A stretch of 64,000 nucleotides of DNA, taken from positions 2,418,001 to 2,482,000 of the forward strand of contig NZ_CP050145.1 of the NCBI RefSeq assembly GCF_016767715.1. The letters run 5' to 3'. The position numbers and the translations under genes were made by a program. Position 1 is the stretch's first letter. Every line of letters starts with the position of its first letter. Under the pieces are notes generated by a model. It did no database searches. It was not told where the DNA came from and saw only the letters and a program-made list of their open reading frames with translations. This DNA comes from Mycobacteroides chelonae (GTDB taxonomy: Bacteria; Actinomycetota; Actinomycetes; Mycobacteriales; Mycobacteriaceae). Shown piece by piece: positions 1 through 64,000 of this stretch.

Positions 1-223
1 GGTTGATGCCACCGAACGCGCCCGGAACATGATCGGCCACAAGTTCATTGACAAGCCCGTGGGTGGCGGCGGGAATCCGGCGCACGAATGCCTCGACCTC
101 GCGTAGGACGGCGAGACGGTCACCCTGCGTAAGGGTCTGCGGATCCAGTTCCGACAATGCGCCGAGGGCGCCGGCCAGCTCCGCAAGGACCTGGCTTGCC
201 TCCGCATCCACTATCGAACGCAT
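1..223 (-). CDS. DUF222 / HNH endonuclease-type protein (13E12 family), 5' part only
   Basis: Translating the minus strand from the ATG at 223 gives a continuous frame to the window edge. It begins MRSIVDAEASQVLAELAG and continues through an acidic/hydrophobic helical stretch (QGDRLAVLREVEAFVRRIP, then HGLVNEL). This looks like the N-terminus of the DUF222 domain of the mycobacterial 13E12 repeat family, whose full-length members end in an HNH nuclease motif; that motif would lie outside this window. A TATAAT hexamer stands 6 nt before the ATG, so the mRNA is probably leaderless and the start is well supported. These genes are multicopy in mycobacteria and their function is not settled. About 74 codons are visible. 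Family assignment rests on recollection of the domain, not on a search. Confidence 0.6.
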   Translation of the reverse strand, partial: MRSIVDAEASQVLAELAGALGALSELDPQTLTQGDRLAVLREVEAFVRRIPAATHGLVNELVADHVPGAFGGIN

Positions 224-229
224 GTTCGA

Positions 230-235
230 ATTATA
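230..235 (-). promoter_or_regulatory. -10 box (TATAAT) of a leaderless promoter
   Basis: A perfect TATAAT lies on the minus strand with 6 nt between its last T and the ATG at 223. That is the spacing of mycobacterial leaderless transcripts, in which transcription starts at the first base of the start codon. No convincing -35 element was seen. Confidence 0.6.
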
Positions 236-384
236 GGACGCCACTCCGACAACTACCGACAAATGTTGCGAATGATTTTGTTGTGACACAAGTGATTTCA
301 GGAATCCGGGTTCGTTGACCGGAATCCGAGTTCAGGATCTCGCCACACCTACGGTAGGCTTCCGTCTGCTGCTCATCGCGGCGG

Positions 385-458
<74 letters not shown>

Positions 459-464
459 CAACAC

Positions 465-492
465 AAAAACCACCTGTTTACAGGTGGTTTTT
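465..492. terminator. Bidirectional hairpin terminator between tRNA-Pro and the epimerase gene
   Basis: A perfect 12-bp inverted repeat, AAAAACCACCTG - TTTA - CAGGTGGTTTTT, has an A-tract on one side and a T-tract on the other. It can therefore end transcription of the tRNA (+) and of the convergent epimerase gene (-), whose stop codon lies 2 nt beyond it. Confidence 0.9.
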
Positions 493-493
493 G

Positions 494-1462
494 TCATCCC
501 AGGAGCCCTTGGCTCTGTAACCAGGTTTGGGTCGCTTGCATGCCGGATTCGAGAGTGAACTGGGGCCTGAACCCCAGAACGCTCTGTGCTTTGGCAATCG
601 AGTAGGTTCCGGTCCTGGTGAGGTATCGCACGGAGGCGGCATTGGCTTCAGTTGTTCTGCCCGACAGCGCGAGGATGGACGTCTTCGCTCTGGCCAAGCC
701 AATCGCGGCGGTGGTGGGTAGCACCAAGGGGCCGCGCTTACCGAGCATGCGGTAGTAGTGGCCGAAGAACTGTGCGCAGGAGACCCCAACCCCTCCGGAG
801 ATGGTGAAGATCTGGCCGCGTGCCGCGTCGCAGGTAGCCACGCTCGTGATGCCGTCAATGACGTCATCGATGTAGATCGGCGAAAAGATCCCCTTGCCCA
901 TCGCCGGCAACACGAATTGGTTACCGCGGATCATCTCGAGGGGCAGCAGTGTCCACGGCCGGGATCCGGGCCCGTAGATATCACCTGGGCGTACGATCCG
1001 CGCATCGATCCGGTGGGCCGCGTGAGCCTGCAGTACCACTTGTTCGCTTGCGATCTTGGTGTCAACGTAGGTGTTCCCGTCGGTTCGGACAGGATGATCT
1101 TCGGTGACCATATCGGGGAAGTCGATATCCGAGAACGCGCGAACCGACGATAGGTGTACGAACACCGCCGCTGGTGACGTGGCGTCGATAACCTTTTTCG
1201 TGCCAAGCACATTGATGCGCCAGGCCGCGTCGGCTGCCGCGGTGTTCGACACTATTGCTGCGGTGTGGAAGATCGCATCCGCGGCCGCAGCGTCTGCCAG
1301 CCACGGACCCTCAACGTTGATATCTCCGGCGCGGACGTCGTGTGTGGAGTCCGCCGCCAGATCGACGCCGCGGGTCTCCCAGCCCGAGGCGCGAAGCTGC
1401 CGCGAGAGTGCGCGGCCCACGAATCCGTTTGCGCCGGTGATGAACGCGCGTCGAATCGTCAC
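494..1462 (-). CDS. NAD(P)-dependent epimerase/dehydratase (extended SDR; 3-beta-HSD-like)
   Basis: The 322-aa protein opens with a Rossmann nucleotide-binding motif, ITGANGFVGRAL, close to the N-terminus. It has the extended-SDR catalytic Tyr/Lys pair as YVDTK (about residues 132-136), preceded by the serine stretch HLSSVRAF and followed by IVRPGDIYGPGS. This places it in the sugar-epimerase / 3-beta-hydroxysteroid-dehydrogenase superfamily; the substrate cannot be read from sequence. The start is GTG at 1462; no well-spaced Shine-Dalgarno was found, so a nearby alternative start is possible. It lies downstream of amt-glnB in the position where M. tuberculosis carries glnD, but has no evident nitrogen role. 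It ends against the tRNA-Pro terminator. Confidence 0.8.
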   Translation of the reverse strand: MTIRRAFITGANGFVGRALSRQLRASGWETRGVDLAADSTHDVRAGDINVEGPWLADAAAADAIFHTAAIVSNTAAADAAWRINVLGTKKVIDATSPAAVFVHLSSVRAFSDIDFPDMVTEDHPVRTDGNTYVDTKIASEQVVLQAHAAHRIDARIVRPGDIYGPGSRPWTLLPLEMIRGNQFVLPAMGKGIFSPIYIDDVIDGITSVATCDAARGQIFTISGGVGVSCAQFFGHYYRMLGKRGPLVLPTTAAIGLARAKTSILALSGRTTEANAASVRYLTRTGTYSIAKAQSVLGFRPQFTLESGMQATQTWLQSQGLLG

Positions 1463-1519
1463 CTTCCATCAGTATCAAACAGCGGTACTGGGGGCAAATA
1501 GGTTGCGCAACTTGCCCGG

Positions 1520-3288
<1,769 letters not shown>

Positions 3289-3494
3289 TCCTCTCGGGGA
3301 TCTTGGAACATGCACGGCGGAAGGGCCGCGGCCAGAACAATGCGCAGCAGATATGTCGAACGCGGCTCCTGCGTGTTGCATCTCTGTGAAGTGCTCAGCG
3401 CGAGTCGAACTCCATGCAGCAAGTTAGGGGGAGTTCCACAGCTACGCATTCTGCTGTTGATGTGTGCGAAACATCCCGGCTATCGGTCGTCCCT

Positions 3495-3508
3495 AACGTA
3501 GCCACGTT
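3495..3508. promoter_or_regulatory. Inverted repeat AACGT-N4-ACGTT in the amt / glnN divergent intergenic region
   Basis: The 268-bp region 3289-3556 lies between two divergent nitrogen genes. It contains a perfect 5-bp inverted repeat, AACGT-AGCC-ACGTT, 49 nt before the glutamine synthetase start. It may be an operator for a nitrogen regulator, but it does not match the GlnR consensus well. Nothing else clear was seen here apart from a GTTGATGTGTGCGAAAC stretch (about 3456-3472) that has only a loose resemblance to a GlnR half-site pair. Confidence 0.25.
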
Positions 3509-3556
3509 GGTCGCTCGCAAATCAGGTGCGGGCACGTCACGGCGATAGGAAGTCAA

Positions 3557-5731
3557 TTGAGCGGAAATGCTGTTCGGCTGCAGGCGATCAACAACGTCGA
3601 GGCCTACGTGCCGCCGGCAATCAGCTTCGTGGTCGGTGAAGAGCCGGGTGAAGTGTTCGGCGCGAACGTCTTTAGCAAGGCTGTCATGCAACAGCGGCTT
3701 CCCAAGTCGGTCTACAAGTCCGTGACCGCCACCATCGAGCAGGGCGCCAAGCTGGACCCGGCCGTGGCCGATGCCGTTGCCTCGGCGATGAAGGACTGGG
3801 CACTTGAGAAGGGTGCGACACACTACGCGCACGTCTTCTACCCATTGACTGGTCTGACCGCCGAAAAGCATGACAGTTTCCTTGAACCAATCAGTGACGG
3901 TGCGACTCTGGCCGAGTTCGCAGGCAAGACCCTGATCCAGGGCGAGCCGGACGCGTCCAGCTTCCCCAGCGGCGGCCTGCGAAACACTTTTGAGGCCCGG
4001 GGGTACACAGGCTGGGATGTCACCAGCCCCGCGTACATCCTCGAAAACCCCAACGGCAACACGCTGTGCATCCCGACTGTGTTCGTGTCGATGACCGGTG
4101 AGGCTCTGGACCACAAGACCCCGCTGCTGCGCAGCCAGCAGGCGATGGGGGAGCACGCCGAGCGTATTCTTAAACTGTTTGGCCACAGCAACTTTGATCA
4201 CATTGTGTCGTTCTGCGGTCCCGAGCAGGAGTACTTTCTGGTGGACCGTCACTTCTTCTTGGCTCGCCCGGATCTGATCAACGCGGGTCGTACTCTGTTT
4301 GGCGCCAAGCCGCCGAAGGGTCAGGAGTTCGACGACCACTACTTCGGCGCGGTGCCCGAGCGTGTTCTCGGATTTATGATGGATACCGAGCGTGAGCTGT
4401 TCAAGCTCGGCATCCCGGCCAAGACACGGCATAACGAGGTTGCGCCTGGGCAGTTCGAAATCGCTCCGATGTTCGAGCGGGCCAACATTGCCTCGGACCA
4501 TCAGCAGTTGCTCATGACGACGTTCAAGACGATCGCCAAGAAGCACGGCATGGAGTGCCTGTTCCACGAGAAGCCCTTCGCCGGTGTCAACGGTTCCGGC
4601 AAGCACGTCAACTTCTCGTTGGGGAACTCGCAGTTTGGCAGCCTGCTGGTGCCGGGCGACACACCACATGAGAACGCGCAGTTCCTGGTCTTCTGCGCCG
4701 CGGTAATCCGTGCTGTGCACAAATTCGGTGGGCTGCTCCGGGTTTCAGTGGCATCGGCGACCAACGATCACCGTCTCGGCGCGAACGAGGCTCCGCCGGC
4801 CATTATCTCGATTTTCCTCGGCGATCAGCTGGCCGATGTGTTCGAGCAGATTGCCAAGGGTGCGGCGACGTCGTCAAAAGGCAAGGGCAGCATGATTATC
4901 GGCGTCGATACATTGCCGGTCTTGCCTACCGATCCGGGCGACCGCAACCGCACCAGCCCCTTCGCGTTCACCGGGAACCGTTTCGAATTCCGCGCCCCCG
5001 GCTCGATGCAGACAGTTGCCGCACCGATGGTCACGATCAACACGATCATGGCGGAATCGCTGGATTACATTGCCACCGTATTGGAAAAGGAAGTTGCCGA
5101 CGGCACCGACTTCGACGAGGCCGTTCAGCAGCTTCTCACCGACATCATCACCGAACACGGCGACGTGGTGTTCAACGGGGATGGCTACTCGGAGGAATGG
5201 CAAACCGAGGCGGCCGTTCGGGGCCTGCCGAATCTCAAGACCACCTTGGACGCGCTCCCGGAGCTGATCAAGCCCGAAGCCCTGGAGTTGTTCGACAAGT
5301 ACAAGGTCTTCAACGACCGGGAGATGCACAGCCGCTACGAGATCGGTCTTGAGCAGTACGCGCTGACGATTCACGTCGAGGCGAAGCTGTCCCTCGAGCT
5401 GGCCTCGACAGTCGTGCTACCCGCGGCACTGCGCTACCAGACTGAGATCGCGCAGAACGTCGCCGCACTGAAGGCCGCCGGGATGTCGCCCAGCACCACC
5501 TTGCTGGAGGATGTATCGGGCCCCATCGCCGACCTCGTCGCGGCCCTCGCCGACCTGAAGAAGGGAATCGAGAGCGACTCCGCCGTCAGCGCGCTGGAGG
5601 AAGCGGAGCACGCCAAGAGCCTGCTGCCCGCGATGGATGCGGTGCGAGCCGCCGCCGACATGCTCGAGGGGATAGTGGCCGATGACCTGTGGCCGCTGCC
5701 GACCTACCAGGAGATGCTTTACATCCTGTAA
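3557..5731 (+). CDS. glnN: Type III glutamine synthetase (GlnN)
   Basis: A 724-aa glutamine synthetase of the long type III class (family about 700-730 aa, against about 470 for GlnA1). It condenses glutamate and ammonia using ATP. Visible motifs are the metal-site segment [12 protein letters not shown] (about residue 220), [17 protein letters not shown] (about 293-309), the [14 protein letters not shown] nucleotide/metal segment (about 341-354) and FEFRAPGS. Type III enzymes carry an N-terminal extension ([18 protein letters not shown]) and a C-terminal domain ending near TYQEMLYIL, both present. The start is TTG 3557, with AGGAAG 5 nt upstream. It is divergent from amt-glnB, so ammonium uptake and assimilation are neighbours. 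Mycobacterial core genomes rely on GlnA1; this is an additional enzyme found in some rapid growers. Confidence 0.93.
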
Positions 5732-5873
5732 GTCGAGGAGCCAGCCGGCGGTGAATGTACCGCGATGCCGTGCTCATTCATTGTGCCCAAAGGGTTTAGT
5801 CGCTATCGATGAAAGGCGCCCGCCGAGTTGTGGGCTGAATACGGGCACGCACCCTATGCGTTCTGACCAATCT

Positions 5874-5909
5874 TGATCAGAGCAGGCCCTTGCTCTGTCA
5901 CACTGATCA
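5874..5909. repeat. Nested hairpin in the glnN-cyclase intergenic region
   Basis: CAGAGCA-GGCCCT-TGCTCTG (5878-5897) forms a 7-bp stem, nested within outer arms TGATCAG (5874-5880) and CTGATCA (5903-5909). It sits 143 bp after glnN and just before the cyclase. It may be a terminator for glnN (no T-tract) or a leader structure. The rest of 5732-5943 shows nothing recognisable. Confidence 0.4.
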
Positions 5910-5943
5910 GTCGTCTAGCTGGGCCGTCGAAGGGACGCCGAGG

Positions 5944-8127
5944 GTGCGAGTTACGCGTGAGGCCCAGGGGGCGACACCGGACGCCGGTGGAGTCAAGAGG
6001 TTCAGGCTGCTGCGTTTCCGGCCGTTGTCCAGAGTCAGCATTCAATCCAAACTGATCGCGATGATGGTGGTGTGCACCATTGTGGGGGCCGCGGTGGTCG
6101 GCATCATCGCTTTTCAGGTCGGCCGCAACGGACTGCGCACGGCGGTGTTCACCCGGCTGACGGAGGTGCGGGAGTCGCAATCGCGCGCGCTCGCGGGGCA
6201 GCTTTCGGATCTGAAGAATTCACTGGTCATCTATTCTCACGGGACGACCGTCTCGGGCGCACTCGATGCGTTCACCAGTGGCTTTGATCAGCTGTCCAAC
6301 GCGACCGTCGATCCGGCGCAGTGGCAATCGGTCGTCAACTACTACAACAGCAACTTCCTCAAGCAGACCGAACAGAACAGCGGGGTCAAACTCGACGCGG
6401 CAGCGGTGCTGCCCACGTCCAACGCCCAGCGCTATCTGCAGGCCATCTACACGGCTCAGCGGAAATCCGATGATGTGGCGATCGGTCTCAACGACGCCCA
6501 TGACGGCAGCGCCTGGTCGGCGGCGAACGCCCGCTATCAGGAGTACTTCCGCGAAATCGCCAACCGTTTCCAGTTTCAGGATGCGCTGCTGCTCGATACT
6601 CGCGGAAACATCGTCTATACCGCGTTCAAAGATGTCGACTTGGGTACCAACATACTGACGGGCCCGTACAGCGGATCGAAACTACATGACGCGTATCAGA
6701 GAGCGCTGACGTCCAACGATTCAGACTTTGTGCTGTTCACCGACTTCGAGATCTATCAGCCGGCGGAGAATGAGCCCACCGCCTGGATCGTGGCACCGGT
6801 CATCCCCAACGACAGGGCAACCGGTGTGCTGGCCTTGCAGTTCCCGGTGTCGAAGATCAACAGCCTGATGACCTTCGATAAAGGCTGGCAGGCAGCCGGT
6901 ATCGGCAAAACCGGTGAGTCTTACCTGGCCGGCCCGGACGGTCTGATGCGTTCGGATTCACGTCTGTTCCTGGAAGATCCGCAGCGCTACAAGCGCGATG
7001 TCGTCGCGGCGGGAACTCCCACCGATGTGGTAGACAGGGCCATCCGGCTCGGTGGAACCACACTGGTGCAGCCGGTGGACTCCGATGCCACCCAAGCGGC
7101 ACAACGTGGCCAATCGGGCACCCTGATCGCCACCAATTACCTTGGGCAGGAGACGTTACAGGCGTACGCACCGCTGGTGCTGCCGGACTCCGATGTGCAC
7201 TGGTCGGTGATCGCGACGGTCGACACCGCGGAGGCATTCGAACACGAGGTGTCGTTCACCAAGACCATTGTGGTGTCGACCACCGGCATCATCTTCGCCG
7301 TCTGCCTGGCCGCCGCATTCTTCGCGCAGCTCTTCGTCCGCCCCATCAGGCGGCTGGAAGAAGGGGCCCGGAGAATCAGTGCCGGCGACTACACCGTTGC
7401 CATCCCGATCGAAACGCGTGATGAAATCGCGGATCTGACAAAAGCATTCAACGAAATGAGTAGAAGTCTGACCATCAAGGAGGACCTGCTCACCGAACAG
7501 CGCCAGGAAAACGACCGCTTGCTGCGATCGTTGATGCCCGAACCCTTCGCCGAACGGTACCGGCAAGGCGAAGAGCTCATTGCCACCGAACGTCATGACG
7601 TGTCGGTCATCTTCGCCGACATCGTCGGCCTGGATCGGCTCCAGGCCGAGCTGGCCTCCGAGGATTCACTGGCGCTCGTCAACGATCTGGTTCGCCAACT
7701 CGATGCGGCGTCCGATGATCTCGGAATCGAGCGGGTACGAACGGCACACAACGGTTACCTCGGAAGTTGCGGTCTCAACACTCCGCGGCTGGACAATGTG
7801 CGCAGGATCATCGACTTCGCCCTCGCATGCCAGGGAATCATCGGGCGATTCAATAGCGAAACCGGGCATGAACTGAGCCTGAGGGCAGGCGTCGACACCG
7901 GCACAGTCAGCAGTGGGCTTGTCGGACGTCCCACGATGGTCTACGAAATGTGGGGAGCGGCAGTCAATCTCGCGCACCAGGTGAAGAGTGGTTCGCCGCA
8001 GCAGGGTATTTACGTCACCTCGCGCGTGCACGATGCCCTTCGCGAAACCTTCGAGTTCACATCGGCCGGAGCCGTTACGGTCGACGGGGAAGAACAACCG
8101 ATCTGGCGGCTGTCGGAGAATCAGTGA
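5944..8127 (+). CDS. Membrane adenylyl/guanylyl cyclase-like protein (extracytoplasmic sensor - HAMP - class III cyclase), catalytic residues degenerate
   Basis: A protein of about 727 aa resembling Rv2435c. It has TM1 (about 36-58), a large extracytoplasmic sensing region of roughly 380 residues, TM2 (about 442-464), a HAMP linker (FVRPIRRLEEGARRISAGDY) and a C-terminal class III cyclase domain. The first metal aspartate is present (FADIVGLDRL, D559). Other active-site positions differ from the canonical pattern: the KTIGD segment reads RTAHN (R599, N603), the substrate-specifying Asp in YDVWGDTVN is Ala672, and the transition-state Arg four residues after N675 is Gln679. Activity is therefore doubtful and it may act as a receptor. 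I chose GTG 5944 (GAAGGGA 8 nt upstream); TTG 5890 lies in a hairpin loop. Its stop overlaps the next gene's start by 1 bp. Confidence 0.85.
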   Translation: MRVTREAQGATPDAGGVKRFRLLRFRPLSRVSIQSKLIAMMVVCTIVGAAVVGIIAFQVGRNGLRTAVFTRLTEVRESQSRALAGQLSDLKNSLVIYSHGTTVSGALDAFTSGFDQLSNATVDPAQWQSVVNYYNSNFLKQTEQNSGVKLDAAAVLPTSNAQRYLQAIYTAQRKSDDVAIGLNDAHDGSAWSAANARYQEYFREIANRFQFQDALLLDTRGNIVYTAFKDVDLGTNILTGPYSGSKLHDAYQRALTSNDSDFVLFTDFEIYQPAENEPTAWIVAPVIPNDRATGVLALQFPVSKINSLMTFDKGWQAAGIGKTGESYLAGPDGLMRSDSRLFLEDPQRYKRDVVAAGTPTDVVDRAIRLGGTTLVQPVDSDATQAAQRGQSGTLIATNYLGQETLQAYAPLVLPDSDVHWSVIATVDTAEAFEHEVSFTKTIVVSTTGIIFAVCLAAAFFAQLFVRPIRRLEEGARRISAGDYTVAIPIETRDEIADLTKAFNEMSRSLTIKEDLLTEQRQENDRLLRSLMPEPFAERYRQGEELIATERHDVSVIFADIVGLDRLQAELASEDSLALVNDLVRQLDAASDDLGIERVRTAHNGYLGSCGLNTPRLDNVRRIIDFALACQGIIGRFNSETGHELSLRAGVDTGTVSSGLVGRPTMVYEMWGAAVNLAHQVKSGSPQQGIYVTSRVHDALRETFEFTSAGAVTVDGEEQPIWRLSENQ

Positions 8128-9548
8128 TGACCGACATCCTCACGTCTCCCTGGTTCTTCTGGTCTGTTGGCATCGCCTTCGGGCTGCCCCTGGGGTTGAT
8201 CGCGCTGACCGAGTGGCAACAGGCGTTGCGCCGCAAGCACAGCGTCTTGGTGCGGCCGGTCAGCGTGCTGCGCAACTATCTGCTGCCGCTCGGTGCACTC
8301 CTACTGCTGCTGATCGAGGCGAAACGGATTCCGCCCGAGGCAACGTCGGTGCGACTCGTGGGCACCCTTTTCGCCTTCGTGGTGTTGGTGCTGGTGCTCT
8401 CGGGCGTGAGCGCCACGCTCTTCCACGGTGCTCCCGAGGGGACATGGCGCAAACGGGTGCCGGCCATCTTCGTCGACGTCGCACGGTTCGTCGTGATCGT
8501 GGTCGGCCTCGCGATGATCTTTTCCTACATCTGGGGCGCAAATGTGCGGGGGCTGTTCACCGCACTCGGCGTGACATCGATCGTGATGGGACTGGCGCTG
8601 CAGCAGTCCGTCGGCCAGATCGTCTCCGGGCTGTTGATGCTCTTCGAGCAGCCGTTTCGGATAGGGGACTGGCTCGATACCCCGACCGCGCATGGCCACG
8701 TCGTCGAAGTCAATTGGCGTGCGGTGCATCTGCAGACTGACACCGGGCTGCAGATCACCCCGAACTCCGTGCTGGCCACCTCGTCGTTTACCAATGTGAG
8801 CCGCCCTGTCGGCAAGCACAAGATCGCGATCATCAGCGTGTTCTCTGTCGAAGACCCCCCAGATCGAGTGTGCGCCATGTTGCTGCGGGTAGCGGCCGAG
8901 CTGCCACAGCTCCGCCTGGATGCACCGCCATTGTCAATCCCATTGGGCGGCATGGAATATCGCACCACTATCCCACTGCTGTCCTTTGACGATGATGGCG
9001 AGGCGAAGGCGACCTTCCTGCGCTGGATCTGGTATGCCGCTCGCCGGGAAGGGCTTCACCTCGATCACGCCGCCGAGACGTTCTCCACACCGGAACGCGT
9101 CGCAGACGCGATACAGACTGTGGTCGCACCAACATTGCGGATAGGGCTGGACGACCAGCAGGCGCTGATCTCGCATTCGACAGTCCAGCGTTACGGGTCC
9201 GACGAAAAAATTCAGGGCTCAGGCGAGGTGCCGAACCACATGCTGTTCATCGTCGCGGGCCGCGTACGTCTCACCGCGGTCGGTGCGGATGGCGCGGAGA
9301 TATCGGTGGGTACTCTCGACGAAGGTTCCTTTCTTGGGCAGAGCACGCTCACTCGTCAGCCGGTGATCGGTTGCGCGTATGCCGTTGGCGAAGTCACTGT
9401 CGTGCAGATCGAACGCGAGCAGGTCGAGACGCTGGTGCACCGGAACCCCTTGCTCATGCAGGAGTTTGGCCGCACGATCGAAGAACGAAGGGCTAATGTC
9501 CGCCGGGCAATCACCAGCGATGCCCTCGCAGAGAGCCGGAGCGGTTGA
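8127..9548 (+). CDS. MscS-type small-conductance mechanosensitive channel with C-terminal cyclic-nucleotide-binding domain
   Basis: 473 aa, resembling Rv2434c (about 481 aa). The N-terminal part holds about four hydrophobic helices. The MscS core follows: the pore helix region (VTSIVMGLALQQSVGQIVSG), FEQPFRIGDWL, and the beta domain (HVVEVNWRAVHLQTDTGLQI, then PNSVLATSSFTNVSRP). The last 150 residues form a cNMP-binding fold (MLFIVAGRVRLTAVG, and GTLDEGSFLGQSTL as the phosphate-binding cassette). The start ATG overlaps the stop of the upstream cyclase-like gene (TGATG), so the two are translationally coupled. A simple model is a channel gated or tuned by a cyclic nucleotide, but the partner cyclase lacks key residues, so the ligand source is open. 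Confidence 0.9.
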   Translation: MTDILTSPWFFWSVGIAFGLPLGLIALTEWQQALRRKHSVLVRPVSVLRNYLLPLGALLLLLIEAKRIPPEATSVRLVGTLFAFVVLVLVLSGVSATLFHGAPEGTWRKRVPAIFVDVARFVVIVVGLAMIFSYIWGANVRGLFTALGVTSIVMGLALQQSVGQIVSGLLMLFEQPFRIGDWLDTPTAHGHVVEVNWRAVHLQTDTGLQITPNSVLATSSFTNVSRPVGKHKIAIISVFSVEDPPDRVCAMLLRVAAELPQLRLDAPPLSIPLGGMEYRTTIPLLSFDDDGEAKATFLRWIWYAARREGLHLDHAAETFSTPERVADAIQTVVAPTLRIGLDDQQALISHSTVQRYGSDEKIQGSGEVPNHMLFIVAGRVRLTAVGADGAEISVGTLDEGSFLGQSTLTRQPVIGCAYAVGEVTVVQIEREQVETLVHRNPLLMQEFGRTIEERRANVRRAITSDALAESRSG

Positions 9549-9777
9549 AACCCATCGGCCCCGGTGTGACCAGCAGTTGCTTGCATTGACGGCCTGTATA
9601 CGGTCGGCGCATAGCCGCGAATATGTCATCTTGCCACCTACATGCTGCGTAATGATCGTCACATGTTTGCTACTGATGCGACGGTCGCATCGATTGGTGC
9701 GGATTCGGGGTTTCTGACACACGGACACTCCGACAGTTCACACTTCCGGCCCCGTCCATGAGACCGTATCTCTCACT

Positions 9778-10353
9778 ATGGATAGCGAGGCGAGTGGCCA
9801 CCAATACCTCTCGTATGAGGAATTCGGCAGGGCGTTCTTCGAGATAGCCGTCAGCGAGGCCCGCGTACGGGCGGCGGTCGCGTCGATCGCCGGCGAACCG
9901 TTCGAGGTCGGCCCCATGGCTCAAGGGCCCGGAAAGATCGCCAAGGTCACTGCGAAGGTCCAGATCCTGGACCCGATAGTCACCCGGAACGCCGGCGAGA
10001 CCATCACCTTCGACATTCAGGTGCCGTTGGCCATCGATCTGTTGATCGACCTGAAGCTCGACAAGAGCCGATTCAACGTCGCGGGCAACATCAACCTGAA
10101 GGCGACCGCCCGCGCCGCCGCGCCGCTGCAGCTGATCATCGACGTCGCACCGCCCGGCCCGTCAGACATCACCGTCGACGTGTCCTCAAACACCATTCGC
10201 GGCGAGCTGTTGCGCATCCTGGCGGGCGTCGATCAGCTGATCAGCCGGTTCATCGCCAAATATGTCGCCGACGAGGTCGATAACCCCAAGGCCATGGCGG
10301 CACGCACCATCGACGTCGCGCACCGGCTCGATTCGGCCTGGACGGGCGTTTGA
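9778..10353 (+). CDS. Conserved hypothetical mycobacterial protein
   Basis: 191 aa, not assigned to a named family. No signal peptide or membrane segment is evident. The middle is rich in alternating hydrophobic beta-strand patterns (ITFDIQVPLAIDLLIDLKLD, FNVAGNINLKATARA, LQLIIDVAPPGPSDITVDV), compatible with a lipid-binding or beta-sandwich fold. The end is helical (GELLRILAGVDQLISRFI). Its stop overlaps the TTG start of the APH(3'')-like gene, so the two are probably one transcription unit. The 229 bp upstream (9549-9777) contain no gene or clear promoter. Function is unknown. Confidence 0.75.
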   Translation: MDSEASGHQYLSYEEFGRAFFEIAVSEARVRAAVASIAGEPFEVGPMAQGPGKIAKVTAKVQILDPIVTRNAGETITFDIQVPLAIDLLIDLKLDKSRFNVAGNINLKATARAAAPLQLIIDVAPPGPSDITVDVSSNTIRGELLRILAGVDQLISRFIAKYVADEVDNPKAMAARTIDVAHRLDSAWTGV

Positions 10354-11114
10354 TCGACCTCTCGGCCTGGGAACCTGTCACAACAGGGGAGTCTGGCGCC
10401 TTGGTCTACCGGTCGGCCGACCGCACGCGCTACGCGAAAGCGGGCGGTGCCGACCTGGAGGCGGAGCGAGATCGCATCGACTGGCTTAGCGCTCGGGATG
10501 TCCCGGGCCCGAAGGTCCTTGAATGGACACCGGGGCCCAGCGGCCCCGTGTTGATCACCTCAGCCGTTCGCGGCACGCCCGCCGATCAGCTGGACGCGGA
10601 CGATCTGGACAGGGCGTGGCCCGCCATCGCCGAGGCAGTGCGCCGACTGCACGCACTGCCGACGGCACAGTGCCCTTTCACGCGGAATCTGGATGCGATG
10701 ATGGCGCTGGCGCGTGACGTGGTGGCCCGCGATGCCGTCAATCCGGACTTCCTGCCCGATGAGGACCGTGATGTTCCTGCCGCGGAGCTCCTGGCGCGTA
10801 TCGCGGCCGACGTACCGGCGCGCCTCGCCCAGGAAACCGGCGACCTGGCCGTATGCCACGGCGACTTGTGTCTGCCGAATATCCTCGTCGCTCCGGACGG
10901 CTTTTCGGTCGCCGGACTCATCGACCTCGGCAGGCTCGGGCTGGCGGATCGGCATGCGGATCTCGCATTGCTCTTCGCCAATTCGCGGGATACCTGGCCA
11001 GAGGACACCCGGGCGGCAACCGCACGTGGGCGGTTCCTGGACGTGTACGGGACACGTGCGGACCCCGATCGGCTGAAGTTCTATCTGCAGCTCGATCCGT
11101 TGACCTGGGGTTAG
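10350..11114 (+). CDS. APH(3'')-like aminoglycoside phosphotransferase (streptomycin kinase type)
   Basis: 254 aa. From the glycine-rich start (TTGESGALVYRSADR) to the end (LDPLTWG) it follows the APH(3'')-Ib/StrA layout remarkably well: AERDRIDWL, QCPF, a long NPDFLPDEDRD block, the Brenner motif CHGDLCLPN (catalytic Asp) and IDLGRLGLADRHADLAL (metal-binding Asp). The family transfers phosphate from ATP to the 3''-OH of streptomycin. M. abscessus is known to carry a chromosomal gene of this class (MAB_2385), so intrinsic streptomycin resistance is the likely role. The start TTG 10350 overlaps the preceding stop (TTGA). Composition matches neighbouring genes and no mobile element adjoins, so it looks resident rather than recently acquired. 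Confidence 0.9.
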   Translation: MIDLSAWEPVTTGESGALVYRSADRTRYAKAGGADLEAERDRIDWLSARDVPGPKVLEWTPGPSGPVLITSAVRGTPADQLDADDLDRAWPAIAEAVRRLHALPTAQCPFTRNLDAMMALARDVVARDAVNPDFLPDEDRDVPAAELLARIAADVPARLAQETGDLAVCHGDLCLPNILVAPDGFSVAGLIDLGRLGLADRHADLALLFANSRDTWPEDTRAATARGRFLDVYGTRADPDRLKFYLQLDPLTWG

Positions 11115-11124
11115 TATTTAATTA

Positions 11125-11154
11125 TTGACTTATATAAGTAAAGGCTTTTAATAT
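11125..11154 (+). promoter_or_regulatory. ArsR-gene promoter with overlapping 12-bp palindromic operator
   Basis: -35 TTGACT (11125-11130) and -10 TAATAT (11149-11154) have an 18-nt spacer, and the -10 ends 6 nt before GTG 11161, so the message is probably leaderless. A perfect palindrome, ACTTATATAAGT (11128-11139), overlaps the -35 and the spacer. This is the expected layout for autorepression by an ArsR dimer. The AT-rich block stands out sharply from the GC-rich surroundings. Confidence 0.8.
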
Positions 11155-11160
11155 TGCGGC

Positions 11161-11523
11161 GTGCACGCCTTCGACATACTCGGAGACTCGGTGCGCCGGC
11201 GCATTTTGGAGCTGATCCAGGCGGGGGAGATGTCCTCGGGTGCCGTTACCGAGGTGATCCGGTCGGAGTTCGCGATAAGCCAGCCTGCCGTATCACAGCA
11301 CCTGAAGGTGCTGCGCGACAACGGGTTCGCGACGGTACGTACCGAAGGAACCCGGCGTCTCTACAGCCTGGACGCCGCGCCGCTCCGGGAAGTGGACCGC
11401 TGGCTCGACACCTTTCGCCGCAACTGGACTCCGCATTTGGATGCGCTGGCCACCGAGATCTCCCGCGGCAAGCGGCACCGCGCATCCGCAAGCCCCCGAA
11501 ACGACAAGGAGGACATCGCGTGA
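11161..11523 (+). CDS. ArsR-family transcriptional regulator
   Basis: A 120-aa winged-helix repressor: FDILGDSVRRRILELIQAGE, then the recognition helix region ISQPAVSQHLKVLRDNGFA and the wing VRTEGTRRLYSLD. No cysteine-rich metal site (such as ELCVC) is present, so it is more like the SdpR/PadR-like ArsR group that partners SRPBCC proteins than a metal sensor. The GTG start sits 6 nt after a -10 box, and the palindrome in its promoter is the likely operator. Its stop overlaps the start of the SRPBCC gene (GTGA), so the two are co-translated. Confidence 0.9.
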   Translation: MHAFDILGDSVRRRILELIQAGEMSSGAVTEVIRSEFAISQPAVSQHLKVLRDNGFATVRTEGTRRLYSLDAAPLREVDRWLDTFRRNWTPHLDALATEISRGKRHRASASPRNDKEDIA

Positions 11524-12158
11524 TCGACGTTCAGCATCAGCTCAACGCCGTCCGCCGCACGGTCGGCACCAGGACATTCCAGGCACGAGAGGCGCGCGTT
11601 GTGACGGTCAGTCAGACCTACGACACCAACGCCGAAGACCTATGGGATGCCTGTACCAACGCCGAACGCATCCCGCGGTGGTTCCTGCCGGTCACCGGAG
11701 ACCTACGCCTCGGAGGCCATTACTCATTGGAGGGCAACGCATCTGGAACCGTGCTCACCTGCGATGCGCCGCATTCGTTCAGCGCGTCCTGGGAAGCCAT
11801 GGGCGCCACCAGCTGGATCGAGGTGACGATTACCCCCGAGTCCGGCGACCGGGCCACCTTCACCCTGGAACACATCTCCGATATCAGCGACGACGACGAA
11901 CACTGGCTGCAGTTCGGTCCGGGCGCTGTCGGAGTCGGTTGGGACTCTGGGATTCTGGGCCTGGCCGGATACCTCGCGTCACCGGAGGATCGGATTACTC
12001 CCGAAGAGGGAGCGGCCTGGGCGGCTGGCGATGAGGGGCGCGCATTCATGGCCGGCTCCAGCGAACGGTGGTACGAGGCGGCCGTTGCCTCCGGTATGGA
12101 CCCAGCGCAGGCCCGAGGCATGGCAGATCGCACCACGCAGGCCTATACCGCGGGCTGA
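11520..12158 (+). CDS. SRPBCC (AHSA1-like) domain protein paired with ArsR regulator
   Basis: 212 aa. A START/AHSA1 fold is suggested by VSQTYDTNAEDLWDACTNAE and IPRWFLPVTGDLRLGGHYSL, followed by GNASGTVLTCD and SWEAMGATSWIEVTI. This is the common activator-of-HSP90-like / Bet v1 fold that binds a hydrophobic ligand. The C-terminal part (ITPEEGAAWAAGDEGRAFM and on to the end) is a helical extension. ArsR-SRPBCC pairs are widespread in actinobacteria, with ligands mostly unknown. The GTG start at 11520 overlaps the ArsR stop. Confidence 0.85.
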   Translation: MIDVQHQLNAVRRTVGTRTFQAREARVVTVSQTYDTNAEDLWDACTNAERIPRWFLPVTGDLRLGGHYSLEGNASGTVLTCDAPHSFSASWEAMGATSWIEVTITPESGDRATFTLEHISDISDDDEHWLQFGPGAVGVGWDSGILGLAGYLASPEDRITPEEGAAWAAGDEGRAFMAGSSERWYEAAVASGMDPAQARGMADRTTQAYTAG

Positions 12159-12194
12159 AGTGGCCGGCGCCACAGCGGACGCTAGTATCGGCCC

Positions 12195-12710
12195 ATGACC
12201 ACATCGGCAATGCCGCCGGATGTTTCTGGATTTGGACGCGTCACCCAAATTGCTTGGGTTACTGATGATCTCGACGCCACGGAAGGCATGCTCAGTGCCG
12301 TATTCGGGGTCAAGAAATGGACGCGAATTCCAGATGTGCACTTCGGCCCCGACTCGTGCACCTATCGCGGTGCGCCGGCCGACTTCACCGCGACCATCGC
12401 GCTGAGCTACCTCGACGACATGCAACTCGAACTGATCCGCCCGGTCAGCGGTGTAAGCATCTATTCGGAGTTTCTGGAACAACATCCCCCGGGGCTGCAC
12501 CACGTATGCGTGGAACCGCCCGACATGGACGTTGCGGTCCAACAGGCCACGGCACGCGGCATGGCAGTGGTCCAAGACGGTGTGATGCCCGGCGGTATGC
12601 GCTTTGCCTACCTCTCGGCACCTGAGGCCGCGTTGCCGTACATGGAACTGGCCCATGTCCCGTCCGAAATCCGGGCGTTCTACGACTACATCAAGAGTGA
12701 GCAGGCATGA
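12195..12710 (+). CDS. VOC-superfamily (glyoxalase/dioxygenase fold) protein
   Basis: 171 aa with the paired beta-alpha-beta-beta-beta layout of VOC proteins: RVTQIAWVTDDLDATEGML at the start and, in the second module, GLHHVCVEPPDMDVAVQQA and MRFAYLSAPEAALPYMELA. Candidate metal ligands are the GLHHVC histidines and the E of PYMELA. It resembles methylmalonyl-CoA-epimerase-like or glyoxalase-like proteins; the reaction is not determined. Its stop overlaps the ATG of the flavoprotein (ATGA), which suggests a shared catabolic step. Confidence 0.85.
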   Translation: MTTSAMPPDVSGFGRVTQIAWVTDDLDATEGMLSAVFGVKKWTRIPDVHFGPDSCTYRGAPADFTATIALSYLDDMQLELIRPVSGVSIYSEFLEQHPPGLHHVCVEPPDMDVAVQQATARGMAVVQDGVMPGGMRFAYLSAPEAALPYMELAHVPSEIRAFYDYIKSEQA

Positions 12711-14170
12711 GCGCAGCGATACCGGAAACCGTAGCGGTCCAGGACGTCACGGAGTGGTCTGACGAGGTAGATGTACTGGTCATCGGATTCGGCATGGGCG
12801 GCGGATGTGCCGCCGTCTCGGCCGCCGAGGCGGGCGCACGCGTACTCGCCCTTGAGCGTGCCGCTTCCGCGGGCGGGACCACCGCCATGGCGGGCGGGCA
12901 TTTCTACCTCGGCGGCGGCACCGCGGTTCAGGAGGCCACCGGACATGCCGACAGCGCTGACGAAATGTACAAATACCTCATGGCGGTATCTCCGGATCCC
13001 GATCCGGAGAAGATCCGTCTGTACTGCGACGGAAGTGTCGATCATTTCAATTGGCTTGAGGCGCTGGGTTTTCAGTTCGAACGCAGCTTCTATCCGGAGA
13101 AGGCGGTTATCCAGCCCAACACCGAAGGGCTGATGTTCACGGGCAACGAGCTGGTGTGGCCGTACCGCGATCAGGCCGTTCCGGCGCCACGCGGACACAA
13201 GGTGCCCAAGCCCGGCGACACCGGCGGTGCGGGCATGGTCGTTGACCTGCTCGCACGGCGTGCCGACGAGCTGGGTGTACCCATCCGCTATGAGACCGGC
13301 GCCACGGCGCTCATCCTCGACGAGGAGGGTGCGGTCGTGGGCGCCACGTGGAAACGTTTCGCGGAAACCGGTGCGATACGCGCGAAGTCAGTGATCATCG
13401 CGGCGGGCGGATTCGTCATGAACCCCGCCATGGTGGCCGAGTACACCCCCAAGCTCGCCGAGAAACCCTTCGTGCTCGGCAGTACCTACGACGACGGTCT
13501 CGGCATCAGACTCGGGGTGTCCGCGGGTGCAGGCACCCGCAACATGAACCAGATCTTCGTGACTGCTCCGGTGTACCCGCCGTCGGGATTGCTCACCGGA
13601 ATCATCGTCAACAAGAACGGTGAACGATTCGTCGCCGAAGACTCCTACCATTCCAGGACCTCTGGGTTCGTGATGGATCAGCCCGACAGTGCCGCCTACC
13701 TGATTGTCGACTCCGAGCACATGGATCGGCCGACCTTGCCGTTGACGCCGTTCATCGATGGCTGGGAGACCGTCGCGGAAATGGAAGCGGCGCTGGGCAT
13801 CCCGGCGGGAAACCTTGGGAAGACCTTGCAGCGGTACAACGAACATGCCGCCAGGGGAGAGGACCCCGACTTCCATAAGTACCCGAAATACCTTGCCGCG
13901 CAGGGAACCGGCCCATGGGGTGCATTCGATCTGACCCTTGGTAAGGCGATCTATGCGGGATTCACGCTGGGTGGACTTCGTACGGATGCGGACGGACGTG
14001 TGCTCGCCGAATCCGGCGAGCCGATATCGGGTCTCTATGCGGCGGGCGCCAGCGCTTCGAACATTGCTCAGGACGGGAAGGGCTACAGCAGCGGAACCCG
14101 GCTTGGCGAAGCGTCGTTCTTCGGCCGGCGCGCAGGTTCGCACGCGTCAGCAGGGGTATCCACCGGCTAA
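12707..14170 (+). CDS. FAD-dependent oxidoreductase of the 3-ketosteroid dehydrogenase / fumarate reductase flavoprotein family
   Basis: 487 aa. The N-terminal FAD motif is VDVLVIGFGMGGGCAAVSAA followed by the acidic ribose-binding LALERA. GGTTAMAGGHFYLGGG follows, as in KstD-like proteins. The second part has AKSVIIAAGGFVMNP, and the C-terminal FAD-binding GLYAAGASASN...YSSGTRLGEASFFGRRAG is characteristic. Such enzymes introduce double bonds next to carbonyls (steroid delta-1 or delta-4 desaturation) or reduce enoates; the substrate is not known. It is translationally coupled to the VOC gene. KstD1 enzymes are usually longer (about 550-570 aa), so this is a KstD-like member, not KstD itself. 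Confidence 0.87.
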   Translation: MSAAIPETVAVQDVTEWSDEVDVLVIGFGMGGGCAAVSAAEAGARVLALERAASAGGTTAMAGGHFYLGGGTAVQEATGHADSADEMYKYLMAVSPDPDPEKIRLYCDGSVDHFNWLEALGFQFERSFYPEKAVIQPNTEGLMFTGNELVWPYRDQAVPAPRGHKVPKPGDTGGAGMVVDLLARRADELGVPIRYETGATALILDEEGAVVGATWKRFAETGAIRAKSVIIAAGGFVMNPAMVAEYTPKLAEKPFVLGSTYDDGLGIRLGVSAGAGTRNMNQIFVTAPVYPPSGLLTGIIVNKNGERFVAEDSYHSRTSGFVMDQPDSAAYLIVDSEHMDRPTLPLTPFIDGWETVAEMEAALGIPAGNLGKTLQRYNEHAARGEDPDFHKYPKYLAAQGTGPWGAFDLTLGKAIYAGFTLGGLRTDADGRVLAESGEPISGLYAAGASASNIAQDGKGYSSGTRLGEASFFGRRAGSHASAGVSTG

Positions 14171-14292
14171 TCCGATCTGGCACGCTATGTGAGGCCGGTC
14201 ACAAACGTGCATCAAATGGTCGTCCAACGGGATAGCCGGTGGGTGACCGTGAACATGTCGCCTAGGCTGGGCGCAACGGAAAGGTGACTCCA

Positions 14293-14691
14293 ATGGCGGA
14301 GGTCTATACCAGCAACGGGAACCGGCCCGCCCCGGCCCGTAAGATCCGCAAGCTGGCCAACGTCGCACTGAACATCGATGGCACCGTCGGACATATCGAA
14401 TCGATGGCTGTGGAAGTGCACGACCTCACCGATCGGGTGGGTTCGATGCTCGACCACCTGGACTCCAGCCTGGAGCGGCTCGACGACTCCCTCGACTCGC
14501 TGAACCTCACGTTGAACAATCTGGCCGAGACCACCACGACCCTGGCTAACACGATGACGAGCCTCGAGACCCTCATCGACGTGGTCAATCCGCTCATCCG
14601 CGTACTGAAGGTCGCGCTCTACCCCACGAAGATCGTGCTGGATTTCGCCGACGATCGGATCGCCCAAGTCGAACGCGCCCTGCACCGGTAG
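14293..14691 (+). CDS. Small coiled-coil protein of unknown function
   Basis: 132 aa, no family recognised. After a basic N-terminus (RPAPARKIRKLANVAL) the middle is a long regular heptad-like region of Asp/Leu/Ser (HDLTDRVGSMLDHLDSSLER, then repeated DDSLDSLNLTLNNLAETTTT), strongly predicting a coiled coil. A short hydrophobic helix follows (LIDVVNPLIRVLKVALYP), then an amphipathic end. It resembles actinobacterial phasin- or apolipoprotein-like helical proteins only in pattern. I chose ATG 14293 because GGAAAGG lies just upstream; GTG 14284 is an in-frame alternative. It stands alone between the KstD-like gene and the ABC1 kinase. Confidence 0.75.
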   Translation: MAEVYTSNGNRPAPARKIRKLANVALNIDGTVGHIESMAVEVHDLTDRVGSMLDHLDSSLERLDDSLDSLNLTLNNLAETTTTLANTMTSLETLIDVVNPLIRVLKVALYPTKIVLDFADDRIAQVERALHR

Positions 14692-14733
14692 GGCTTCCTT
14701 CCCTGGTCATCCCCGGATACTCCTGACGTTCGA

Positions 14734-14763
14734 TTAACATACATACCGGATTGTCGGTAATGT
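14734..14763 (+). promoter_or_regulatory. Promoter of the first ABC1 kinase gene with candidate TetR operator
   Basis: -35 TTAACA (14734-14739), an 18-nt spacer and -10 TAATGT (14758-14763). The spacer carries ACATACATACC (14737-14747) and a perfect inverted repeat TACCG-N6-CGGTA (14744-14759). The ACATAC half-site recurs in the two other promoters of this cluster, which suggests one regulator, probably the TetR protein encoded in between. Confidence 0.6.
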
Positions 14764-14800
14764 CTCATCGACGTAGGTGATGAGGACGAAGGGAGTCGCG

Positions 14801-16159
14801 ATGAGCGATTCATCCGATCAGCCCCGGAGGCCCCGGAAGCTTGATCCGGTTTCCGTCGAGATTCAGTTCGATCGGCTGGCAGCTACGGCCGGTCAGCTCC
14901 TCAAGGCCGGGTCGCGCATCCTGAGCCAACGTCCCACCGAACGCGACCTGCGCCAGGTGGTCGCCAAGGAAATGCGCCGTTCATTTGCCGAACTCGGCCC
15001 CGCCTACGTCAAGTTCGGCCAGCTCATCGCGTCATCGCCGGGGATGTTCCCCGAGGACCTCTCCGCGGAGTTTCGGTCGCTGCTCGATCAGGTACCACCG
15101 GCGAACCCGCGGACCATCCGTTCCATGCTCACCGACGAGCTCGGCGCCCCACCCGAGGACGTGTTCGGCTCCTTCGATGAGGTTCCCTTTGCCTCGGCAT
15201 CCATCGCCCAGGTGCACAAGGCGACCCTGAAGGACGGCACCGCGGTCGTCGTCAAGATCCAGCGCCCCGCGATCCGCACCAGGCTCGCGGCCGATCTGCA
15301 GATCCTCAAACAAATCGCCCGGGGCCTGGAACTCACCGAGATGGGCCGCATGTCGAACATCTACGAGGTGATGCAGGATTTCGAGGCCAATCTCGCCGAG
15401 GAGCTCGACTTCACTCTGGAAGCCCAGGCCATGCGGGACTGGACCGCTGGCCTTGCGGGCTCCAAGTACGCACCGAAGGTGCGAGTACCCCAGCTCTATT
15501 CGGAGCTGTGTACCGACAAGGTGCTCACCATGGAGTACGTCGAGGGCATCCGTATCGACAACGCGGAAGGTATCCGTGCGGCAGGCTTCGACGGCCCCGA
15601 GGTGGTCAAAACCCTCATGCTCACCCTTTTCGATTCGGCGTTCGCCGCGGGCACCTTCCATGGTGATTTGCATGCCGGAAACCTGATGGTGGACCCGCAA
15701 GGGCGAATCGTGTTCCTGGACTTCGGAATCATCGGCCGCCTCGACGAGCGCACCCGCAAGACGCTGCGCGAGTTGATCGGTGCACTCATCATCGAGCCCG
15801 ATGACGAGGCGGCCGCGCGAACGCTGATCAAATTGGGGGCCATCGATCCCGGCGCCGACCCGGCCAAGGTTGCCGAGTCGCTCCGGAAGGTCACCCGTCC
15901 CATGGGTACCTCATTGGGCAAGATCTCCTACGGCACGATCGGCCGACAGCTCACCGCGTTGGGGCGCGAGCACGACGCTATCCTCCCCAAGGAATTCATC
16001 CTGGTGGGCAAGCAACTGCTCTATGTCGAGCGGTACACCAAACTGCTTGCGCCGGACTGGCAGCCGGTGGGGGACCCGGAAATACTCACCTACTTCGGCA
16101 CCTTGATATCGGAGTATCAGCAGGCCCGCGAAGAAATCAAGGATGAGGTCGGAGAATGA
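14801..16159 (+). CDS. ABC1/UbiB-family atypical kinase (paralog 1)
   Basis: 452 aa of the ABC1/ADCK/UbiB family. Hallmarks are the KxGQ motif (YVKFGQLIASSPGMFPEDLS), the A-rich nucleotide loop FASASIAQVHKATLKDGTAV with the following lysine in VVVKIQRP, the E-helix EELDFTLEAQAM, the catalytic HGDLHAGNLMV and the metal-binding FLDFGIIGRLD. Family members are ATPases/kinases tied to quinone and isoprenoid-lipid metabolism; a mycobacterial role is unproven. ATG 14801 is preceded by GAAGGGAG. It shares ATGA with the TetR gene downstream. A second paralog lies convergently at 16856-18382. Confidence 0.9.
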   Translation: MSDSSDQPRRPRKLDPVSVEIQFDRLAATAGQLLKAGSRILSQRPTERDLRQVVAKEMRRSFAELGPAYVKFGQLIASSPGMFPEDLSAEFRSLLDQVPPANPRTIRSMLTDELGAPPEDVFGSFDEVPFASASIAQVHKATLKDGTAVVVKIQRPAIRTRLAADLQILKQIARGLELTEMGRMSNIYEVMQDFEANLAEELDFTLEAQAMRDWTAGLAGSKYAPKVRVPQLYSELCTDKVLTMEYVEGIRIDNAEGIRAAGFDGPEVVKTLMLTLFDSAFAAGTFHGDLHAGNLMVDPQGRIVFLDFGIIGRLDERTRKTLRELIGALIIEPDDEAAARTLIKLGAIDPGADPAKVAESLRKVTRPMGTSLGKISYGTIGRQLTALGREHDAILPKEFILVGKQLLYVERYTKLLAPDWQPVGDPEILTYFGTLISEYQQAREEIKDEVGE

Positions 16160-16872
16160 CACGCACCGCTGGCAGCCCAGCACGGCCTGCTACCCGCGAT
16201 CATCGTGCCGGGCGACGCACTCAGGAGGAACGTAGCGCCGCGATGCGCAGCAGGCTCCTGGACGCCACCGTGGATTGCCTGGTCAAATATGGATACGCGG
16301 GCACCACCACCACGCGCGTGGCGCAACGCGCCGGCGTCACCCGTGGCGCGCTTGTGCACCATTTCCAGTCGAAATCCGAACTTCTCGGAGAATCGGTGCG
16401 GCACTTGGCGTTCAAGCAAGGGCAGGAGATTCTTTCCGAGCTGATAGCGCTGGACAGTGAGAGTGGAACCGACTTCGTCAGCCGTTGTCTGGATGCGCTC
16501 TGGCGAATGCATCAGGGGTCGATGTTCATCGCCACCATGGAGCTATGGATTGCCGCGCGAACCGATCCCGAACTATCGGCTCAGATGGACCAGTTCGAAT
16601 TTATTGTGATGCAGCAGTTCTCGACGCTGGGTCAATCGGTAAGTCAGACCGACGAAGAGCTGCGGGTCATTCGCAACATCACACTCACCGCCATGGACGC
16701 CGTTCGGGGGATCTTGGTCAACAGCATGACCGCACCGCAGGAGGCTCGTGATCAACGCTGGGCGCGCGCCAAGTCGATGTTGTTGAATATCGTCGAGTCG
16801 CCGACGGTCGGTGCGCCACTGGATTCCGCGTTACGCACCATCGACACCGGAAAGCTCAGTCTTTCCGACTAG
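16156..16872 (+). CDS. TetR-family transcriptional regulator
   Basis: 238 aa. After a basic, disordered N-terminus the HTH region reads RSRLLDATVDCLVKYGYAGT, TTTRVAQRAGVTRGALVHHF and QSKSELLGES, the standard TetR DNA-binding domain. The rest is a helical ligand/dimer domain. It is coupled to the ABC1 kinase gene (ATGA) and its 3' end overlaps the convergent second ABC1 gene by 17 bp. The ACATAC/GTATGT repeats in the three promoters around it (14.7, 18.4 and 18.55 kb) are its likely operators (inference). Confidence 0.92.
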   Translation: MTRTAGSPARPATRDHRAGRRTQEERSAAMRSRLLDATVDCLVKYGYAGTTTTRVAQRAGVTRGALVHHFQSKSELLGESVRHLAFKQGQEILSELIALDSESGTDFVSRCLDALWRMHQGSMFIATMELWIAARTDPELSAQMDQFEFIVMQQFSTLGQSVSQTDEELRVIRNITLTAMDAVRGILVNSMTAPQEARDQRWARAKSMLLNIVESPTVGAPLDSALRTIDTGKLSLSD

Positions 16873-18382
16873 GGCCGGACTCTCGCGCCGCTGCTTCCTC
16901 CATGCGTGATTGCTCGGCTTGGATCACCATGTTCCCGAAGTATCCGATGAATGACGGATCCGAGAGAATGGCCCAGTCGGGCGCCAGCAGCTTCATGTAG
17001 CGCTCCACATACAGCAGCTGCTTGGAGATCAGTACCAGCTCGCGCGGGAGTCGCACGTCGTATTCCTTGGCCATCATCGCCAGCTGCTTACCCAGCTGTC
17101 CGTAGGAGATCGCCGAAAGCTTCGATTGCTGTAGGGGACTGGTGAAATCGGAGATGGTCTTGGCGGCAGTTGTGGAATCGGCCGGCTTGCCTCGATCGCC
17201 GATGGCGCCGAGTTTGTATATGCCGCGCGCCACGGCCGCATGATCGTTCTTGACGAACAGATCGACCATGATCTCGGTGAAGATCTTGCGGCTGCGTTCG
17301 TCGATACGGCCAACGATCCCGAAGTCCAGGAAGACGATTCGGCCGTTGGAATCCACCAAGAGATTGCCCGCATGTAGGTCTCCGTGAAAGAGCCCCTTGT
17401 GAAATCCCGTCTCGAACAGTGAGTAGACGATGGCCTTGACCAATCCGACCCCGTCAAAACCGGCCGCGGCGAGCTCGGTGACGTTGTCGATCCGGATTCC
17501 CTCGACATACTCCATCGTGAGTACCCGTTCGGTGCTGTACTGCCAGAACACCTTGGGGACTCGCACCTTGTCGCCGTACTCGGTGTCGGCCAAACTGGCG
17601 ATCCACTGTTCCATGGCGTGGCCCTCGGCCGCGAAATCCAGCTCCTCATTGAGGTTCTGCTCGAAATCCTCGATGATCTCGGTCGCGTTGGTGGCGCGGC
17701 CCAGATCGGTTTTGACGACGACCCGCGCCAGCCGGCCCCAGATTCGGATATCGGCGGCTAACCGGGTGCGGATCTTCGGCCGCTGAATCTTCACCACCAC
17801 CCGTTCACCTGTCTTCAAGGTGGCGTGGTGCACCTGGGCTATGGACGCAGAGGCGAAGGGGTGCTCATCAAATGTTGCGAATATCGTTGCTGGATCAGCG
17901 CCTAACTGCTCCCGCACGGTCTGGTGGATCAGTTCAGATGAAGCCGGCGGAACTCTGTCGAGCAGGGTGCGGAACTCGTTGGACAGCGCCTCGGGGAAGA
18001 CGCCGGGGGAGGAGGCGATGAGCTGTCCCAGCTTCACGTAGGTGGGACCCATCAGGGCGAAGGTCCGGCGCAGCTCGTGTGCCGCGCGCACTTCCAGAGA
18101 CTTCCCGCGACGGGGCCGCACCAGCAGGCGGGCTCCAGAACTGGCCAGTCGGGACGCGGCGATGCCGACGCGCCCGACCTCCACTCTTAGCGGGGGTGGA
18201 TGCAACGTGACCCGCGGGCGGGTGATCTCGATATCGATCGCCCCCCTGGCCGGTTGCGAATTCGCCGTTGCCGCGGCGATTTCCGAGGTAGATTCCGGGG
18301 GGCCGGGCTGTTGTGTCCCACTCTCGGACAGTCCAGTGGCGAGGGGCGCCGCGTCGTTGCCCGCGCCCTCGGGGGTGGTCAT
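16856..18382 (-). CDS. ABC1/UbiB-family atypical kinase (paralog 2)
   Basis: 508 aa. It has the same ABC1 signature as the gene at 14801: YVKLGQLIASSPGVFPEALS, FASASIAQVHHATLKTGERV, VVVKIQRPKIRTRLAADI, NEELDFAAEGHAMEQW, FHGDLHAGNLLVDSNGR and IVFLDFGIVGRIDERS. It differs by an N-terminal extension of about 60 residues (Pro/Ala/Thr-rich). The start ATG 18382 is 7 nt from a TACAGT -10, so it is probably leaderless; the frame continues upstream but without support. It is convergent with TetR (17-bp 3' overlap) and divergent from the SRPBCC-acyl-CoA dehydrogenase pair. The duplication suggests a regulated lipid/quinone function, not yet defined. Confidence 0.9.
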   Translation of the reverse strand: MTTPEGAGNDAAPLATGLSESGTQQPGPPESTSEIAAATANSQPARGAIDIEITRPRVTLHPPPLRVEVGRVGIAASRLASSGARLLVRPRRGKSLEVRAAHELRRTFALMGPTYVKLGQLIASSPGVFPEALSNEFRTLLDRVPPASSELIHQTVREQLGADPATIFATFDEHPFASASIAQVHHATLKTGERVVVKIQRPKIRTRLAADIRIWGRLARVVVKTDLGRATNATEIIEDFEQNLNEELDFAAEGHAMEQWIASLADTEYGDKVRVPKVFWQYSTERVLTMEYVEGIRIDNVTELAAAGFDGVGLVKAIVYSLFETGFHKGLFHGDLHAGNLLVDSNGRIVFLDFGIVGRIDERSRKIFTEIMVDLFVKNDHAAVARGIYKLGAIGDRGKPADSTTAAKTISDFTSPLQQSKLSAISYGQLGKQLAMMAKEYDVRLPRELVLISKQLLYVERYMKLLAPDWAILSDPSFIGYFGNMVIQAEQSRMEEAAARESGPSRKD

Positions 18383-18389
18383 GTGCGCC

Positions 18390-18420
18390 ACTGTAATACA
18401 TACGAGCACAGTTGTATGTA
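18390..18420 (-). promoter_or_regulatory. Promoter/operator of the second ABC1 kinase gene
   Basis: On the minus strand a TACAGT -10 (18390-18395) lies 7 nt before ATG 18382. Immediately upstream is an inverted repeat with arms TACATAC (18397-18403) and GTATGTA (18414-18420) and a 10-nt spacer. The arms are the same heptamers seen at 18548-18567, which supports a shared repressor. Confidence 0.7.
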
Positions 18421-18547
18421 ACGTGCGCTGAGCTACTGCCGGGTAGCCGCAGAATCGGGCCCATCCACCCACAGGTCTGTCGGTATTTGACGGCAGTACA
18501 CCTGCATTTAGTCGGCGCGCAGTGCGAGATCAGCAGTAATTGCATCT

Positions 18548-18571
18548 TACATACACGAGGGTATGTATGTT
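18548..18571 (+). promoter_or_regulatory. Promoter/operator of the SRPBCC-acyl-CoA dehydrogenase unit
   Basis: Inverted repeat TACATAC-ACGAGG-GTATGTA (18548-18567), with 7-bp perfect arms, overlaps a TATGTT -10 hexamer (18566-18571). The message would have a short leader of about 53 nt ending in AAAGGAG before ATG 18631. It is the best-conserved copy of the putative TetR operator. Confidence 0.7.
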
Positions 18572-18630
18572 ACGTTCGGATCCGCTGGTGCCAATCCGTG
18601 CCAGACCAATGACAAAGGAGTCTTCCGCCC

Positions 18631-19107
18631 ATGTCCGAGCTGCACTCCAGCATCGACCTCCCGTACAGCATCGACAAGCTCTGGTCGGTGTTGCCGGATC
18701 TCAACAAATACGACGAGTGGATGACCATCCACACCGGATTCAAGGGCGATGTCCCGGCGATCGAGGACATCAAGGTCGGCACCAAGTTCTCCGAAATCGT
18801 CACCCTCATGGGCATGGCCAACACGGTCGAGTGGACCGTGCAGGAGTTCACCCCGGCAGACGAGGTGCTGTCCGCCAAGAAGGGCGCCTTCAAGCTGGGC
18901 GGGACCGGTATGGCCGGAGTCGAGGCCATCATCAAGTCGAGTGTCGAAGAAATCGATGCCGACAACACCCGGGTGAACGTGGACTCGTCCTTCACCGGGC
19001 AGATGCTCACCGGGGCAATCGGCACGGCCATCGATAAGGCCGTGCAGGAAGAGCTCGAAAACTCCGTCGCCCGCCTCAAAGAGTTGCTGGCCAAGGAACT
19101 CGGCTAA
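18631..19107 (+). CDS. SRPBCC (polyketide cyclase/dehydrase-like) family protein
   Basis: 158 aa with the typical opening of a small SRPBCC protein (SIDLPYSIDKLWSVLPDLNK, YDEWMTIHTGF). The mid region is LMGMANTVEWTVQEF and the long C-terminal helix is GTAIDKAVQEELENSVARLKELLAKEL. No catalytic motif is evident; the fold holds a hydrophobic ligand. It heads a unit with the acyl-CoA dehydrogenase 46 bp downstream and lies behind the operator shared with the ABC1 kinases. A role in handling a hydrophobic acyl or isoprenoid substrate is plausible but inferred. Confidence 0.88.
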   Translation: MSELHSSIDLPYSIDKLWSVLPDLNKYDEWMTIHTGFKGDVPAIEDIKVGTKFSEIVTLMGMANTVEWTVQEFTPADEVLSAKKGAFKLGGTGMAGVEAIIKSSVEEIDADNTRVNVDSSFTGQMLTGAIGTAIDKAVQEELENSVARLKELLAKELG

Positions 19108-19153
19108 CCGGGTCTGCCGACGTCGATCACTTTCACAGGAGAAAGCAGGAGAC

Positions 19154-20428
19154 ATGCTCGACTGGTCACCCATTGACCTCGCGGTGCGTGACGCCGTTCG
19201 CCAGTTCATCGACAAGGAGGTCAGGCCTCACGTCGATGCGCTGGAGTCCGGTGAGATGGAGCCGTACCCCATCATCCGAAAGATGTTCGCAACCTTCGGC
19301 ATCGACGCTCTTGCCAAAGAGGCGCTGCAGAAGCAGATCGAGAAGAAGAAGACCCGGGAGGCCGCACTGGCGGCCGGTCAGCCGCTAGAGGACTCCAAGA
19401 AGTCCGACGGCGGGGGAGTCATGGGGCTCGCGGGCGGGTCGGCCGGTATGGGCTTCGTGCTCACCAGCGAAATCTCGCGTGTCTGTATGGGTTTGGTGAC
19501 GGGTATGGGCGTGAGCATGGGCCTGACCGTCCCGACCATCGCCTCCCGCGGCACGGCCGCGCAAATGGAGCGATGGCTGCCCGAGCTGGTCACCTACGAG
19601 AAGGTGGGAGCGTGGGCCATCACCGAACCCGATTCGGGCTCGGACGCATTCGGCGGCATGAAGACGTATGTCACCCGTGACGGCGAGGACTACATCCTCA
19701 ACGGCCAGAAGACCTTCATCACCAATGGACCCGATGCCGATGTGATCGTCGTCTACGCCAAGCTGGATGAGAAGGACCCTTCGGTCGACAAGCGGGACCG
19801 CACGGTGCTGACCTTTGTTCTCGACAAGGGCATGGAGGGCTTCACGCAGTCGAAACCCTTCCGCAAGATGGGCATTCACAGTTCCCGCACCGGCCAGTTG
19901 TTCTTCGAGAATGTCCGTCTGGGTAAAGACCGGCTCCTCGGCGAATCCGAAGCCAATGATCAGGGCGACGGCCGCGACAGTGCCCGTGCCAACTTCTCGA
20001 TGGAACGTATCGGCGTGGCGGCGCTCGCACTCGGTGTCATCGAGGAGTGCCTGCGGCTCTCGCTGGACTACGCGAAGACACGCACCCTGTGGGGCAAGGA
20101 GATCGCCCAGTTCCAACTGATCCAGCTCAAACTGGCCAAGATGGAAGTGGCCCGGCTCAACGTGCGGAACATGCTGTTTCATGCCATCGAGAGCCTCTCG
20201 GAGAACAAGACGCCGTCCCTGGCGGAAGCTTCGGCCATCAAGCTCTATTGCTCTGAGGCCGCCACCGATGTCGCGATGGACGCCGTGCAGCTTTTCGGTG
20301 GCAACGGCTACATGACCGAGTACCGCGTCGAACAGCTGGCGCGCGATGCCAAGTCGCTCATGATCTACGCCGGCAGCAACGAGGTTCAGATCACGCACAT
20401 CGCCAAGGGGCTGCTGGCAGAGAAATAG
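19154..20428 (+). CDS. Acyl-CoA dehydrogenase (FadE type)
   Basis: 424 aa. Flavin/substrate motifs are GAWAITEPDSGSDAFGG, DYILNGQKTFITNGP, RKMGIHSSRTGQLFFENVRL, QLFGGNGYMTEY and RDAKSLMIYAGSNEVQ. The position that holds the catalytic Glu in medium-chain enzymes (YEGT) is Ala here (YAGS). A Glu in NFSMERIGVAAL lies where isovaleryl- and long-chain-type enzymes keep their base, so the enzyme is probably active and of that subgroup. A Lys/Glu-rich insert (about residues 52-80) followed by a Gly/Met-rich stretch is unusual. It follows the SRPBCC gene; GGAGAAAGCAGGAGAC precedes the ATG. Confidence 0.92.
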   Translation: MLDWSPIDLAVRDAVRQFIDKEVRPHVDALESGEMEPYPIIRKMFATFGIDALAKEALQKQIEKKKTREAALAAGQPLEDSKKSDGGGVMGLAGGSAGMGFVLTSEISRVCMGLVTGMGVSMGLTVPTIASRGTAAQMERWLPELVTYEKVGAWAITEPDSGSDAFGGMKTYVTRDGEDYILNGQKTFITNGPDADVIVVYAKLDEKDPSVDKRDRTVLTFVLDKGMEGFTQSKPFRKMGIHSSRTGQLFFENVRLGKDRLLGESEANDQGDGRDSARANFSMERIGVAALALGVIEECLRLSLDYAKTRTLWGKEIAQFQLIQLKLAKMEVARLNVRNMLFHAIESLSENKTPSLAEASAIKLYCSEAATDVAMDAVQLFGGNGYMTEYRVEQLARDAKSLMIYAGSNEVQITHIAKGLLAEK

Positions 20429-20464
20429 CTCGACACACCAGCCCCGCCGTATCACGCTGGGTTG

Positions 20465-21298
20465 ATGCGGGCGCACCTTCACGAGGATCTGGCGGAGTAC
20501 TGGGCCCTGGCCGGGCCGCTGTACTCCGCCGATCCCGTGCTGTACACCTTTGAGCTCCACCTGGCCGCGCGCCTGCGGCAGCCGGATTCCGATCCCGCGG
20601 CGGCACTGATCACCTTTACCGATCTGGATCATCTGGTGGGAGCGGCCCTGGGGACCAGCCAGGGCCTCGTCTGCAATGCCATGCCCACGGCCGGGATCAC
20701 TGCCGCGGTGAACCTGCTGGCCGACAACGCGATACCGCTGCCTTCGGTGCGGGGGTCGCGTGCGGTGACCTTGGCGGTGGCCGACGCCTGGCTGTCGAGG
20801 ACCGGCGTCACGGTCTGCGGCACCACCGACGAGCGGCTCTACCGCCTGTTAGATCTCATAAAGCCGCGCGTAGCGGGCGAGCCACTGCTCGTCGCTGCAG
20901 AGGAGATCGAGTCGTTGGTGCCGTGGAGCGTGGAGTACAGCAGGGAAACCTTTGGTGTCGACAAGCCCGCCGACGAAGCGGGGCACTGGCTGATTGGCTC
21001 TTACCGATTGGGGGACGTCTACCTGTGCTGGGAACGCGGCGGGGCCCCTGTCGCGATGGCGGGCGTCCGGGCCCCCATCGAAGGGGTGTCACGAGTGGGT
21101 CCCGTCTACACACCCCCACCGCAGCGGGGCCACGGCTACGGCAGCGCCGTGGCCGCGGCGGCCTGCGAATGGGCGCGTCAGGCAGGTGCGCGGGAGATCG
21201 TGCTCACCACCGATCTGGCCAACCCCACCTCCAACTCCATCTATCGCAAGCTCGGATTCCGGGCCGTCACCGATTCGGTGATCGTGGAATTCGCCTGA
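20465..21298 (+). CDS. GNAT-family N-acetyltransferase
   Basis: 277 aa. The C-terminal half is a GNAT domain: [20 protein letters not shown] is the acetyl-CoA pyrophosphate loop (Q/R-G-x-G-Y/x-G), and [20 protein letters not shown] is the usual motif B ending. The N-terminal half is a degenerate domain of the kind found in predicted two-domain GNATs. The substrate is unknown. The start is ATG 20465 (TTG 20462 is adjacent). It lies directly upstream of secA2, but the secA2 promoter appears separate. Confidence 0.88.
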
Positions 21299-21351
21299 CG
21301 GCACTCACTGGGCTTAACGATCGTCGCGAAGGCGCTCCTAGCTCCCTGACG

Positions 21352-21357
21352 TACCGT
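21352..21357 (+). promoter_or_regulatory. -10 box of a leaderless secA2 promoter
   Basis: TACCGT (TANNNT class) lies 6 nt before GTG 21364, matching leaderless geometry. This favours GTG 21364 over GTG 21358 as the secA2 start. Confidence 0.5.
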
Positions 21358-21363
21358 GTGCAT

Positions 21364-23682
21364 GTGCGCAAGTCGAACACCGCCTCACGGTTCACCGGGA
21401 AGTTCTGGAAGCTCCTCGGTGCCGCCACCGACAAGAACCAGAGCCAGTCGCTGGAGCTCGTGGATGCCTCGAAGAAGTACGACGAGAAGGCCAAGGACCT
21501 CACCGACGAACAACTCACCAAGGCGGCCAAGAAACTCGACCTGTCCGAGGGCATCGAATCCAAGGACATCGGCCAGTTCCTGGCGATAGTGCGTGAGGCC
21601 GCCGAGCGGACCATTGACGAGCGCCCGTTCGATGTTCAGCTGCTGGGCGCCCTGCGCATGCTCGACGGCGACGTCATCGAGATGGCCACTGGTGAGGGCA
21701 AGACTCTCACCGGTGCGATCACCGCCGCCGGCTACGCGCTGGGCGGACGCAGCGTGCACGTCATCTCGGTCAACGACTACCTGGCCCGCCGTGATGCCGA
21801 GTGGATGGGACCGTTCCTGGAGCGCCTGGGGCTGACGGTCGGCTGGATCACCGAGGAATCCACGGCTGACGAACGCCGTGAGGCCTACGCCTGTGACGTC
21901 ACCTACGGGTCGGTCAACGAGATCGGTTTCGACGTACTGCGCGACCAGCTGGCGATCGATGTCGATGCCCTGGTGTCGCCGAGCCCCGATGTCGCCGTCG
22001 TCGACGAGGCCGACTCGGTGCTCGTCGACGAGGCTCTGGTGCCGCTGGTGCTGGCCGGAACCAGCCATCGTGAAGCGCCGAGCTCGGAGGTCATCGAGGC
22101 GGTCCGCGAGCTGGTCGCCGGCGAGGACTACGAGGCCGATAACGACCGCCGCAACATCTTCCTGACCGATACCGGAGCCCGAAAGCTGGAAAAGCAGCTG
22201 GGGAACATCGACCTGTACTCCGAACACCACGTCGGGACGACCCTCACCGAGGTCAATGTGGCCCTGCACGCACATGTGCTCCTGGAGCGCGATGTGCACT
22301 ACATCGTGCGCGATGGCGCCGTGCACCTCATCAACTCCTCGCGTGGACGCATCGCGACGTTGCAGCGCTGGCCCGATGGCCTGCAGGCAGCCGTCGAAGC
22401 CAAGGAAGGAATCGAAACCACCGATACCGGTGAGGTTCTCGACACCATCACCGTGCAGGCACTCATCAACCGCTATCCGCGTGTCAGCGGAATGACCGGT
22501 ACGGCCCTGGCGGCCGGTGAGCAGTTGCGGCAGTTCTACAAGCTCGGTGTCTCGCCGATCCCGCCCAACACCCCGAACATCCGCGAAGATCAGCCCGACC
22601 GCGTCTACATCACCGAGGCGAGTAAGAACGACGCCATCGTCGCCCATATCGCCGAGATCCATGCCACCGGGCAGCCGGTGCTGGTGGGCACGCACGATGT
22701 CGCCGAATCCGAAGCACTGCATCACCGTTTGGTGCGTGCAGGGGTTCCGGCCGTTGTGCTGAACGCCAAGAACGATGCCGAGGAAGCCCGCGTCATCGCC
22801 GAGGCCGGCGCGCTCAAGGCGGTCACGGTCTCCACGCAGATGGCCGGACGCGGCACCGATATCCGCCTGGGCGGCTCCGAGGAGACCGATTACGACGCTG
22901 TCGTCGAAGCGGGCGGGCTGCACGTCGTGGGCACCGGGCGGCATCGCACCGAACGACTCGACAACCAGCTGCGCGGACGTGCGGGACGCCAGGGCGACCC
23001 CGGGTCGTCGGTCTTCTTCTCCAGCTGGGAGGACGAGGTCGTTGTCGCATATCTGGATTCGGCCAAGCTGCCCACCGAGACAGACGAGAATGGGCAGATT
23101 GTCAGCACCAAGGCCGGAGGGCTCATTGACCACGCCCAGCGCGTCGCCGAGGGTGCGATGCTCGACCTACACGCCAACACGTGGCGGTACAACCAGCTGA
23201 TCGCCCAGCAGCGCGCCATCATCTCCGAGCGCCGCGACACCCTGCTGCGCACCGACACCGCGCGTAAGGAACTCCAGGAGCGCTCCGCTGAGCGTTACGA
23301 CGAGCTGGCCGAGGAGCTTTCCGAAGAACGCCTGGAGCGGATCTCACGGGAGATCATGCTGTACCACCTCGATCGGGGCTGGGCTGACCACCTGGCGTAC
23401 CTCTCCGATGTGCGCGAGAGCATCCACCTGCGCGCGCTCGGGCGGCAGAACCCGATCGACGAGTTCCACCGGCTCGCCGTCGACGCCTTCGCGTCGCTGG
23501 CCGCCGACGCCGTGGAAGCGGCGCAGCAGACCTTCGACACCACCAATCTGGTTGACGAGGAACAGGGATTGGACCTGTCGAAGCTTGCCCGGCCGACCTC
23601 GACGTGGACGTACATGATTCACGACGACCCGCGCAAGAACGACAGCCTGTCGATCTTGAACCTGCCTGGCGTCTTCAGCTGA
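21364..23682 (+). CDS. secA2: Accessory protein translocase ATPase SecA2
   Basis: 772 aa, collinear with mycobacterial SecA2 (about 780-808 aa) and shorter than housekeeping SecA1. Visible are the N-terminal [13 protein letters not shown], Walker A MATGEGKT (about residues 107-114), [14 protein letters not shown], Walker [60 protein letters not shown] (motif V), [14 protein letters not shown] (motif VI) and [20 protein letters not shown]. It powers SecYEG-dependent export of a small set of proteins. It is followed 56 bp later by pgsA2, as in M. tuberculosis Rv1821-Rv1822. The frame is open upstream, but family alignment and the -10 box argue for the start chosen. Confidence 0.96.
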
Positions 23683-23738
23683 CGACAGACCGTCTATTTG
23701 CGCGGGGCATACCTTCGCGAATATGAGAGGGTGGCCGG

Positions 23739-24335
23739 ATGGGAACCGCCGAACCGCCCTCCGGAGACGACCGGATACTGACGGTCCCCAACGTGCTGAG
23801 CGTCATTCGGTTGGCCTTCATTCCGCTGTTCCTGTATCTGCTGTTGGTCAAACACGCCGACGGCTGGTCCGTTGCCATTCTGATGCTCAGCGGCTTCACC
23901 GACTGGGCCGACGGCAAGATCGCGCGTCTGATGAACCAGTCTTCGCACCTGGGCACGCTCCTGGACCCGGCTGCCGACCGGCTGTACATGGTGACCACAC
24001 CGATCGCCTTCGCGATCCGGGACATCGTCCCGTGGTGGATCGTCCTCACGCTGCTGGCCCGCGACCTTATCCTCACGCTCGGACTGCCCATCGTGCGTAG
24101 TCGCGGAATCGAGGCGCTGCCCGTCATGTACATCGGCAAGGCCGCGACGTTTGCGCTGATGTCGGCATTTCCGCTGATCCTCATCGGTGAATGGGACTCG
24201 TTGTGGGGCAGGATAATCGGCCCCTGCGGGTGGGCATTCCTGATTTGGGGTCTGGGGATGTATCTGTGGACTTTCGTGCTTTACGTCGCCCAGATCGTGA
24301 TGGTGGTCCGGCAGCTGCCCAAGGTCAGCACCTGA
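23739..24335 (+). CDS. pgsA2: CDP-alcohol phosphatidyltransferase (PgsA2/Rv1822-like)
   Basis: 198 aa with the complete CDP-alcohol phosphotransferase signature DG-x2-AR-x8-G-x3-D-x3-D (TDWADGKIARLMNQS and HLGTLLDPAADR, about residues 63-88) and about four to five membrane helices. The family joins CDP-diacylglycerol to glycerol-phosphate, inositol-phosphate or phosphatidylglycerol; Rv1822 has been annotated as a PgsA/cardiolipin-synthase type, and the exact acceptor cannot be told from sequence. It follows secA2 and is 1 bp from the DUF881 gene. Confidence 0.9.
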   Translation: MGTAEPPSGDDRILTVPNVLSVIRLAFIPLFLYLLLVKHADGWSVAILMLSGFTDWADGKIARLMNQSSHLGTLLDPAADRLYMVTTPIAFAIRDIVPWWIVLTLLARDLILTLGLPIVRSRGIEALPVMYIGKAATFALMSAFPLILIGEWDSLWGRIIGPCGWAFLIWGLGMYLWTFVLYVAQIVMVVRQLPKVST

Positions 24336-24336
24336 C

Positions 24337-25281
24337 ATGAGTGCCGAGGACCCCATACACGGCAACGGGCCGCATCTCATGGGTGGTTTCGAACCCGAGG
24401 AGGGTCTGGGTCACCACAGTGCGAACCGGCCCAAGCGCAACCCGGTGCCGTCGCTGCTGCGCACCCTGCTCTCTGATCACCTGGACGCCGGATACGCCGA
24501 GGCGGCCGCAGCACGCCGAGACGGCGCGCCACCGCGTTCACGCCTGGCTGAATGGGGTTGGCAGGCAGTCGCTGCCGTCGCCATTGCCACGGTCTTCGCG
24601 GCGGCGATCGCCCAGACCACCCGTATCGCGCCCGGCGTCATGCAGGAAAAGCAGGGACTGCTGGCGAGTATCCGCAGTGAACAGCGCGACTCCGGGGCCC
24701 TGGAGTCGACGCGAGACCAGCTGGCGGCAGAGGTAGCCGGCGCTCGGCGCAGTCAGCTGGAAGGCAACGAGCAGGGCAAGGAGCTGCTGAATCGATTGGA
24801 CCACTTGGGTCTTGCCGCGGCGAGCACCGAGGTGCGCGGACCGGCGCTGATCGTCACGCTGGCCGACCCTGGCAGTGCAGGTGACCTCTCGGACGTCTCG
24901 AAGGAACGCATCCCGCGCAGCCAGCAGGTCATCCTCGACCGCGACATGCAGCTCGTCGTGAACTCGCTGTGGAACAGTGGTGCAGAAGCGATTTCGGTAT
25001 CGGATGTCCGCATAGGCCCGAATGTCACGATGCGTCAGGCCGGGGGAGCGATCCTGGTGGACAACCAGCCCATCAGCTCGCCGTACCGGATTGTCGCCGT
25101 CGGCCCCGCGAATACCATGAAATCCTCGTTCGAGCGCAGCCCGGGAATGGCCAGGATGCGGCTTCTGCAGAAGTCTTACGGCATCAGACTCACCCTGGGC
25201 ACCCAGGAGAACGTTCAGCTGGCTCCCGCGGTTAATCGGGACGTCAAGTACGCCAAGGAAATTCCAGCAGGAGGCCGGTGA
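24337..25281 (+). CDS. DUF881 membrane-anchored protein (Rv1823-like)
   Basis: 314 aa. A cytoplasmic N-terminus of about 70 residues is followed by one membrane helix (WQAVAAVAIATVFAAAIAQT), a coiled-coil stretch (QGLLASIRSEQRDSGALEST) and an extracytoplasmic DUF881 domain (VRGPALIVTLADPG, DMQLVVNSLWNSGAEAISVS, VGPANTMKSSFERSPGM). DUF881 proteins co-occur with SBP and envelope/division genes in actinobacteria; biochemical role unknown. It is the first of the DUF881-SBP-DUF881 trio. Confidence 0.9.
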   Translation: MSAEDPIHGNGPHLMGGFEPEEGLGHHSANRPKRNPVPSLLRTLLSDHLDAGYAEAAAARRDGAPPRSRLAEWGWQAVAAVAIATVFAAAIAQTTRIAPGVMQEKQGLLASIRSEQRDSGALESTRDQLAAEVAGARRSQLEGNEQGKELLNRLDHLGLAAASTEVRGPALIVTLADPGSAGDLSDVSKERIPRSQQVILDRDMQLVVNSLWNSGAEAISVSDVRIGPNVTMRQAGGAILVDNQPISSPYRIVAVGPANTMKSSFERSPGMARMRLLQKSYGIRLTLGTQENVQLAPAVNRDVKYAKEIPAGGR

Positions 25282-25317
25282 GGTGACCCGGACGGTGAAC
25301 AGGAGAGGAAGTAAACG

Positions 25318-25650
25318 ATGATCGGCATAGTCGCGCTGGCGATCGGCGTGGTTTTGGGGCTGGTGTTTCACCCAAATGTGCCCGACGCGGTCGCCCCGTA
25401 CTTGCCGATCGCGGTGGTCGCGGCGCTCGACGCTCTTTTCGGCGGTGCTCGGGCCTACCTGGACCAGATCTTCGATTCGAAGGTGTTCGTGGTCTCCTTC
25501 GTGTTCAACGTGCTGGTAGCGGCGCTGATCGTGTTCGTGGGCGACCAGCTTGGGGTCGGTACGCAGCTGTCCACGGCCATCATCGTCGTTCTCGGCATTC
25601 GGATCTTCGGAAACGCAGCCGCCCTGCGGCGCAGGTTGTTTGGGGCATAA
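25318..25650 (+). CDS. sbp: Small basic membrane protein (SBP, DUF1290; Rv1824-like)
   Basis: 110 aa with three hydrophobic segments (GIVALAIGVVLGLVF, LPIAVVAALDALFGGARA, VFNVLVAALIVFVG). The conserved signature YLPIAVVAALDALFGGARAY and KVFVVSFVFN matches the sbp family encoded next to ftsZ-region genes in Firmicutes and between the two DUF881 genes in mycobacteria. GAGAGGAAG lies about 6 nt before the ATG. It is probably an envelope or division accessory; function not established. Confidence 0.9.
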   Translation: MIGIVALAIGVVLGLVFHPNVPDAVAPYLPIAVVAALDALFGGARAYLDQIFDSKVFVVSFVFNVLVAALIVFVGDQLGVGTQLSTAIIVVLGIRIFGNAAALRRRLFGA

Positions 25651-25654
25651 GCCG

Positions 25655-26413
25655 ATGACCGATGCACCGCACGAACCGCACCCCGGCAAGCATGAGATGC
25701 CCAAAACGCGCCGTCCGCCGACGCGTACTCAGGTTATCTTTGGAGTGCTGGGCGTCGCGCTGTGCGCGCTGCTGGGCCTGGCGATCACCACCCAGGTCCG
25801 CCAAACCGAATCCGGCGATGGCCTGGACACCGCGCGACCCGCCGACCTGCTGGTGCTGCTGGACTCCCTGCAGCAGCGCGATGCCAACCTGAACAAGGAG
25901 ATCGCGGATCTGCAGCAGAGCCTTATCACGATGCGCGCCAGCGGAACCGGCAACCAGGCCGTGATCAACGACGCGAAGGCCCGACTGTCCGCACTGTCCA
26001 TCATGGCGGGGACCGTCGGGGCCACCGGTCCTGGTGTGATCCTCACCATTGACGATCCGGGGCAGGGCCTGGGTGCAGAAGCCCTACTGGACATCATCAA
26101 CGAGCTACGGGCGGCCGGTGCCGAGGCCATCGAGATCAAGTCGGGCGACCAGTCGGTGCGCATTGGGGCCGATTCCTGGGTCACCGGGGCCCCAGGACAG
26201 CTCATCGTCGACGGCGTGCTCCTGACACCTCCGTATTCGGTTCTGGCGATAGGCGATCCACCGACACTCGCGGCGGCGATGAACATTCCGGGCGGTGCCG
26301 TCGACACCGTCTCGCGGGTTGGCGGCGGCGTTACTATCGACCAGCCGGCGCGCGTAGACATCACCACCTTGCGAGAACCGAAACCGCGCCAATACGCTCA
26401 GCCCGGCAAGTAG
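25655..26413 (+). CDS. DUF881 membrane-anchored protein (Rv1825-like)
   Basis: 252 aa. A His/Pro-rich cytoplasmic tail (HEPHPGKHEMPKTRRPPTRT), one membrane helix (VIFGVLGVALCALLGLAITT), a coiled coil (LLDSLQQRDANLNKEIADLQ) and a DUF881 domain (GATGPGVILTIDDPGQG, ALLDIINELRAAGAEAIEIK) follow in order. It is a shorter paralog of the gene two before it. Homologs are linked to septal/polar cell-wall synthesis. ATG 25655 lies 4 bp after the sbp stop, which indicates one operon. Confidence 0.9.
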   Translation: MTDAPHEPHPGKHEMPKTRRPPTRTQVIFGVLGVALCALLGLAITTQVRQTESGDGLDTARPADLLVLLDSLQQRDANLNKEIADLQQSLITMRASGTGNQAVINDAKARLSALSIMAGTVGATGPGVILTIDDPGQGLGAEALLDIINELRAAGAEAIEIKSGDQSVRIGADSWVTGAPGQLIVDGVLLTPPYSVLAIGDPPTLAAAMNIPGGAVDTVSRVGGGVTIDQPARVDITTLREPKPRQYAQPGK

Positions 26414-26466
26414 CCCCCAGGCCAGCGACCACGCAGACCACTGACCGAGAGCAAGGATGATTCACC

Positions 26467-26862
26467 GTGACCGAAATTCCTGCCGACCTGCACTACACCG
26501 AGGAACACGAATGGGTGCGGCGCACCGGTGAGCGCACCGTGCGTATCGGAATCACCGACTACGCACAGTCGCAGCTCGGCGACGTGGTGTTTGTTCAGCT
26601 GCCGGATGTGGGCTCGGACCTGAGTGCCGGCTCGACGTTCGGCGAGGTGGAATCCACCAAGTCCGTATCGGACCTTTTCGCGCCGATCACCGCGAAAGTT
26701 GTTGCCGCGAACGGCGATTTGGATTCCAACCCGCAGCTGGTGAATTCCGATCCGTACGGCGAGGGCTGGTTGGTCGATCTTGAGGTCGCCAGCGAGGCCG
26801 ATCTCGACGTGGCTCTTAATGACCTCTTAGACGCATCGGGATATGGTGACGCCACCGATTAG
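26467..26862 (+). CDS. gcvH: Glycine cleavage system H protein
   Basis: 131 aa, full-length lipoyl carrier. It has DLHYTEEHEWVRRTGERT at the N-terminus, IGITDYAQSQLGDVVFVQLP, and the lipoylation site in FGEVESTKSVSDLFAP (Lys65). It shuttles the aminomethyl group from GcvP to GcvT. The P protein is encoded 3.2 kb downstream behind a glycine riboswitch, while gcvT is not in the window, so the complex is encoded in pieces. GTG start. Confidence 0.97.
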   Translation: MTEIPADLHYTEEHEWVRRTGERTVRIGITDYAQSQLGDVVFVQLPDVGSDLSAGSTFGEVESTKSVSDLFAPITAKVVAANGDLDSNPQLVNSDPYGEGWLVDLEVASEADLDVALNDLLDASGYGDATD

Positions 26863-27057
26863 GAGGGCACCAGTTCTCCAACCAGTCCGATGACCACAAT
26901 TTCGGGTGGACCACTGGCGGATACGGCAGAGGTGGCCCGTTACGGGCAGTCAGACGGTACGGTCGGAAATGAGCGGCGATGAGGGTCGCGAAGGGCGTCA
27001 TGCTCAACGAGATCCGCACTGACAATCGAATCCTCCAGGGGCGAGGAAGAAGGAGCG

Positions 27058-27531
27058 ATGGTGACCGATAACGACAAGGACGACACGTCAGGCGAGGTCA
27101 CCGCGGAGACGACCTCGGTGTTCCGCGCCGATTTCGCCACCGAGCTGGAAGCGCCCGCGCAGGCCGGTAACGATGTGTCGGGTGTCGAGGGATTGCCCGC
27201 CGGTTCGGCACTGTTGGTGGTCAAGCGTGGACCCAACGCGGGATCGCGCTTTCTGCTCGATCAAGCAACCACGTCGGCCGGACGGCACCCCGACAGCGAC
27301 ATTTTTCTCGATGACGTCACGGTGAGCCGCCGTCACGCCGAATTCCGGCTTGACAGTGATGAATTCCAGGTAGTCGACGTGGGCAGCCTCAACGGCACCT
27401 ATGTCAACCGCGAGCCGGTGGATTCAGCGGTGCTCGCCAACGGCGACGAAGTGCAGATCGGGAAGTTCCGTCTGGTCTTCCTGACCGGGCCGAAGTCGGC
27501 AGGCGATGGCACCGCCCCGGGTGGCCAGTGA
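27058..27531 (+). CDS. garA: FHA-domain regulator GarA (OdhI)
   Basis: 157 aa. The N-terminal phosphorylation motif [14 protein letters not shown] has the twin threonines used by PknB (T22 equivalent) and PknG (T21 equivalent). The FHA domain follows ([20 protein letters not shown], then [38 protein letters not shown]). In mycobacteria unphosphorylated GarA inhibits 2-oxoglutarate dehydrogenase and NAD-glutamate dehydrogenase and stimulates glutamate synthase, so it sets flow at the 2-oxoglutarate/glutamate node. GTG 27061, with AAGGAG 5 nt upstream, is an equally good start. It overlaps ftsR (GTGA). Confidence 0.97.
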
Positions 27532-28271
27532 CAGCTCCCGACCGGCCGGCTCTCACCGGAATGTCGATCGGGTCGGTACTCGACCTGTTGCGTCCGGAGT
27601 TTCCGGACGTCACGATCTCGAAGATTCGATTCCTCGAATCAGAGGGACTGGTTACCCCGTCGCGTAGCGCGTCGGGGTATCGCCGGTTTTCGGCCTATGA
27701 CGCCGAGCGGCTCCGGTTCATCCTGACCGCGCAGCGTGATCACTACCTGCCGCTGAAGGTGATCAAGGAGCAACTCGACGCGCAGCCCGACGGAGCGCTG
27801 CCGGATGTGGCGGGTTTCACCGGCGGCCCTCGTCTCTTTGCCATCACCGATGGCGACAGCACCAACAGTGTTGCCCGTCAAGGAATCCCATCTACCCGTC
27901 CCACGCGGCTCAGCCGTGAGGACCTGCTGTCGCGTTCCGGTGCGGACGAGGTGCTGCTGACCTCGCTCATCAAGGCGGGGATCATCACCGCCGGCCCGGG
28001 CGGTTTCTTCGACGAGTACACGGTCCTGATCGTTCAGTGCGCCGCTGAGCTGGCCGATTACGGCGTCGAGCCGCGGCATCTGCGCACGTTCCGCTCCGCG
28101 GTCGATCGAGAGACCGATCTCATCGCCCAGATTGTGGGCCCAACCGTCAAAGCCAACAAGGCAGGGGCCCGCGACCGCGCCGATGACCTGATCCGAGAGG
28201 TGGCGGCACTGTCGATCGCGCTCCACGGCGCGATGATCAAGTCCGCGGTGCGCGGCGTCCTCGATCGCTGA
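27528..28271 (+). CDS. ftsR: MerR-family regulator FtsR (Rv1828-like)
   Basis: 247 aa. The N-terminal winged helix reads [40 protein letters not shown] and [15 protein letters not shown], the MerR pattern. The C-terminal region is distinct from metal-binding MerR proteins. The Corynebacterium ortholog FtsR activates ftsZ; the mycobacterial protein is expected to act likewise. It is translationally coupled to garA, linking central metabolism and division control. Confidence 0.93.
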
Positions 28272-28316
28272 GGACTAGACTCGCGGTACGACAGAAGCAC
28301 TGGTGTTGGAGGCACG

Positions 28317-28820
28317 ATGAGCGAAGTTCGAGTCGTGGGAATCCGCGTGGAACAGCCCCAGAACCAGCCGGTGTTGTTGCTGCGGGAGTCTGCCGGCGAT
28401 CGTTACCTGCCGATATGGATCGGCCAGTCCGAGGCCGCGGCCATCGCCCTGGAGCAACAGGGGGTAGAACCGGCGCGGCCACTCACCCATGACCTGATCC
28501 GTGATCTCATTGCTGCCCTTGGGCATTCGCTCAAAGAGGTGCGGATCGTGGATCTTCAGGAGGGGACGTTCTACGCGGACCTGGTTTTCGACAGCGACAT
28601 CCGGGTGTCGGCGCGCCCATCGGATTCGGTGGCAATCGCGCTACGCGTGGGAGTTCCGATTTACGTCGAGGAAGCCGTGCTGGCCGAGGCAGGCTTGATC
28701 ATTCCCGACGAGGACGATGAGGATTCCGGCGGAGCGCTGCGAGAAGACGAGGTAGAGAAGTTCAAGGAGTTCCTCGACAGCGTGTCTCCCGACGACTTCA
28801 AGGCCACGGAAGGCCCGTAA
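28317..28820 (+). CDS. Bifunctional nuclease-family (DUF151) protein (Rv1829-like)
   Basis: 167 aa. The DUF151 core is visible (VVGIRVEQPQNQPVLLLRES, LPIWIGQSEAAAIALEQQGV, RPLTHDLIRDLIAALGHSL, ARPSDSVAIALRVGVPIYV). A C-terminal acidic tail (DEDDEDSGGALREDEVEKFK) follows. Plant and bacterial relatives show in vitro RNase/DNase activity; the mycobacterial role is unknown. The gene lies between two MerR regulators of division, in the order conserved with Rv1828-Rv1830. Confidence 0.9.
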   Translation: MSEVRVVGIRVEQPQNQPVLLLRESAGDRYLPIWIGQSEAAAIALEQQGVEPARPLTHDLIRDLIAALGHSLKEVRIVDLQEGTFYADLVFDSDIRVSARPSDSVAIALRVGVPIYVEEAVLAEAGLIIPDEDDEDSGGALREDEVEKFKEFLDSVSPDDFKATEGP

Positions 28821-29044
28821 CAGGGCTTTAAGTAACGAGTAAGTCTCAACCTGACCTTTACAGTCACGGCCCGGGCGCGTCGCATTGACCGTGATTTCCC
28901 GGGGACCATAATTTGACTCAGCGGCCGGCACGGGGCAGCGCAAAGGGCGTATGCTCGGAGGATTCGTGCTTGGACGAACGCACTACCGGCGAACTGAGAA
29001 CCACAGGACGGTAGCCGGAGAAGCGATCGCGAGAGGGAGCAGAA

Positions 29045-29668
29045 GTGGTTGAAGAGCCGCAGCAGGGGCAGCTGGAGATGACATTGGACAACGGCGCCAC
29101 CGGTTCCGCCGATTCCGCATCTGCCGGGCCTGTCCAGCCGGGTCTTTTCCCGGATGACTCCGTTCCTGACCAACTCGTCGGCTACCGCGGACCCAGTGCC
29201 TGCCAGGTTGCTGGCATCACCTACCGTCAGCTCGACTACTGGGCCCGCACCTCGCTCGTGGTTCCCTCGATCCGTGGCGCCGCCGGTTCCGGCAGCCAGC
29301 GCCTGTACTCGTTCAAGGACATCCTGGTTCTCAAGATCGTCAAGCGATTGCTGGACACCGGGATCTCGCTGCAGAACATCCGGGTTGCCGTCGAACACCT
29401 GCGTCAGCGTGGCGTCGAGGATCTGGCCAACATCACGCTGTTCTCCGATGGCACCACTGTCTACGAATGCACGTCGGCCGAAGAGGTCGTCGACCTGCTC
29501 CAGGGCGGACAAGGTGTGTTCGGCATCGCGGTCAGCGGCGCCATGCGCGAACTGACCGGTGCCATCGCCGAGTTCCCGGGGGAGCGCGCCGACGGCGGCG
29601 AAACCATCGAGGCGCCCGAGGACGAGCTGGCTTCCCGCCGCAAGGATCGTGCCCGCAAGATCGGCTGA
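29045..29668 (+). CDS. mcdR: MerR-family cell-division regulator McdR (Rv1830-like)
   Basis: 207 aa. After an acidic N-terminus, the HTH is VGYRGPSACQVAGITYRQLD, YWARTSLVVPSIRGAAGSGS and QRLYSFKDILVLKIVKRLLD, typical of the Rv1830 group. The C-terminal end is charged (EDELASRRKDRARKIG). The mycobacterial ortholog McdR regulates cell-division genes. The 224 bp upstream contain no other gene; GAGAGGGAGCAGAA precedes the GTG start. Confidence 0.93.
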   Translation: MVEEPQQGQLEMTLDNGATGSADSASAGPVQPGLFPDDSVPDQLVGYRGPSACQVAGITYRQLDYWARTSLVVPSIRGAAGSGSQRLYSFKDILVLKIVKRLLDTGISLQNIRVAVEHLRQRGVEDLANITLFSDGTTVYECTSAEEVVDLLQGGQGVFGIAVSGAMRELTGAIAEFPGERADGGETIEAPEDELASRRKDRARKIG

Positions 29669-29734
29669 TTCGCGGGTGCCTACTCGGCTGTCTGGACCCG
29701 TGGGTTAACTCGCGTAAGCTGGTCAGGCATCGCC

Positions 29735-29940
29735 CGTGGGCGGGAGAGTGTCATGACCGCCAGTCATGGCCGCCGAAGGAGCAACACCTCTCCGTCAATC
29801 TCTCAGGCCCCCGAACCGCTCTCGGCCCCGATGCCTCTGAAAAGTGGTGATCCGATCTTGTGAGCGGATCACCCGCCGACGGGGAAAGGCTCTCGTCCGG
29901 GTATTGGCCCGGTGAGACGACCGAATCTCTCAGGCGCCCG
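29735..29940 (+). promoter_or_regulatory. Tandem glycine riboswitch upstream of gcvP
   Basis: Two glycine-aptamer-like modules are visible. Aptamer 1 (about 29739-29812) has GCGGGAGAGTG, the conserved core GCCGCCGAAGGAGCAA and CAATCTCTCAGGCCCC. Aptamer 2 (about 29834-29940) has CCTCTGAAAAGT, CGCCGACGGGGAAAGG and the matching 3' segment GAATCTCTCAGGCGCCC. The linker is about 20 nt. The expression platform runs from 29941 to the gcvP start at 30014. Glycine binding is expected to turn on the glycine cleavage gene. No protein-coding gene was seen in 29669-30013. Confidence 0.93.
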
Positions 29941-30013
29941 CACCGGGTTGATGACAGAGGGAGGGGAGATGCTGTCGTGTGCCCGCCGCGCGACTCGGCC
30001 CTTCGGGAGTGTC

Positions 30014-32842
30014 ATGTCTTTCGCCGATCGCCATATCGGTCCCACCGCCGCCGATATCGACACCATGCTCGCCACCATCGGTGTGGCCAGCCTTGACGAG
30101 CTCGCCGAGAAGGCGGTACCGGCCAGCATCCTGGATGAGTTGCACGGTGGCCTCGCCACCGGCCTCGACGCGCTCCCGGCAGCGGCATCCGAGCACGAGG
30201 CTCTCGACGCGCTGCGGAAACTCGCCAGCCACAACACGATTGCCGTATCGATGATCGGGCAGGGCTACTTCGACACACTGACCCCGCCCGTGCTGCGTCG
30301 GCACATCCTGGAGAATCCGGCCTGGTACACGGCCTACACGCCGTACCAGCCGGAGATCAGTCAGGGGCGCCTGGAAGCGCTGCTGAACTTCCAGACCATG
30401 GTCTCTGAGCTCACCGGCCTGGACATCGCGAATGCCTCGATGCTCGATGAGGCCACTGCCGCCGCCGAGGCGATGACACTGATGCACCGCGCCGTGAAGT
30501 CCAAGTCCAACCGTCTGATCGTCGACGCCGACGTGTACGCGCAGACTGCCGCCGTGATCGACACCCGCGCTCAACCACTCGGCATCGAGGTGGTGACCGC
30601 CGATCTTTCCCAGGGATTGCCTGACGGTGAGTTCTTCGGAGTCATCGTGCAGCTGCCCGGTGCCTCCGGAGTGGTACGCGACTGGTCAGCGCTCATCTCC
30701 GAGGCCCATCAGCGCGGCGCACTGGTGGCGGTGGGCGCCGACCTGCTGGCCCTGACCCTCATCGCCCCGCCCGGCGACATCGGCGCCGACGTCGCCTTCG
30801 GCACCACGCAACGCTTCGGCGTGCCGATGGGATTCGGTGGGCCGCACGCCGGGTACCTGGCCGTGCACACCGCCCACGCCCGGCAGCTGCCCGGACGGCT
30901 CGTCGGAGTGTCGATGGATGCCGATGGCGCACCCGCCTACCGGCTCTCCTTGCAGACCCGCGAACAGCACATCCGCCGCGACAAGGCCACCAGCAATATC
31001 TGTACCGCGCAGGTGCTGTTGGCCGTGATGGCCGCCATGTACGCGAGCTACCACGGCCCGGAAGGCTTGCGTGCCATCGCCACCCGGGTGCACCGCAACG
31101 CGCAGCTGTTGGCCTCCGGCCTGACTCGCGGTGGCCACACCGTGGTGCACGACCAGTTCTTCGACACCGTTTTGGTGCACGTTCCCGGCAAGGCCATCGA
31201 GATCCAGGCCGCCGCCAAGGCCGAGGGTGTCAACATCTGGAGTCCCGACGGCGACCATGTCTCGATCGCCTGTGATGAGGCGACAACGCTGCCGCACCTG
31301 GTCTCGGTGCTGCGGGCGTTCGGAACCGATTTCGGTGGCGGAACATCCGACACCTCGGACATCGCGTCCCGCACCTCCGATTACCTGACGCACCCGGCGT
31401 TCAACCGCTACCACAGCGAAACCGAGATGATGCGCTACCTGCGTGCGCTATCCGACAAGGATATTGCGTTGGACCGCAGCATGATTCCGCTCGGTTCGTG
31501 CACCATGAAACTCAACGCCGCCGCCGAGATGGAACCCATCACCTGGCCGCAGTTCGCCGCACAACACCCATTCGCCCCGGCAAGCGACTCCCGCGGCCTG
31601 CGCACGCTGATCGCCGACCTCGAGGGCTGGCTGGCCGATATCACCGGCTACGACAGCGTGAGCTTGCAACCCAATGCGGGATCCCAGGGCGAATACGCGG
31701 GTCTGCTGGCCATTCGGCAGTACCACATCGACCGCGGCGAGAGCGCCCGCGACGTCTGCCTGATCCCGTCGAGTGCCCACGGCACCAACGCCGCCTCGGC
31801 GGCGCTGGCCGGTATGCGGGTTGTCGTGGTGGCCTGCCGTGAGAACGGCGACGTCGACCTGGACGACCTTCGCGCCAAGATCGCGGCGAATGCCAGCTCC
31901 CTCTCGGCGATCATGATCACCTACCCGTCCACCCACGGTGTCTACGAGCACGACGTCGCCGACATCTGCGCGGCCGTGCACGATGCCGGGGGGCAGGTTT
32001 ACGTCGACGGTGCGAACCTGAATGCCCTTGTCGGACTTGCCCGCCCCGGGCACTTCGGTGGCGATGTGAGTCACCTGAACCTGCACAAGACGTTCTGCAT
32101 CCCGCACGGCGGCGGCGGGCCAGGTGTCGGACCTGTCGCGGTGCGCAGTCACCTCGCGCAGTACCTGCCGGGGCACCCGTACGCCGCGGAACTGCCCTCG
32201 GGCCCGCCGGTGTCGGCGGCGCCCTATGGTTCGGCATCGATCCTGCCGATCACCTGGGCCTACATCAGGATGATGGGGCCCGACGGCCTGCGGGCCGCAT
32301 CGCTCACCGCGATCGCCTCGGCCAACTACCTGGCGCGCCGTCTCGACGAGTACTACCCCGTGCTCTACACCGGCGATAACGGCATGGTGGCCCACGAGTG
32401 CATCCTGGACCTGCGGGAGATCACCAGGAACACCGGCGTTACCGTCGACGATGTGGCTAAGCGGCTGGCCGACTACGGTTTCCACGCGCCAACGATGAGC
32501 TTTCCGGTGGCCGGCACGCTCATGGTCGAGCCCACCGAAAGTGAGAGCCTGGCCGAGGTGGACGCCTTCTGCGAGGCGATGATCGCGATCAAGGCCGAGA
32601 TCGACAAGGTCGGCTCCGGGGTGTGGCCGGTGGAGGACAACCCGCTGCGCGGGTCGCCGCACACCGCCGAATCCCTCACCGCCGACGAGTGGCAGCACCC
32701 CTACAGCCGGTCCGAAGCCGCATATCCGCTGGGGAAGGGCTTCCGCCCCAAGGTGTGGCCACCGGTACGCCGGATCGATGGTGCATACGGTGACCGCAAC
32801 CTGGTGTGCTCCTGCCCACCGATCGAGGCCTTCGCCCAGTAG
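30014..32842 (+). CDS. gcvP: Glycine dehydrogenase (decarboxylating), P protein
   Basis: 942 aa, a full fused-type P protein. It decarboxylates glycine with PLP and passes the aminomethyl group to GcvH. Visible are [20 protein letters not shown] at the start, [75 protein letters not shown] and the PLP-lysine segment [22 protein letters not shown] lies 4 nt before ATG 30014; upstream in-frame codons fall in the riboswitch platform. It is transcribed from the riboswitch leader and ends at a strong hairpin shared with the convergent VWA gene. Confidence 0.97.
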
Positions 32843-32844
32843 CG

Positions 32845-32896
32845 ATTTCTAGCGAAGCAGGCCCCTGCTACGGCGGGGGCCTGCTTCGCTAGAAAT
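32845..32896. terminator. Long perfect-stem bidirectional terminator between gcvP and the VWA gene
   Basis: A perfect 21-bp inverted repeat (arms 32845-32865 and 32876-32896) flanks a 10-nt loop. The arm begins ATTTCTAGCGAAGCAGGCC. It starts 3 nt after the gcvP stop and ends 5 nt before the stop of the convergent gene. There is only a short A/T flank, so it resembles the U-poor I-shaped terminators of mycobacteria. Confidence 0.92.
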
Positions 32897-32900
32897 GACG

Positions 32901-34754
32901 TTAAGACACGAAGCGGGTGATGGCTCCGGCCAGCTCGGGGCTGTTCGAGGTCGCCAGGTTCTGGTAGGCGCCGCCGGTCTGCTGAGCTAAGGCCTGCCAG
33001 GTCTGCTGATCGGAGTCGTTGCCGAAGTCGATCACGTTGATCCGAACCGGTCGCGCCGGATCTTTCTGACGGTTGATCGTGTCGATGAGGCCGGCACTGT
33101 CCAGGCTCTGATCGGTATGCGAGCGGCCTGCCACGATCAGCACCGAGTTGACCTGGTTCGGCCGGAAGCTATTGACCGCTTCCTGGTACACGTTGCGCAA
33201 CGTGGTGAACGCCACCGCGCCGTTGGAGGTCGGCTGCAGCGCCGTCAACGCGTCGGCGACACTCTGTGACCTGGGCACGCCCTCGACGTCGTCGGAGGCG
33301 GTACCCAGCCGCACCACGGTGTTGCCTTCCCTGCCGTCATATGTCCAGAGCCCGACTCCCGAGCTCGGAGCGATGGCGCGTACGCGATTGGCAAGTGCCC
33401 CGGTCACATCGGACAGCTTCACCGCTTCGGAGGACAGCGAGGAATCCAGCATGATCGTGGTGGCCCCGGCGCCTGTCGAGGTGCCATCGGCGAGCGCGAC
33501 CCGGACCTTGTCCTCGATGCTCAGCGGCTTGTCGATCTTCGTGAAACTCACCACGTCGCTGCTGGGCAGATCCGCGCCTTCGGCACGGAAACCAGCGGCC
33601 GCCAAATCCTTGAGCTGGTCCTTGTCGCCCAGGAAACGCGCGAATTGGCTTGCCGCGGTGTGCTGTTCCTCGGAGAGCCACGGCCCGTCCAATTGAACGG
33701 TGGGGTAGTCGGCGATCGGCGTCGCCCCGGCGGGCTGCCACGCGGCAATCACCTTCTTGGCGTCGCCGTTGCTGCGAGTACGGGCGTAGAGCTGCTGTTC
33801 GGTGGTCACCACCGCGTGCACGGCGGCACCGGGTTGTTCGCCGCCGTCCAGCAGTGCGCCGATGGCGTCGGTCAGGTTGTTCGCGGGAAGCTTGGGAGCC
33901 GCAGCGGTCAACGATGCGGCCGCGCCCGCGCCGAGCTCGGGCGAGTCGCCGGGGCGAACGCTGGCGGCGGCTACCGCCTCGGCGGCGAGCTGCGCCGCAT
34001 CCCCATTGCCGCTCGACGGCAACACCAACCGCAGCGAACCCCAACCGGGCAGACCGACACCGTCGAGCGAGTTCGGAACATTCTGCAGCGCAGGCACATC
34101 CGCCCAGCTCTTGTCATTGGGAATGGCCTGACGCAGCCGGGGCGTCGTCGCGATGACCACGGGTGTGCTGACCAGCGACCGGCTGTCATTGACGATGTTT
34201 GTCTTGGAGGCGGCCTTCAGACGTGCCGAGGAGATCGAGCTGCCGGGGATCCACAAGGCCGGCTGCTCCCCGAGCTCGGCGGGCCACTGACCCGTCAGCC
34301 CCTTGATCACGTTGGTCGTATCCGCCGGGCGCACCGACACGGTGAAGCAGTAGTCGCCGATCACCTCGTGCTTTTTGTTGAACCGTTCGGACAGCTCGCC
34401 GATACGGTCCGCGATCGACGGGTCGGCGACCACGGCGATGGCGTTGTCACCGTGTACACAGGTAGCAGATGCCTCTGCCTGGTTGTCGGTGGTCCGCCGG
34501 TCGAAGTACCACCAGAGTCCGATGGACACGGCCACCACGAGGACGGCCGCGAGGGCTCCGATCAGACCCTTGCTGACACCCCAGTTGCTGCCACCGCTGC
34601 GATGCGACCGCTGCCAGCTACCCGTGTCGAACTCAGAGCCGGAGTTCTCAGGGCCGGAGCCCGACTCGTAGTCCGGCGCCGCGTCGGCACCCCAACCGTC
34701 GTTGTCGTCGCGATCGTTTGGGCTACCTGACCCAGATGCGCTGTGCCTGCCCAT
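32901..34754 (-). CDS. Membrane-anchored protein with solute-binding-like and VWFA domains (Rv1836c-like)
   Basis: 617 aa. A Ser/Asp/Gly-rich cytoplasmic N-terminus (about 60 residues) is followed by one membrane helix (GLIGALAAVLVVAVSIGLWWYF, about 63-84) and a large extracytoplasmic part. The middle resembles a periplasmic substrate-binding fold (IPGSSISSARLKAASKTN, TPVVIATTPRLRQAIP). The C-terminal 200 residues are a von Willebrand A-like domain (TTIMLDSSLSSEAVKLSDV with a MIDAS-like DxSxS, SVLIVAGRSHTDQSLDSAGL). Rv1836c has the same build, with role unproven. It is convergent with gcvP and downstream of glcB. The 201-bp gap 34755-34955 shows no other gene. Confidence 0.88.
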   Translation of the reverse strand: MGRHSASGSGSPNDRDDNDGWGADAAPDYESGSGPENSGSEFDTGSWQRSHRSGGSNWGVSKGLIGALAAVLVVAVSIGLWWYFDRRTTDNQAEASATCVHGDNAIAVVADPSIADRIGELSERFNKKHEVIGDYCFTVSVRPADTTNVIKGLTGQWPAELGEQPALWIPGSSISSARLKAASKTNIVNDSRSLVSTPVVIATTPRLRQAIPNDKSWADVPALQNVPNSLDGVGLPGWGSLRLVLPSSGNGDAAQLAAEAVAAASVRPGDSPELGAGAAASLTAAAPKLPANNLTDAIGALLDGGEQPGAAVHAVVTTEQQLYARTRSNGDAKKVIAAWQPAGATPIADYPTVQLDGPWLSEEQHTAASQFARFLGDKDQLKDLAAAGFRAEGADLPSSDVVSFTKIDKPLSIEDKVRVALADGTSTGAGATTIMLDSSLSSEAVKLSDVTGALANRVRAIAPSSGVGLWTYDGREGNTVVRLGTASDDVEGVPRSQSVADALTALQPTSNGAVAFTTLRNVYQEAVNSFRPNQVNSVLIVAGRSHTDQSLDSAGLIDTINRQKDPARPVRINVIDFGNDSDQQTWQALAQQTGGAYQNLATSNSPELAGAITRFVS

Positions 34755-34955
34755 GTGTTGTCGCGACCCTTCTGATCGTGTCTAAGTACTTGTCCAGCGG
34801 CTGCGTGAGAGCCCTGCTGTGCGTCGGCCTGAGTCTACTGTCTCAGACCCCGTGAACTACGGCACGCGACACCAAACCGCAGCCAAACCGACACTCAACA
34901 GACCGGGACGGCAACGACCCTCGGCGAGGTCCAGGCACGTCAGCCAAACAGGCCG

Positions 34956-37151
34956 CTACTTGGCCGCCGCGGCCTTGTACTCGCGGCGACGCCGGTGCAG
35001 GATCGGCTCGGTGTATCCGTTCGGCTGGTCCTTACCCTCGAGGATCAGCTCCTTGGCGGCCTCGAAGGCGATGTTGCTGTCGAAGTCCGGAGCCATCGGG
35101 CGGTAGTCCTTGTCGCCGGCGTTCTGCCGATCGACAACAGGTGCCATCCGCTTGAGTCCCTCGACCACGTCGGCGTCGGTGATGACGTCATGACGCAACC
35201 AGTTGGCCAGCAGCTGGCTGGAGATACGCAAGGTTGCCCGGTCTTCCATGAGCGCCACGTCGTGGATGTCTGGAACCTTGGAACAGCCGACTCCCTGATC
35301 GATCCAGCGGACCACGTAGCCCAGGATCGACTGGCAGTTGTTGTCGATTTCCTCGCGGATGTCCTCCGCGGTCCAGTCATGACGCGACTCGGCCAACGGA
35401 ATGGTGAGCAGCGACTCCAGTTCGGCGCGGTGCTTACCGGCGAGCTCCTGGTCCACAGCCTTGACGTCGACCTGGTGATAGTGCAGCGCGTGCAGCGTCG
35501 CGGCAGTGGGAGACGGCACCCAGGCGGTGGTGGCCCCCGCGCGCGGCTGGGCGATCTTCTGCGCGACCATGTCCGCCATCAGGTCGGGCATGGCCCACAT
35601 GCCCTTACCGATCTGCGCCTTACCCGCCAAACCGGCACCCAGTCCGGTATCGACGTTGTGGTCCTCGTATGCCAGGATCCACGGCTGCGACTTCATGACG
35701 GCCTTGCGGCACATCGGGCCGGCTTCCATCGAGGTGTGGATCTCATCGCCGGTGCGATCCAGGAAGCCGGTGTTGATGAAGACCACTCGATCCGAGGCGG
35801 CCTTGATGGCGGCCTTGAGGTTGACGGTGGTGCGACGCTCCTCGTCCATGATGCCGACCTTGAGGGTGGCGTGCGGGAGTCCGAGCACCTCTTCGACGCG
35901 GCCGAACAACTCGGCGGTGAAGGCCACTTCCTCGGGCCCGTGCATCTTGGGCTTCACGATGTAGATGGATCCGGTGCGGCTGTTCTTCAGCGGGCCGTTC
36001 TTCTTGCCGGAACGCAGACCGTGGATCGCGATCAGGCTGGTGAACAACGCATCCTGGATGCCCTCGGGCATCTCGTTGCCCGCGGCATCCACGATGGCGT
36101 CATTGGTCATCAGATGACCGACGTTGCGGACGAACAGCAAGCTGCGGCCTGGCAGGGTCAGCTCGCCCTTGCCGTCGGGGGTGTTGAACACGCGGTCCTC
36201 GTTGAGTACCCGGGTGAATGTCTTGCCGCCCTTGGAAACATCCTCGGACAGATCACCCTTGTTGAGTCCCAGCCAGTTTCGGTACCCGAGCACCTTGTCT
36301 TCGGCGTCCACGGCAGCCACGGAGTCCTCGAAATCCATGATCGTGGTGATCGCCGACTCCAGCACGACATCCTTGATGCCGGCCTTGTCGGTGGATCCGA
36401 TAGGGGAGTCGGGGTCGATGAGGACCTCGATGTGCAGGCCATGGTTGATGAGCAGCACCGACCATTGCGGCTTGCCCAGCTTGCCGGTGTAGCCGACGAA
36501 CTGATCGGGGTTCTGCAGTCCCACCGAGAGCTCGTCGCCCAGCTCGATGAGCAGCTGACCGTCGTCGATCTTCAGGCCGACAGCGTCCTTCCAGGAGCCG
36601 CCCGCCAGCGGGGCCGCGCCGTCGAGCACCTCGCGGGCGTAGGCGATGACCTTGTCGCCGCGGATCTTGTTGTACGACGAGCCCTTCTCGGCGCCATCGG
36701 CCTCGGAGATGACATCGGTGCCGTACAGCGCGTCATAGAGGGAGCCCCAGCGCGCGTTGGCGGCGTTGAGCGCGAAGCGCGCGTTCAGGATCGGCACCAC
36801 CAGCTGCGGACCGGCAGTCGTGGTGATCTCGTCGTCCACATCGGCGGTGGTGATGGTGAAATCTTCGGGCTCGGGGACCAGGTACCCGATCTCGGTGAGG
36901 AACTCCCGGTACGCCGACTGGTCCAGCGGCTCGATGGCGCGCTGCCGGTGCCAGCGATCGATCTGAGTTTGCAGGTCGTCGCGCCGGTCGAGAAGCTCGC
37001 GGTTCCGCGGAGCCAAATCGGTGACTACTTTGTCGACCCCGGCCCAGAAAGCGTCGGCATCCACACCGGTGCCCGGGAGGGCCTCGTTGGTGATGAAGTC
37101 GTACAGCACCCGCGCCACGCGAAGGTTGCCCACATCGACGCGATCACTCAT
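34956..37151 (-). CDS. glcB: Malate synthase G
   Basis: 731 aa, the usual length for the monomeric G isoform. It condenses glyoxylate with acetyl-CoA to malate. Recognisable are [57 protein letters not shown] (catalytic/Mg region), [70 protein letters not shown] and the C-terminal catalytic [23 protein letters not shown] precedes the ATG. M. tuberculosis GlcB is also surface-exposed and laminin-binding; that is not deducible here. It stands alone in the operon sense. Confidence 0.97.
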
Positions 37152-37251
37152 CGCAACTCCTCTGTGTTGTTAGGGGGTCTGGGACCGGACGCTCTTGCGA
37201 TTCGGTGAACATTGATCCTACTCACTGGTAGCCATGTACCCCGAAACCGCT

Positions 37252-38316
37252 CTATATGCGGTGAGTTCCGTCACGCACGGTGCCGACGAGATCCTCCACC
37301 AGATCCTCGAGTGTGACGAGGCCCACCACGCTGCCGTCGGTGGTCGACATGAGCGCAAGATGACTGTTGCTGCGACGTAGCGTCGACAGTGCTTCCGGCA
37401 GTGGAACCGAGCCGTGTAGACGTGGGAGCGGTCGAATGAACGCGGGGTCGACAATCGCCTCCGGATCGTCACCCATGGTCAGGACGTCCTTTATGTGCAG
37501 ATAGCCGAGGTAATCCCCGTGGGGCCCGATAACTGGAAAACGTGAGTAACCAGTTTCCGCCACCGCGCGCTCCACGGCAGTCACCGAGGGCGCCTGCGCC
37601 GAACCCGATACCGCGATCGCCCGAATCTGGTTAGCGGGCACGACCACGTCCGCGACCACCCGGTGCTGGATCTGTAGCGCGCGGCGCAACCGGGTGTGTT
37701 CCTCTTCGTCGAGAAGCCCCTCGGACAGTGACTCCGCGATCATCTCGGAAAGCTCCACGGTGGACACGGTGACCTCGAGCTCGTCCTTCACCGGGACCTT
37801 GACCAGCCGCAACGCGGTGTTGGCGCACCAGTTGTAGAAGGCGATCAATGGCCGTGCCAGCCGGATGTAGACCAGGTACGGCGGAATCAGCAGCATGGCC
37901 GCGGAATCTGGCCCCGCGATGGCGATGTTCTTGGGCACCATTTCGCCGAGGAGCACGTGCAACAGCACCACGATGGACAGCGAGACGACGAACGCGATGG
38001 TGTGCGTGAGAGCGGGCGGCGCACCTAACAGCTCGAATGGTCGTTCCAGAAGATGCGCTACGGCCGGTTCTCCGATGCGGCCCAACAGGATTGAACAGAT
38101 CGTGATGCCGAGCTGGGCGCCGGCGAGCATCAAGGACAAGTTCTGGCCGGCCATCATCACGGTCACGGCGCGTTTCTTGCCCGCCTCCGCGAGCGCCTCG
38201 AGTCGATCCCGGCGCGCGGAGATGAGGGCGAACTCGGCGCCGACGAAGAATGCGTTCGCCAAAAGCAGTGCGGCGGTGAGGAGTACGCCGAGTATGTCGC
38301 TGCCCATCGTGGTCAT
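37252..38316 (-). CDS. CNNM/CorC-family membrane protein with CBS pair (Rv1841c-like)
   Basis: 354 aa. An N-terminal DUF21/CNNM transmembrane domain ([60 protein letters not shown]) is followed by a CBS pair ([60 protein letters not shown]). The family transports or senses divalent cations such as Mg. Unlike its partner it lacks a CorC-HlyC C-terminal domain and stops after the CBS pair. The ATGA overlap with the upstream paralog shows co-translation. Confidence 0.92.
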
Positions 38317-39662
38317 TCCCCCCGACCGTCGGCGTCGGTCAGCTCGACAAGCTCGATCTGATCGATGCGGCGACCATCCATGCTCGCTACCCGAGCCCGC
38401 CAGCGGGGCAGCTCCGCGAACGGATGATCCGGCACGACCGCGGACAACTCGACGGTCTCGCCGACCGTCGGGATGTGACCGAGCTCCTGCAGCACCAGGC
38501 CGCCGATCGTCTCGTACTCGCCTTCGGGGGCACGGTAGCCGGTCGCGGCGGCGACCTCGTCGATCCGCAGCAGACCCGACACCACCCAGCCGCCGCCGGA
38601 GGACACCACGTCGGGGGTGGCGTCATCGTGCTCGTCCCGGACATCGCCCACGATCTCTTCGATCATGTCCTCGACCGTCACCAGCCCGGCGGTGCCGCCG
38701 TACTCGTCAACCACCAGCGCGGTCTGCATGCCGTTGGCCCGCACCTGCTCCATCACGGCATCGCCGTCGAGGGTGGAGGGCACTACCGCGACGGGCCGGG
38801 CCAGACTGGCCAGGGTGGTCGTGGCGCGCTGTTCCCGTGGCACTTCGAAGATCTGCTTCACGTGCACGATGCCGATCGTCGCGTCCAGGTCGCCTTCGGT
38901 GATCGGGAACCGTGAGAAGCCGGTGTCCACGGCGATGGCGACCAAGTCGGCAACGGTGTCCGTCGCTTCGAGCGATTCGATCTCGGTGCGCGGGGTCATG
39001 AGTTCTTCGGCGGTACGGCTCCCGAATCGCAACGAGCGGTCCACCAGCACCGCCGTGGTCTCATCCAGTGCACCGCTACGGGCGGAGGTGCGCACCAACG
39101 AACCCAGCTCCTGGGGCGAGCGCGCCGAGCGCAGCTCTTCGGCGGGTTCAATGCCCATGCGACGCAGCACCCAGTTGGCGATGCCGTTCAATGCCCGGAT
39201 CGCGAAGGCGAATACTGCCGAGAACAGCACCATGGGGCCCGCGGTGGCGCGTGAGGTCCAGATGGGACGTGCCAGCGCAAAGTTCTTGGGCACGAGCTCG
39301 CCGAAGATCATCGATATCGAGGTGGCGAGGATCAGTGCCAGCGCCAGCGATATGGCGCTGCTGACAGCCACTCCGGTGTATCCGATCACCTGCGTGAGCA
39401 GCCGCGCGATCACCGGTTCAGCCAAATACCCGGTGACAAGTGTGGTGATGGTGATGCCGAGCTGCGCGCCGGACAGCTGGAAGGACAACGTGCTGTGTGC
39501 CCGTTTGACCAACCTGTCTCGGCCGTCGCCGGTCTTGGCGCGCGCCTCGATGGAGCTTCTTTCCAGCGCGGTCAGGGAGAACTCGGCCGCCACGAACAGT
39601 GCCGTCCCCGCGGTCAGCGCCACGAACGCAAGCAAGCTCAGCCCGGTGAATAAGAGCGTCAC
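38313..39662 (-). CDS. CNNM/CorC-family membrane protein with CBS and CorC-HlyC domains (Rv1842c-like)
   Basis: 449 aa, paralogous to the gene downstream but complete. It has a DUF21 domain ([40 protein letters not shown] then [13 protein letters not shown]), two CBS motifs ([60 protein letters not shown]) and a C-terminal CorC-HlyC domain ([20 protein letters not shown]). It probably acts in Mg/Co export or homeostasis with its neighbour. The pair overlaps by 4 bp. Confidence 0.92.
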
Positions 39663-39766
39663 CGCTGGCTGGCCCCTTAGGTTGAGTGATCACACGGTGT
39701 GACCATCGTGAGGCTCATGGTAACGGTGCAGCTGGCCCGCAGGTACTCAACCATCAGGGAGGACGG

Positions 39767-42684
<2,918 letters not shown>

Positions 42685-42742
42685 CAGCACATCCTTTCGT
42701 TGACGTGTTGTGCTCCACGGATTCTCGCGCAGTCACAATCGG

Positions 42743-42756
42743 CCCGCGAGCGCGGG
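42743..42756. terminator. Short GC hairpin between the M56 peptidase gene and gnd1
   Basis: CCCGCG-AG-CGCGGG forms a 6-bp inverted repeat 16 nt after the M56 peptidase gene stop. It could be a weak terminator separating the blaI unit from gnd1. There is no T-tract. Confidence 0.35.
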
Positions 42757-42771
42757 TCACCTACTCGGAGG

Positions 42772-43737
42772 TTACTTGCTGAACAGGCGCTGAAGTTCGG
42801 TGAACCATGGGATCACCACGGCCAGCGTCGGCACCACGAGGATGGCGGCAGCGGCGGTATAGGCGCTGCACGACAACAGCAGGCTGTTTCCGTCCCCGCC
42901 GAGGCGGCGGACGCGGATGAGTGTCGTCGGGCCGCCGGCGGCCATTGCGCCGACCGGGGTCGGTCCACCAGCGCACGCGACGAGCGCGCGGGCCAGGGGA
43001 GTCGGCCCGGCTGTCCGCACCGCGGCATCGTCGGCGAGCAGCTCGACGAGCAGCTTGACCGCCTCCAGCGCATTCTTGCTGCGCACGATGACAGGGAAGG
43101 CGTCGTGGACTGCGGTGAAGGCTTCCAGCACCAGGTCATGGCGCGCGCGCAGGTGCGCACGCTCGTGCGCGACGATCGCGGTCACCTCGTTGTGCCCAAG
43201 CGTGCTCAGCGTTCCCTCGCTGACGACCACCCGGCTGCGTACTCCCGGCAAGCAGTAGGCCAAGGGCTCGTCGACTTCCAACACCCGCAGGTCGTGGTCG
43301 CGCCGACGATGGATGTCGTAGCCGCCGCGCCAGTTCTCGCAGTACCGCTTGTGGTCCAGTAGATCAACGATGGCGCGGTGGCGGGCACGCCGACGGCGGG
43401 TGCGCACCCCGACTCGGATCACCGACACCATGAGCCGGATACCGATAAGGATCGTGATCGCGAACACCGTGACGTAGAGCAGCCACAAACCCCAACCAAG
43501 GCGGTCGATTTCACCGGTGATCGTGGCGGTTGGATGACCATCGGGGCCAGGGACGAGGAGTCTGCTCGCGATCGCCAGCCCCGAACTGAACGCGGAGAGA
43601 ACGGCGGCCGCGGCAATGGCCTGCCACAACACCATCGCGGCACGTGGCGCGCGGTACGGCCAGCGCGCACGCGCAAGCAACGCCGGTACGGGACCGGTCA
43701 GCAGCAGCGCGAGTATCGCGAACGCCAGGGCGGACAC
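42772..43737 (-). CDS. BlaR1-like M56-family membrane metallopeptidase (Rv1845c-like)
   Basis: 321 aa. Four to five membrane helices (for example AFAILALLLTGPVPALLARA, LLYVTVFAITILIGIRLMVS) surround a cytoplasmic zinc-protease motif HERAH (in VTAIVAHERAHLRARHD). No penicillin-binding sensor domain follows, so this is a short BlaR-type sensor. M56 proteases cleave the partner repressor; the BlaI gene lies 14 bp upstream in the same direction. In M. tuberculosis this pair belongs to the BlaI beta-lactam response regulon. Confidence 0.9.
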   Translation of the reverse strand: MSALAFAILALLLTGPVPALLARARWPYRAPRAAMVLWQAIAAAAVLSAFSSGLAIASRLLVPGPDGHPTATITGEIDRLGWGLWLLYVTVFAITILIGIRLMVSVIRVGVRTRRRRARHRAIVDLLDHKRYCENWRGGYDIHRRRDHDLRVLEVDEPLAYCLPGVRSRVVVSEGTLSTLGHNEVTAIVAHERAHLRARHDLVLEAFTAVHDAFPVIVRSKNALEAVKLLVELLADDAAVRTAGPTPLARALVACAGGPTPVGAMAAGGPTTLIRVRRLGGDGNSLLLSCSAYTAAAAILVVPTLAVVIPWFTELQRLFSK

Positions 43738-43751
43738 ATAACTAGTGTCCC

Positions 43752-44159
43752 TTACGCGGTGGGGCGACCGCCAGCAGATGGATCTTTCGCTTCGAGCTCG
43801 GCCAGTGCGCGGCGCAGCGCATCGGCCTCATCGGGGCCGACGCGCTCCACGAAGTGCACCAACGCGGCCTCACGGGCACCAGAGTTGTTGGCCTGCGCCA
43901 ACGCATCCACCATCAGGCCCGCGACAAGCTCGTCACGGCCATGTACGGGTGCGTAGCGGTGCGCGCGATCATCGCGGTGCTGCACCACCAGATCTTTCTT
44001 CGCGAGACGCTGCAACACGGTCATCACGGTCGTGTAGGCGAGGTCACGCCGCGCCGACAATGCCTCGTGGACCTGGCGCACAGTCTGGGGCTCGGGGGAC
44101 GACCAGAGATGGTCCATCACCGCGCGTTCAAGTTCGCCCAGGCGTGCCATTCCGAACAT
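43752..44159 (-). CDS. blaI: BlaI-family transcriptional repressor
   Basis: 135 aa. The winged-helix DNA-binding domain (RLGELERAVMDHLWSSPEPQ, RQVHEALSARRDLAYTTVMT, LQRLAKKDLVVQHRDDRAHR) matches the penicillinase repressor family, followed by a dimer/cleavage tail. The M. tuberculosis ortholog Rv1846c represses blaC, its own unit and respiratory genes. A repeated GTACTAC element 27-49 bp upstream of the start is the candidate autoregulatory site. Confidence 0.95.
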   Translation of the reverse strand: MFGMARLGELERAVMDHLWSSPEPQTVRQVHEALSARRDLAYTTVMTVLQRLAKKDLVVQHRDDRAHRYAPVHGRDELVAGLMVDALAQANNSGAREAALVHFVERVGPDEADALRRALAELEAKDPSAGGRPTA

Positions 44160-44185
44160 TCTACGTTCACCTCCGACGCAATGCC

Positions 44186-44208
44186 GTACTACATCCAGTC
44201 GTACTACT
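44186..44208 (-). promoter_or_regulatory. Candidate BlaI operator (repeated GTACTAC element)
   Basis: GTACTAC occurs at 44186-44192 and 44201-44207, 15 bp apart. The second copy sits in an imperfect 12-bp palindrome AGTCGTACTACT (44197-44208; two mismatched pairs). Its position just upstream of blaI and its TACTAC core resemble the known mycobacterial BlaI site, but the match is from memory. Confidence 0.5.
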
Positions 44209-44355
44209 TCTGACAGCCAACGATCTAGAACTCGGTCTTTGTTCCAGCGCTGGATCCGGTCTCAACATGTGGGCCGAAATCGTTAGCACTGCCCGATGAT
44301 CAGGAGCTTTGGTGAGGGCAGTCACAACACCCGCACCTGGCGATGTCATCCTACA

Positions 44356-44377
44356 TGTGGTTAGGCTTACCTATCTT
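44356..44377 (+). promoter_or_regulatory. IdeR iron box with overlapping -10
   Basis: The 19-mer at 44356-44374 matches the mycobacterial iron-box consensus (TTAGGTTAGSCTWACCTWA) at 16 of 19 positions. The -10 hexamer TATCTT (44372-44377) overlaps its end, so iron-loaded IdeR would block RNA polymerase. The expected start is about 44384; GTG 44404 follows an AGGGAGG Shine-Dalgarno. Confidence 0.85.
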
Positions 44378-44403
44378 GTCTACGTGAAGGGAGGCTGCCA
44401 ACT

Positions 44404-45162
44404 GTGACACTGGCCATTGATCGATGCTCTTCGACGAGGAGCCTCATCGCCGACGATCCGCTGATCGCCGGGATGTCTATCCGCCAATCACTGCCGCTGC
44501 ACGAATCGAGCGCCCGGCTTCGCGAGCTGTATCCCGAGTGCCCTCGGGCCTATGGTGTCGCCGTCATGTCCGATGTCGGCCGGCGCCGATGGTGGCCGCT
44601 GGCACGAGCCCTGAACACCGACCGCCTCGAGCGGATGTACGCCCGCGCCATTGAAGAGACCGGTAGCGACGCGGTCGCCGTCCATCAACTCGCGGACGCG
44701 CTTGTGCACACCGTGGTCGGCCGATTGGTCGCCCTGGTCGTCCTGGAGGGACGCGCCTGGGATCCGGGCCTCGGCAACTTGTGGGTGTATTTCGATTCCG
44801 AGGGCTGCATCGACTGGGTGGGTGTGGTGGACCCGACGCTGCGGGTGTTGCCCAATGACCCAGACCGGGACCGGGAGCAGGTTGTGGTGTTCCCCGGCGA
44901 GGACGCACTTGCGGCGTGGACGGCGCACCGATGCCATCGCGCCCTGGCGCCGTTGTTTACGCGCCTGTCTCAGATCAGTTCCGGAACAATGGAAATCGGC
45001 CAGATGTGGCAACTGGTGGGCTCAACCGTGGTGGGTGCGGCGACGCATGTTCCGCTGCTGGCCCGCTCCAGCGAGACCGATGGAATGCGGCGCGGACAGG
45101 CGATCCTGGACCGCTTCATGACACTCGGATTGCCGGTTCGCCACAAGGCCCTTGCAATTTAG
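44404..45162 (+). CDS. Iron-regulated protein, FhuF/IucA-C-terminal-like (ferric siderophore handling suspected)
   Basis: 252 aa, no signal peptide or membrane segment. Visible blocks are SARLRELYPECPRAYGVAVM, RRRWWPLARALNTDRLERMY, VHQLADALVHTVVGRLVALV, LEGRAWDPGLGNLWVYFDSE and CIDWVGVVDPTLRVLPNDPD. These recall the FhuF-like ferric-siderophore reductase / IucA-IucC accessory group in actinobacteria, but the four-cysteine FhuF iron-sulfur signature is not evident, so the reaction is open. The promoter carries a good IdeR box, so expression should rise in iron limitation. The gene lies between blaI and the MrsI-like sRNA, where M. tuberculosis has no gene. Confidence 0.75.
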   Translation: MTLAIDRCSSTRSLIADDPLIAGMSIRQSLPLHESSARLRELYPECPRAYGVAVMSDVGRRRWWPLARALNTDRLERMYARAIEETGSDAVAVHQLADALVHTVVGRLVALVVLEGRAWDPGLGNLWVYFDSEGCIDWVGVVDPTLRVLPNDPDRDREQVVVFPGEDALAAWTAHRCHRALAPLFTRLSQISSGTMEIGQMWQLVGSTVVGAATHVPLLARSSETDGMRRGQAILDRFMTLGLPVRHKALAI

Positions 45163-45180
45163 GGCAGCCTTGCCTATCCT
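45159..45180 (+). promoter_or_regulatory. IdeR iron box and -10 of the MrsI-like sRNA
   Basis: The 19-mer at 45159-45177 matches the iron-box consensus at 15 of 19 positions. A -10 TATCCT (45175-45180) starts at box position 17, exactly as in the box at 44356. The predicted transcription start is about 45186-45188. The box begins inside the last codons of the upstream gene. Confidence 0.75.
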
Positions 45181-45185
45181 TAGAA

Positions 45186-45309
45186 ATGTCGAACGCGCTA
45201 CCGCGCGACCAGACACCCGGACCGCGCCGGAGTCCTGAGGGCTGCAGAGACCCCCGGTCCACTCGAAGGAAGTGCCCCACCTGCCTCGGCAGGTGGGGCA
45301 CTTCTTCGT
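45186..45309 (+). ncRNA. mrsI: MrsI-like iron-sparing small RNA
   Basis: A stretch of about 120 nt begins 6 nt after a TATCCT -10 under an IdeR box and ends in a strong intrinsic terminator (45270-45303). No convincing protein is encoded. Its place, directly 5' of the Rv1847-type thioesterase and on the far side of blaI, is the locus of MrsI (ncRv11846) in M. tuberculosis, the IdeR-repressed sRNA that shuts off non-essential iron proteins. Internal GC-rich repeats (CGCGCTACCGCGCG, CCGGACCGCGCCGG) can form 5' hairpins. Identity rests on position, promoter and terminator. Confidence 0.78.
45270..45303 (+). terminator. Intrinsic terminator of the MrsI-like sRNA
   Basis: Inverted repeat AAGTGCCCCACCTGCC (45270-45285) and GGCAGGTGGGGCACTT (45288-45303), 16-bp arms around TC, followed by CTTCG. 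Very stable; it ends about 36 nt before the thioesterase start. Confidence 0.9.
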
Positions 45310-45339
45310 TAACGGATCCCGCACTGATATGAACATCGC

Positions 45340-45750
45340 ATGCCAGACACGCCGGAGCACCTCAGCCAGATGCCCACCGCGCCCTTCGACAAGCTCGTGG
45401 GGCTCGAATACACCTCGCTGACACCCGAGGGAGTGTCCGCCACCCTGACGGTCACCGAAAACCTGTTGCAACCCAATGGGATCGTGCACGGTGGCGTCTA
45501 CTGCTCCGTGGTGGAAAGCGTCGCGAGCGTGTCCGCGTACGTCTGGCGTGCCAACGTGCTGGGGGAGGAGAGTGCGGTGGTCGGCGTCAACAACAACACC
45601 GATTTCCTGCGCGCCATCTCGACCGGCACGCTGACCGCGACATCCACGCCGATACATCGGGGACGTCGTCAGCAGCTGTGGCTCGTCACCATTGCCGATG
45701 ATCAGAACCGCACAATCGCACGCGGGCAGGTCCGCCTACAGAATCTGTGA
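45340..45750 (+). CDS. Hotdog-fold acyl-CoA thioesterase (Rv1847-like, PaaI family)
   Basis: 136 aa. It carries the PaaI/YbgC hotdog signature NGIVHGGVYCSVVESVASVS, with the catalytic-region H-G-G and downstream Glu, and VGVNNNTDFLRAISTGTLTA for the second strand set. It probably hydrolyses small or aromatic acyl-CoA thioesters; the M. tuberculosis ortholog is a predicted thioesterase next to the urease operon. No Shine-Dalgarno is obvious at ATG 45340. It ends at a 12-bp-stem terminator. Confidence 0.9.
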   Translation: MPDTPEHLSQMPTAPFDKLVGLEYTSLTPEGVSATLTVTENLLQPNGIVHGGVYCSVVESVASVSAYVWRANVLGEESAVVGVNNNTDFLRAISTGTLTATSTPIHRGRRQQLWLVTIADDQNRTIARGQVRLQNL

Positions 45751-45752
45751 GA

Positions 45753-45795
45753 CTCGGGTGGGCGCAACCCCCGTACGCCCACCCGAGCTCATTTT
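45753..45795 (+). terminator. Intrinsic terminator after the thioesterase gene
   Basis: Inverted repeat CTCGGGTGGGCG (45753-45764) and CGCCCACCCGAG (45776-45787), a 12-bp perfect stem with an 11-nt loop, followed by CTCATTTTC. Confidence 0.9.
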
Positions 45796-45812
45796 CGAGA
45801 GATGTCGGCCGG

Positions 45813-45869
45813 CCCCCCGATGGTCGGGCCGCCATCCTCGTCCCCCCGCCCGGACCCAGTCCCCCCTGG
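45813..45869. other. C6-run hairpin region (three CCCCCC tracts)
   Basis: Three runs of six cytosines (45813-45818, 45842-45847, 45861-45866) lie within 54 nt. Two of them fall in or overlap hairpin loops: GTCC-loop-GGAC (45840-45855) and CCAG-loop-CTGG (45856-45869). This recalls the actinobacterial 6C small RNA (paired hairpins with C6 loops), but the locus differs from the known one in M. tuberculosis. On the minus strand the same stretch has G6 runs. It lies between convergent genes, so a terminator role is also possible. Confidence 0.4.
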
Positions 45870-45883
45870 ATCCGGGTAGCTCG

Positions 45884-46684
45884 TCAGCTCAGCTGCAGTT
45901 TGTCGACAATCCTGTCGGCCATCTTCTGCACCAGCTGCTTTGAATTGCTTCGTGCACAAACCTGCGTCTGCACAATCAGATTCGCGACACCGTTGTACGA
46001 CACGAAGCAGCGATACTTACTGGGCCCGTACGTGAGGGCCCAATTCACCTTCTTGTCGTTCGACAACGAGACAGACACCGTCACCGGCACCTTGCGCCCG
46101 CCGGGATCGGTGAAGTTGTACGACTTTCCGTCACATTCCGTGATCTCGTCAGCTGCCGTCGAGAACTGCGCCTGCGCGGAGTCCTTGTCCCTGTACGCCG
46201 CGATGCCCTGGTAGACCTGCGCATCCGGGCTCTCGGCGTCGCCGAGCAGCATCTCGGTGCCGCGGAACGTCTCGTACTCCTTACCCACCGACTCCACGGT
46301 GAGCCCCTGTGTCACATTGCAACTCGCGTCATCAGACTCCGTGGCCGTGAAAGGCTTTTCGCGCTTGTTGGTCTTGGCGACTTCGGCGTCGAACACCTTG
46401 GAAATCTCCTCGTTGGTGAACAACGCCGCCACCATGGCTTCCTCGGTGATCTTGTCCTGGCCGGGCCACCCCGTAAGCCCCGCTGGTCCGCTGCTCACCG
46501 GAGCCGGTGCCGGCGCGTTTACCGACCGTGAGGCCGTCGTGGTGGTGGCCGTTGACGTTCCGGCGGCCTCCCGCTGGCCGGAACACCCGGACAGCGCCAG
46601 CGCGGCGATCGCCGTCGCGCACAGCACCGCCCGCGCCGTTGTGCCTGTCATCGGGCCCCCTGCCGTGTTCTTCGTCGTGGTCAT
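45884..46684 (-). CDS. Lipoprotein with PknH-sensor-like domain (array member 1, most divergent)
   Basis: 266 aa. Signal peptide with a lipobox: ARAVLCATAIAALALSGCSG (Cys acylated). A Thr/Ala/Pro-rich linker follows, then a domain with ALFTNEEISKVFDAEVA, two widely spaced cysteines (SCNVTQ, ITECDG), and another pair near the end (YRCFVSY, TQVCARSN). This pattern resembles the extracytoplasmic sensor domain of mycobacterial PknH. The outer ATG 46684 overlaps the next gene's stop (ATGA); ATG 46651 gives a cleaner signal peptide. It is the least conserved member of a four-gene array. Confidence 0.85.
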   Translation of the reverse strand: MTTTKNTAGGPMTGTTARAVLCATAIAALALSGCSGQREAAGTSTATTTTASRSVNAPAPAPVSSGPAGLTGWPGQDKITEEAMVAALFTNEEISKVFDAEVAKTNKREKPFTATESDDASCNVTQGLTVESVGKEYETFRGTEMLLGDAESPDAQVYQGIAAYRDKDSAQAQFSTAADEITECDGKSYNFTDPGGRKVPVTVSVSLSNDKKVNWALTYGPSKYRCFVSYNGVANLIVQTQVCARSNSKQLVQKMADRIVDKLQLS

Positions 46685-47445
46685 GCCGGAATCCATTCGG
46701 CCATGCGGTCGACGATCGCGGTCACTATCGGAGTGCCGTTGCCGTTCTGGCACAGCAGGCTTCCGAAGAGTGCGTTGTTCTTGACCCGGTAGTCGTAGAA
46801 ACACCGCCACCCTGCGGGTTTTCCGTCCTTGAGCTCCTGTCGCACCCACTTCACGCTGGTGCCGTCGTTCGAGAATTGACCGATCCGCCATTCGATATCG
46901 CCCTCGGTCTGGCGCGAGTCCGCGCAGGACGCGAGCGACGGGGGATATGCGGTCTGAAGCTGGTTCGCCGCGGCCTTCGCATCGGGGAACAACACGACCG
47001 CTTGCCACACGATGTGGTCATACCGGTCCTGTGTTTCCTGCAGACGCGAGCCCCGGTAGGTGGTCCACTCATCACCCAGGCTCTCGCTGCGCAACCCGGT
47101 GAGTGCCTGACACTTGCCTGTCGCGGAGGCATCGCTGGGCCGAGTGGACTTGAACTCGTACGTCAGCGGCGATCCGACCAGCCTGCCCACATCGTCGGCG
47201 GAGATGATGATCGATTCCGCCTTGTCGGGCGTGACGATCACCGGTGCCGGCGGTTCGAGTGAGGTGGTGACCGGTGGAGCACTGGACTTGGGGCTCGCGA
47301 TCGCCCCGTCCTGCCCGTGATCGGTCGGCGCCGATGTCTCGGTGGCACCGACCGGTATCGGCTTGATGCCCCCGGTCTCCGTTCCACAACTCACCGCGAG
47401 CATCGCTGCCAGGCCAAGCCATCCGACAGCCAACACGTGACGCAT
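46681..47445 (-). CDS. Lipoprotein with PknH-sensor-like domain (array member 2)
   Basis: 254 aa. Signal peptide HVLAVGWLGLAAMLAVSCGT (lipobox AVSC). Low-complexity linker, then IVTPDKAESIIISADDVGRL, VGSPLTYEFKSTRPSD, the shared block LGDEWTTYRGSRLQETQD and the ending WRCFYDYRVKNNALFGSLLC. These blocks recur in members 3 and 4 at equivalent positions, so they are tandem duplicates. Probably exported and anchored on the outer face of the membrane. ATGA coupling with member 1. Confidence 0.87.
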   Translation of the reverse strand: MRHVLAVGWLGLAAMLAVSCGTETGGIKPIPVGATETSAPTDHGQDGAIASPKSSAPPVTTSLEPPAPVIVTPDKAESIIISADDVGRLVGSPLTYEFKSTRPSDASATGKCQALTGLRSESLGDEWTTYRGSRLQETQDRYDHIVWQAVVLFPDAKAAANQLQTAYPPSLASCADSRQTEGDIEWRIGQFSNDGTSVKWVRQELKDGKPAGWRCFYDYRVKNNALFGSLLCQNGNGTPIVTAIVDRMAEWIPA

Positions 47446-47535
47446 CTCAATCCCTCCCTGCCGATTTCAGACCCGTATCGACCCAAATCATGGCTACATC
47501 GGATCGCTGGCGCCCAGTGTTACACGAGCGATTTC

Positions 47536-48264
47536 TTACTTCGGCTGGGTGGCGGCAACCATCCTGTCCACGATGGCGCGCAGCGCCGGACCGCCGTTGG
47601 CCACCTGACAGACCGTCGCCGAGAGCAGCAGATTCTCGATGATGCGGGCCTCCAACATGCAGCGCCATCCCGACGGGCGCCCATCGGCGATTTCATCGAG
47701 CACCCACTGGGCGCGGTCGTCGGATGCCTCGCGGACAGACACGCGCCAGATCGCCGTGTCCACCTTCAGTTCCTCGCCGGAACAACTGCGGACATCGGCG
47801 GGAAACTCCTTTGAGTAGTTCTCCCGCGCATCGTCTTTCGACGAGTACAGCAGCACCCGCTGGGTGACCGAGTGCGTGAACGTGTCCTTGCCCTCCCGAT
47901 ACCAGACGTCCCGGTAGGTGGTCCACTTGTCGCCGACGTCGACGGTCAGCGGCACCATCAGCGCCTGACACGATTGCTTGCCGTCGATCGGCGACGACGA
48001 TCGCGGATTCGAGGACTTGCCCTCGTATTCGAGGGTCGAGCCGACCAGCTCGGACACGTCATTTTTGGAGACGATGATCGAGTTGGCTCTGTCGGGACTG
48101 ATCGCATCCACCGCGGACGTTGTCGACGTCTTCGATGCGCCGGATGTCGCCGACGGCCCGGACGTCGCAGGGTGCTGGCCACCTCCGAAAATTGAGCATC
48201 CCGTCAGGACCGCGGCGGCGCACACCGCGACGGCAGTCTTTCGGTACACCGATCTGCTGGTCAC
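47536..48264 (-). CDS. Lipoprotein with PknH-sensor-like domain (array member 3)
   Basis: 242 aa from GTG 48264, chosen because AAAGGA lies 6 nt upstream and because it clears the stop of member 4. Signal peptide VYRKTAVAVCAAAVLTGCSI (lipobox LTGC). Core blocks are DRANSIIVSKNDVSELVGST, LEYEGKSSNPRSS, VGDKWTTYRDVWYREGKD and WRCMLEARIIENLLLSATVC, aligned with members 2 and 4. It is 91 bp from member 2. The ligand is unknown. Confidence 0.86.
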   Translation of the reverse strand: MTSRSVYRKTAVAVCAAAVLTGCSIFGGGQHPATSGPSATSGASKTSTTSAVDAISPDRANSIIVSKNDVSELVGSTLEYEGKSSNPRSSSPIDGKQSCQALMVPLTVDVGDKWTTYRDVWYREGKDTFTHSVTQRVLLYSSKDDARENYSKEFPADVRSCSGEELKVDTAIWRVSVREASDDRAQWVLDEIADGRPSGWRCMLEARIIENLLLSATVCQVANGGPALRAIVDRMVAATQPK

Positions 48265-48275
48265 AGCGATTCCTT

Positions 48276-49031
48276 TCACTGCGGGATCCACGCCGCGATC
48301 CGGTCGGTAATGGTCGTCACACCGGGTACGCCGTCACCGTACTGGCATAGGTACGTCCCGAAGAGCACGTTGTTCTTGTTGCGGAAGTCGAAGAAGCAGT
48401 GCCACGTGGCGGTCTGTGTGATCTGCAGTTGGGTCCATTTCGCCGCGCCATCACTGATTTCCGCGATGTTGCTGATCTTCCACTTCTGGTCCTGCTTGGA
48501 GATCTCCGCGTTGGCGCATGTTCTCGCTGCGGACTTGGGAAACGCGTGTGCGAAAGCCGCCGCGGCCTCCTCGCGGGACGGATACAGGACGGCCACCTGA
48601 CTCACGATGTATGCGGTGGTGTCCTTGGTCTCGCGGTAATAGTTCCAGCGATATGTCGTCCATTCGGATCCCAATTGGCCGGCCCGCGGGTTATCCAGGT
48701 TGGCACAGTCCGGTGCACCACCGACGGCATCGGTCGGTGGTGTCGATGTGTTGTCGTCGTACTCGAGCGTGGTTCCCAGAATCTTCCCGACATCCGAACG
48801 TGAGCCCAGGATCGAGTCGATCTTCTCCGGAGTGACCACCAGAGGCGGGGGTGGAGGCGCTTTTGTGGTCGTGGGGATGGACGCGGGCGCTGAGGTGCCC
48901 GCTGTCATGGGCATATCCGCCGCAGTGGTGCTCGGTGCCGACACCGGCTTTATCCCCTCGCTGGGTTGACCGCACCCGGATATCAGCACTCCGGCCGACA
49001 CCACACACCACAACGTCATCCCGTACCGCAT
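48276..49031 (-). CDS. Lipoprotein with PknH-sensor-like domain (array member 4, promoter-proximal)
   Basis: 251 aa from ATG 49031, preceded by AGGAGGG at 6 nt; the longer open frame upstream has no support. Signal peptide YGMTLWCVVSAGVLISGCGQ (lipobox ISGC), a Pro-rich linker (TTTKAPPPPPLV), and the blocks VTPEKIDSILGSRSDVGKIL, GTTLEYDDNTS, LGSEWTTYRWNYYRETKD and WHCFFDFRNKNNVLFGTYLC. First gene of the array, divergent from ureA across 145 bp. Confidence 0.88.
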   Translation of the reverse strand: MRYGMTLWCVVSAGVLISGCGQPSEGIKPVSAPSTTAADMPMTAGTSAPASIPTTTKAPPPPPLVVTPEKIDSILGSRSDVGKILGTTLEYDDNTSTPPTDAVGGAPDCANLDNPRAGQLGSEWTTYRWNYYRETKDTTAYIVSQVAVLYPSREEAAAAFAHAFPKSAARTCANAEISKQDQKWKISNIAEISDGAAKWTQLQITQTATWHCFFDFRNKNNVLFGTYLCQYGDGVPGVTTITDRIAAWIPQ

Positions 49032-49176
49032 TGCGAACCCTCCTGATCGACTCCACACCCCACAAGCTCCGTGGATTCTCGCACTCACCATCTCGACCGC
49101 AGGGCAAAACCGTCCGCTGTCTGCGCAACGGCCGTGAAAGTGCCAGGCAGCCCGGATCATGGCAGGATCGCCCCTT

Positions 49177-49479
49177 ATGCGATTGACCCCGCACGAGCAG
49201 GAACGGCTGCTCATTTCCTATGCGGCGGAATTGGCGCGACGACGCCAATCCCGAGGCCTGCGCCTCAACCACCCAGAAGCAATCGCCATCATCACTGATC
49301 ATCTCCTCGAGGGTGCTCGTGATGGTCGCACCGTCTCGGAATTGATGGCCAGCGGCCGCGAGGTGCTGGGGCGCGATGATGTGATGGACGGCGTCCCCGA
49401 GATGATCCCGGACGTCCAGGTGGAGGCAACCTTTCCTGACGGCACCAAGCTCGTCACTGTGCACCACCCGATCGGATGA
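49177..49479 (+). CDS. ureA: Urease gamma subunit
   Basis: 100 aa, exactly the gamma-subunit length from ATG 49177 ([20 protein letters not shown]). [40 protein letters not shown] and [20 protein letters not shown] are the family blocks. With UreB and UreC it forms the (alpha-beta-gamma)3 urease, which splits urea into ammonia and carbamate. First gene of ureABCFGD; ATGA overlap with ureB. Ammonia made here can feed the glutamine synthetases. Confidence 0.97.
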
Positions 49480-49808
49480 GCCACATGATTCCTGGCGAAT
49501 ACCTGTTCGCACCGGACGATATCGAACTCAACGCGGGAGCGACCGTCATCGAGCTCGACGTCGTCAACACCGGTGACCGCCCCGTGCAGGTCGGTAGTCA
49601 CGTACATTTCCCGCAGTCGAACCCGGCGCTTGACTTCGATCACGAGGCCGCGCACGGACACCGCCTGCACATTCCTGCGGGTACCGCGGTTCGCTTCGAA
49701 CCCGGTGTGGCGCAAAAGGTCCGACTGGTTCCCCTACGTGGCCGCCGAGAAGTGCACGGACTGACGCTTGACGCCCCGGGACATCTGGATGGCGGTGAAC
49801 CCGCATGA
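49476..49808 (+). CDS. ureB: Urease beta subunit
   Basis: 110 aa. Typical [60 protein letters not shown] and [19 protein letters not shown]. Coupled on both sides by 4-bp overlaps (ATGA with ureA and with ureC). Confidence 0.97.
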
Positions 49809-51538
49809 CCCGGCTATCCCGGGAGCATTACGCCAAGCTGTACGGGCCGACAACGGGTGATCGCATCCGCTTGGCCGACACCGATCTGCTTATCGAGATC
49901 ACCGAAGATCGATGTGGTGGGCCGGGTTTGGCGGGCGAGGAGGCGGTCTTCGGTGGTGGCAAGGTGCTGCGCGAGTCGATGGGGCAGAGCCGCCTCACCC
50001 GCGCCGGGGGAGCGCCGGACACCGTCATTACGGGCGCCGTCATCATCGATCACTGGGGAATCATCAAGGCCGACATCGGTATTCGAGACGGACGCATTGT
50101 CGGTATCGGCAAGGCGGGTAATCCGGATATCATGGACGGGGTTCACCCCCAACTGATCGTCGGCCCGTCCACCGAGATCATCGCCGGCAATGACCGGATC
50201 GTCACCGCGGGCGGCATCGACTGCCACGTCCACTTCATCTGTCCCCAACTGGTCGAAGAGGCGATCGGCGGCGGCATCACCACGATGATCGGCGGTGGCA
50301 CCGGCCCCGCCGAGGGCAGCAAGGCCACCACAGTCACTCCCGGAGCATGGCACCTGGGCCGCATGCTGCAGGCGCTCGACAGGTGGCCGGTGAACGTGTT
50401 GCTGCTGGGCAAGGGCAACACCGTCAACCCCGAATCCATGTGGGAACAATTACGCGGTGGCGCAGCGGGTTTCAAACTTCATGAGGACTGGGGCACCACG
50501 CCCGCGGTGATCGATGCGTGCCTGCGTGTCGCCGACGAGGCCGACGTCCAGGTCGCCCTGCATTCGGACACCCTCAACGAAACAGGTTTCGTCGAGGGCA
50601 CTCTGGAGGCGATCGCCGGCCGTGCGATACACGCCTACCACACCGAGGGCGCCGGCGGCGGCCATGCTCCCGACATCATCACCGTGGCCAGTCACCCGAA
50701 CGTGATGCCAAGCTCCACCAATCCCACGCGCCCGCACACGGTCAACACCCTGGACGAGCATCTCGACATGCTCATGGTCTGCCATCATCTCAACGCCGCG
50801 GTGCCGGAGGATCTTGCCTTCGCCGAGAGCCGGATTCGTCCGTCCACGATCGCTGCCGAGGATCTGCTGCACGATATCGGCGCCATCTCGATGATTGGCA
50901 GCGACAGTCAGGCCATGGGACGCATCGGAGAAGTGGTGATGCGCACCTGGCAGACCGCGCATGTGATGAAGAAGCGCCGGGGTGCGTTGGAGGGGGACCC
51001 GTCCGGGGCCAGAGGCAACGACAACAACCGCGTCCGCCGGTATGTCGCGAAATACACGATCTGTCCGGCGATCACGCACGGCATCGATCACGAGTTGGGT
51101 TCGGTAGAAGTCGGCAAGCTGGCCGATCTGGTGCTGTGGGAACCGGCCTTCTTTGGGGTCCGGCCACATGTCGTCATCAAGGGCGGCGCCATCGCGTGGG
51201 CTGCCATGGGCGATGCCAACGCTTCCATTCCCACCCCGCAACCCGTGCTGCCACGGCCCATGTTCGGCGCCATGCCCAACGTGGCACCCGGTTTGGCCGT
51301 GCACTTCGTCTCGCCGACGGCCATCGAGGACGATCTGGCGGCCCGGCTCGCGTTGCGGCGCAGGCTGGTTCCCACCCGCGATGTGCGCCATCGCGGCAAG
51401 GCCGACCTGCCGCTGAATGACGCGATGCCGGATATCCGAGTCGATCCCGATACCTTCACCGTACGTATTGACGGCGAGGTCTGGCAGGAACAGCCGGCCA
51501 CCGAACTGCCCATGGCGCAACGATATTTCTTGTTCTGA
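49805..51538 (+). CDS. ureC: Urease alpha subunit (catalytic)
   Basis: 577 aa with the dinickel site ligands in place: [13 protein letters not shown] (two His), [13 protein letters not shown] (Lys carbamylated to bridge the nickels), [24 protein letters not shown] (His/Asp), and the mobile flap [20 protein letters not shown] with the catalytic His. [20 protein letters not shown] is the downstream signature. All residues needed for activity appear intact. The last base of its stop is followed by the ureF ATG at the 1-bp overlap level. Confidence 0.98.
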
Positions 51539-52191
51539 TGGGTGGCATCGATACTTCCGCGACGACAGCACTGCTGCTGTCGCTGGCCGATTCCCGGTTG
51601 CCCACCGGTTCGCATGTGCATTCCGGCGGGGTGGAGGAGGCCATAGCGCAGGGTCTGGTGCGAGACGGTGCGACTCTGAACGCGTATCTGCGGCGGCGTA
51701 TTCGGACTCACGGCCTGGTTGCGGCATCCATTGCCGCCGCCATCACATCGGGGCGGCTGGATCCGGAGCGTGCCGATGCCGAAACGGACGCGCGGACGCC
51801 GTCGCAGGCGGCGCGGGACGCTTCCCGCGCCCAGGGGCGGGGGCTCAAGCGCCTGGCCGGGAGCGCCTGGCCGCATATCGACTGGCGTGCGCACGGCCGC
51901 CAGCCGCACCTGGCCGTGGTCTACGGCATCATCGGCGCGGCAACGGGTTTGTCGGGTCGTGATATCGCCCTCGTTGTCGTGTACACCACGCTGACCGGGT
52001 CCGCTACCGCGGGCCAGCGGCTGTTGGCGCTAGACCCCACAGAGGTGGCGGTGGGTACCTTGGCCATGGCGGGCCTGTGTGAGGAGACCGCGACCGTGGC
52101 CGCCACCGATCTGGCATGCCTGTCCGACCCGCTGCTGGATGTGCTCGCTGAGCGTCATCTCACACGTGAACGTCCGCTTTTTGTTTCGTAG
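51538..52191 (+). CDS. ureF: Urease accessory protein UreF
   Basis: 217 aa. LLLSLADSRLPTGSHVHSGG and VEEAIAQGLVRDGATLNAYL are the family's N-terminal blocks; later QPHLAVVYGIIGAATGLSGR. UreF works in the UreDFG chaperone that loads nickel into UreC. The start overlaps the ureC stop (TGATG). A 45-bp gap then separates it from ureG, the only gap in the operon. Confidence 0.93.
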   Translation: MGGIDTSATTALLLSLADSRLPTGSHVHSGGVEEAIAQGLVRDGATLNAYLRRRIRTHGLVAASIAAAITSGRLDPERADAETDARTPSQAARDASRAQGRGLKRLAGSAWPHIDWRAHGRQPHLAVVYGIIGAATGLSGRDIALVVVYTTLTGSATAGQRLLALDPTEVAVGTLAMAGLCEETATVAATDLACLSDPLLDVLAERHLTRERPLFVS

Positions 52192-52236
52192 TTTTAGGGT
52201 TCTAGGTTTTTCACGCACAACCACGATTGGATCAAC

Positions 52237-52911
52237 ATGCCACCGCATCTTCTCGACGGTCAGCCCCATCAACACATCGACAGGCCCCGCCGGGTGCGCC
52301 AGCCGGGTGAGCCGCTGCGCATCGGGATCGGCGGACCCGTGGGGTCGGGCAAGACCGCGCTGGTCGCCGCGCTGTGTCGCACGCTGCGCGACGAGATTTC
52401 GGTGGCGGTGCTCACCAACGACATCTACACGACGGAGGATGCTGACTTCCTGCGTCGCCACGCGGTGCTGCCCGACGAGCGCATCACCGCCGTGCAGACC
52501 GGTGGCTGCCCGCACACCGCCATCCGCGATGACATTACCGCGAACCTGGACGCCATCGAGGATCTCATCGCCACCAATGATCCACTTGACCTCATCCTCG
52601 TCGAGTCGGGTGGCGACAATCTCACTGCCACGTTCTCCTCAGGTCTGATCGACGTGCAGATCTTCGTCGTCGACGTCGCCGGCGGTGACAAGGTGCCACG
52701 CAAAGGCGGTCCCGGCGTGACCTTCTCGGATCTGTTGGTCATCAACAAGACCGACCTGGCTCCCATGGTGGGCGCCGATCTGGGCGTGATGGCGCGGGAC
52801 GCGGCAGCTGTACGGGAAGGACGGCCCACCGCGATGATCTCGTTGACCGAAGACCCGACGGCCACCGAGGTGTTGGCGTGGGTCCGGAGCCACCTGGACC
52901 ATGCGCACTGA
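52237..52911 (+). CDS. ureG: Urease accessory GTPase UreG
   Basis: 224 aa SIMIBI GTPase. P-loop [40 protein letters not shown], the nickel-binding CPH motif in [32 protein letters not shown] and [21 protein letters not shown] short His-containing N-terminus ([12 protein letters not shown]) may hold nickel. Delivers Ni to urease. Overlaps ureD by 11 bp. Confidence 0.96.
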
Positions 52912-53548
52912 CGTCGAGATCATTGCGGTGAAGGGCCGCCTCCCACGGATACGCTGCTCGGGCAGCCTGCAGGGCAGGCTCACCGAGGCCGATACCGTTC
53001 ATCTCATCGGAGTGGCCGCTAGCCCCCTGGGTGGCGACGAGATCTCGGTGCGTATCGAGGTCGGCGACGGGGTGTTGTTGCGCGTGCGATCGGTGGCGGC
53101 AGCGGTGGCCCTGCCCGGCCGGGACACCCTGCGGTCCTCGACAGCGTGGAGCTGCTCGGTGGCGGGCGAACTTGACCTCGACCCCGCGCCAACCATCGTG
53201 GCGGCCAATGCCGTCCACCATTCTCATGTCACCGTTCATGGATCGGGCAGCGCGAGCGTGCGGCTGCGCGAACGTGTGCAGATCGGCAGGGCAGGGGAGT
53301 CGTCCGGATTCTGGAGCGGCGAGCTCGAGGCGGATATCGATAATCGCCCCCTGCTGCGCCACCGCATCGAACTCGGTGCGGGATCAGTGACCGATGACGA
53401 ATTGGGTCGCCCACTGGCCCTGATTAGTGAATTGCGCTATCCCGCAACAGATTCCATGCCACCATGTCCGGCCGACGCCACTGTGCTGCGCCTCGCCGGC
53501 GACGCCACCCTGCTCACGTGGCAGGGACAGCGGCTACCGTCCGACTGA
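52901..53548 (+). CDS. ureD: Urease accessory protein UreD (UreH)
   Basis: 215 aa. [40 protein letters not shown] and [20 protein letters not shown] fit the short actinobacterial UreD (about 208 aa in M. tuberculosis). It binds apo-urease and channels nickel with UreF and UreG. Last gene of the operon; 6 bp separate its stop from the stop of the convergent ndh. Confidence 0.92.
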
Positions 53549-53554
53549 TCGGAA

Positions 53555-55009
53555 CTAGCTGGCTGCCTTTTCCTCTTCGGGCTGCGCAACTTGTTCGTCG
53601 TCGCCGTTTTTCTCCGCGACCAGCTCTTCAAGCTGATCCAGACGTGTTCGAGCCCAGGCCTGCTGTTCGGTGATCGCCATCTGGCCGCGCGAGCGCGTCA
53701 TGAACGCGATAGACCACAGGATCAGGGTGACCAGACGATTCTTGAACCCGACCAGATAGACCAGGTGCAGCGCCAGCCAGCTGAGCCACGCGATGAATCC
53801 GCTGAACTCCAGCTTGCCGATCTTGACCACCGCGTTGTACCGCGACACGGTGGCCATCGAGCCCTTGTCGAAGTACTTGAATGCGGGGCGTTCCTCGGCG
53901 CTACGCCCCTTTAGTTCGGCCTTGATCTGCTTGGCGGCGTAGCGCCCACCCTGGATGGCGCCCTGGGCGACGCCGGGTACACCGTCCACCGCCATCATGT
54001 CGCCGACCACAAAGATATTCGGGTGACCGGGAATCGACAGGTCCGGGCCGACCTTGACACGCCCGGCACGATCCAGTTCGACACCGGACTGTTCGGCCAG
54101 GTTCTTACCGAGGGGGCTGGCGGACACGCCCGCGGACCACACCTTGCACCAGGATTCGATGCGTTCCACGGTGCCATCGGAATGCTTGACGGTCAGGCCA
54201 TTGCGGTCCACGTCGGTGACCATGGCGCCCAACTGGATTTCGACGCCGAGTTTCTCGAGGCGCTTGCGTGCCTTGTCGCCGAGCTTGGGGCCGAAGGGTG
54301 GCAGTACGGCGGGCGCGGCGTCCAGCAGGATGACCCTGGCATCGGTGGGATCGATGTGCCGGAAGGTGCCCTTGAGGGTCTCGTTGGCCAGTTCGGCGAT
54401 CTGCCCGGCCATTTCGACGCCAGTGGGACCGGCACCGACCACGGTGAAGGTCATGAGTTTGCGGCGCCGCACCGGATCGCTGGAGCGCTCGGCCTGCTCG
54501 AAGGCGCCCAGAATGCGTCCGCGCAGTTCCAGAGCGTCGTCGATGGTCTTCATGCCCGGAGCCCATTCGGCGAAGTGGTCATTCCCGAAGTAGGACTGGC
54601 CGGCGCCGGCGGCGACGATCAGGCTGTCGTAGGGCGTGGAGTAGTCGTGCCCCAGCAGCGAGGAGTGGACCACCTGATTCTCCAGGTCGATGCTCGTCAC
54701 ATCGCCGAGAACGACCTGGGCGTTGTCCTGGTCCTTCAAGATCTGCCGCGTCGGGGGAGCGATCTCCCCTTCCGAGATGATCCCGGTGGCCACTTGGTAC
54801 AGCAGCGGCTGGAACAAGTGATGAGTGGTGCGCGCGATCAGCGTGACATCGACGTTGGCACGTTTGAGCGTCTTGGCGGCCGTGAGACCGCCGAATCCCG
54901 ACCCGATGATCACGACTCGGTGCTTGGGAGTCAGCGCGTCCTTGATCTTGGGCTTCGGATTGGCCTCGACAGGCGCCGCGCCGGTGGCGGCGTCTGGTGT
55001 CGTGCTCAT
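53555..55009 (-). CDS. ndh: Type II NADH dehydrogenase (Ndh)
   Basis: 484 aa. Two dinucleotide motifs: FAD at VVIIGSGFGGLTAAKTLKRA and NADH at FTVVGAGPTGVEMAGQIAEL. Also TTHHLFQPLLYQVATGIISE, WSAGVSASPLGKNLAEQSG, FVVGDMMAVDGVPGVAQGAI and the C-terminal membrane-binding region GFIAWLSWLALHLVYLVGFK. It oxidises NADH and reduces menaquinone without proton pumping; it is the main NADH dehydrogenase in mycobacteria. GAGGAG lies 6 nt before the ATG. Confidence 0.97.
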   Translation of the reverse strand: MSTTPDAATGAAPVEANPKPKIKDALTPKHRVVIIGSGFGGLTAAKTLKRANVDVTLIARTTHHLFQPLLYQVATGIISEGEIAPPTRQILKDQDNAQVVLGDVTSIDLENQVVHSSLLGHDYSTPYDSLIVAAGAGQSYFGNDHFAEWAPGMKTIDDALELRGRILGAFEQAERSSDPVRRRKLMTFTVVGAGPTGVEMAGQIAELANETLKGTFRHIDPTDARVILLDAAPAVLPPFGPKLGDKARKRLEKLGVEIQLGAMVTDVDRNGLTVKHSDGTVERIESWCKVWSAGVSASPLGKNLAEQSGVELDRAGRVKVGPDLSIPGHPNIFVVGDMMAVDGVPGVAQGAIQGGRYAAKQIKAELKGRSAEERPAFKYFDKGSMATVSRYNAVVKIGKLEFSGFIAWLSWLALHLVYLVGFKNRLVTLILWSIAFMTRSRGQMAITEQQAWARTRLDQLEELVAEKNGDDEQVAQPEEEKAAS

Positions 55010-55132
55010 CGATCACTCCTCGTCAAATGGTGTCTCAACTGGGGTTATTCACCTTGTCTGACACTTGGTGCAACACCTCAACCGTAGTCGGGATTTCCCT
55101 GTACGTCGCGTCAGTTAGTTTAGCGAAATATC

Positions 55133-55738
55133 TCACACACCCTGCGGACGCCAGCCTGGGTCACGTCCCGACATGGCGAGCATGTGATCGAACCGTGGAG
55201 CACTGGTGGGAACTGGCTGGCGCGGGCCGAACAAACCCGGAATCCCGGCGTCGGAGGCCAGCGCCCTGATGAATCCATACAAACCCGGATCGGTGCCCTC
55301 AGGCAGGTCAAACGGCTGCCCGGTGGCCGCCGCCAGATCCCATCCATGCAGTACCAACTCATCCAGGACCACCATGGCCACCTGGTCATTGGGCATGACA
55401 GTGCCCGCGATGGTCGACTGGCCAATCCATGACCGGGGCTGCGCCCAGGTCGCCACCAGATCTGCGAGCCGTTGCGGAAGCAACGTCCGCCACTGCGGAT
55501 CGAGGTCCTCGGTGAACGACGGGCCCGAAAGGTCGATGCCGAGAGCCGCCGCCTCCTCGGGGCGGACGACGTATCGGAACGCCACCGATAAACCCATCAG
55601 GTGATTCAGCAGGGCACGGACCGTGAGTTCGGTACACGGAGTCGAGCCGTCCAGCGCCTCATCCGACACCCCCGGAAGAAGCGCCACCACGGCTGTCGCG
55701 GCTGGCTGCAGGCTGAACGGAGCACCCATATCGCACAT
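55133..55738 (-). CDS. TIGR03086-type metal-binding protein (DinB / maleylpyruvate isomerase-like fold)
   Basis: 201 aa. The four-helix DinB-like pattern is clear: LTVRALLNHLMGLSVAFRY (first metal-ligand His), RLADLVATWAQPRS, and MVVLDELVLHGWDLAAATGQ (second His in LHGWDLA). Many actinobacterial members use mycothiol or bind a divalent metal; the substrate is unknown. It stands between ndh and the LLM oxidoreductase, where the M. tuberculosis order has no gene. Confidence 0.88.
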   Translation of the reverse strand: MCDMGAPFSLQPAATAVVALLPGVSDEALDGSTPCTELTVRALLNHLMGLSVAFRYVVRPEEAAALGIDLSGPSFTEDLDPQWRTLLPQRLADLVATWAQPRSWIGQSTIAGTVMPNDQVAMVVLDELVLHGWDLAAATGQPFDLPEGTDPGLYGFIRALASDAGIPGLFGPRQPVPTSAPRFDHMLAMSGRDPGWRPQGV

Positions 55739-55778
55739 CCTGCCGAAAGATTGCGCGACGGAGGGCGAATCCGGCCGA

Positions 55779-56762
55779 CTACTCCTTGAACAGGGGGCGA
55801 AGAGTGTTGCCGATCAGCTCCACCACGCCAGGCACATGCCCGTTGGCGGTCGCGTTGAGCGTGACAGCATCGATTCCCTGATCGAGAACTCGGGTCTGCA
55901 CCTGTTCGGCGATCTCGTCGGGGCTGCCCACGAGAGTGCGTCCGAGAACCTGCGCACGGGCCTCCTCGGGGAGGGTTTCCAGATCGATGCCGTTCTTGCG
56001 TAGTTGCTCACCGGCGAGTTTCCAGGCTGTCGCCGAGTCGTCGTCAATGAACACCGAGAAAAACGCCGAGGTCTCCAGGGTGGATGGGTCACGGCCTGCT
56101 TCCTCGCACCGCTGTCGCAGCACCGACAGCTTGTGTGGGATCTCGTCCAGGGAGCTGAGCAGGTTCAGGTGGTCGGCGTACTTCACAGCCAGCCCGAAGG
56201 TCTTCTTCTCGCCGCTGCCGCCGATCATGATCGGAATGTTCGGCCGGAGCCTGGGCTCGTTCATGGCGGTCTCGGTGCGGTAGTACTTGCCCTCGAAGGT
56301 GGGTCGCTCACCGCGCAGCATCGGGGCGATGATCTCCAGGGCCTCGTTCAGCCGCTCGAAGCGGTCGGTGAACGTGCCGAACTCGAACCCGAGTTGCTGG
56401 TGTTCCAGTTCGAACCACCCCGCTCCGATGCCCAGGATGGCGCGCCCGCCGCTGACGACGTCGAGGGTGGTCACGGCCTTCGCGAGCAGGCTCGGGTTTC
56501 GGTAGGTGTTGCCGGTGACCAGCGTCGAGAGCTGAATGGTGCTGGTGGCACTGGCCAACGCGCCCAGGGCTGTGTAGGCCTCGAGCATCGGCTGATCGGG
56601 GGTGCCGATCATGGGCAGCTGATAGAAGTGGTCCATCAGGAAAACCGTGTCGAAACCTGCCGACTCCGCCTCGCGCGCCTGTCTGACGACGGTGGGAAAG
56701 AGCTCGGCCACGCCGGTGCCGTAGGAGAAATTGGGGATCTGATAGCCAAGCCGAATGGTCAC
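55779..56762 (-). CDS. LLM-class (F420-dependent) oxidoreductase (Rv1855c-like)
   Basis: 327 aa from GTG 56762 (VTIRLGYQIPNFSYGTGVAE); the longer frame upstream has no support. Luciferase-like blocks are AREAESAGFDTVFLMDHFYQ, LEAYTALGALASATSTIQLS, VVSGGRAILGIGAGWFELEH and NIPIMIGGSGEKKTFGLAVK. Members of this family in mycobacteria mostly use coenzyme F420. Substrate unknown. Next to an SDR in the same direction, as in M. tuberculosis Rv1855c-Rv1856c. Confidence 0.9.
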   Translation of the reverse strand: MTIRLGYQIPNFSYGTGVAELFPTVVRQAREAESAGFDTVFLMDHFYQLPMIGTPDQPMLEAYTALGALASATSTIQLSTLVTGNTYRNPSLLAKAVTTLDVVSGGRAILGIGAGWFELEHQQLGFEFGTFTDRFERLNEALEIIAPMLRGERPTFEGKYYRTETAMNEPRLRPNIPIMIGGSGEKKTFGLAVKYADHLNLLSSLDEIPHKLSVLRQRCEEAGRDPSTLETSAFFSVFIDDDSATAWKLAGEQLRKNGIDLETLPEEARAQVLGRTLVGSPDEIAEQVQTRVLDQGIDAVTLNATANGHVPGVVELIGNTLRPLFKE

Positions 56763-56861
56763 CCGATCGAGCCTACGCTCGAACTGCTGCCACGGCACTA
56801 CGTACGGTCTTGCCTCGCAATGCAATTCGGCGATCTACAGCTGGAGTGCACTCCAGCTGTG

Positions 56862-57545
56862 TCAGCTGACGCCGACGGGAACTCCGCGGCTGACATGCAG
56901 GGTTTGGCCGGTGATGTGACGCGCCTGCGGGCTGGTGAGGAACAACGCCAACCGTGCGATCTCGGCGCTGACCAGCTCTTGGGCATCCTCGGTGCTGTCA
57001 AGGCCGTCGTAGTTGGCGTCGGCCGACTGCCCGGGAGCGATGGTGTTGATGGTGATCCCGCGGGTGCCCATTCGTTCGGCCTGCTCGGCGGTCCACGCCG
57101 ACAGTGCGGCCTTGGCGGCAGTCGTGGCGCCCGATCGGTCCCGGCTGCCCAGCGTGCACAGATTGACGATGGCCGCGCCGGAACGCAGATGATCGCCGAT
57201 GGACTGCACCGTCAGCACAGCGGTCAGCACGCTGGACTCGTAGCGAGACAGCCACGCCTCGCCGGTATCGGTGAGGGTGCCCAGATGTGGGCCGGGCTCG
57301 CTCCAGACGGGGTTCGGGATGTTCACGATGGCGTCGAGGTGCTGGGGGAACAGTTCGACGTTCTCTTCCAGGCTGTCCGGGTCGGAGTTGTCGCACACGA
57401 TGGCGTCGACCTCGAGCTCCTTGGCGGCGATTTCCAGCTCGTCGGCATTGGGGCCGGTGATGACTACCCGATGGCCGGCGTTGCGGAATTCCGCAGCCAC
57501 CGCCCGGCCGACCTCGTTAACCGCTCCGGTTACCAGTACGTCCAT
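56862..57545 (-). CDS. Short-chain dehydrogenase/reductase (Rv1856c-like)
   Basis: 227 aa from ATG 57545, with AAGGAAGG upstream. The N-terminus is VLVTGAVNEVGRAVAAEFRN, a variant of the TGxxxGxG motif (TGAVNEVG). The catalytic Tyr-x3-Lys region is altered: the segment SGATTAAKAALSAWTAEQAE keeps Lys but no Tyr four residues before it (Thr there), while GITINTIAPGQSADANYDG is normal. Activity as a classical SDR is therefore uncertain. Divergent from modA. Confidence 0.85.
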   Translation of the reverse strand: MDVLVTGAVNEVGRAVAAEFRNAGHRVVITGPNADELEIAAKELEVDAIVCDNSDPDSLEENVELFPQHLDAIVNIPNPVWSEPGPHLGTLTDTGEAWLSRYESSVLTAVLTVQSIGDHLRSGAAIVNLCTLGSRDRSGATTAAKAALSAWTAEQAERMGTRGITINTIAPGQSADANYDGLDSTEDAQELVSAEIARLALFLTSPQARHITGQTLHVSRGVPVGVS

Positions 57546-57733
57546 GGCGGTACCTTCCTTACCTTCCTGCAAGCCTTACCGATCCGCTTCTGTTGCCAGG
57601 CCTGATCAGCTTGATCGTGACACAACCCGGACCTCATACCCCGGATTTCGTGGCCGGGTCGCACGGGTTTGAGCGCCAATATTACTGGACGGTAGCAATA
57701 CCTACGACCACCACGTATCGCCTCGGCTGGGGC

Positions 57734-57739
57734 TAGGGT
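57734..57739 (+). promoter_or_regulatory. -10 box of modA (leaderless candidate)
   Basis: TAGGGT lies 7 nt before GTG 57747, consistent with leaderless transcription. No ModE-type site was identified in 57546-57746. Confidence 0.45.
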
Positions 57740-57746
57740 TGTGCCG

Positions 57747-58547
57747 GTGACCAGCAGAGGGTGGAAAATTCTCGCCGCAGCACTCCTTACGGGTTCGCTG
57801 ACCATGTCCGGCTGTGGTTCGCGAACGGCGCCCGAGGGCAGCACAGCGGCCCCGTCGACTGGTTCGGATTCTGCTCCGGTTCAGTTGCACGTGCTGGCCG
57901 CGGCGTCGCTGCGCAAGGCCTTCACCGAAATCGGGAAGTCTTTCGAATCGACCCACGCGGGCACGACCGTCGAGTTCACCTTTGCGGGGTCCTCGGATCT
58001 GGTCACTCAGCTCACGCAGGGCGCCCAGGCCGACGTGCTTGCCACCGCGGATTCGGCCAACATGGACAAGGCGTGGAAGGCGCACTCGGTGGTCAATCCC
58101 GTCGACTTCGCGGCCAACACGCTCGCCATCGTCGTCGCCCCCGGGAATCCGAAGGGCATCGCCACCTTTGGGGACCTGGCTCGTCCTGGTCTGGACGTGG
58201 TGGTGTGCGCACCGCAGGTTCCGTGTGGTGCGGCCGCCGCGACCGCATCCAAAGAGACTGGGGTGCAACTGAATCCGGTCAGTGAAGAGTCCTCGGTGAC
58301 CGATGTCCTGAACAAGGTGGTCGCGGGCCAGGCGGATGCGGGTTTGGTCTACGTGACCGATGCCAAGTCCGCCGGCGAGAAAGTCACCGCGGTCGCATTC
58401 CCCGAGGCGCGGTCGATCGTCAACACCTATCCCATTGCGGTGACTGCGAACTCACGCAATCCCGAACGTGCGAATCAGTTCATCGAAACGGTCACCGGGG
58501 ATGCCGGACACAAAATTCTGGCGGCGGCCGGGTTCTCTGCGCCGTGA
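57747..58547 (+). CDS. modA: Molybdate ABC transporter, substrate-binding lipoprotein
   Basis: 266 aa. Signal peptide with lipobox ([18 protein letters not shown]). The ModA core is [56 protein letters not shown] and [29 protein letters not shown]. Binds molybdate outside the membrane for ModBC. GTG 57741 is an alternative start two codons upstream. ATGA-type coupling to modB follows (GTGA at 58544). Confidence 0.95.
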
Positions 58548-59341
58548 CACCGGCACCCGGTCTGCCGCGCTGGGTGTATCTGCCGGCGGCCGTTGGGGCA
58601 GTGCTCATCGTGCTGCCGCTGCTGGCACTTGTGGTCAAGGCCGACTGGCCTCAGCTCCCCGCTTTGATCACCAGCCCCGCCTCACAGGCAGCGCTGCTGC
58701 TCAGCGTCAGGACATGCGTGGCCAGCACGGCGTTGTGCCTGCTGCTGGGTGTCCCGCTGGCCATCGTGCTGGCCCGCGGACCGGCGTGGCTCACCCGCCT
58801 GCTGCGCCCGCTGATTCTGTTGCCTCTCGTACTGCCGCCGGTCGTCGGCGGCATCGCACTGCTCTACGCCTTCGGCAAGCTCGGCCTACTCGGCCACTAC
58901 CTGGACGCCGCGGGTATCCGGATAGCGTTTTCCACGTCTGCTGTGGTGCTGGCGCAGACATTCGTTTCGTTGCCGTTTCTCGTCATAAGCCTTGAGGGCG
59001 CGCTGGCCACGACAGGGGAGCGCTACGACCATGTGGCGGCAAGTCTGGGCGCACCACCGACCACAGTGCTGCGGCGGGTGTCGCTGCCGCTGGTGATGCC
59101 GGCACTGGTCTCGGGTACGGTGCTGGCCTTCGCGCGTTCGCTCGGTGAATTCGGTGCCACCTTGACCTTCGCGGGATCCCGGCAGGGGGTCACGCGCACA
59201 CTGCCCCTGGAGATCTATCTGCAGCGCGAATCCGATGCGCAATCGGCCGTGGCGCTCTCGCTGCTGCTGGTGGCGGTGGCGGCGGTTGTGCTGGCCGTTG
59301 TGGGAGTCCGGGCCTGGCGCCGCGATGGATGGCGGCGATGA
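58544..59341 (+). CDS. modB: Molybdate ABC transporter permease
   Basis: 265 aa with five to six membrane helices. ABC permease signature: [40 protein letters not shown] (EAA loop), [20 protein letters not shown]. Start GTG overlaps the modA stop, and its own stop overlaps the modC ATG. Confidence 0.95.
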
Positions 59342-60405
59342 GTGAGTTGCGATTCGAGGCAGAGCATTCCGGTCGGGGTGTACACGCCGCATTCACCGTT
59401 GCGCCCGGAGAGACCTTGGCGATCGTCGGCCCCAATGGGGCCGGTAAGTCCACATTGCTCGGGCTCATTGCCGGACTGCTGCGACCCGACTCCGGTGAGA
59501 TCCGCCTCGGCGATCACGTGCTGACGAACTGTGCCACAGGCACTTTCGTCCCGACCCATCGGCGACGTACGGCGCTCCTGCTGCAAGAAGCCTCGTTGTT
59601 TCCGCACCTGACGGTCGCGCGCAACGTCGAGTTCGGGATGCGCGCCCGGCATCGAGATGAGGTGCCTGCTCTGCGCGATCGCTGGCTGGAATCGGTCGGC
59701 GCGCGCGACCTTGCCCGACGCCGGCCGGGCGAACTGTCCGGGGGGCAGGCGCAGCGAGTGGCGATCGCCCGTGCCTTGGCCACCGAACCGGACCTGGTGC
59801 TGCTCGACGAGCCGCTCGCCGGCCTCGATGCCGCGAGCGCGCCGGAAATCCGGGCCTTATTGGGCCGGGTGCTGGGCCGCGGTGGCCAGAGCGCTCTGAT
59901 CGTCACGCACGACATCATGGACGCCGTCGCCATCGCCGACCGGGTGATGGTCCTGGACTCCGGCCACATCGTGGAGCTGGGAGATACCGCGACCGTATTG
60001 GCCCGTCCGACCAGCAAGTTTGGTGCCCGGTTCGCGGGCGTGAACCTGATCGCAGGCACCGTGGGCGAGGACGGAGCCCTGCACGCGGACGGCATCGTCA
60101 TCCACGGCGCGTGGTCTGGCGCCGACAGTCCCGAGCCGGGCCAGCATGCCGTCGCGGTGTTCGGGCCGCGTGCGGTGGGCGTGCATCTGTCCCCGCCGGG
60201 CGGCAGCCCGCGCAACGTCATCGCGGTGGCCGTGTCGACCCTGAGCGCTCATGGCGACAGCGTGGTTGTAACGGCAACCGCGGGGCCCGCGATATTCACG
60301 GCACACATCACCGCGGCTGCCGCGGCAGAGCTAAAGCTGACACCCGAGGAGTCGGCATACTTTGCCGTGAAGGCTCACGAGGTCGTCATTCAGGCGGCGC
60401 AGTAG
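59338..60405 (+). CDS. modC: Molybdate ABC transporter ATP-binding protein
   Basis: 355 aa. Walker [15 protein letters not shown]-loop [13 protein letters not shown], signature [18 protein letters not shown], Walker [13 protein letters not shown] and the H-loop LIVTHD. A C-terminal TOBE-like domain (residues about 240-355) binds oxyanion for feedback. ATG 59338 coupled to modB (ATGA). Confidence 0.95.
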
Positions 60406-60505
60406 CTGGGGACGGGGATTTCGGTAGCCTTTGAGAGGAAACCTATGTTTGCTTCTGATCAGCCAAACCCCTTGCCGAATCGGGCGCGCCGATTGCCGGA
60501 TAGGC

Positions 60506-60533
60506 TTGCACGTGCAGGACAAAACGGTACGTT
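60506..60533 (+). promoter_or_regulatory. Promoter of apa (leaderless candidate)
   Basis: -35 TTGCAC (60506-60511), 16-nt spacer, -10 TACGTT (60528-60533), then 7 nt to ATG 60541. Good spacing for a leaderless SigA-type promoter, which separates apa from modABC. Confidence 0.6.
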
Positions 60534-60540
60534 CATTGGC

Positions 60541-61548
60541 ATGCAGCAACCACGGGCAACTTTGGCCGCCAAGCGGGTGCAACGGGCGCGGGTGATGGCA
60601 GCTGCCGTCGCCGTGGCCTCGCTGTCGGGGGCAGGGGCGATAACGCTTGTCGCCGGACCGGCTGATCAGTCGCCGACGTCGGTACGCACGGCGGAAATCA
60701 ATCTGGTGACCACCGATGCGCCGCCGCCACCCGCAACGCCTGCGCCCGGCCAACCGGCACCCAACCCGGAGACTCCGACAACCGTGATGACGCCTCCGGC
60801 GTCACCTCCGCCCGGTACTGCCGCACCCACTCCGGCACCCGGTGCGCCGGCAGATGCCGCGCGCATCAACAATGACCAGGGTGGATTCAGTTATGTTGTG
60901 CCCCAAGGCTGGGCGCAAGCGGACGCGCGCAGGCTGACATACGGTTCGGCGCTGCTGACCAACCCAGCGGCGCCAAACGGCAGCATTCTCCTGGGTCGCC
61001 TCGATCTGAAGCTCTTCGCGGGCGCCGAGCCTGACAACCAGAAGGCCGCACGCAGGCTCGCTTCGGATATGGGTGAGTTCTTCATGCCGTACCCGGGGAA
61101 CCGCGTCAACCAGGAGGATCAGAGCTTCGAAGTGGCGGGCATGCCCGCGGCGTCCTCGTACTACGAGGTGAAGTTCGACGACGCCGCCAAGGAGCCCGGT
61201 CAGATCTGGGCCGCTGCCGTGGGCAAGGGCAAGGATCGTTGGTTCATCGTGTGGCTCGGCACGGCGGCATCTCCGGTGGACAAGGGAGTGGCCAAGGCCC
61301 TCACCGACTCGGTTCGCCCGTGGACCCCGCCCGCTCCTGCCACGCCTCCGGCCGGGCAGCCCGCCGATCCGAACCAGCCGGCACCCGCGCCTGCGGACCC
61401 GAACCAGCCCGCGCCTGTGCCTGCCGATCCCAACCAGCCACCGGCTCCTGCGGCACCGGGTGCACCGGCGCCCGAACCCGCTGCTCCGGGGCAGCCCGTG
61501 CCACCGCCACCTCCAGCGGCGCCAGCAGCACCCGGGGTTCCGGTCTAA
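60541..61548 (+). CDS. apa: Alanine/proline-rich secreted protein Apa (ModD, 45/47-kDa antigen)
   Basis: 335 aa (325 in M. tuberculosis). Signal peptide with basic start and hydrophobic core (VMAAAVAVASLSGAGAITLV). N-terminal Pro/Ala/Thr-rich tract (APPPPATPAPGQPAPNPET) suited to mannosylation, a central globular domain (GGFSYVVPQGWAQADARRLT, GQIWAAAVGKGKDRWFIVWL) and a C-terminal Pro/Ala tail with three PADPNQP repeats. In M. tuberculosis it is a secreted, mannosylated, fibronectin-binding antigen (FAP). The open frame continues 32 codons upstream but the promoter favours ATG 60541. The name modD only reflects position. Confidence 0.95.
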   Translation: MQQPRATLAAKRVQRARVMAAAVAVASLSGAGAITLVAGPADQSPTSVRTAEINLVTTDAPPPPATPAPGQPAPNPETPTTVMTPPASPPPGTAAPTPAPGAPADAARINNDQGGFSYVVPQGWAQADARRLTYGSALLTNPAAPNGSILLGRLDLKLFAGAEPDNQKAARRLASDMGEFFMPYPGNRVNQEDQSFEVAGMPAASSYYEVKFDDAAKEPGQIWAAAVGKGKDRWFIVWLGTAASPVDKGVAKALTDSVRPWTPPAPATPPAGQPADPNQPAPAPADPNQPAPVPADPNQPPAPAAPGAPAPEPAAPGQPVPPPPPAAPAAPGVPV

Positions 61549-61617
61549 CGCTCGGCTAGTTCGGCTCACGCACTGTGCGGTGAGCGCTGACGGTAAGTGT
61601 CGGTGAAGGTCGGATTC

Positions 61618-61648
61618 CATGCGCCCACGCGATCAGCGTGGGCGCATG
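61618..61648. terminator. Bidirectional hairpin terminator between apa and the GlsB-type gene
   Basis: Perfect 13-bp inverted repeat CATGCGCCCACGC-GATCA-GCGTGGGCGCATG between convergent genes. Without a T-tract; U-poor mycobacterial type. Confidence 0.85.
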
Positions 61649-61697
61649 TCACCGATGCACTGTGTTTTCGCCTGAAGATGCCGCCTAAGGGCAGCGA

Positions 61698-61973
61698 CTA
61701 GCTTTTGGTTTTCCCGGCGATGAACTTGTAGACGACCAGCAGAATCACCGCGCCGACCAGTGCTCCCAGGAAGGCGTGATTGATCGGCGGGGTAACCGTG
61801 AACTTGTGAGGGGCGAACACCAGACTTCCCAGCGTCCCGCCGACGTAACCACCGACGATGCCCAGCAACGCTGTCACGATCCAGCCGAAGTTCTCCTTGC
61901 CAGGCACGATCAACCGGGCGATCCAGCCAACGATCAGGCCAAGAATGATCATCCAAATGATGTTCAACACCAT
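61698..61973 (-). CDS. GlsB/YeaQ/YmgE-family small membrane protein (Rv1861-like)
   Basis: 91 aa with three hydrophobic segments: IIWMIILGLIVGWIARLIVP, VTALLGIVGGYVGGTLGSLV and FLGALVGAVILLVVYKFIAG. The Gly-rich helix packing is typical of transglycosylase-associated / stress-induced small proteins. GAAGGAG lies 6 nt before the ATG. Convergent with apa. Confidence 0.9.
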   Translation of the reverse strand: MVLNIIWMIILGLIVGWIARLIVPGKENFGWIVTALLGIVGGYVGGTLGSLVFAPHKFTVTPPINHAFLGALVGAVILLVVYKFIAGKTKS

Positions 61974-62180
61974 GTCTAGCTCCTTCGAGTATGCGTACTG
62001 AGGAAACGAGCGTCGACCCGCTGCTGATGCTAGTGGAACACTTCGCCCGTCGGCGCTCTAACGGCGCGCTGCGGGGAGATGTCGTTCTCACGCTCGGTAG
62101 ATCCGTGCGGTGAGGACGCCGTGACAGCCGGATAACCTCGGCGGAAGAATTCGGGAATCTGACTCGCTCACCATGGCGGG

Positions 62181-64000
62181 GTGACCGAACTCAGCGCGCC
62201 GCCCACCGCGCGCCGTGCCGCCTGCTCGTATTGCGGTGTCGGCTGCGGTGTGGTGGTGCGGGCCGAGAGAAGTTCGGCGGGTCCGGTCACCATCGCAACC
62301 GTCGAGGGCGACACCCTGCACCCAAGCAATCAGGGACGCCTGTGCACCAAGGGCGCCACGCAGGCCCAGCTGATGGCCGCCGAAGGACGCATGACGGCGG
62401 CGCATATCCGTCCCGCGCGCGGGACGGAGCCGGTTCCGGCCCCATTGGCGGCGACAACCGCCGAGGCCGGCAGGCGATTACGCCACATCCTCGACACCCA
62501 TGGACCCGATGCGATTGCCCTGTACGTATCCGGCCAGATGAGCCTGGAGGCGCAGTATCTCGCTAACAAGCTCGCCAAGGGTTATATCCGGACCACGCAG
62601 ATCGAGTCCAACTCGCGGCTCTGCATGGCCAGTGCGGGAACCGGATACAGCCAGTCATTGGGAGCCGACGGGCCGCCCGGGTCGTATTCCGATATCGAGC
62701 AGAGCGATCTGTTCCTCGTCATGGGTGCGAACATGGCCGACTGCCATCCGATTCTGTTCCTGCGCATGGCCGATCGGCTCGGCAGCGGAGCACGGCTGAT
62801 CGTGGTCGATCCGCGCCGCACCGCCACTGCCGAACGCGCTGATCTGTTCATGCAGATCACCCCCGGTACCGACCTGGCCCTGCTCAACGGACTGCTGCAT
62901 CTGCTTGTGGAGAACGGCGATATCGACTCCGGGTTCATCGCCGAGCACACCGAGGGCTGGGCGGGGATGCCGGAGTTCCTCGCCGGTTATCCACCTGTGA
63001 CGGTCGCGGCTATCACGGGCCTGGCCGAGGACGATATCCGCACCGCCGCCCGGTGGATCGGGGAGGCGCGCGAATGGATGACGTTGTGGACCATGGGCCT
63101 CAACCAGAGCACTCATGGCACCTGGAACACCAACGCGATCTGCAATCTGCATCTGGCTACCGGTGCCATCTGCCGCCCCGGCAGCGGACCGTTCTCGCTG
63201 ACCGGCCAGCCAAATGCGATGGGCGGCAGGGAAATGGGTTACATGGGCCCGGGGTTGCCGGGACAGCGCTCGGTGAAATCCCTCGCCGATCGAGAATTCG
63301 TCGAGCGGCACTGGCACCTCGCACCCGGTTCCATCCGCGAGGAGTTCGGCACCGGAACCGTGGATATGTTTACCCAGATGGCCGCCGGCGATATCAAGGC
63401 GTGCTGGATCATCTGCACCAATCCGGTTGCCTCGGTGGCTAACCGGCAGAATGTGATCGACGGACTGCGCCGGGCCGAGCTGGTGATCAGCCAGGATGCC
63501 TTCCTCGCGACGGCCACCAATGAATACGCCGATGTGCTCTTGCCCGCCGCGCTGTGGGCCGAATCAGATGGCGTGTCAGTCAACTCGGAGCGCACGGTAA
63601 CGCTGACCAACCGGGCCGCCGATCCGCCGGGGGATGCGCAGCCCGACTGGCGCCTGATTTGCGATGTCGCCCTCGCGATGGGATTCGGCGACGGTTTCGA
63701 CTACGCGTCAAGCGAGGAGATTTTCGACGAGATCCGCGGATTCTGGAATCCACGGACCGGATACGACATGCGCGGGGCGAGCTACGCGCGACTGCGTCAA
63801 GGACCCGTGCAATGGCCTTGTCCACCCGAAGATTCGGGGGAGCGGAATCCCATTCGCTATCTCAACGACGGAGTCAGCCAAGGCCTGCATATCGGCGAGG
63901 ACGGCACCATTCCGCGGCTGGCGTTCCCCACCCCGTCGCGGCGGGCGGTGTTCCACGCCCGTGCCCACCGCGACCCCGCGGAAACCCCCGGTGACGGGTA
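62181..64000 (+). CDS. Molybdopterin oxidoreductase, assimilatory nitrate reductase type (NarB/NasA-like), 3' end beyond window
   Basis: The frame is open from GTG 62181 to the window end (606 codons). The N-terminal [4Fe-4S] motif is C-x2-C-x3-C (SYCGVGCGV, C15 C18 C22 region) with a fourth Cys in NQGRLCTKGATQAQL. SNSRLCMASAGTGYSQSLGA includes the likely Mo-ligand Cys region. Further MGD-binding blocks are DLFLVMGANMADCHPILFLR, RLIVVDPRRTATAERADLFM, WTMGLNQSTHGTWNTNAICN, GQPNAMGGREMGYMGPGLPG and DVLLPAALWAESDGVSVNSE. This fits cytoplasmic nitrate reductases that feed nitrite to NirBD. No signal peptide. Formate dehydrogenase is less likely because of the NAMGGREMG block. The modABC genes nearby supply molybdate (inference). 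Confidence 0.85.
   Translation, partial: MTELSAPPTARRAACSYCGVGCGVVVRAERSSAGPVTIATVEGDTLHPSNQGRLCTKGATQAQLMAAEGRMTAAHIRPARGTEPVPAPLAATTAEAGRRLRHILDTHGPDAIALYVSGQMSLEAQYLANKLAKGYIRTTQIESNSRLCMASAGTGYSQSLGADGPPGSYSDIEQSDLFLVMGANMADCHPILFLRMADRLGSGARLIVVDPRRTATAERADLFMQITPGTDLALLNGLLHLLVENGDIDSGFIAEHTEGWAGMPEFLAGYPPVTVAAITGLAEDDIRTAARWIGEAREWMTLWTMGLNQSTHGTWNTNAICNLHLATGAICRPGSGPFSLTGQPNAMGGREMGYMGPGLPGQRSVKSLADREFVERHWHLAPGSIREEFGTGTVDMFTQMAAGDIKACWIICTNPVASVANRQNVIDGLRRAELVISQDAFLATATNEYADVLLPAALWAESDGVSVNSERTVTLTNRAADPPGDAQPDWRLICDVALAMGFGDGFDYASSEEIFDEIRGFWNPRTGYDMRGASYARLRQGPVQWPCPPEDSGERNPIRYLNDGVSQGLHIGEDGTIPRLAFPTPSRRAVFHARAHRDPAETPGDG

Follow-up and report, generated by a model that had tools for sequence, protein, structure and literature searches.

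Two predicted IdeR operators appear to control a siderophore-related protein and an iron-rationing small RNA side by side in Mycobacteroides chelonae

Why does a short region of the Mycobacteroides chelonae chromosome carry two IdeR-type iron boxes, one ahead of a protein gene and the other lying across the end of that gene, directly upstream of a structured RNA? The window analysed here is the whole stretch of 64,000 nt, positions 2418001-2482000 of the 5.06-Mb single-contig genome, and coordinates refer to it unless a contig is named. Read along the plus strand, the locus begins with a divergent blaI gene on the minus strand (43752-44159), which encodes a BlaI/Penicillinase_R repressor (PF03965, E 4.2e-28). 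This is followed by box 1, an ORF of 252 aa with a predicted FhuF fold (44404-45162, plus strand), box 2, a structured RNA reaching to about position 45310 and a hotdog thioesterase gene (45340-45750, plus strand), which we take to be of the Rv1847 type, the 3' neighbour of MrsI. As judged from sequence, two iron-responsive switches appear to control a siderophore-related protein and an iron-rationing sRNA side by side. We consider it about 75% probable that the locus as a whole is a two-output low-iron unit repressed by IdeR. This model draws on how well the boxes match the consensus, how the promoters are laid out, the fold and covariation of the RNA, the conservation of its seed, the adjacency seen across the family and the predicted protein fold, from which we infer IdeR binding, the iron response, read-through, target repression and the role of the protein. 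The sequences compared throughout are related, and the counts given below are not independent.

Boxes were scored against TWAGGTWAGSCTWACCTWA, the degenerate IdeR consensus as printed in the accessible part of PMC9505556. Box 1 (44356-44374, plus strand), which precedes the FhuF-fold gene, matches it at 16/19 positions and box 2 (45159-45177, plus strand) at 15/19, exactly the values given in the initial annotation of this DNA; the non-degenerate consensus gives lower scores of 15/19 and 13/19, respectively. They are the sole sites of at least 14/19 in the 64-kb window, for which 0.48 sites at this level and 0.02 sites of at least 15/19 are expected by chance (mean of 100 first-order Markov sequences). 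The entire 5.06-Mb genome holds 11 sites of at least 16/19 (two of them overlapping), including box 1, compared with two for the reversed pattern. By sequence match, predicted IdeR consensus operators are present at both promoters, and box 1 may already be among the M. abscessus iron boxes listed in PMC9505556.

The -10-like TATCTT (44372-44377, plus strand) overlaps the 3' end of box 1, with no consensus -35 seen by eye, and the -10-like TATCCT of the sRNA promoter lies at 45175-45180 (plus strand); both begin at position 17 of their box, as had been described. A -35-like TTGCAA (45152-45157, plus strand), identified from the sequence, precedes TATCCT by 17 nt. We regard TTGCAA-17 nt-TATCCT as the predicted sRNA promoter, with box 2 filling the spacer and covering the upstream gene's stop codon. 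By eye, a CTTGC-like stretch is found 5' of box 2 in most of the compared loci. A consensus promoter scan of 44160-45800 called no promoter, the TTGCAA/TATCCT pair matching sigma-70 at 8/12 positions, below the threshold. The promoter geometry was then counted, starting from 113 distinct loci, some of which lack the protein gene; 72 of them have a box of at least 15/19 at the site homologous to box 1, and these were used. At box 2, TANNNT occupies position 17 in 70/72 loci, whereas at box 1 it is found at position 17 in only 24/72 and at position 1 in 46/72. Since this placement is kept at box 2 and not at box 1, we read the sRNA promoter as conserved and the match in geometry between the two promoters as a local feature. 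The initial claim of an identical promoter geometry thus holds for this window, but not as a conserved trait of box 1.

The RNA downstream of box 2 (about 45187-45310, plus strand) is predicted to be around 124 nt long, its 5' end being placed from the -10 element and its 3' end from the terminator, which agrees with the earlier estimate of some 120 nt ending in a terminator with 16-bp arms. The intrinsic terminator (45269-45304, plus strand), supported by covariation and by a terminator scan, has its arms at 45269-45284 and 45289-45304, as previously placed, a CTCG loop and a weak T tail (TTCGTT). Upstream of it lies the core hairpin GGACCG...CGGTCC (45219-45260, plus strand), and folding of 45186-45309 gives z = -5.74. 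To follow these elements we aligned 49 sequences, hand-picked for diversity, on a structure drawn from the window's own sequence. Standard pairs are formed in 94.5% of the cells of this 31-pair structure (99.0% and 90.2% in helices 1 and 2 of the core hairpin), and in 20 pairs both partners have changed, compared with a mean of 11.7 in shuffled alignments and 6-9 in slid versions. All 16 terminator pairs are among these 20. Two pairs of helix 2 fail to form in 14 and 29 of the 49 sequences; one compensatory change each in two loci (L034 and L035) supports the hairpin stem below the loop. The 7-nt apical seed loop AGGGCUG (45238-45244, plus strand) is invariant in 49/49 sequences. The resulting covariance model matches the window at 45205-45322 with 98.3 bits, the window's copy being itself included among the 49 sequences from which the model was built. 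A search of the sRNA against Rfam 15 gave no match at the gathering score and three sub-threshold matches when a lax threshold was used.

According to the accessible parts of PMC8628891 and PMC11188477, MrsI of M. tuberculosis (ncRv11846) is positioned between blaI and Rv1847, carries an IdeR box at its promoter and is a structured RNA of 100-106 nt with a terminator; the accessible part of PMC11188477 also describes a 7-nt apical loop, a seed of 6-8 nt and bfrA as a direct target. In strain H37Rv, PMC8628891 places ncRv11846 at 2096766-2096867. The window locus resembles MrsI of M. tuberculosis and M. smegmatis in its flanks (blaI and an Rv1847-type thioesterase), in the IdeR-type box at the sRNA promoter (15/19), in the structured RNA with an intrinsic terminator and a 7-nt apical loop, and in the occurrence of the seed complement in the bfrA leaders of the genus. 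It differs from the known loci in the presence upstream of a separately boxed FhuF-fold gene that reaches into the sRNA promoter, in an RNA around 20 nt longer than the reported one, in a genome where no BfrA passes the family cut-off and in relatives of the RNA that extend beyond Mycobacterium. The flanks, the covarying helices, the invariant loop and the CAGCCC motif of bfrA leaders combined make it very probable that the window RNA is an orthologue of MrsI, the M. tuberculosis RNA being compared here through its published description rather than by nucleotide alignment. Sequence, covariation and synteny thereby support two of the initial proposals: an MrsI-like sRNA with the M. tuberculosis flanks, and an iron gene with an iron box of its own, the regulation of which is predicted.

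Several other features of the window and of related regions were recorded. Between the thioesterase gene and the urease genes, we found four tandem paralogues encoding lipoprotein-like proteins with the PknH_C domain (PF14032; 45887-49106, minus strand). The Rfam family 5_ureB_sRNA (RF02514) matches 49967-50261 on the minus strand (96.4 bits, E 5.8e-24), antisense to a urease-like ORF at 49805-51538; this match probably reflects conserved coding sequence rather than an sRNA. A glycine riboswitch aptamer (RF00504) is present at 29731-29828 (plus strand, 55.4 bits). In M. smegmatis, the msmeg_3630-3636 genes encode a ferric ABC transporter required for siderophore-independent growth at low iron, as stated in the accessible part of PMC6684656, and this operon is possibly located near the MrsI locus.

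MrsI proved to be widespread. Its core pattern, allowing up to three mismatches, occurs in 156/198 genomes of the genus and is absent from 42/198, and the reversed-pattern control gave zero in every genome among the matches listed. A query with a slow-grower MrsI found a match in 354/395 genus genomes and none in 41/395. At the family level, the covariance model detects MrsI in 97/121 genomes and 22/30 genera, and the exact core is present in at least 116 named records, including those of Rhodococcus, Prescottella, Gordonia and Williamsia. Some of the genus genomes lacking an MrsI match (e.g., G022, G069, G078, G100, G129 and G180) have a protein 52-55% identical to that of the window. An order-level RNA search gave matches in 23/298 genomes, all outside the family and of at most 37.6 bits; as matches to the terminator alone score 22-24 bits, these were not counted as MrsI. 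In the part of the literature covered, we found no report of the gene-MrsI pair or of MrsI outside Mycobacterium. The family-wide range of MrsI, the placement of a stop codon within an operator and the existence of a lineage that has lost the known target may be new.

The protein gene was found in 124/198 genus genomes and in 64/121 family genomes (14/30 genera). Among the matches listed, gene and MrsI are adjacent on the same strand in 101/102 genus genomes, G046 being the exception, with 7 of the 156 motif-bearing genomes left out of this count. A further 22 gene-bearing genomes of the genus have no motif among the matches listed, and at least one of them (G174, L030) does have MrsI. In the family, the two are adjacent in 53 of the 57 genomes that have both, over 12 genera, the exceptions being three genomes of g2 and one of g68. 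Seven genomes of g68 and g69 have the protein gene and no detectable MrsI, and one further g68 genome shows a weak match of 38.4 bits elsewhere. In one locus (L006/G146, contig C14, 292935-293681), a Mycobacteroides-type copy of the gene has one TGA inside the matched stretch.

The neighbours of the pair vary with the lineage. In records of rapid growers and Mycobacteroides, blaI stands beside a gene-MrsI-thioesterase arrangement. Rhodococcus and Prescottella records show the same gene-MrsI-thioesterase order without blaI next door, while slow growers (except L066), Gordonia and Williamsia have blaI-MrsI-thioesterase with no gene in between. In a thioesterase tree of 85 rows (47 with the gene and 38 without), the rows among the at least 116 named loci in which the thioesterase is complete and the sequence upstream is long enough, the presence of the gene requires four changes, compared with a shuffled mean of 28. 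This tree is built on few columns and 35/82 of its inner branches are open. Its slow-grower clade lacks the gene in 27/28 rows, an absence which probably represents loss. The gene-MrsI pair looks like the older state of the family. The initial annotation had seen the protein gene as newly inserted between blaI and the sRNA, a view that does not fit a pair spanning 12 genera and a slow-grower absence most simply explained by loss. A gain of the gene beside MrsI in this lineage would suit both the slow-grower rows and M. tuberculosis, which has no gene at this site and whose MrsI is put between blaI and Rv1847 in the accessible parts of the reviews (PMC8628891 and PMC11188477). Yet, with the order gene-MrsI-thioesterase recurring in Rhodococcus, Prescottella, Mycolicibacterium and Mycobacteroides records, and with so few label changes on the tree, we find such a gain highly improbable.

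As for the protein itself, its best database relative is annotated as 'iron reductase [Mycobacteroides abscessus]' (95% identity), and several close relatives bear the same name. The structure prediction assigns it the FhuF/NIS-synthetase C-terminal fold, and the modelled fold compares with FhuF accordingly. Sequence searches recognize little: no Pfam family was found for the window protein, NCBIfam offered no relevant family and a sequence search of the PDB gave nothing useful. Among its relatives, PF06276 reaches at best 22.1 bits against a cut-off of 25.2, with 14/47 matching at E of up to 1. FhuF proteins bind a [2Fe-2S] cluster through a C-terminal cysteine motif. In the 47 relatives, no column holds cysteine in more than 30 sequences and the FhuF-type motif occurs in none, so that the name 'iron reductase' is doubtful. 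The window family thus differs from the E. coli ferric-siderophore reductase FhuF (7qp5; PF06276), having neither the conserved [2Fe-2S] cysteines nor a Pfam match. Solved siderophore synthetases match the protein as well as FhuF does or better; compared with NIS synthetases (IucA, IucC, AcsD and DesD; 542-595 residues), the 252-aa protein corresponds to their C-terminal part only. That it is a true ferric-siderophore reductase, as the name of its relatives has it, seems to us unlikely in view of the missing cysteines and of the synthetases matching at least equally well.

In the window, the TAG of the FhuF-fold gene (45160-45162) forms positions 2-4 of box 2. Of 78 distinct loci, 56 have the stop of the gene within box 2, 9 have it past the box and 13 ahead of it. 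In some lineages (e.g., P0012, P0028 and L165), the gene runs through box 2 and the operator letters apparently encode a C-terminal tail, LGQPCL. Because the stop lies inside or beyond the operator in 65/78 loci, there is little room for a separate terminator. A terminator scan of 44160-45800 detected none between the gene and the sRNA's own terminator, the one weak site it called inside the ORF (at 44932) comparing with 0.7 expected in shuffles. With no clear terminator in between, transcription started at box 1 should continue as far as the MrsI terminator, and the 3' end of the gene's mRNA probably contains MrsI, such read-through being deduced from the sequence. sRNAs embedded in 3' UTRs and served by an internal promoter form a known class, with MicL as an example. 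On sequence grounds alone, the RNA of the window resembles them, with a promoter of its own where a coding gene ends and a terminator shared with that gene, and it differs in that the internal promoter is here an IdeR-type operator holding the stop codon.

Do the gene and the RNA then form one unit? As their adjacency is conserved, a shared low-iron module of protein and sRNA is plausible. The two could instead be independent IdeR-repressed neighbours, held together by a short region and compact promoters, with neither a shared transcript nor a joint function. Each does have its own box and -10-like element, and they are also met apart: MrsI occurs without the gene in 47/149 genus genomes among the matches listed and in 40/97 family genomes (13 genera), the gene is seen without an MrsI match in the seven g68/g69 genomes, and both are present at separate places in 4/57. 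Such independence sits less easily with adjacency in the other 53 of those 57 genomes, across 12 genera, and with the crowded end of the gene in 65/78 loci, where a terminator of its own would hardly fit. We regard it as possible, though clearly short of even odds. The opposite reading, in which the RNA is nothing but the 3' UTR and terminator of the mRNA, with no promoter of its own or trans function in this lineage, would account for the scan that shows neither a terminator between gene and RNA nor a promoter, and for BfrA, the best-known target of MrsI, exceeding the family cut-off in none of the six Mycobacteroides-type genomes. It appears improbable, as the arrangement of box 2 and -10 is kept in 70/72 loci, the loop does not vary in any of the 49 sequences and the RNA persists with its box where the gene is absent. 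The reading of the locus as a two-output unit keeps both an individual promoter for MrsI and a common transcript with the gene.

The loop of MrsI contains GGGCUG, and its complement CAGCCC is the commonest 6-mer in the bfrA leaders of the genus (-80 to -1), occurring in 25/28, a count that is not independent since the leaders are related. It is followed by AGCCCA (23), which overlaps CAGCCC, and by the Shine-Dalgarno-like GGAGTG (18). These leaders derive from the best 30 loci, out of 57 genomes over the cut-off, after two (L251 and L256) were dropped for a misplaced start; around two thirds of the loci belong to genomes that lack the protein gene. A BfrA passing the family cut-off is encoded by 57/59 genus genomes; the window's genome and G050 have none. 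Such a BfrA was likewise found in none of the six Mycobacteroides-type genomes, chosen because their FhuF-fold protein is at least 92% identical, where only weak ferritin-like matches were obtained. In these genomes the seed core is intact; since it is kept where no BfrA passes the cut-off, the targets of MrsI there would be others.

A search of the window's genome for the seed complement combined with a Shine-Dalgarno sequence showed no enrichment, with 16 matches for the pattern and 25 for its reverse. Two of the matches precede real-looking genes, encoding a ThiF/rhodanese protein and an RPE65-type carotenoid oxygenase, the latter being a kind of iron enzyme; both were set aside as no better than chance. 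None of the four ferritin-type matches of this genome has CAGCCC from -300 to +200 of the match start. Two tandem ferritin-type genes are located at 130892-132041 of the genome's contig (G000:C1), one of them with a leader that looks IdeR-like by eye.

In the two-output model, the release of iron-loaded IdeR from box 1 would allow the FhuF-fold, siderophore-related protein to be made, and its release from box 2 would allow synthesis of the MrsI orthologue, the operator of its promoter lying across the gene's stop codon. The box-1 mRNA would extend to the terminator of MrsI and so end in the MrsI sequence, which would make MrsI an sRNA embedded in a 3' UTR and served by an internal promoter of its own; box 2 would let the RNA be made alone. 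Through its loop, the GGGCUG sequence would pair with CAGCCC in the leaders of mRNAs for dispensable iron proteins and lower their output. The initial annotation, taken as a whole, survives in its two main components, the MrsI-like sRNA and the boxed iron gene; the novelty of the gene is not supported, and the matched geometry is not conserved at box 1.

A broader proposal can be advanced tentatively, at a little below even odds. Rather than a stand-alone sRNA of mycobacteria, MrsI may be the RNA component of an ancient low-iron operon that unites a protein and an sRNA and belongs to the Mycobacteriaceae, taken in the broad, GTDB-like sense. A single IdeR-controlled transcript would encode the siderophore-related FhuF-fold protein and hold the iron-sparing RNA in its 3' end, and a second operator, containing the stop codon, would release the RNA alone. 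Slow growers would have lost the protein, and Mycobacteroides would have lost bfrA and kept the RNA for other targets.

With MrsI present in 22 of the 30 sampled genera of the family and its loop invariant among the 49 aligned sequences, the targets of this RNA become a comparative problem. Genomes that retain MrsI although no BfrA passes the cut-off offer a natural way to test which targets are important. MrsI has been described as an iron-sparing sRNA of mycobacteria, and its FhuF-fold partner would connect the acquisition of iron with its sparing at a single locus, in a way that can be tested.
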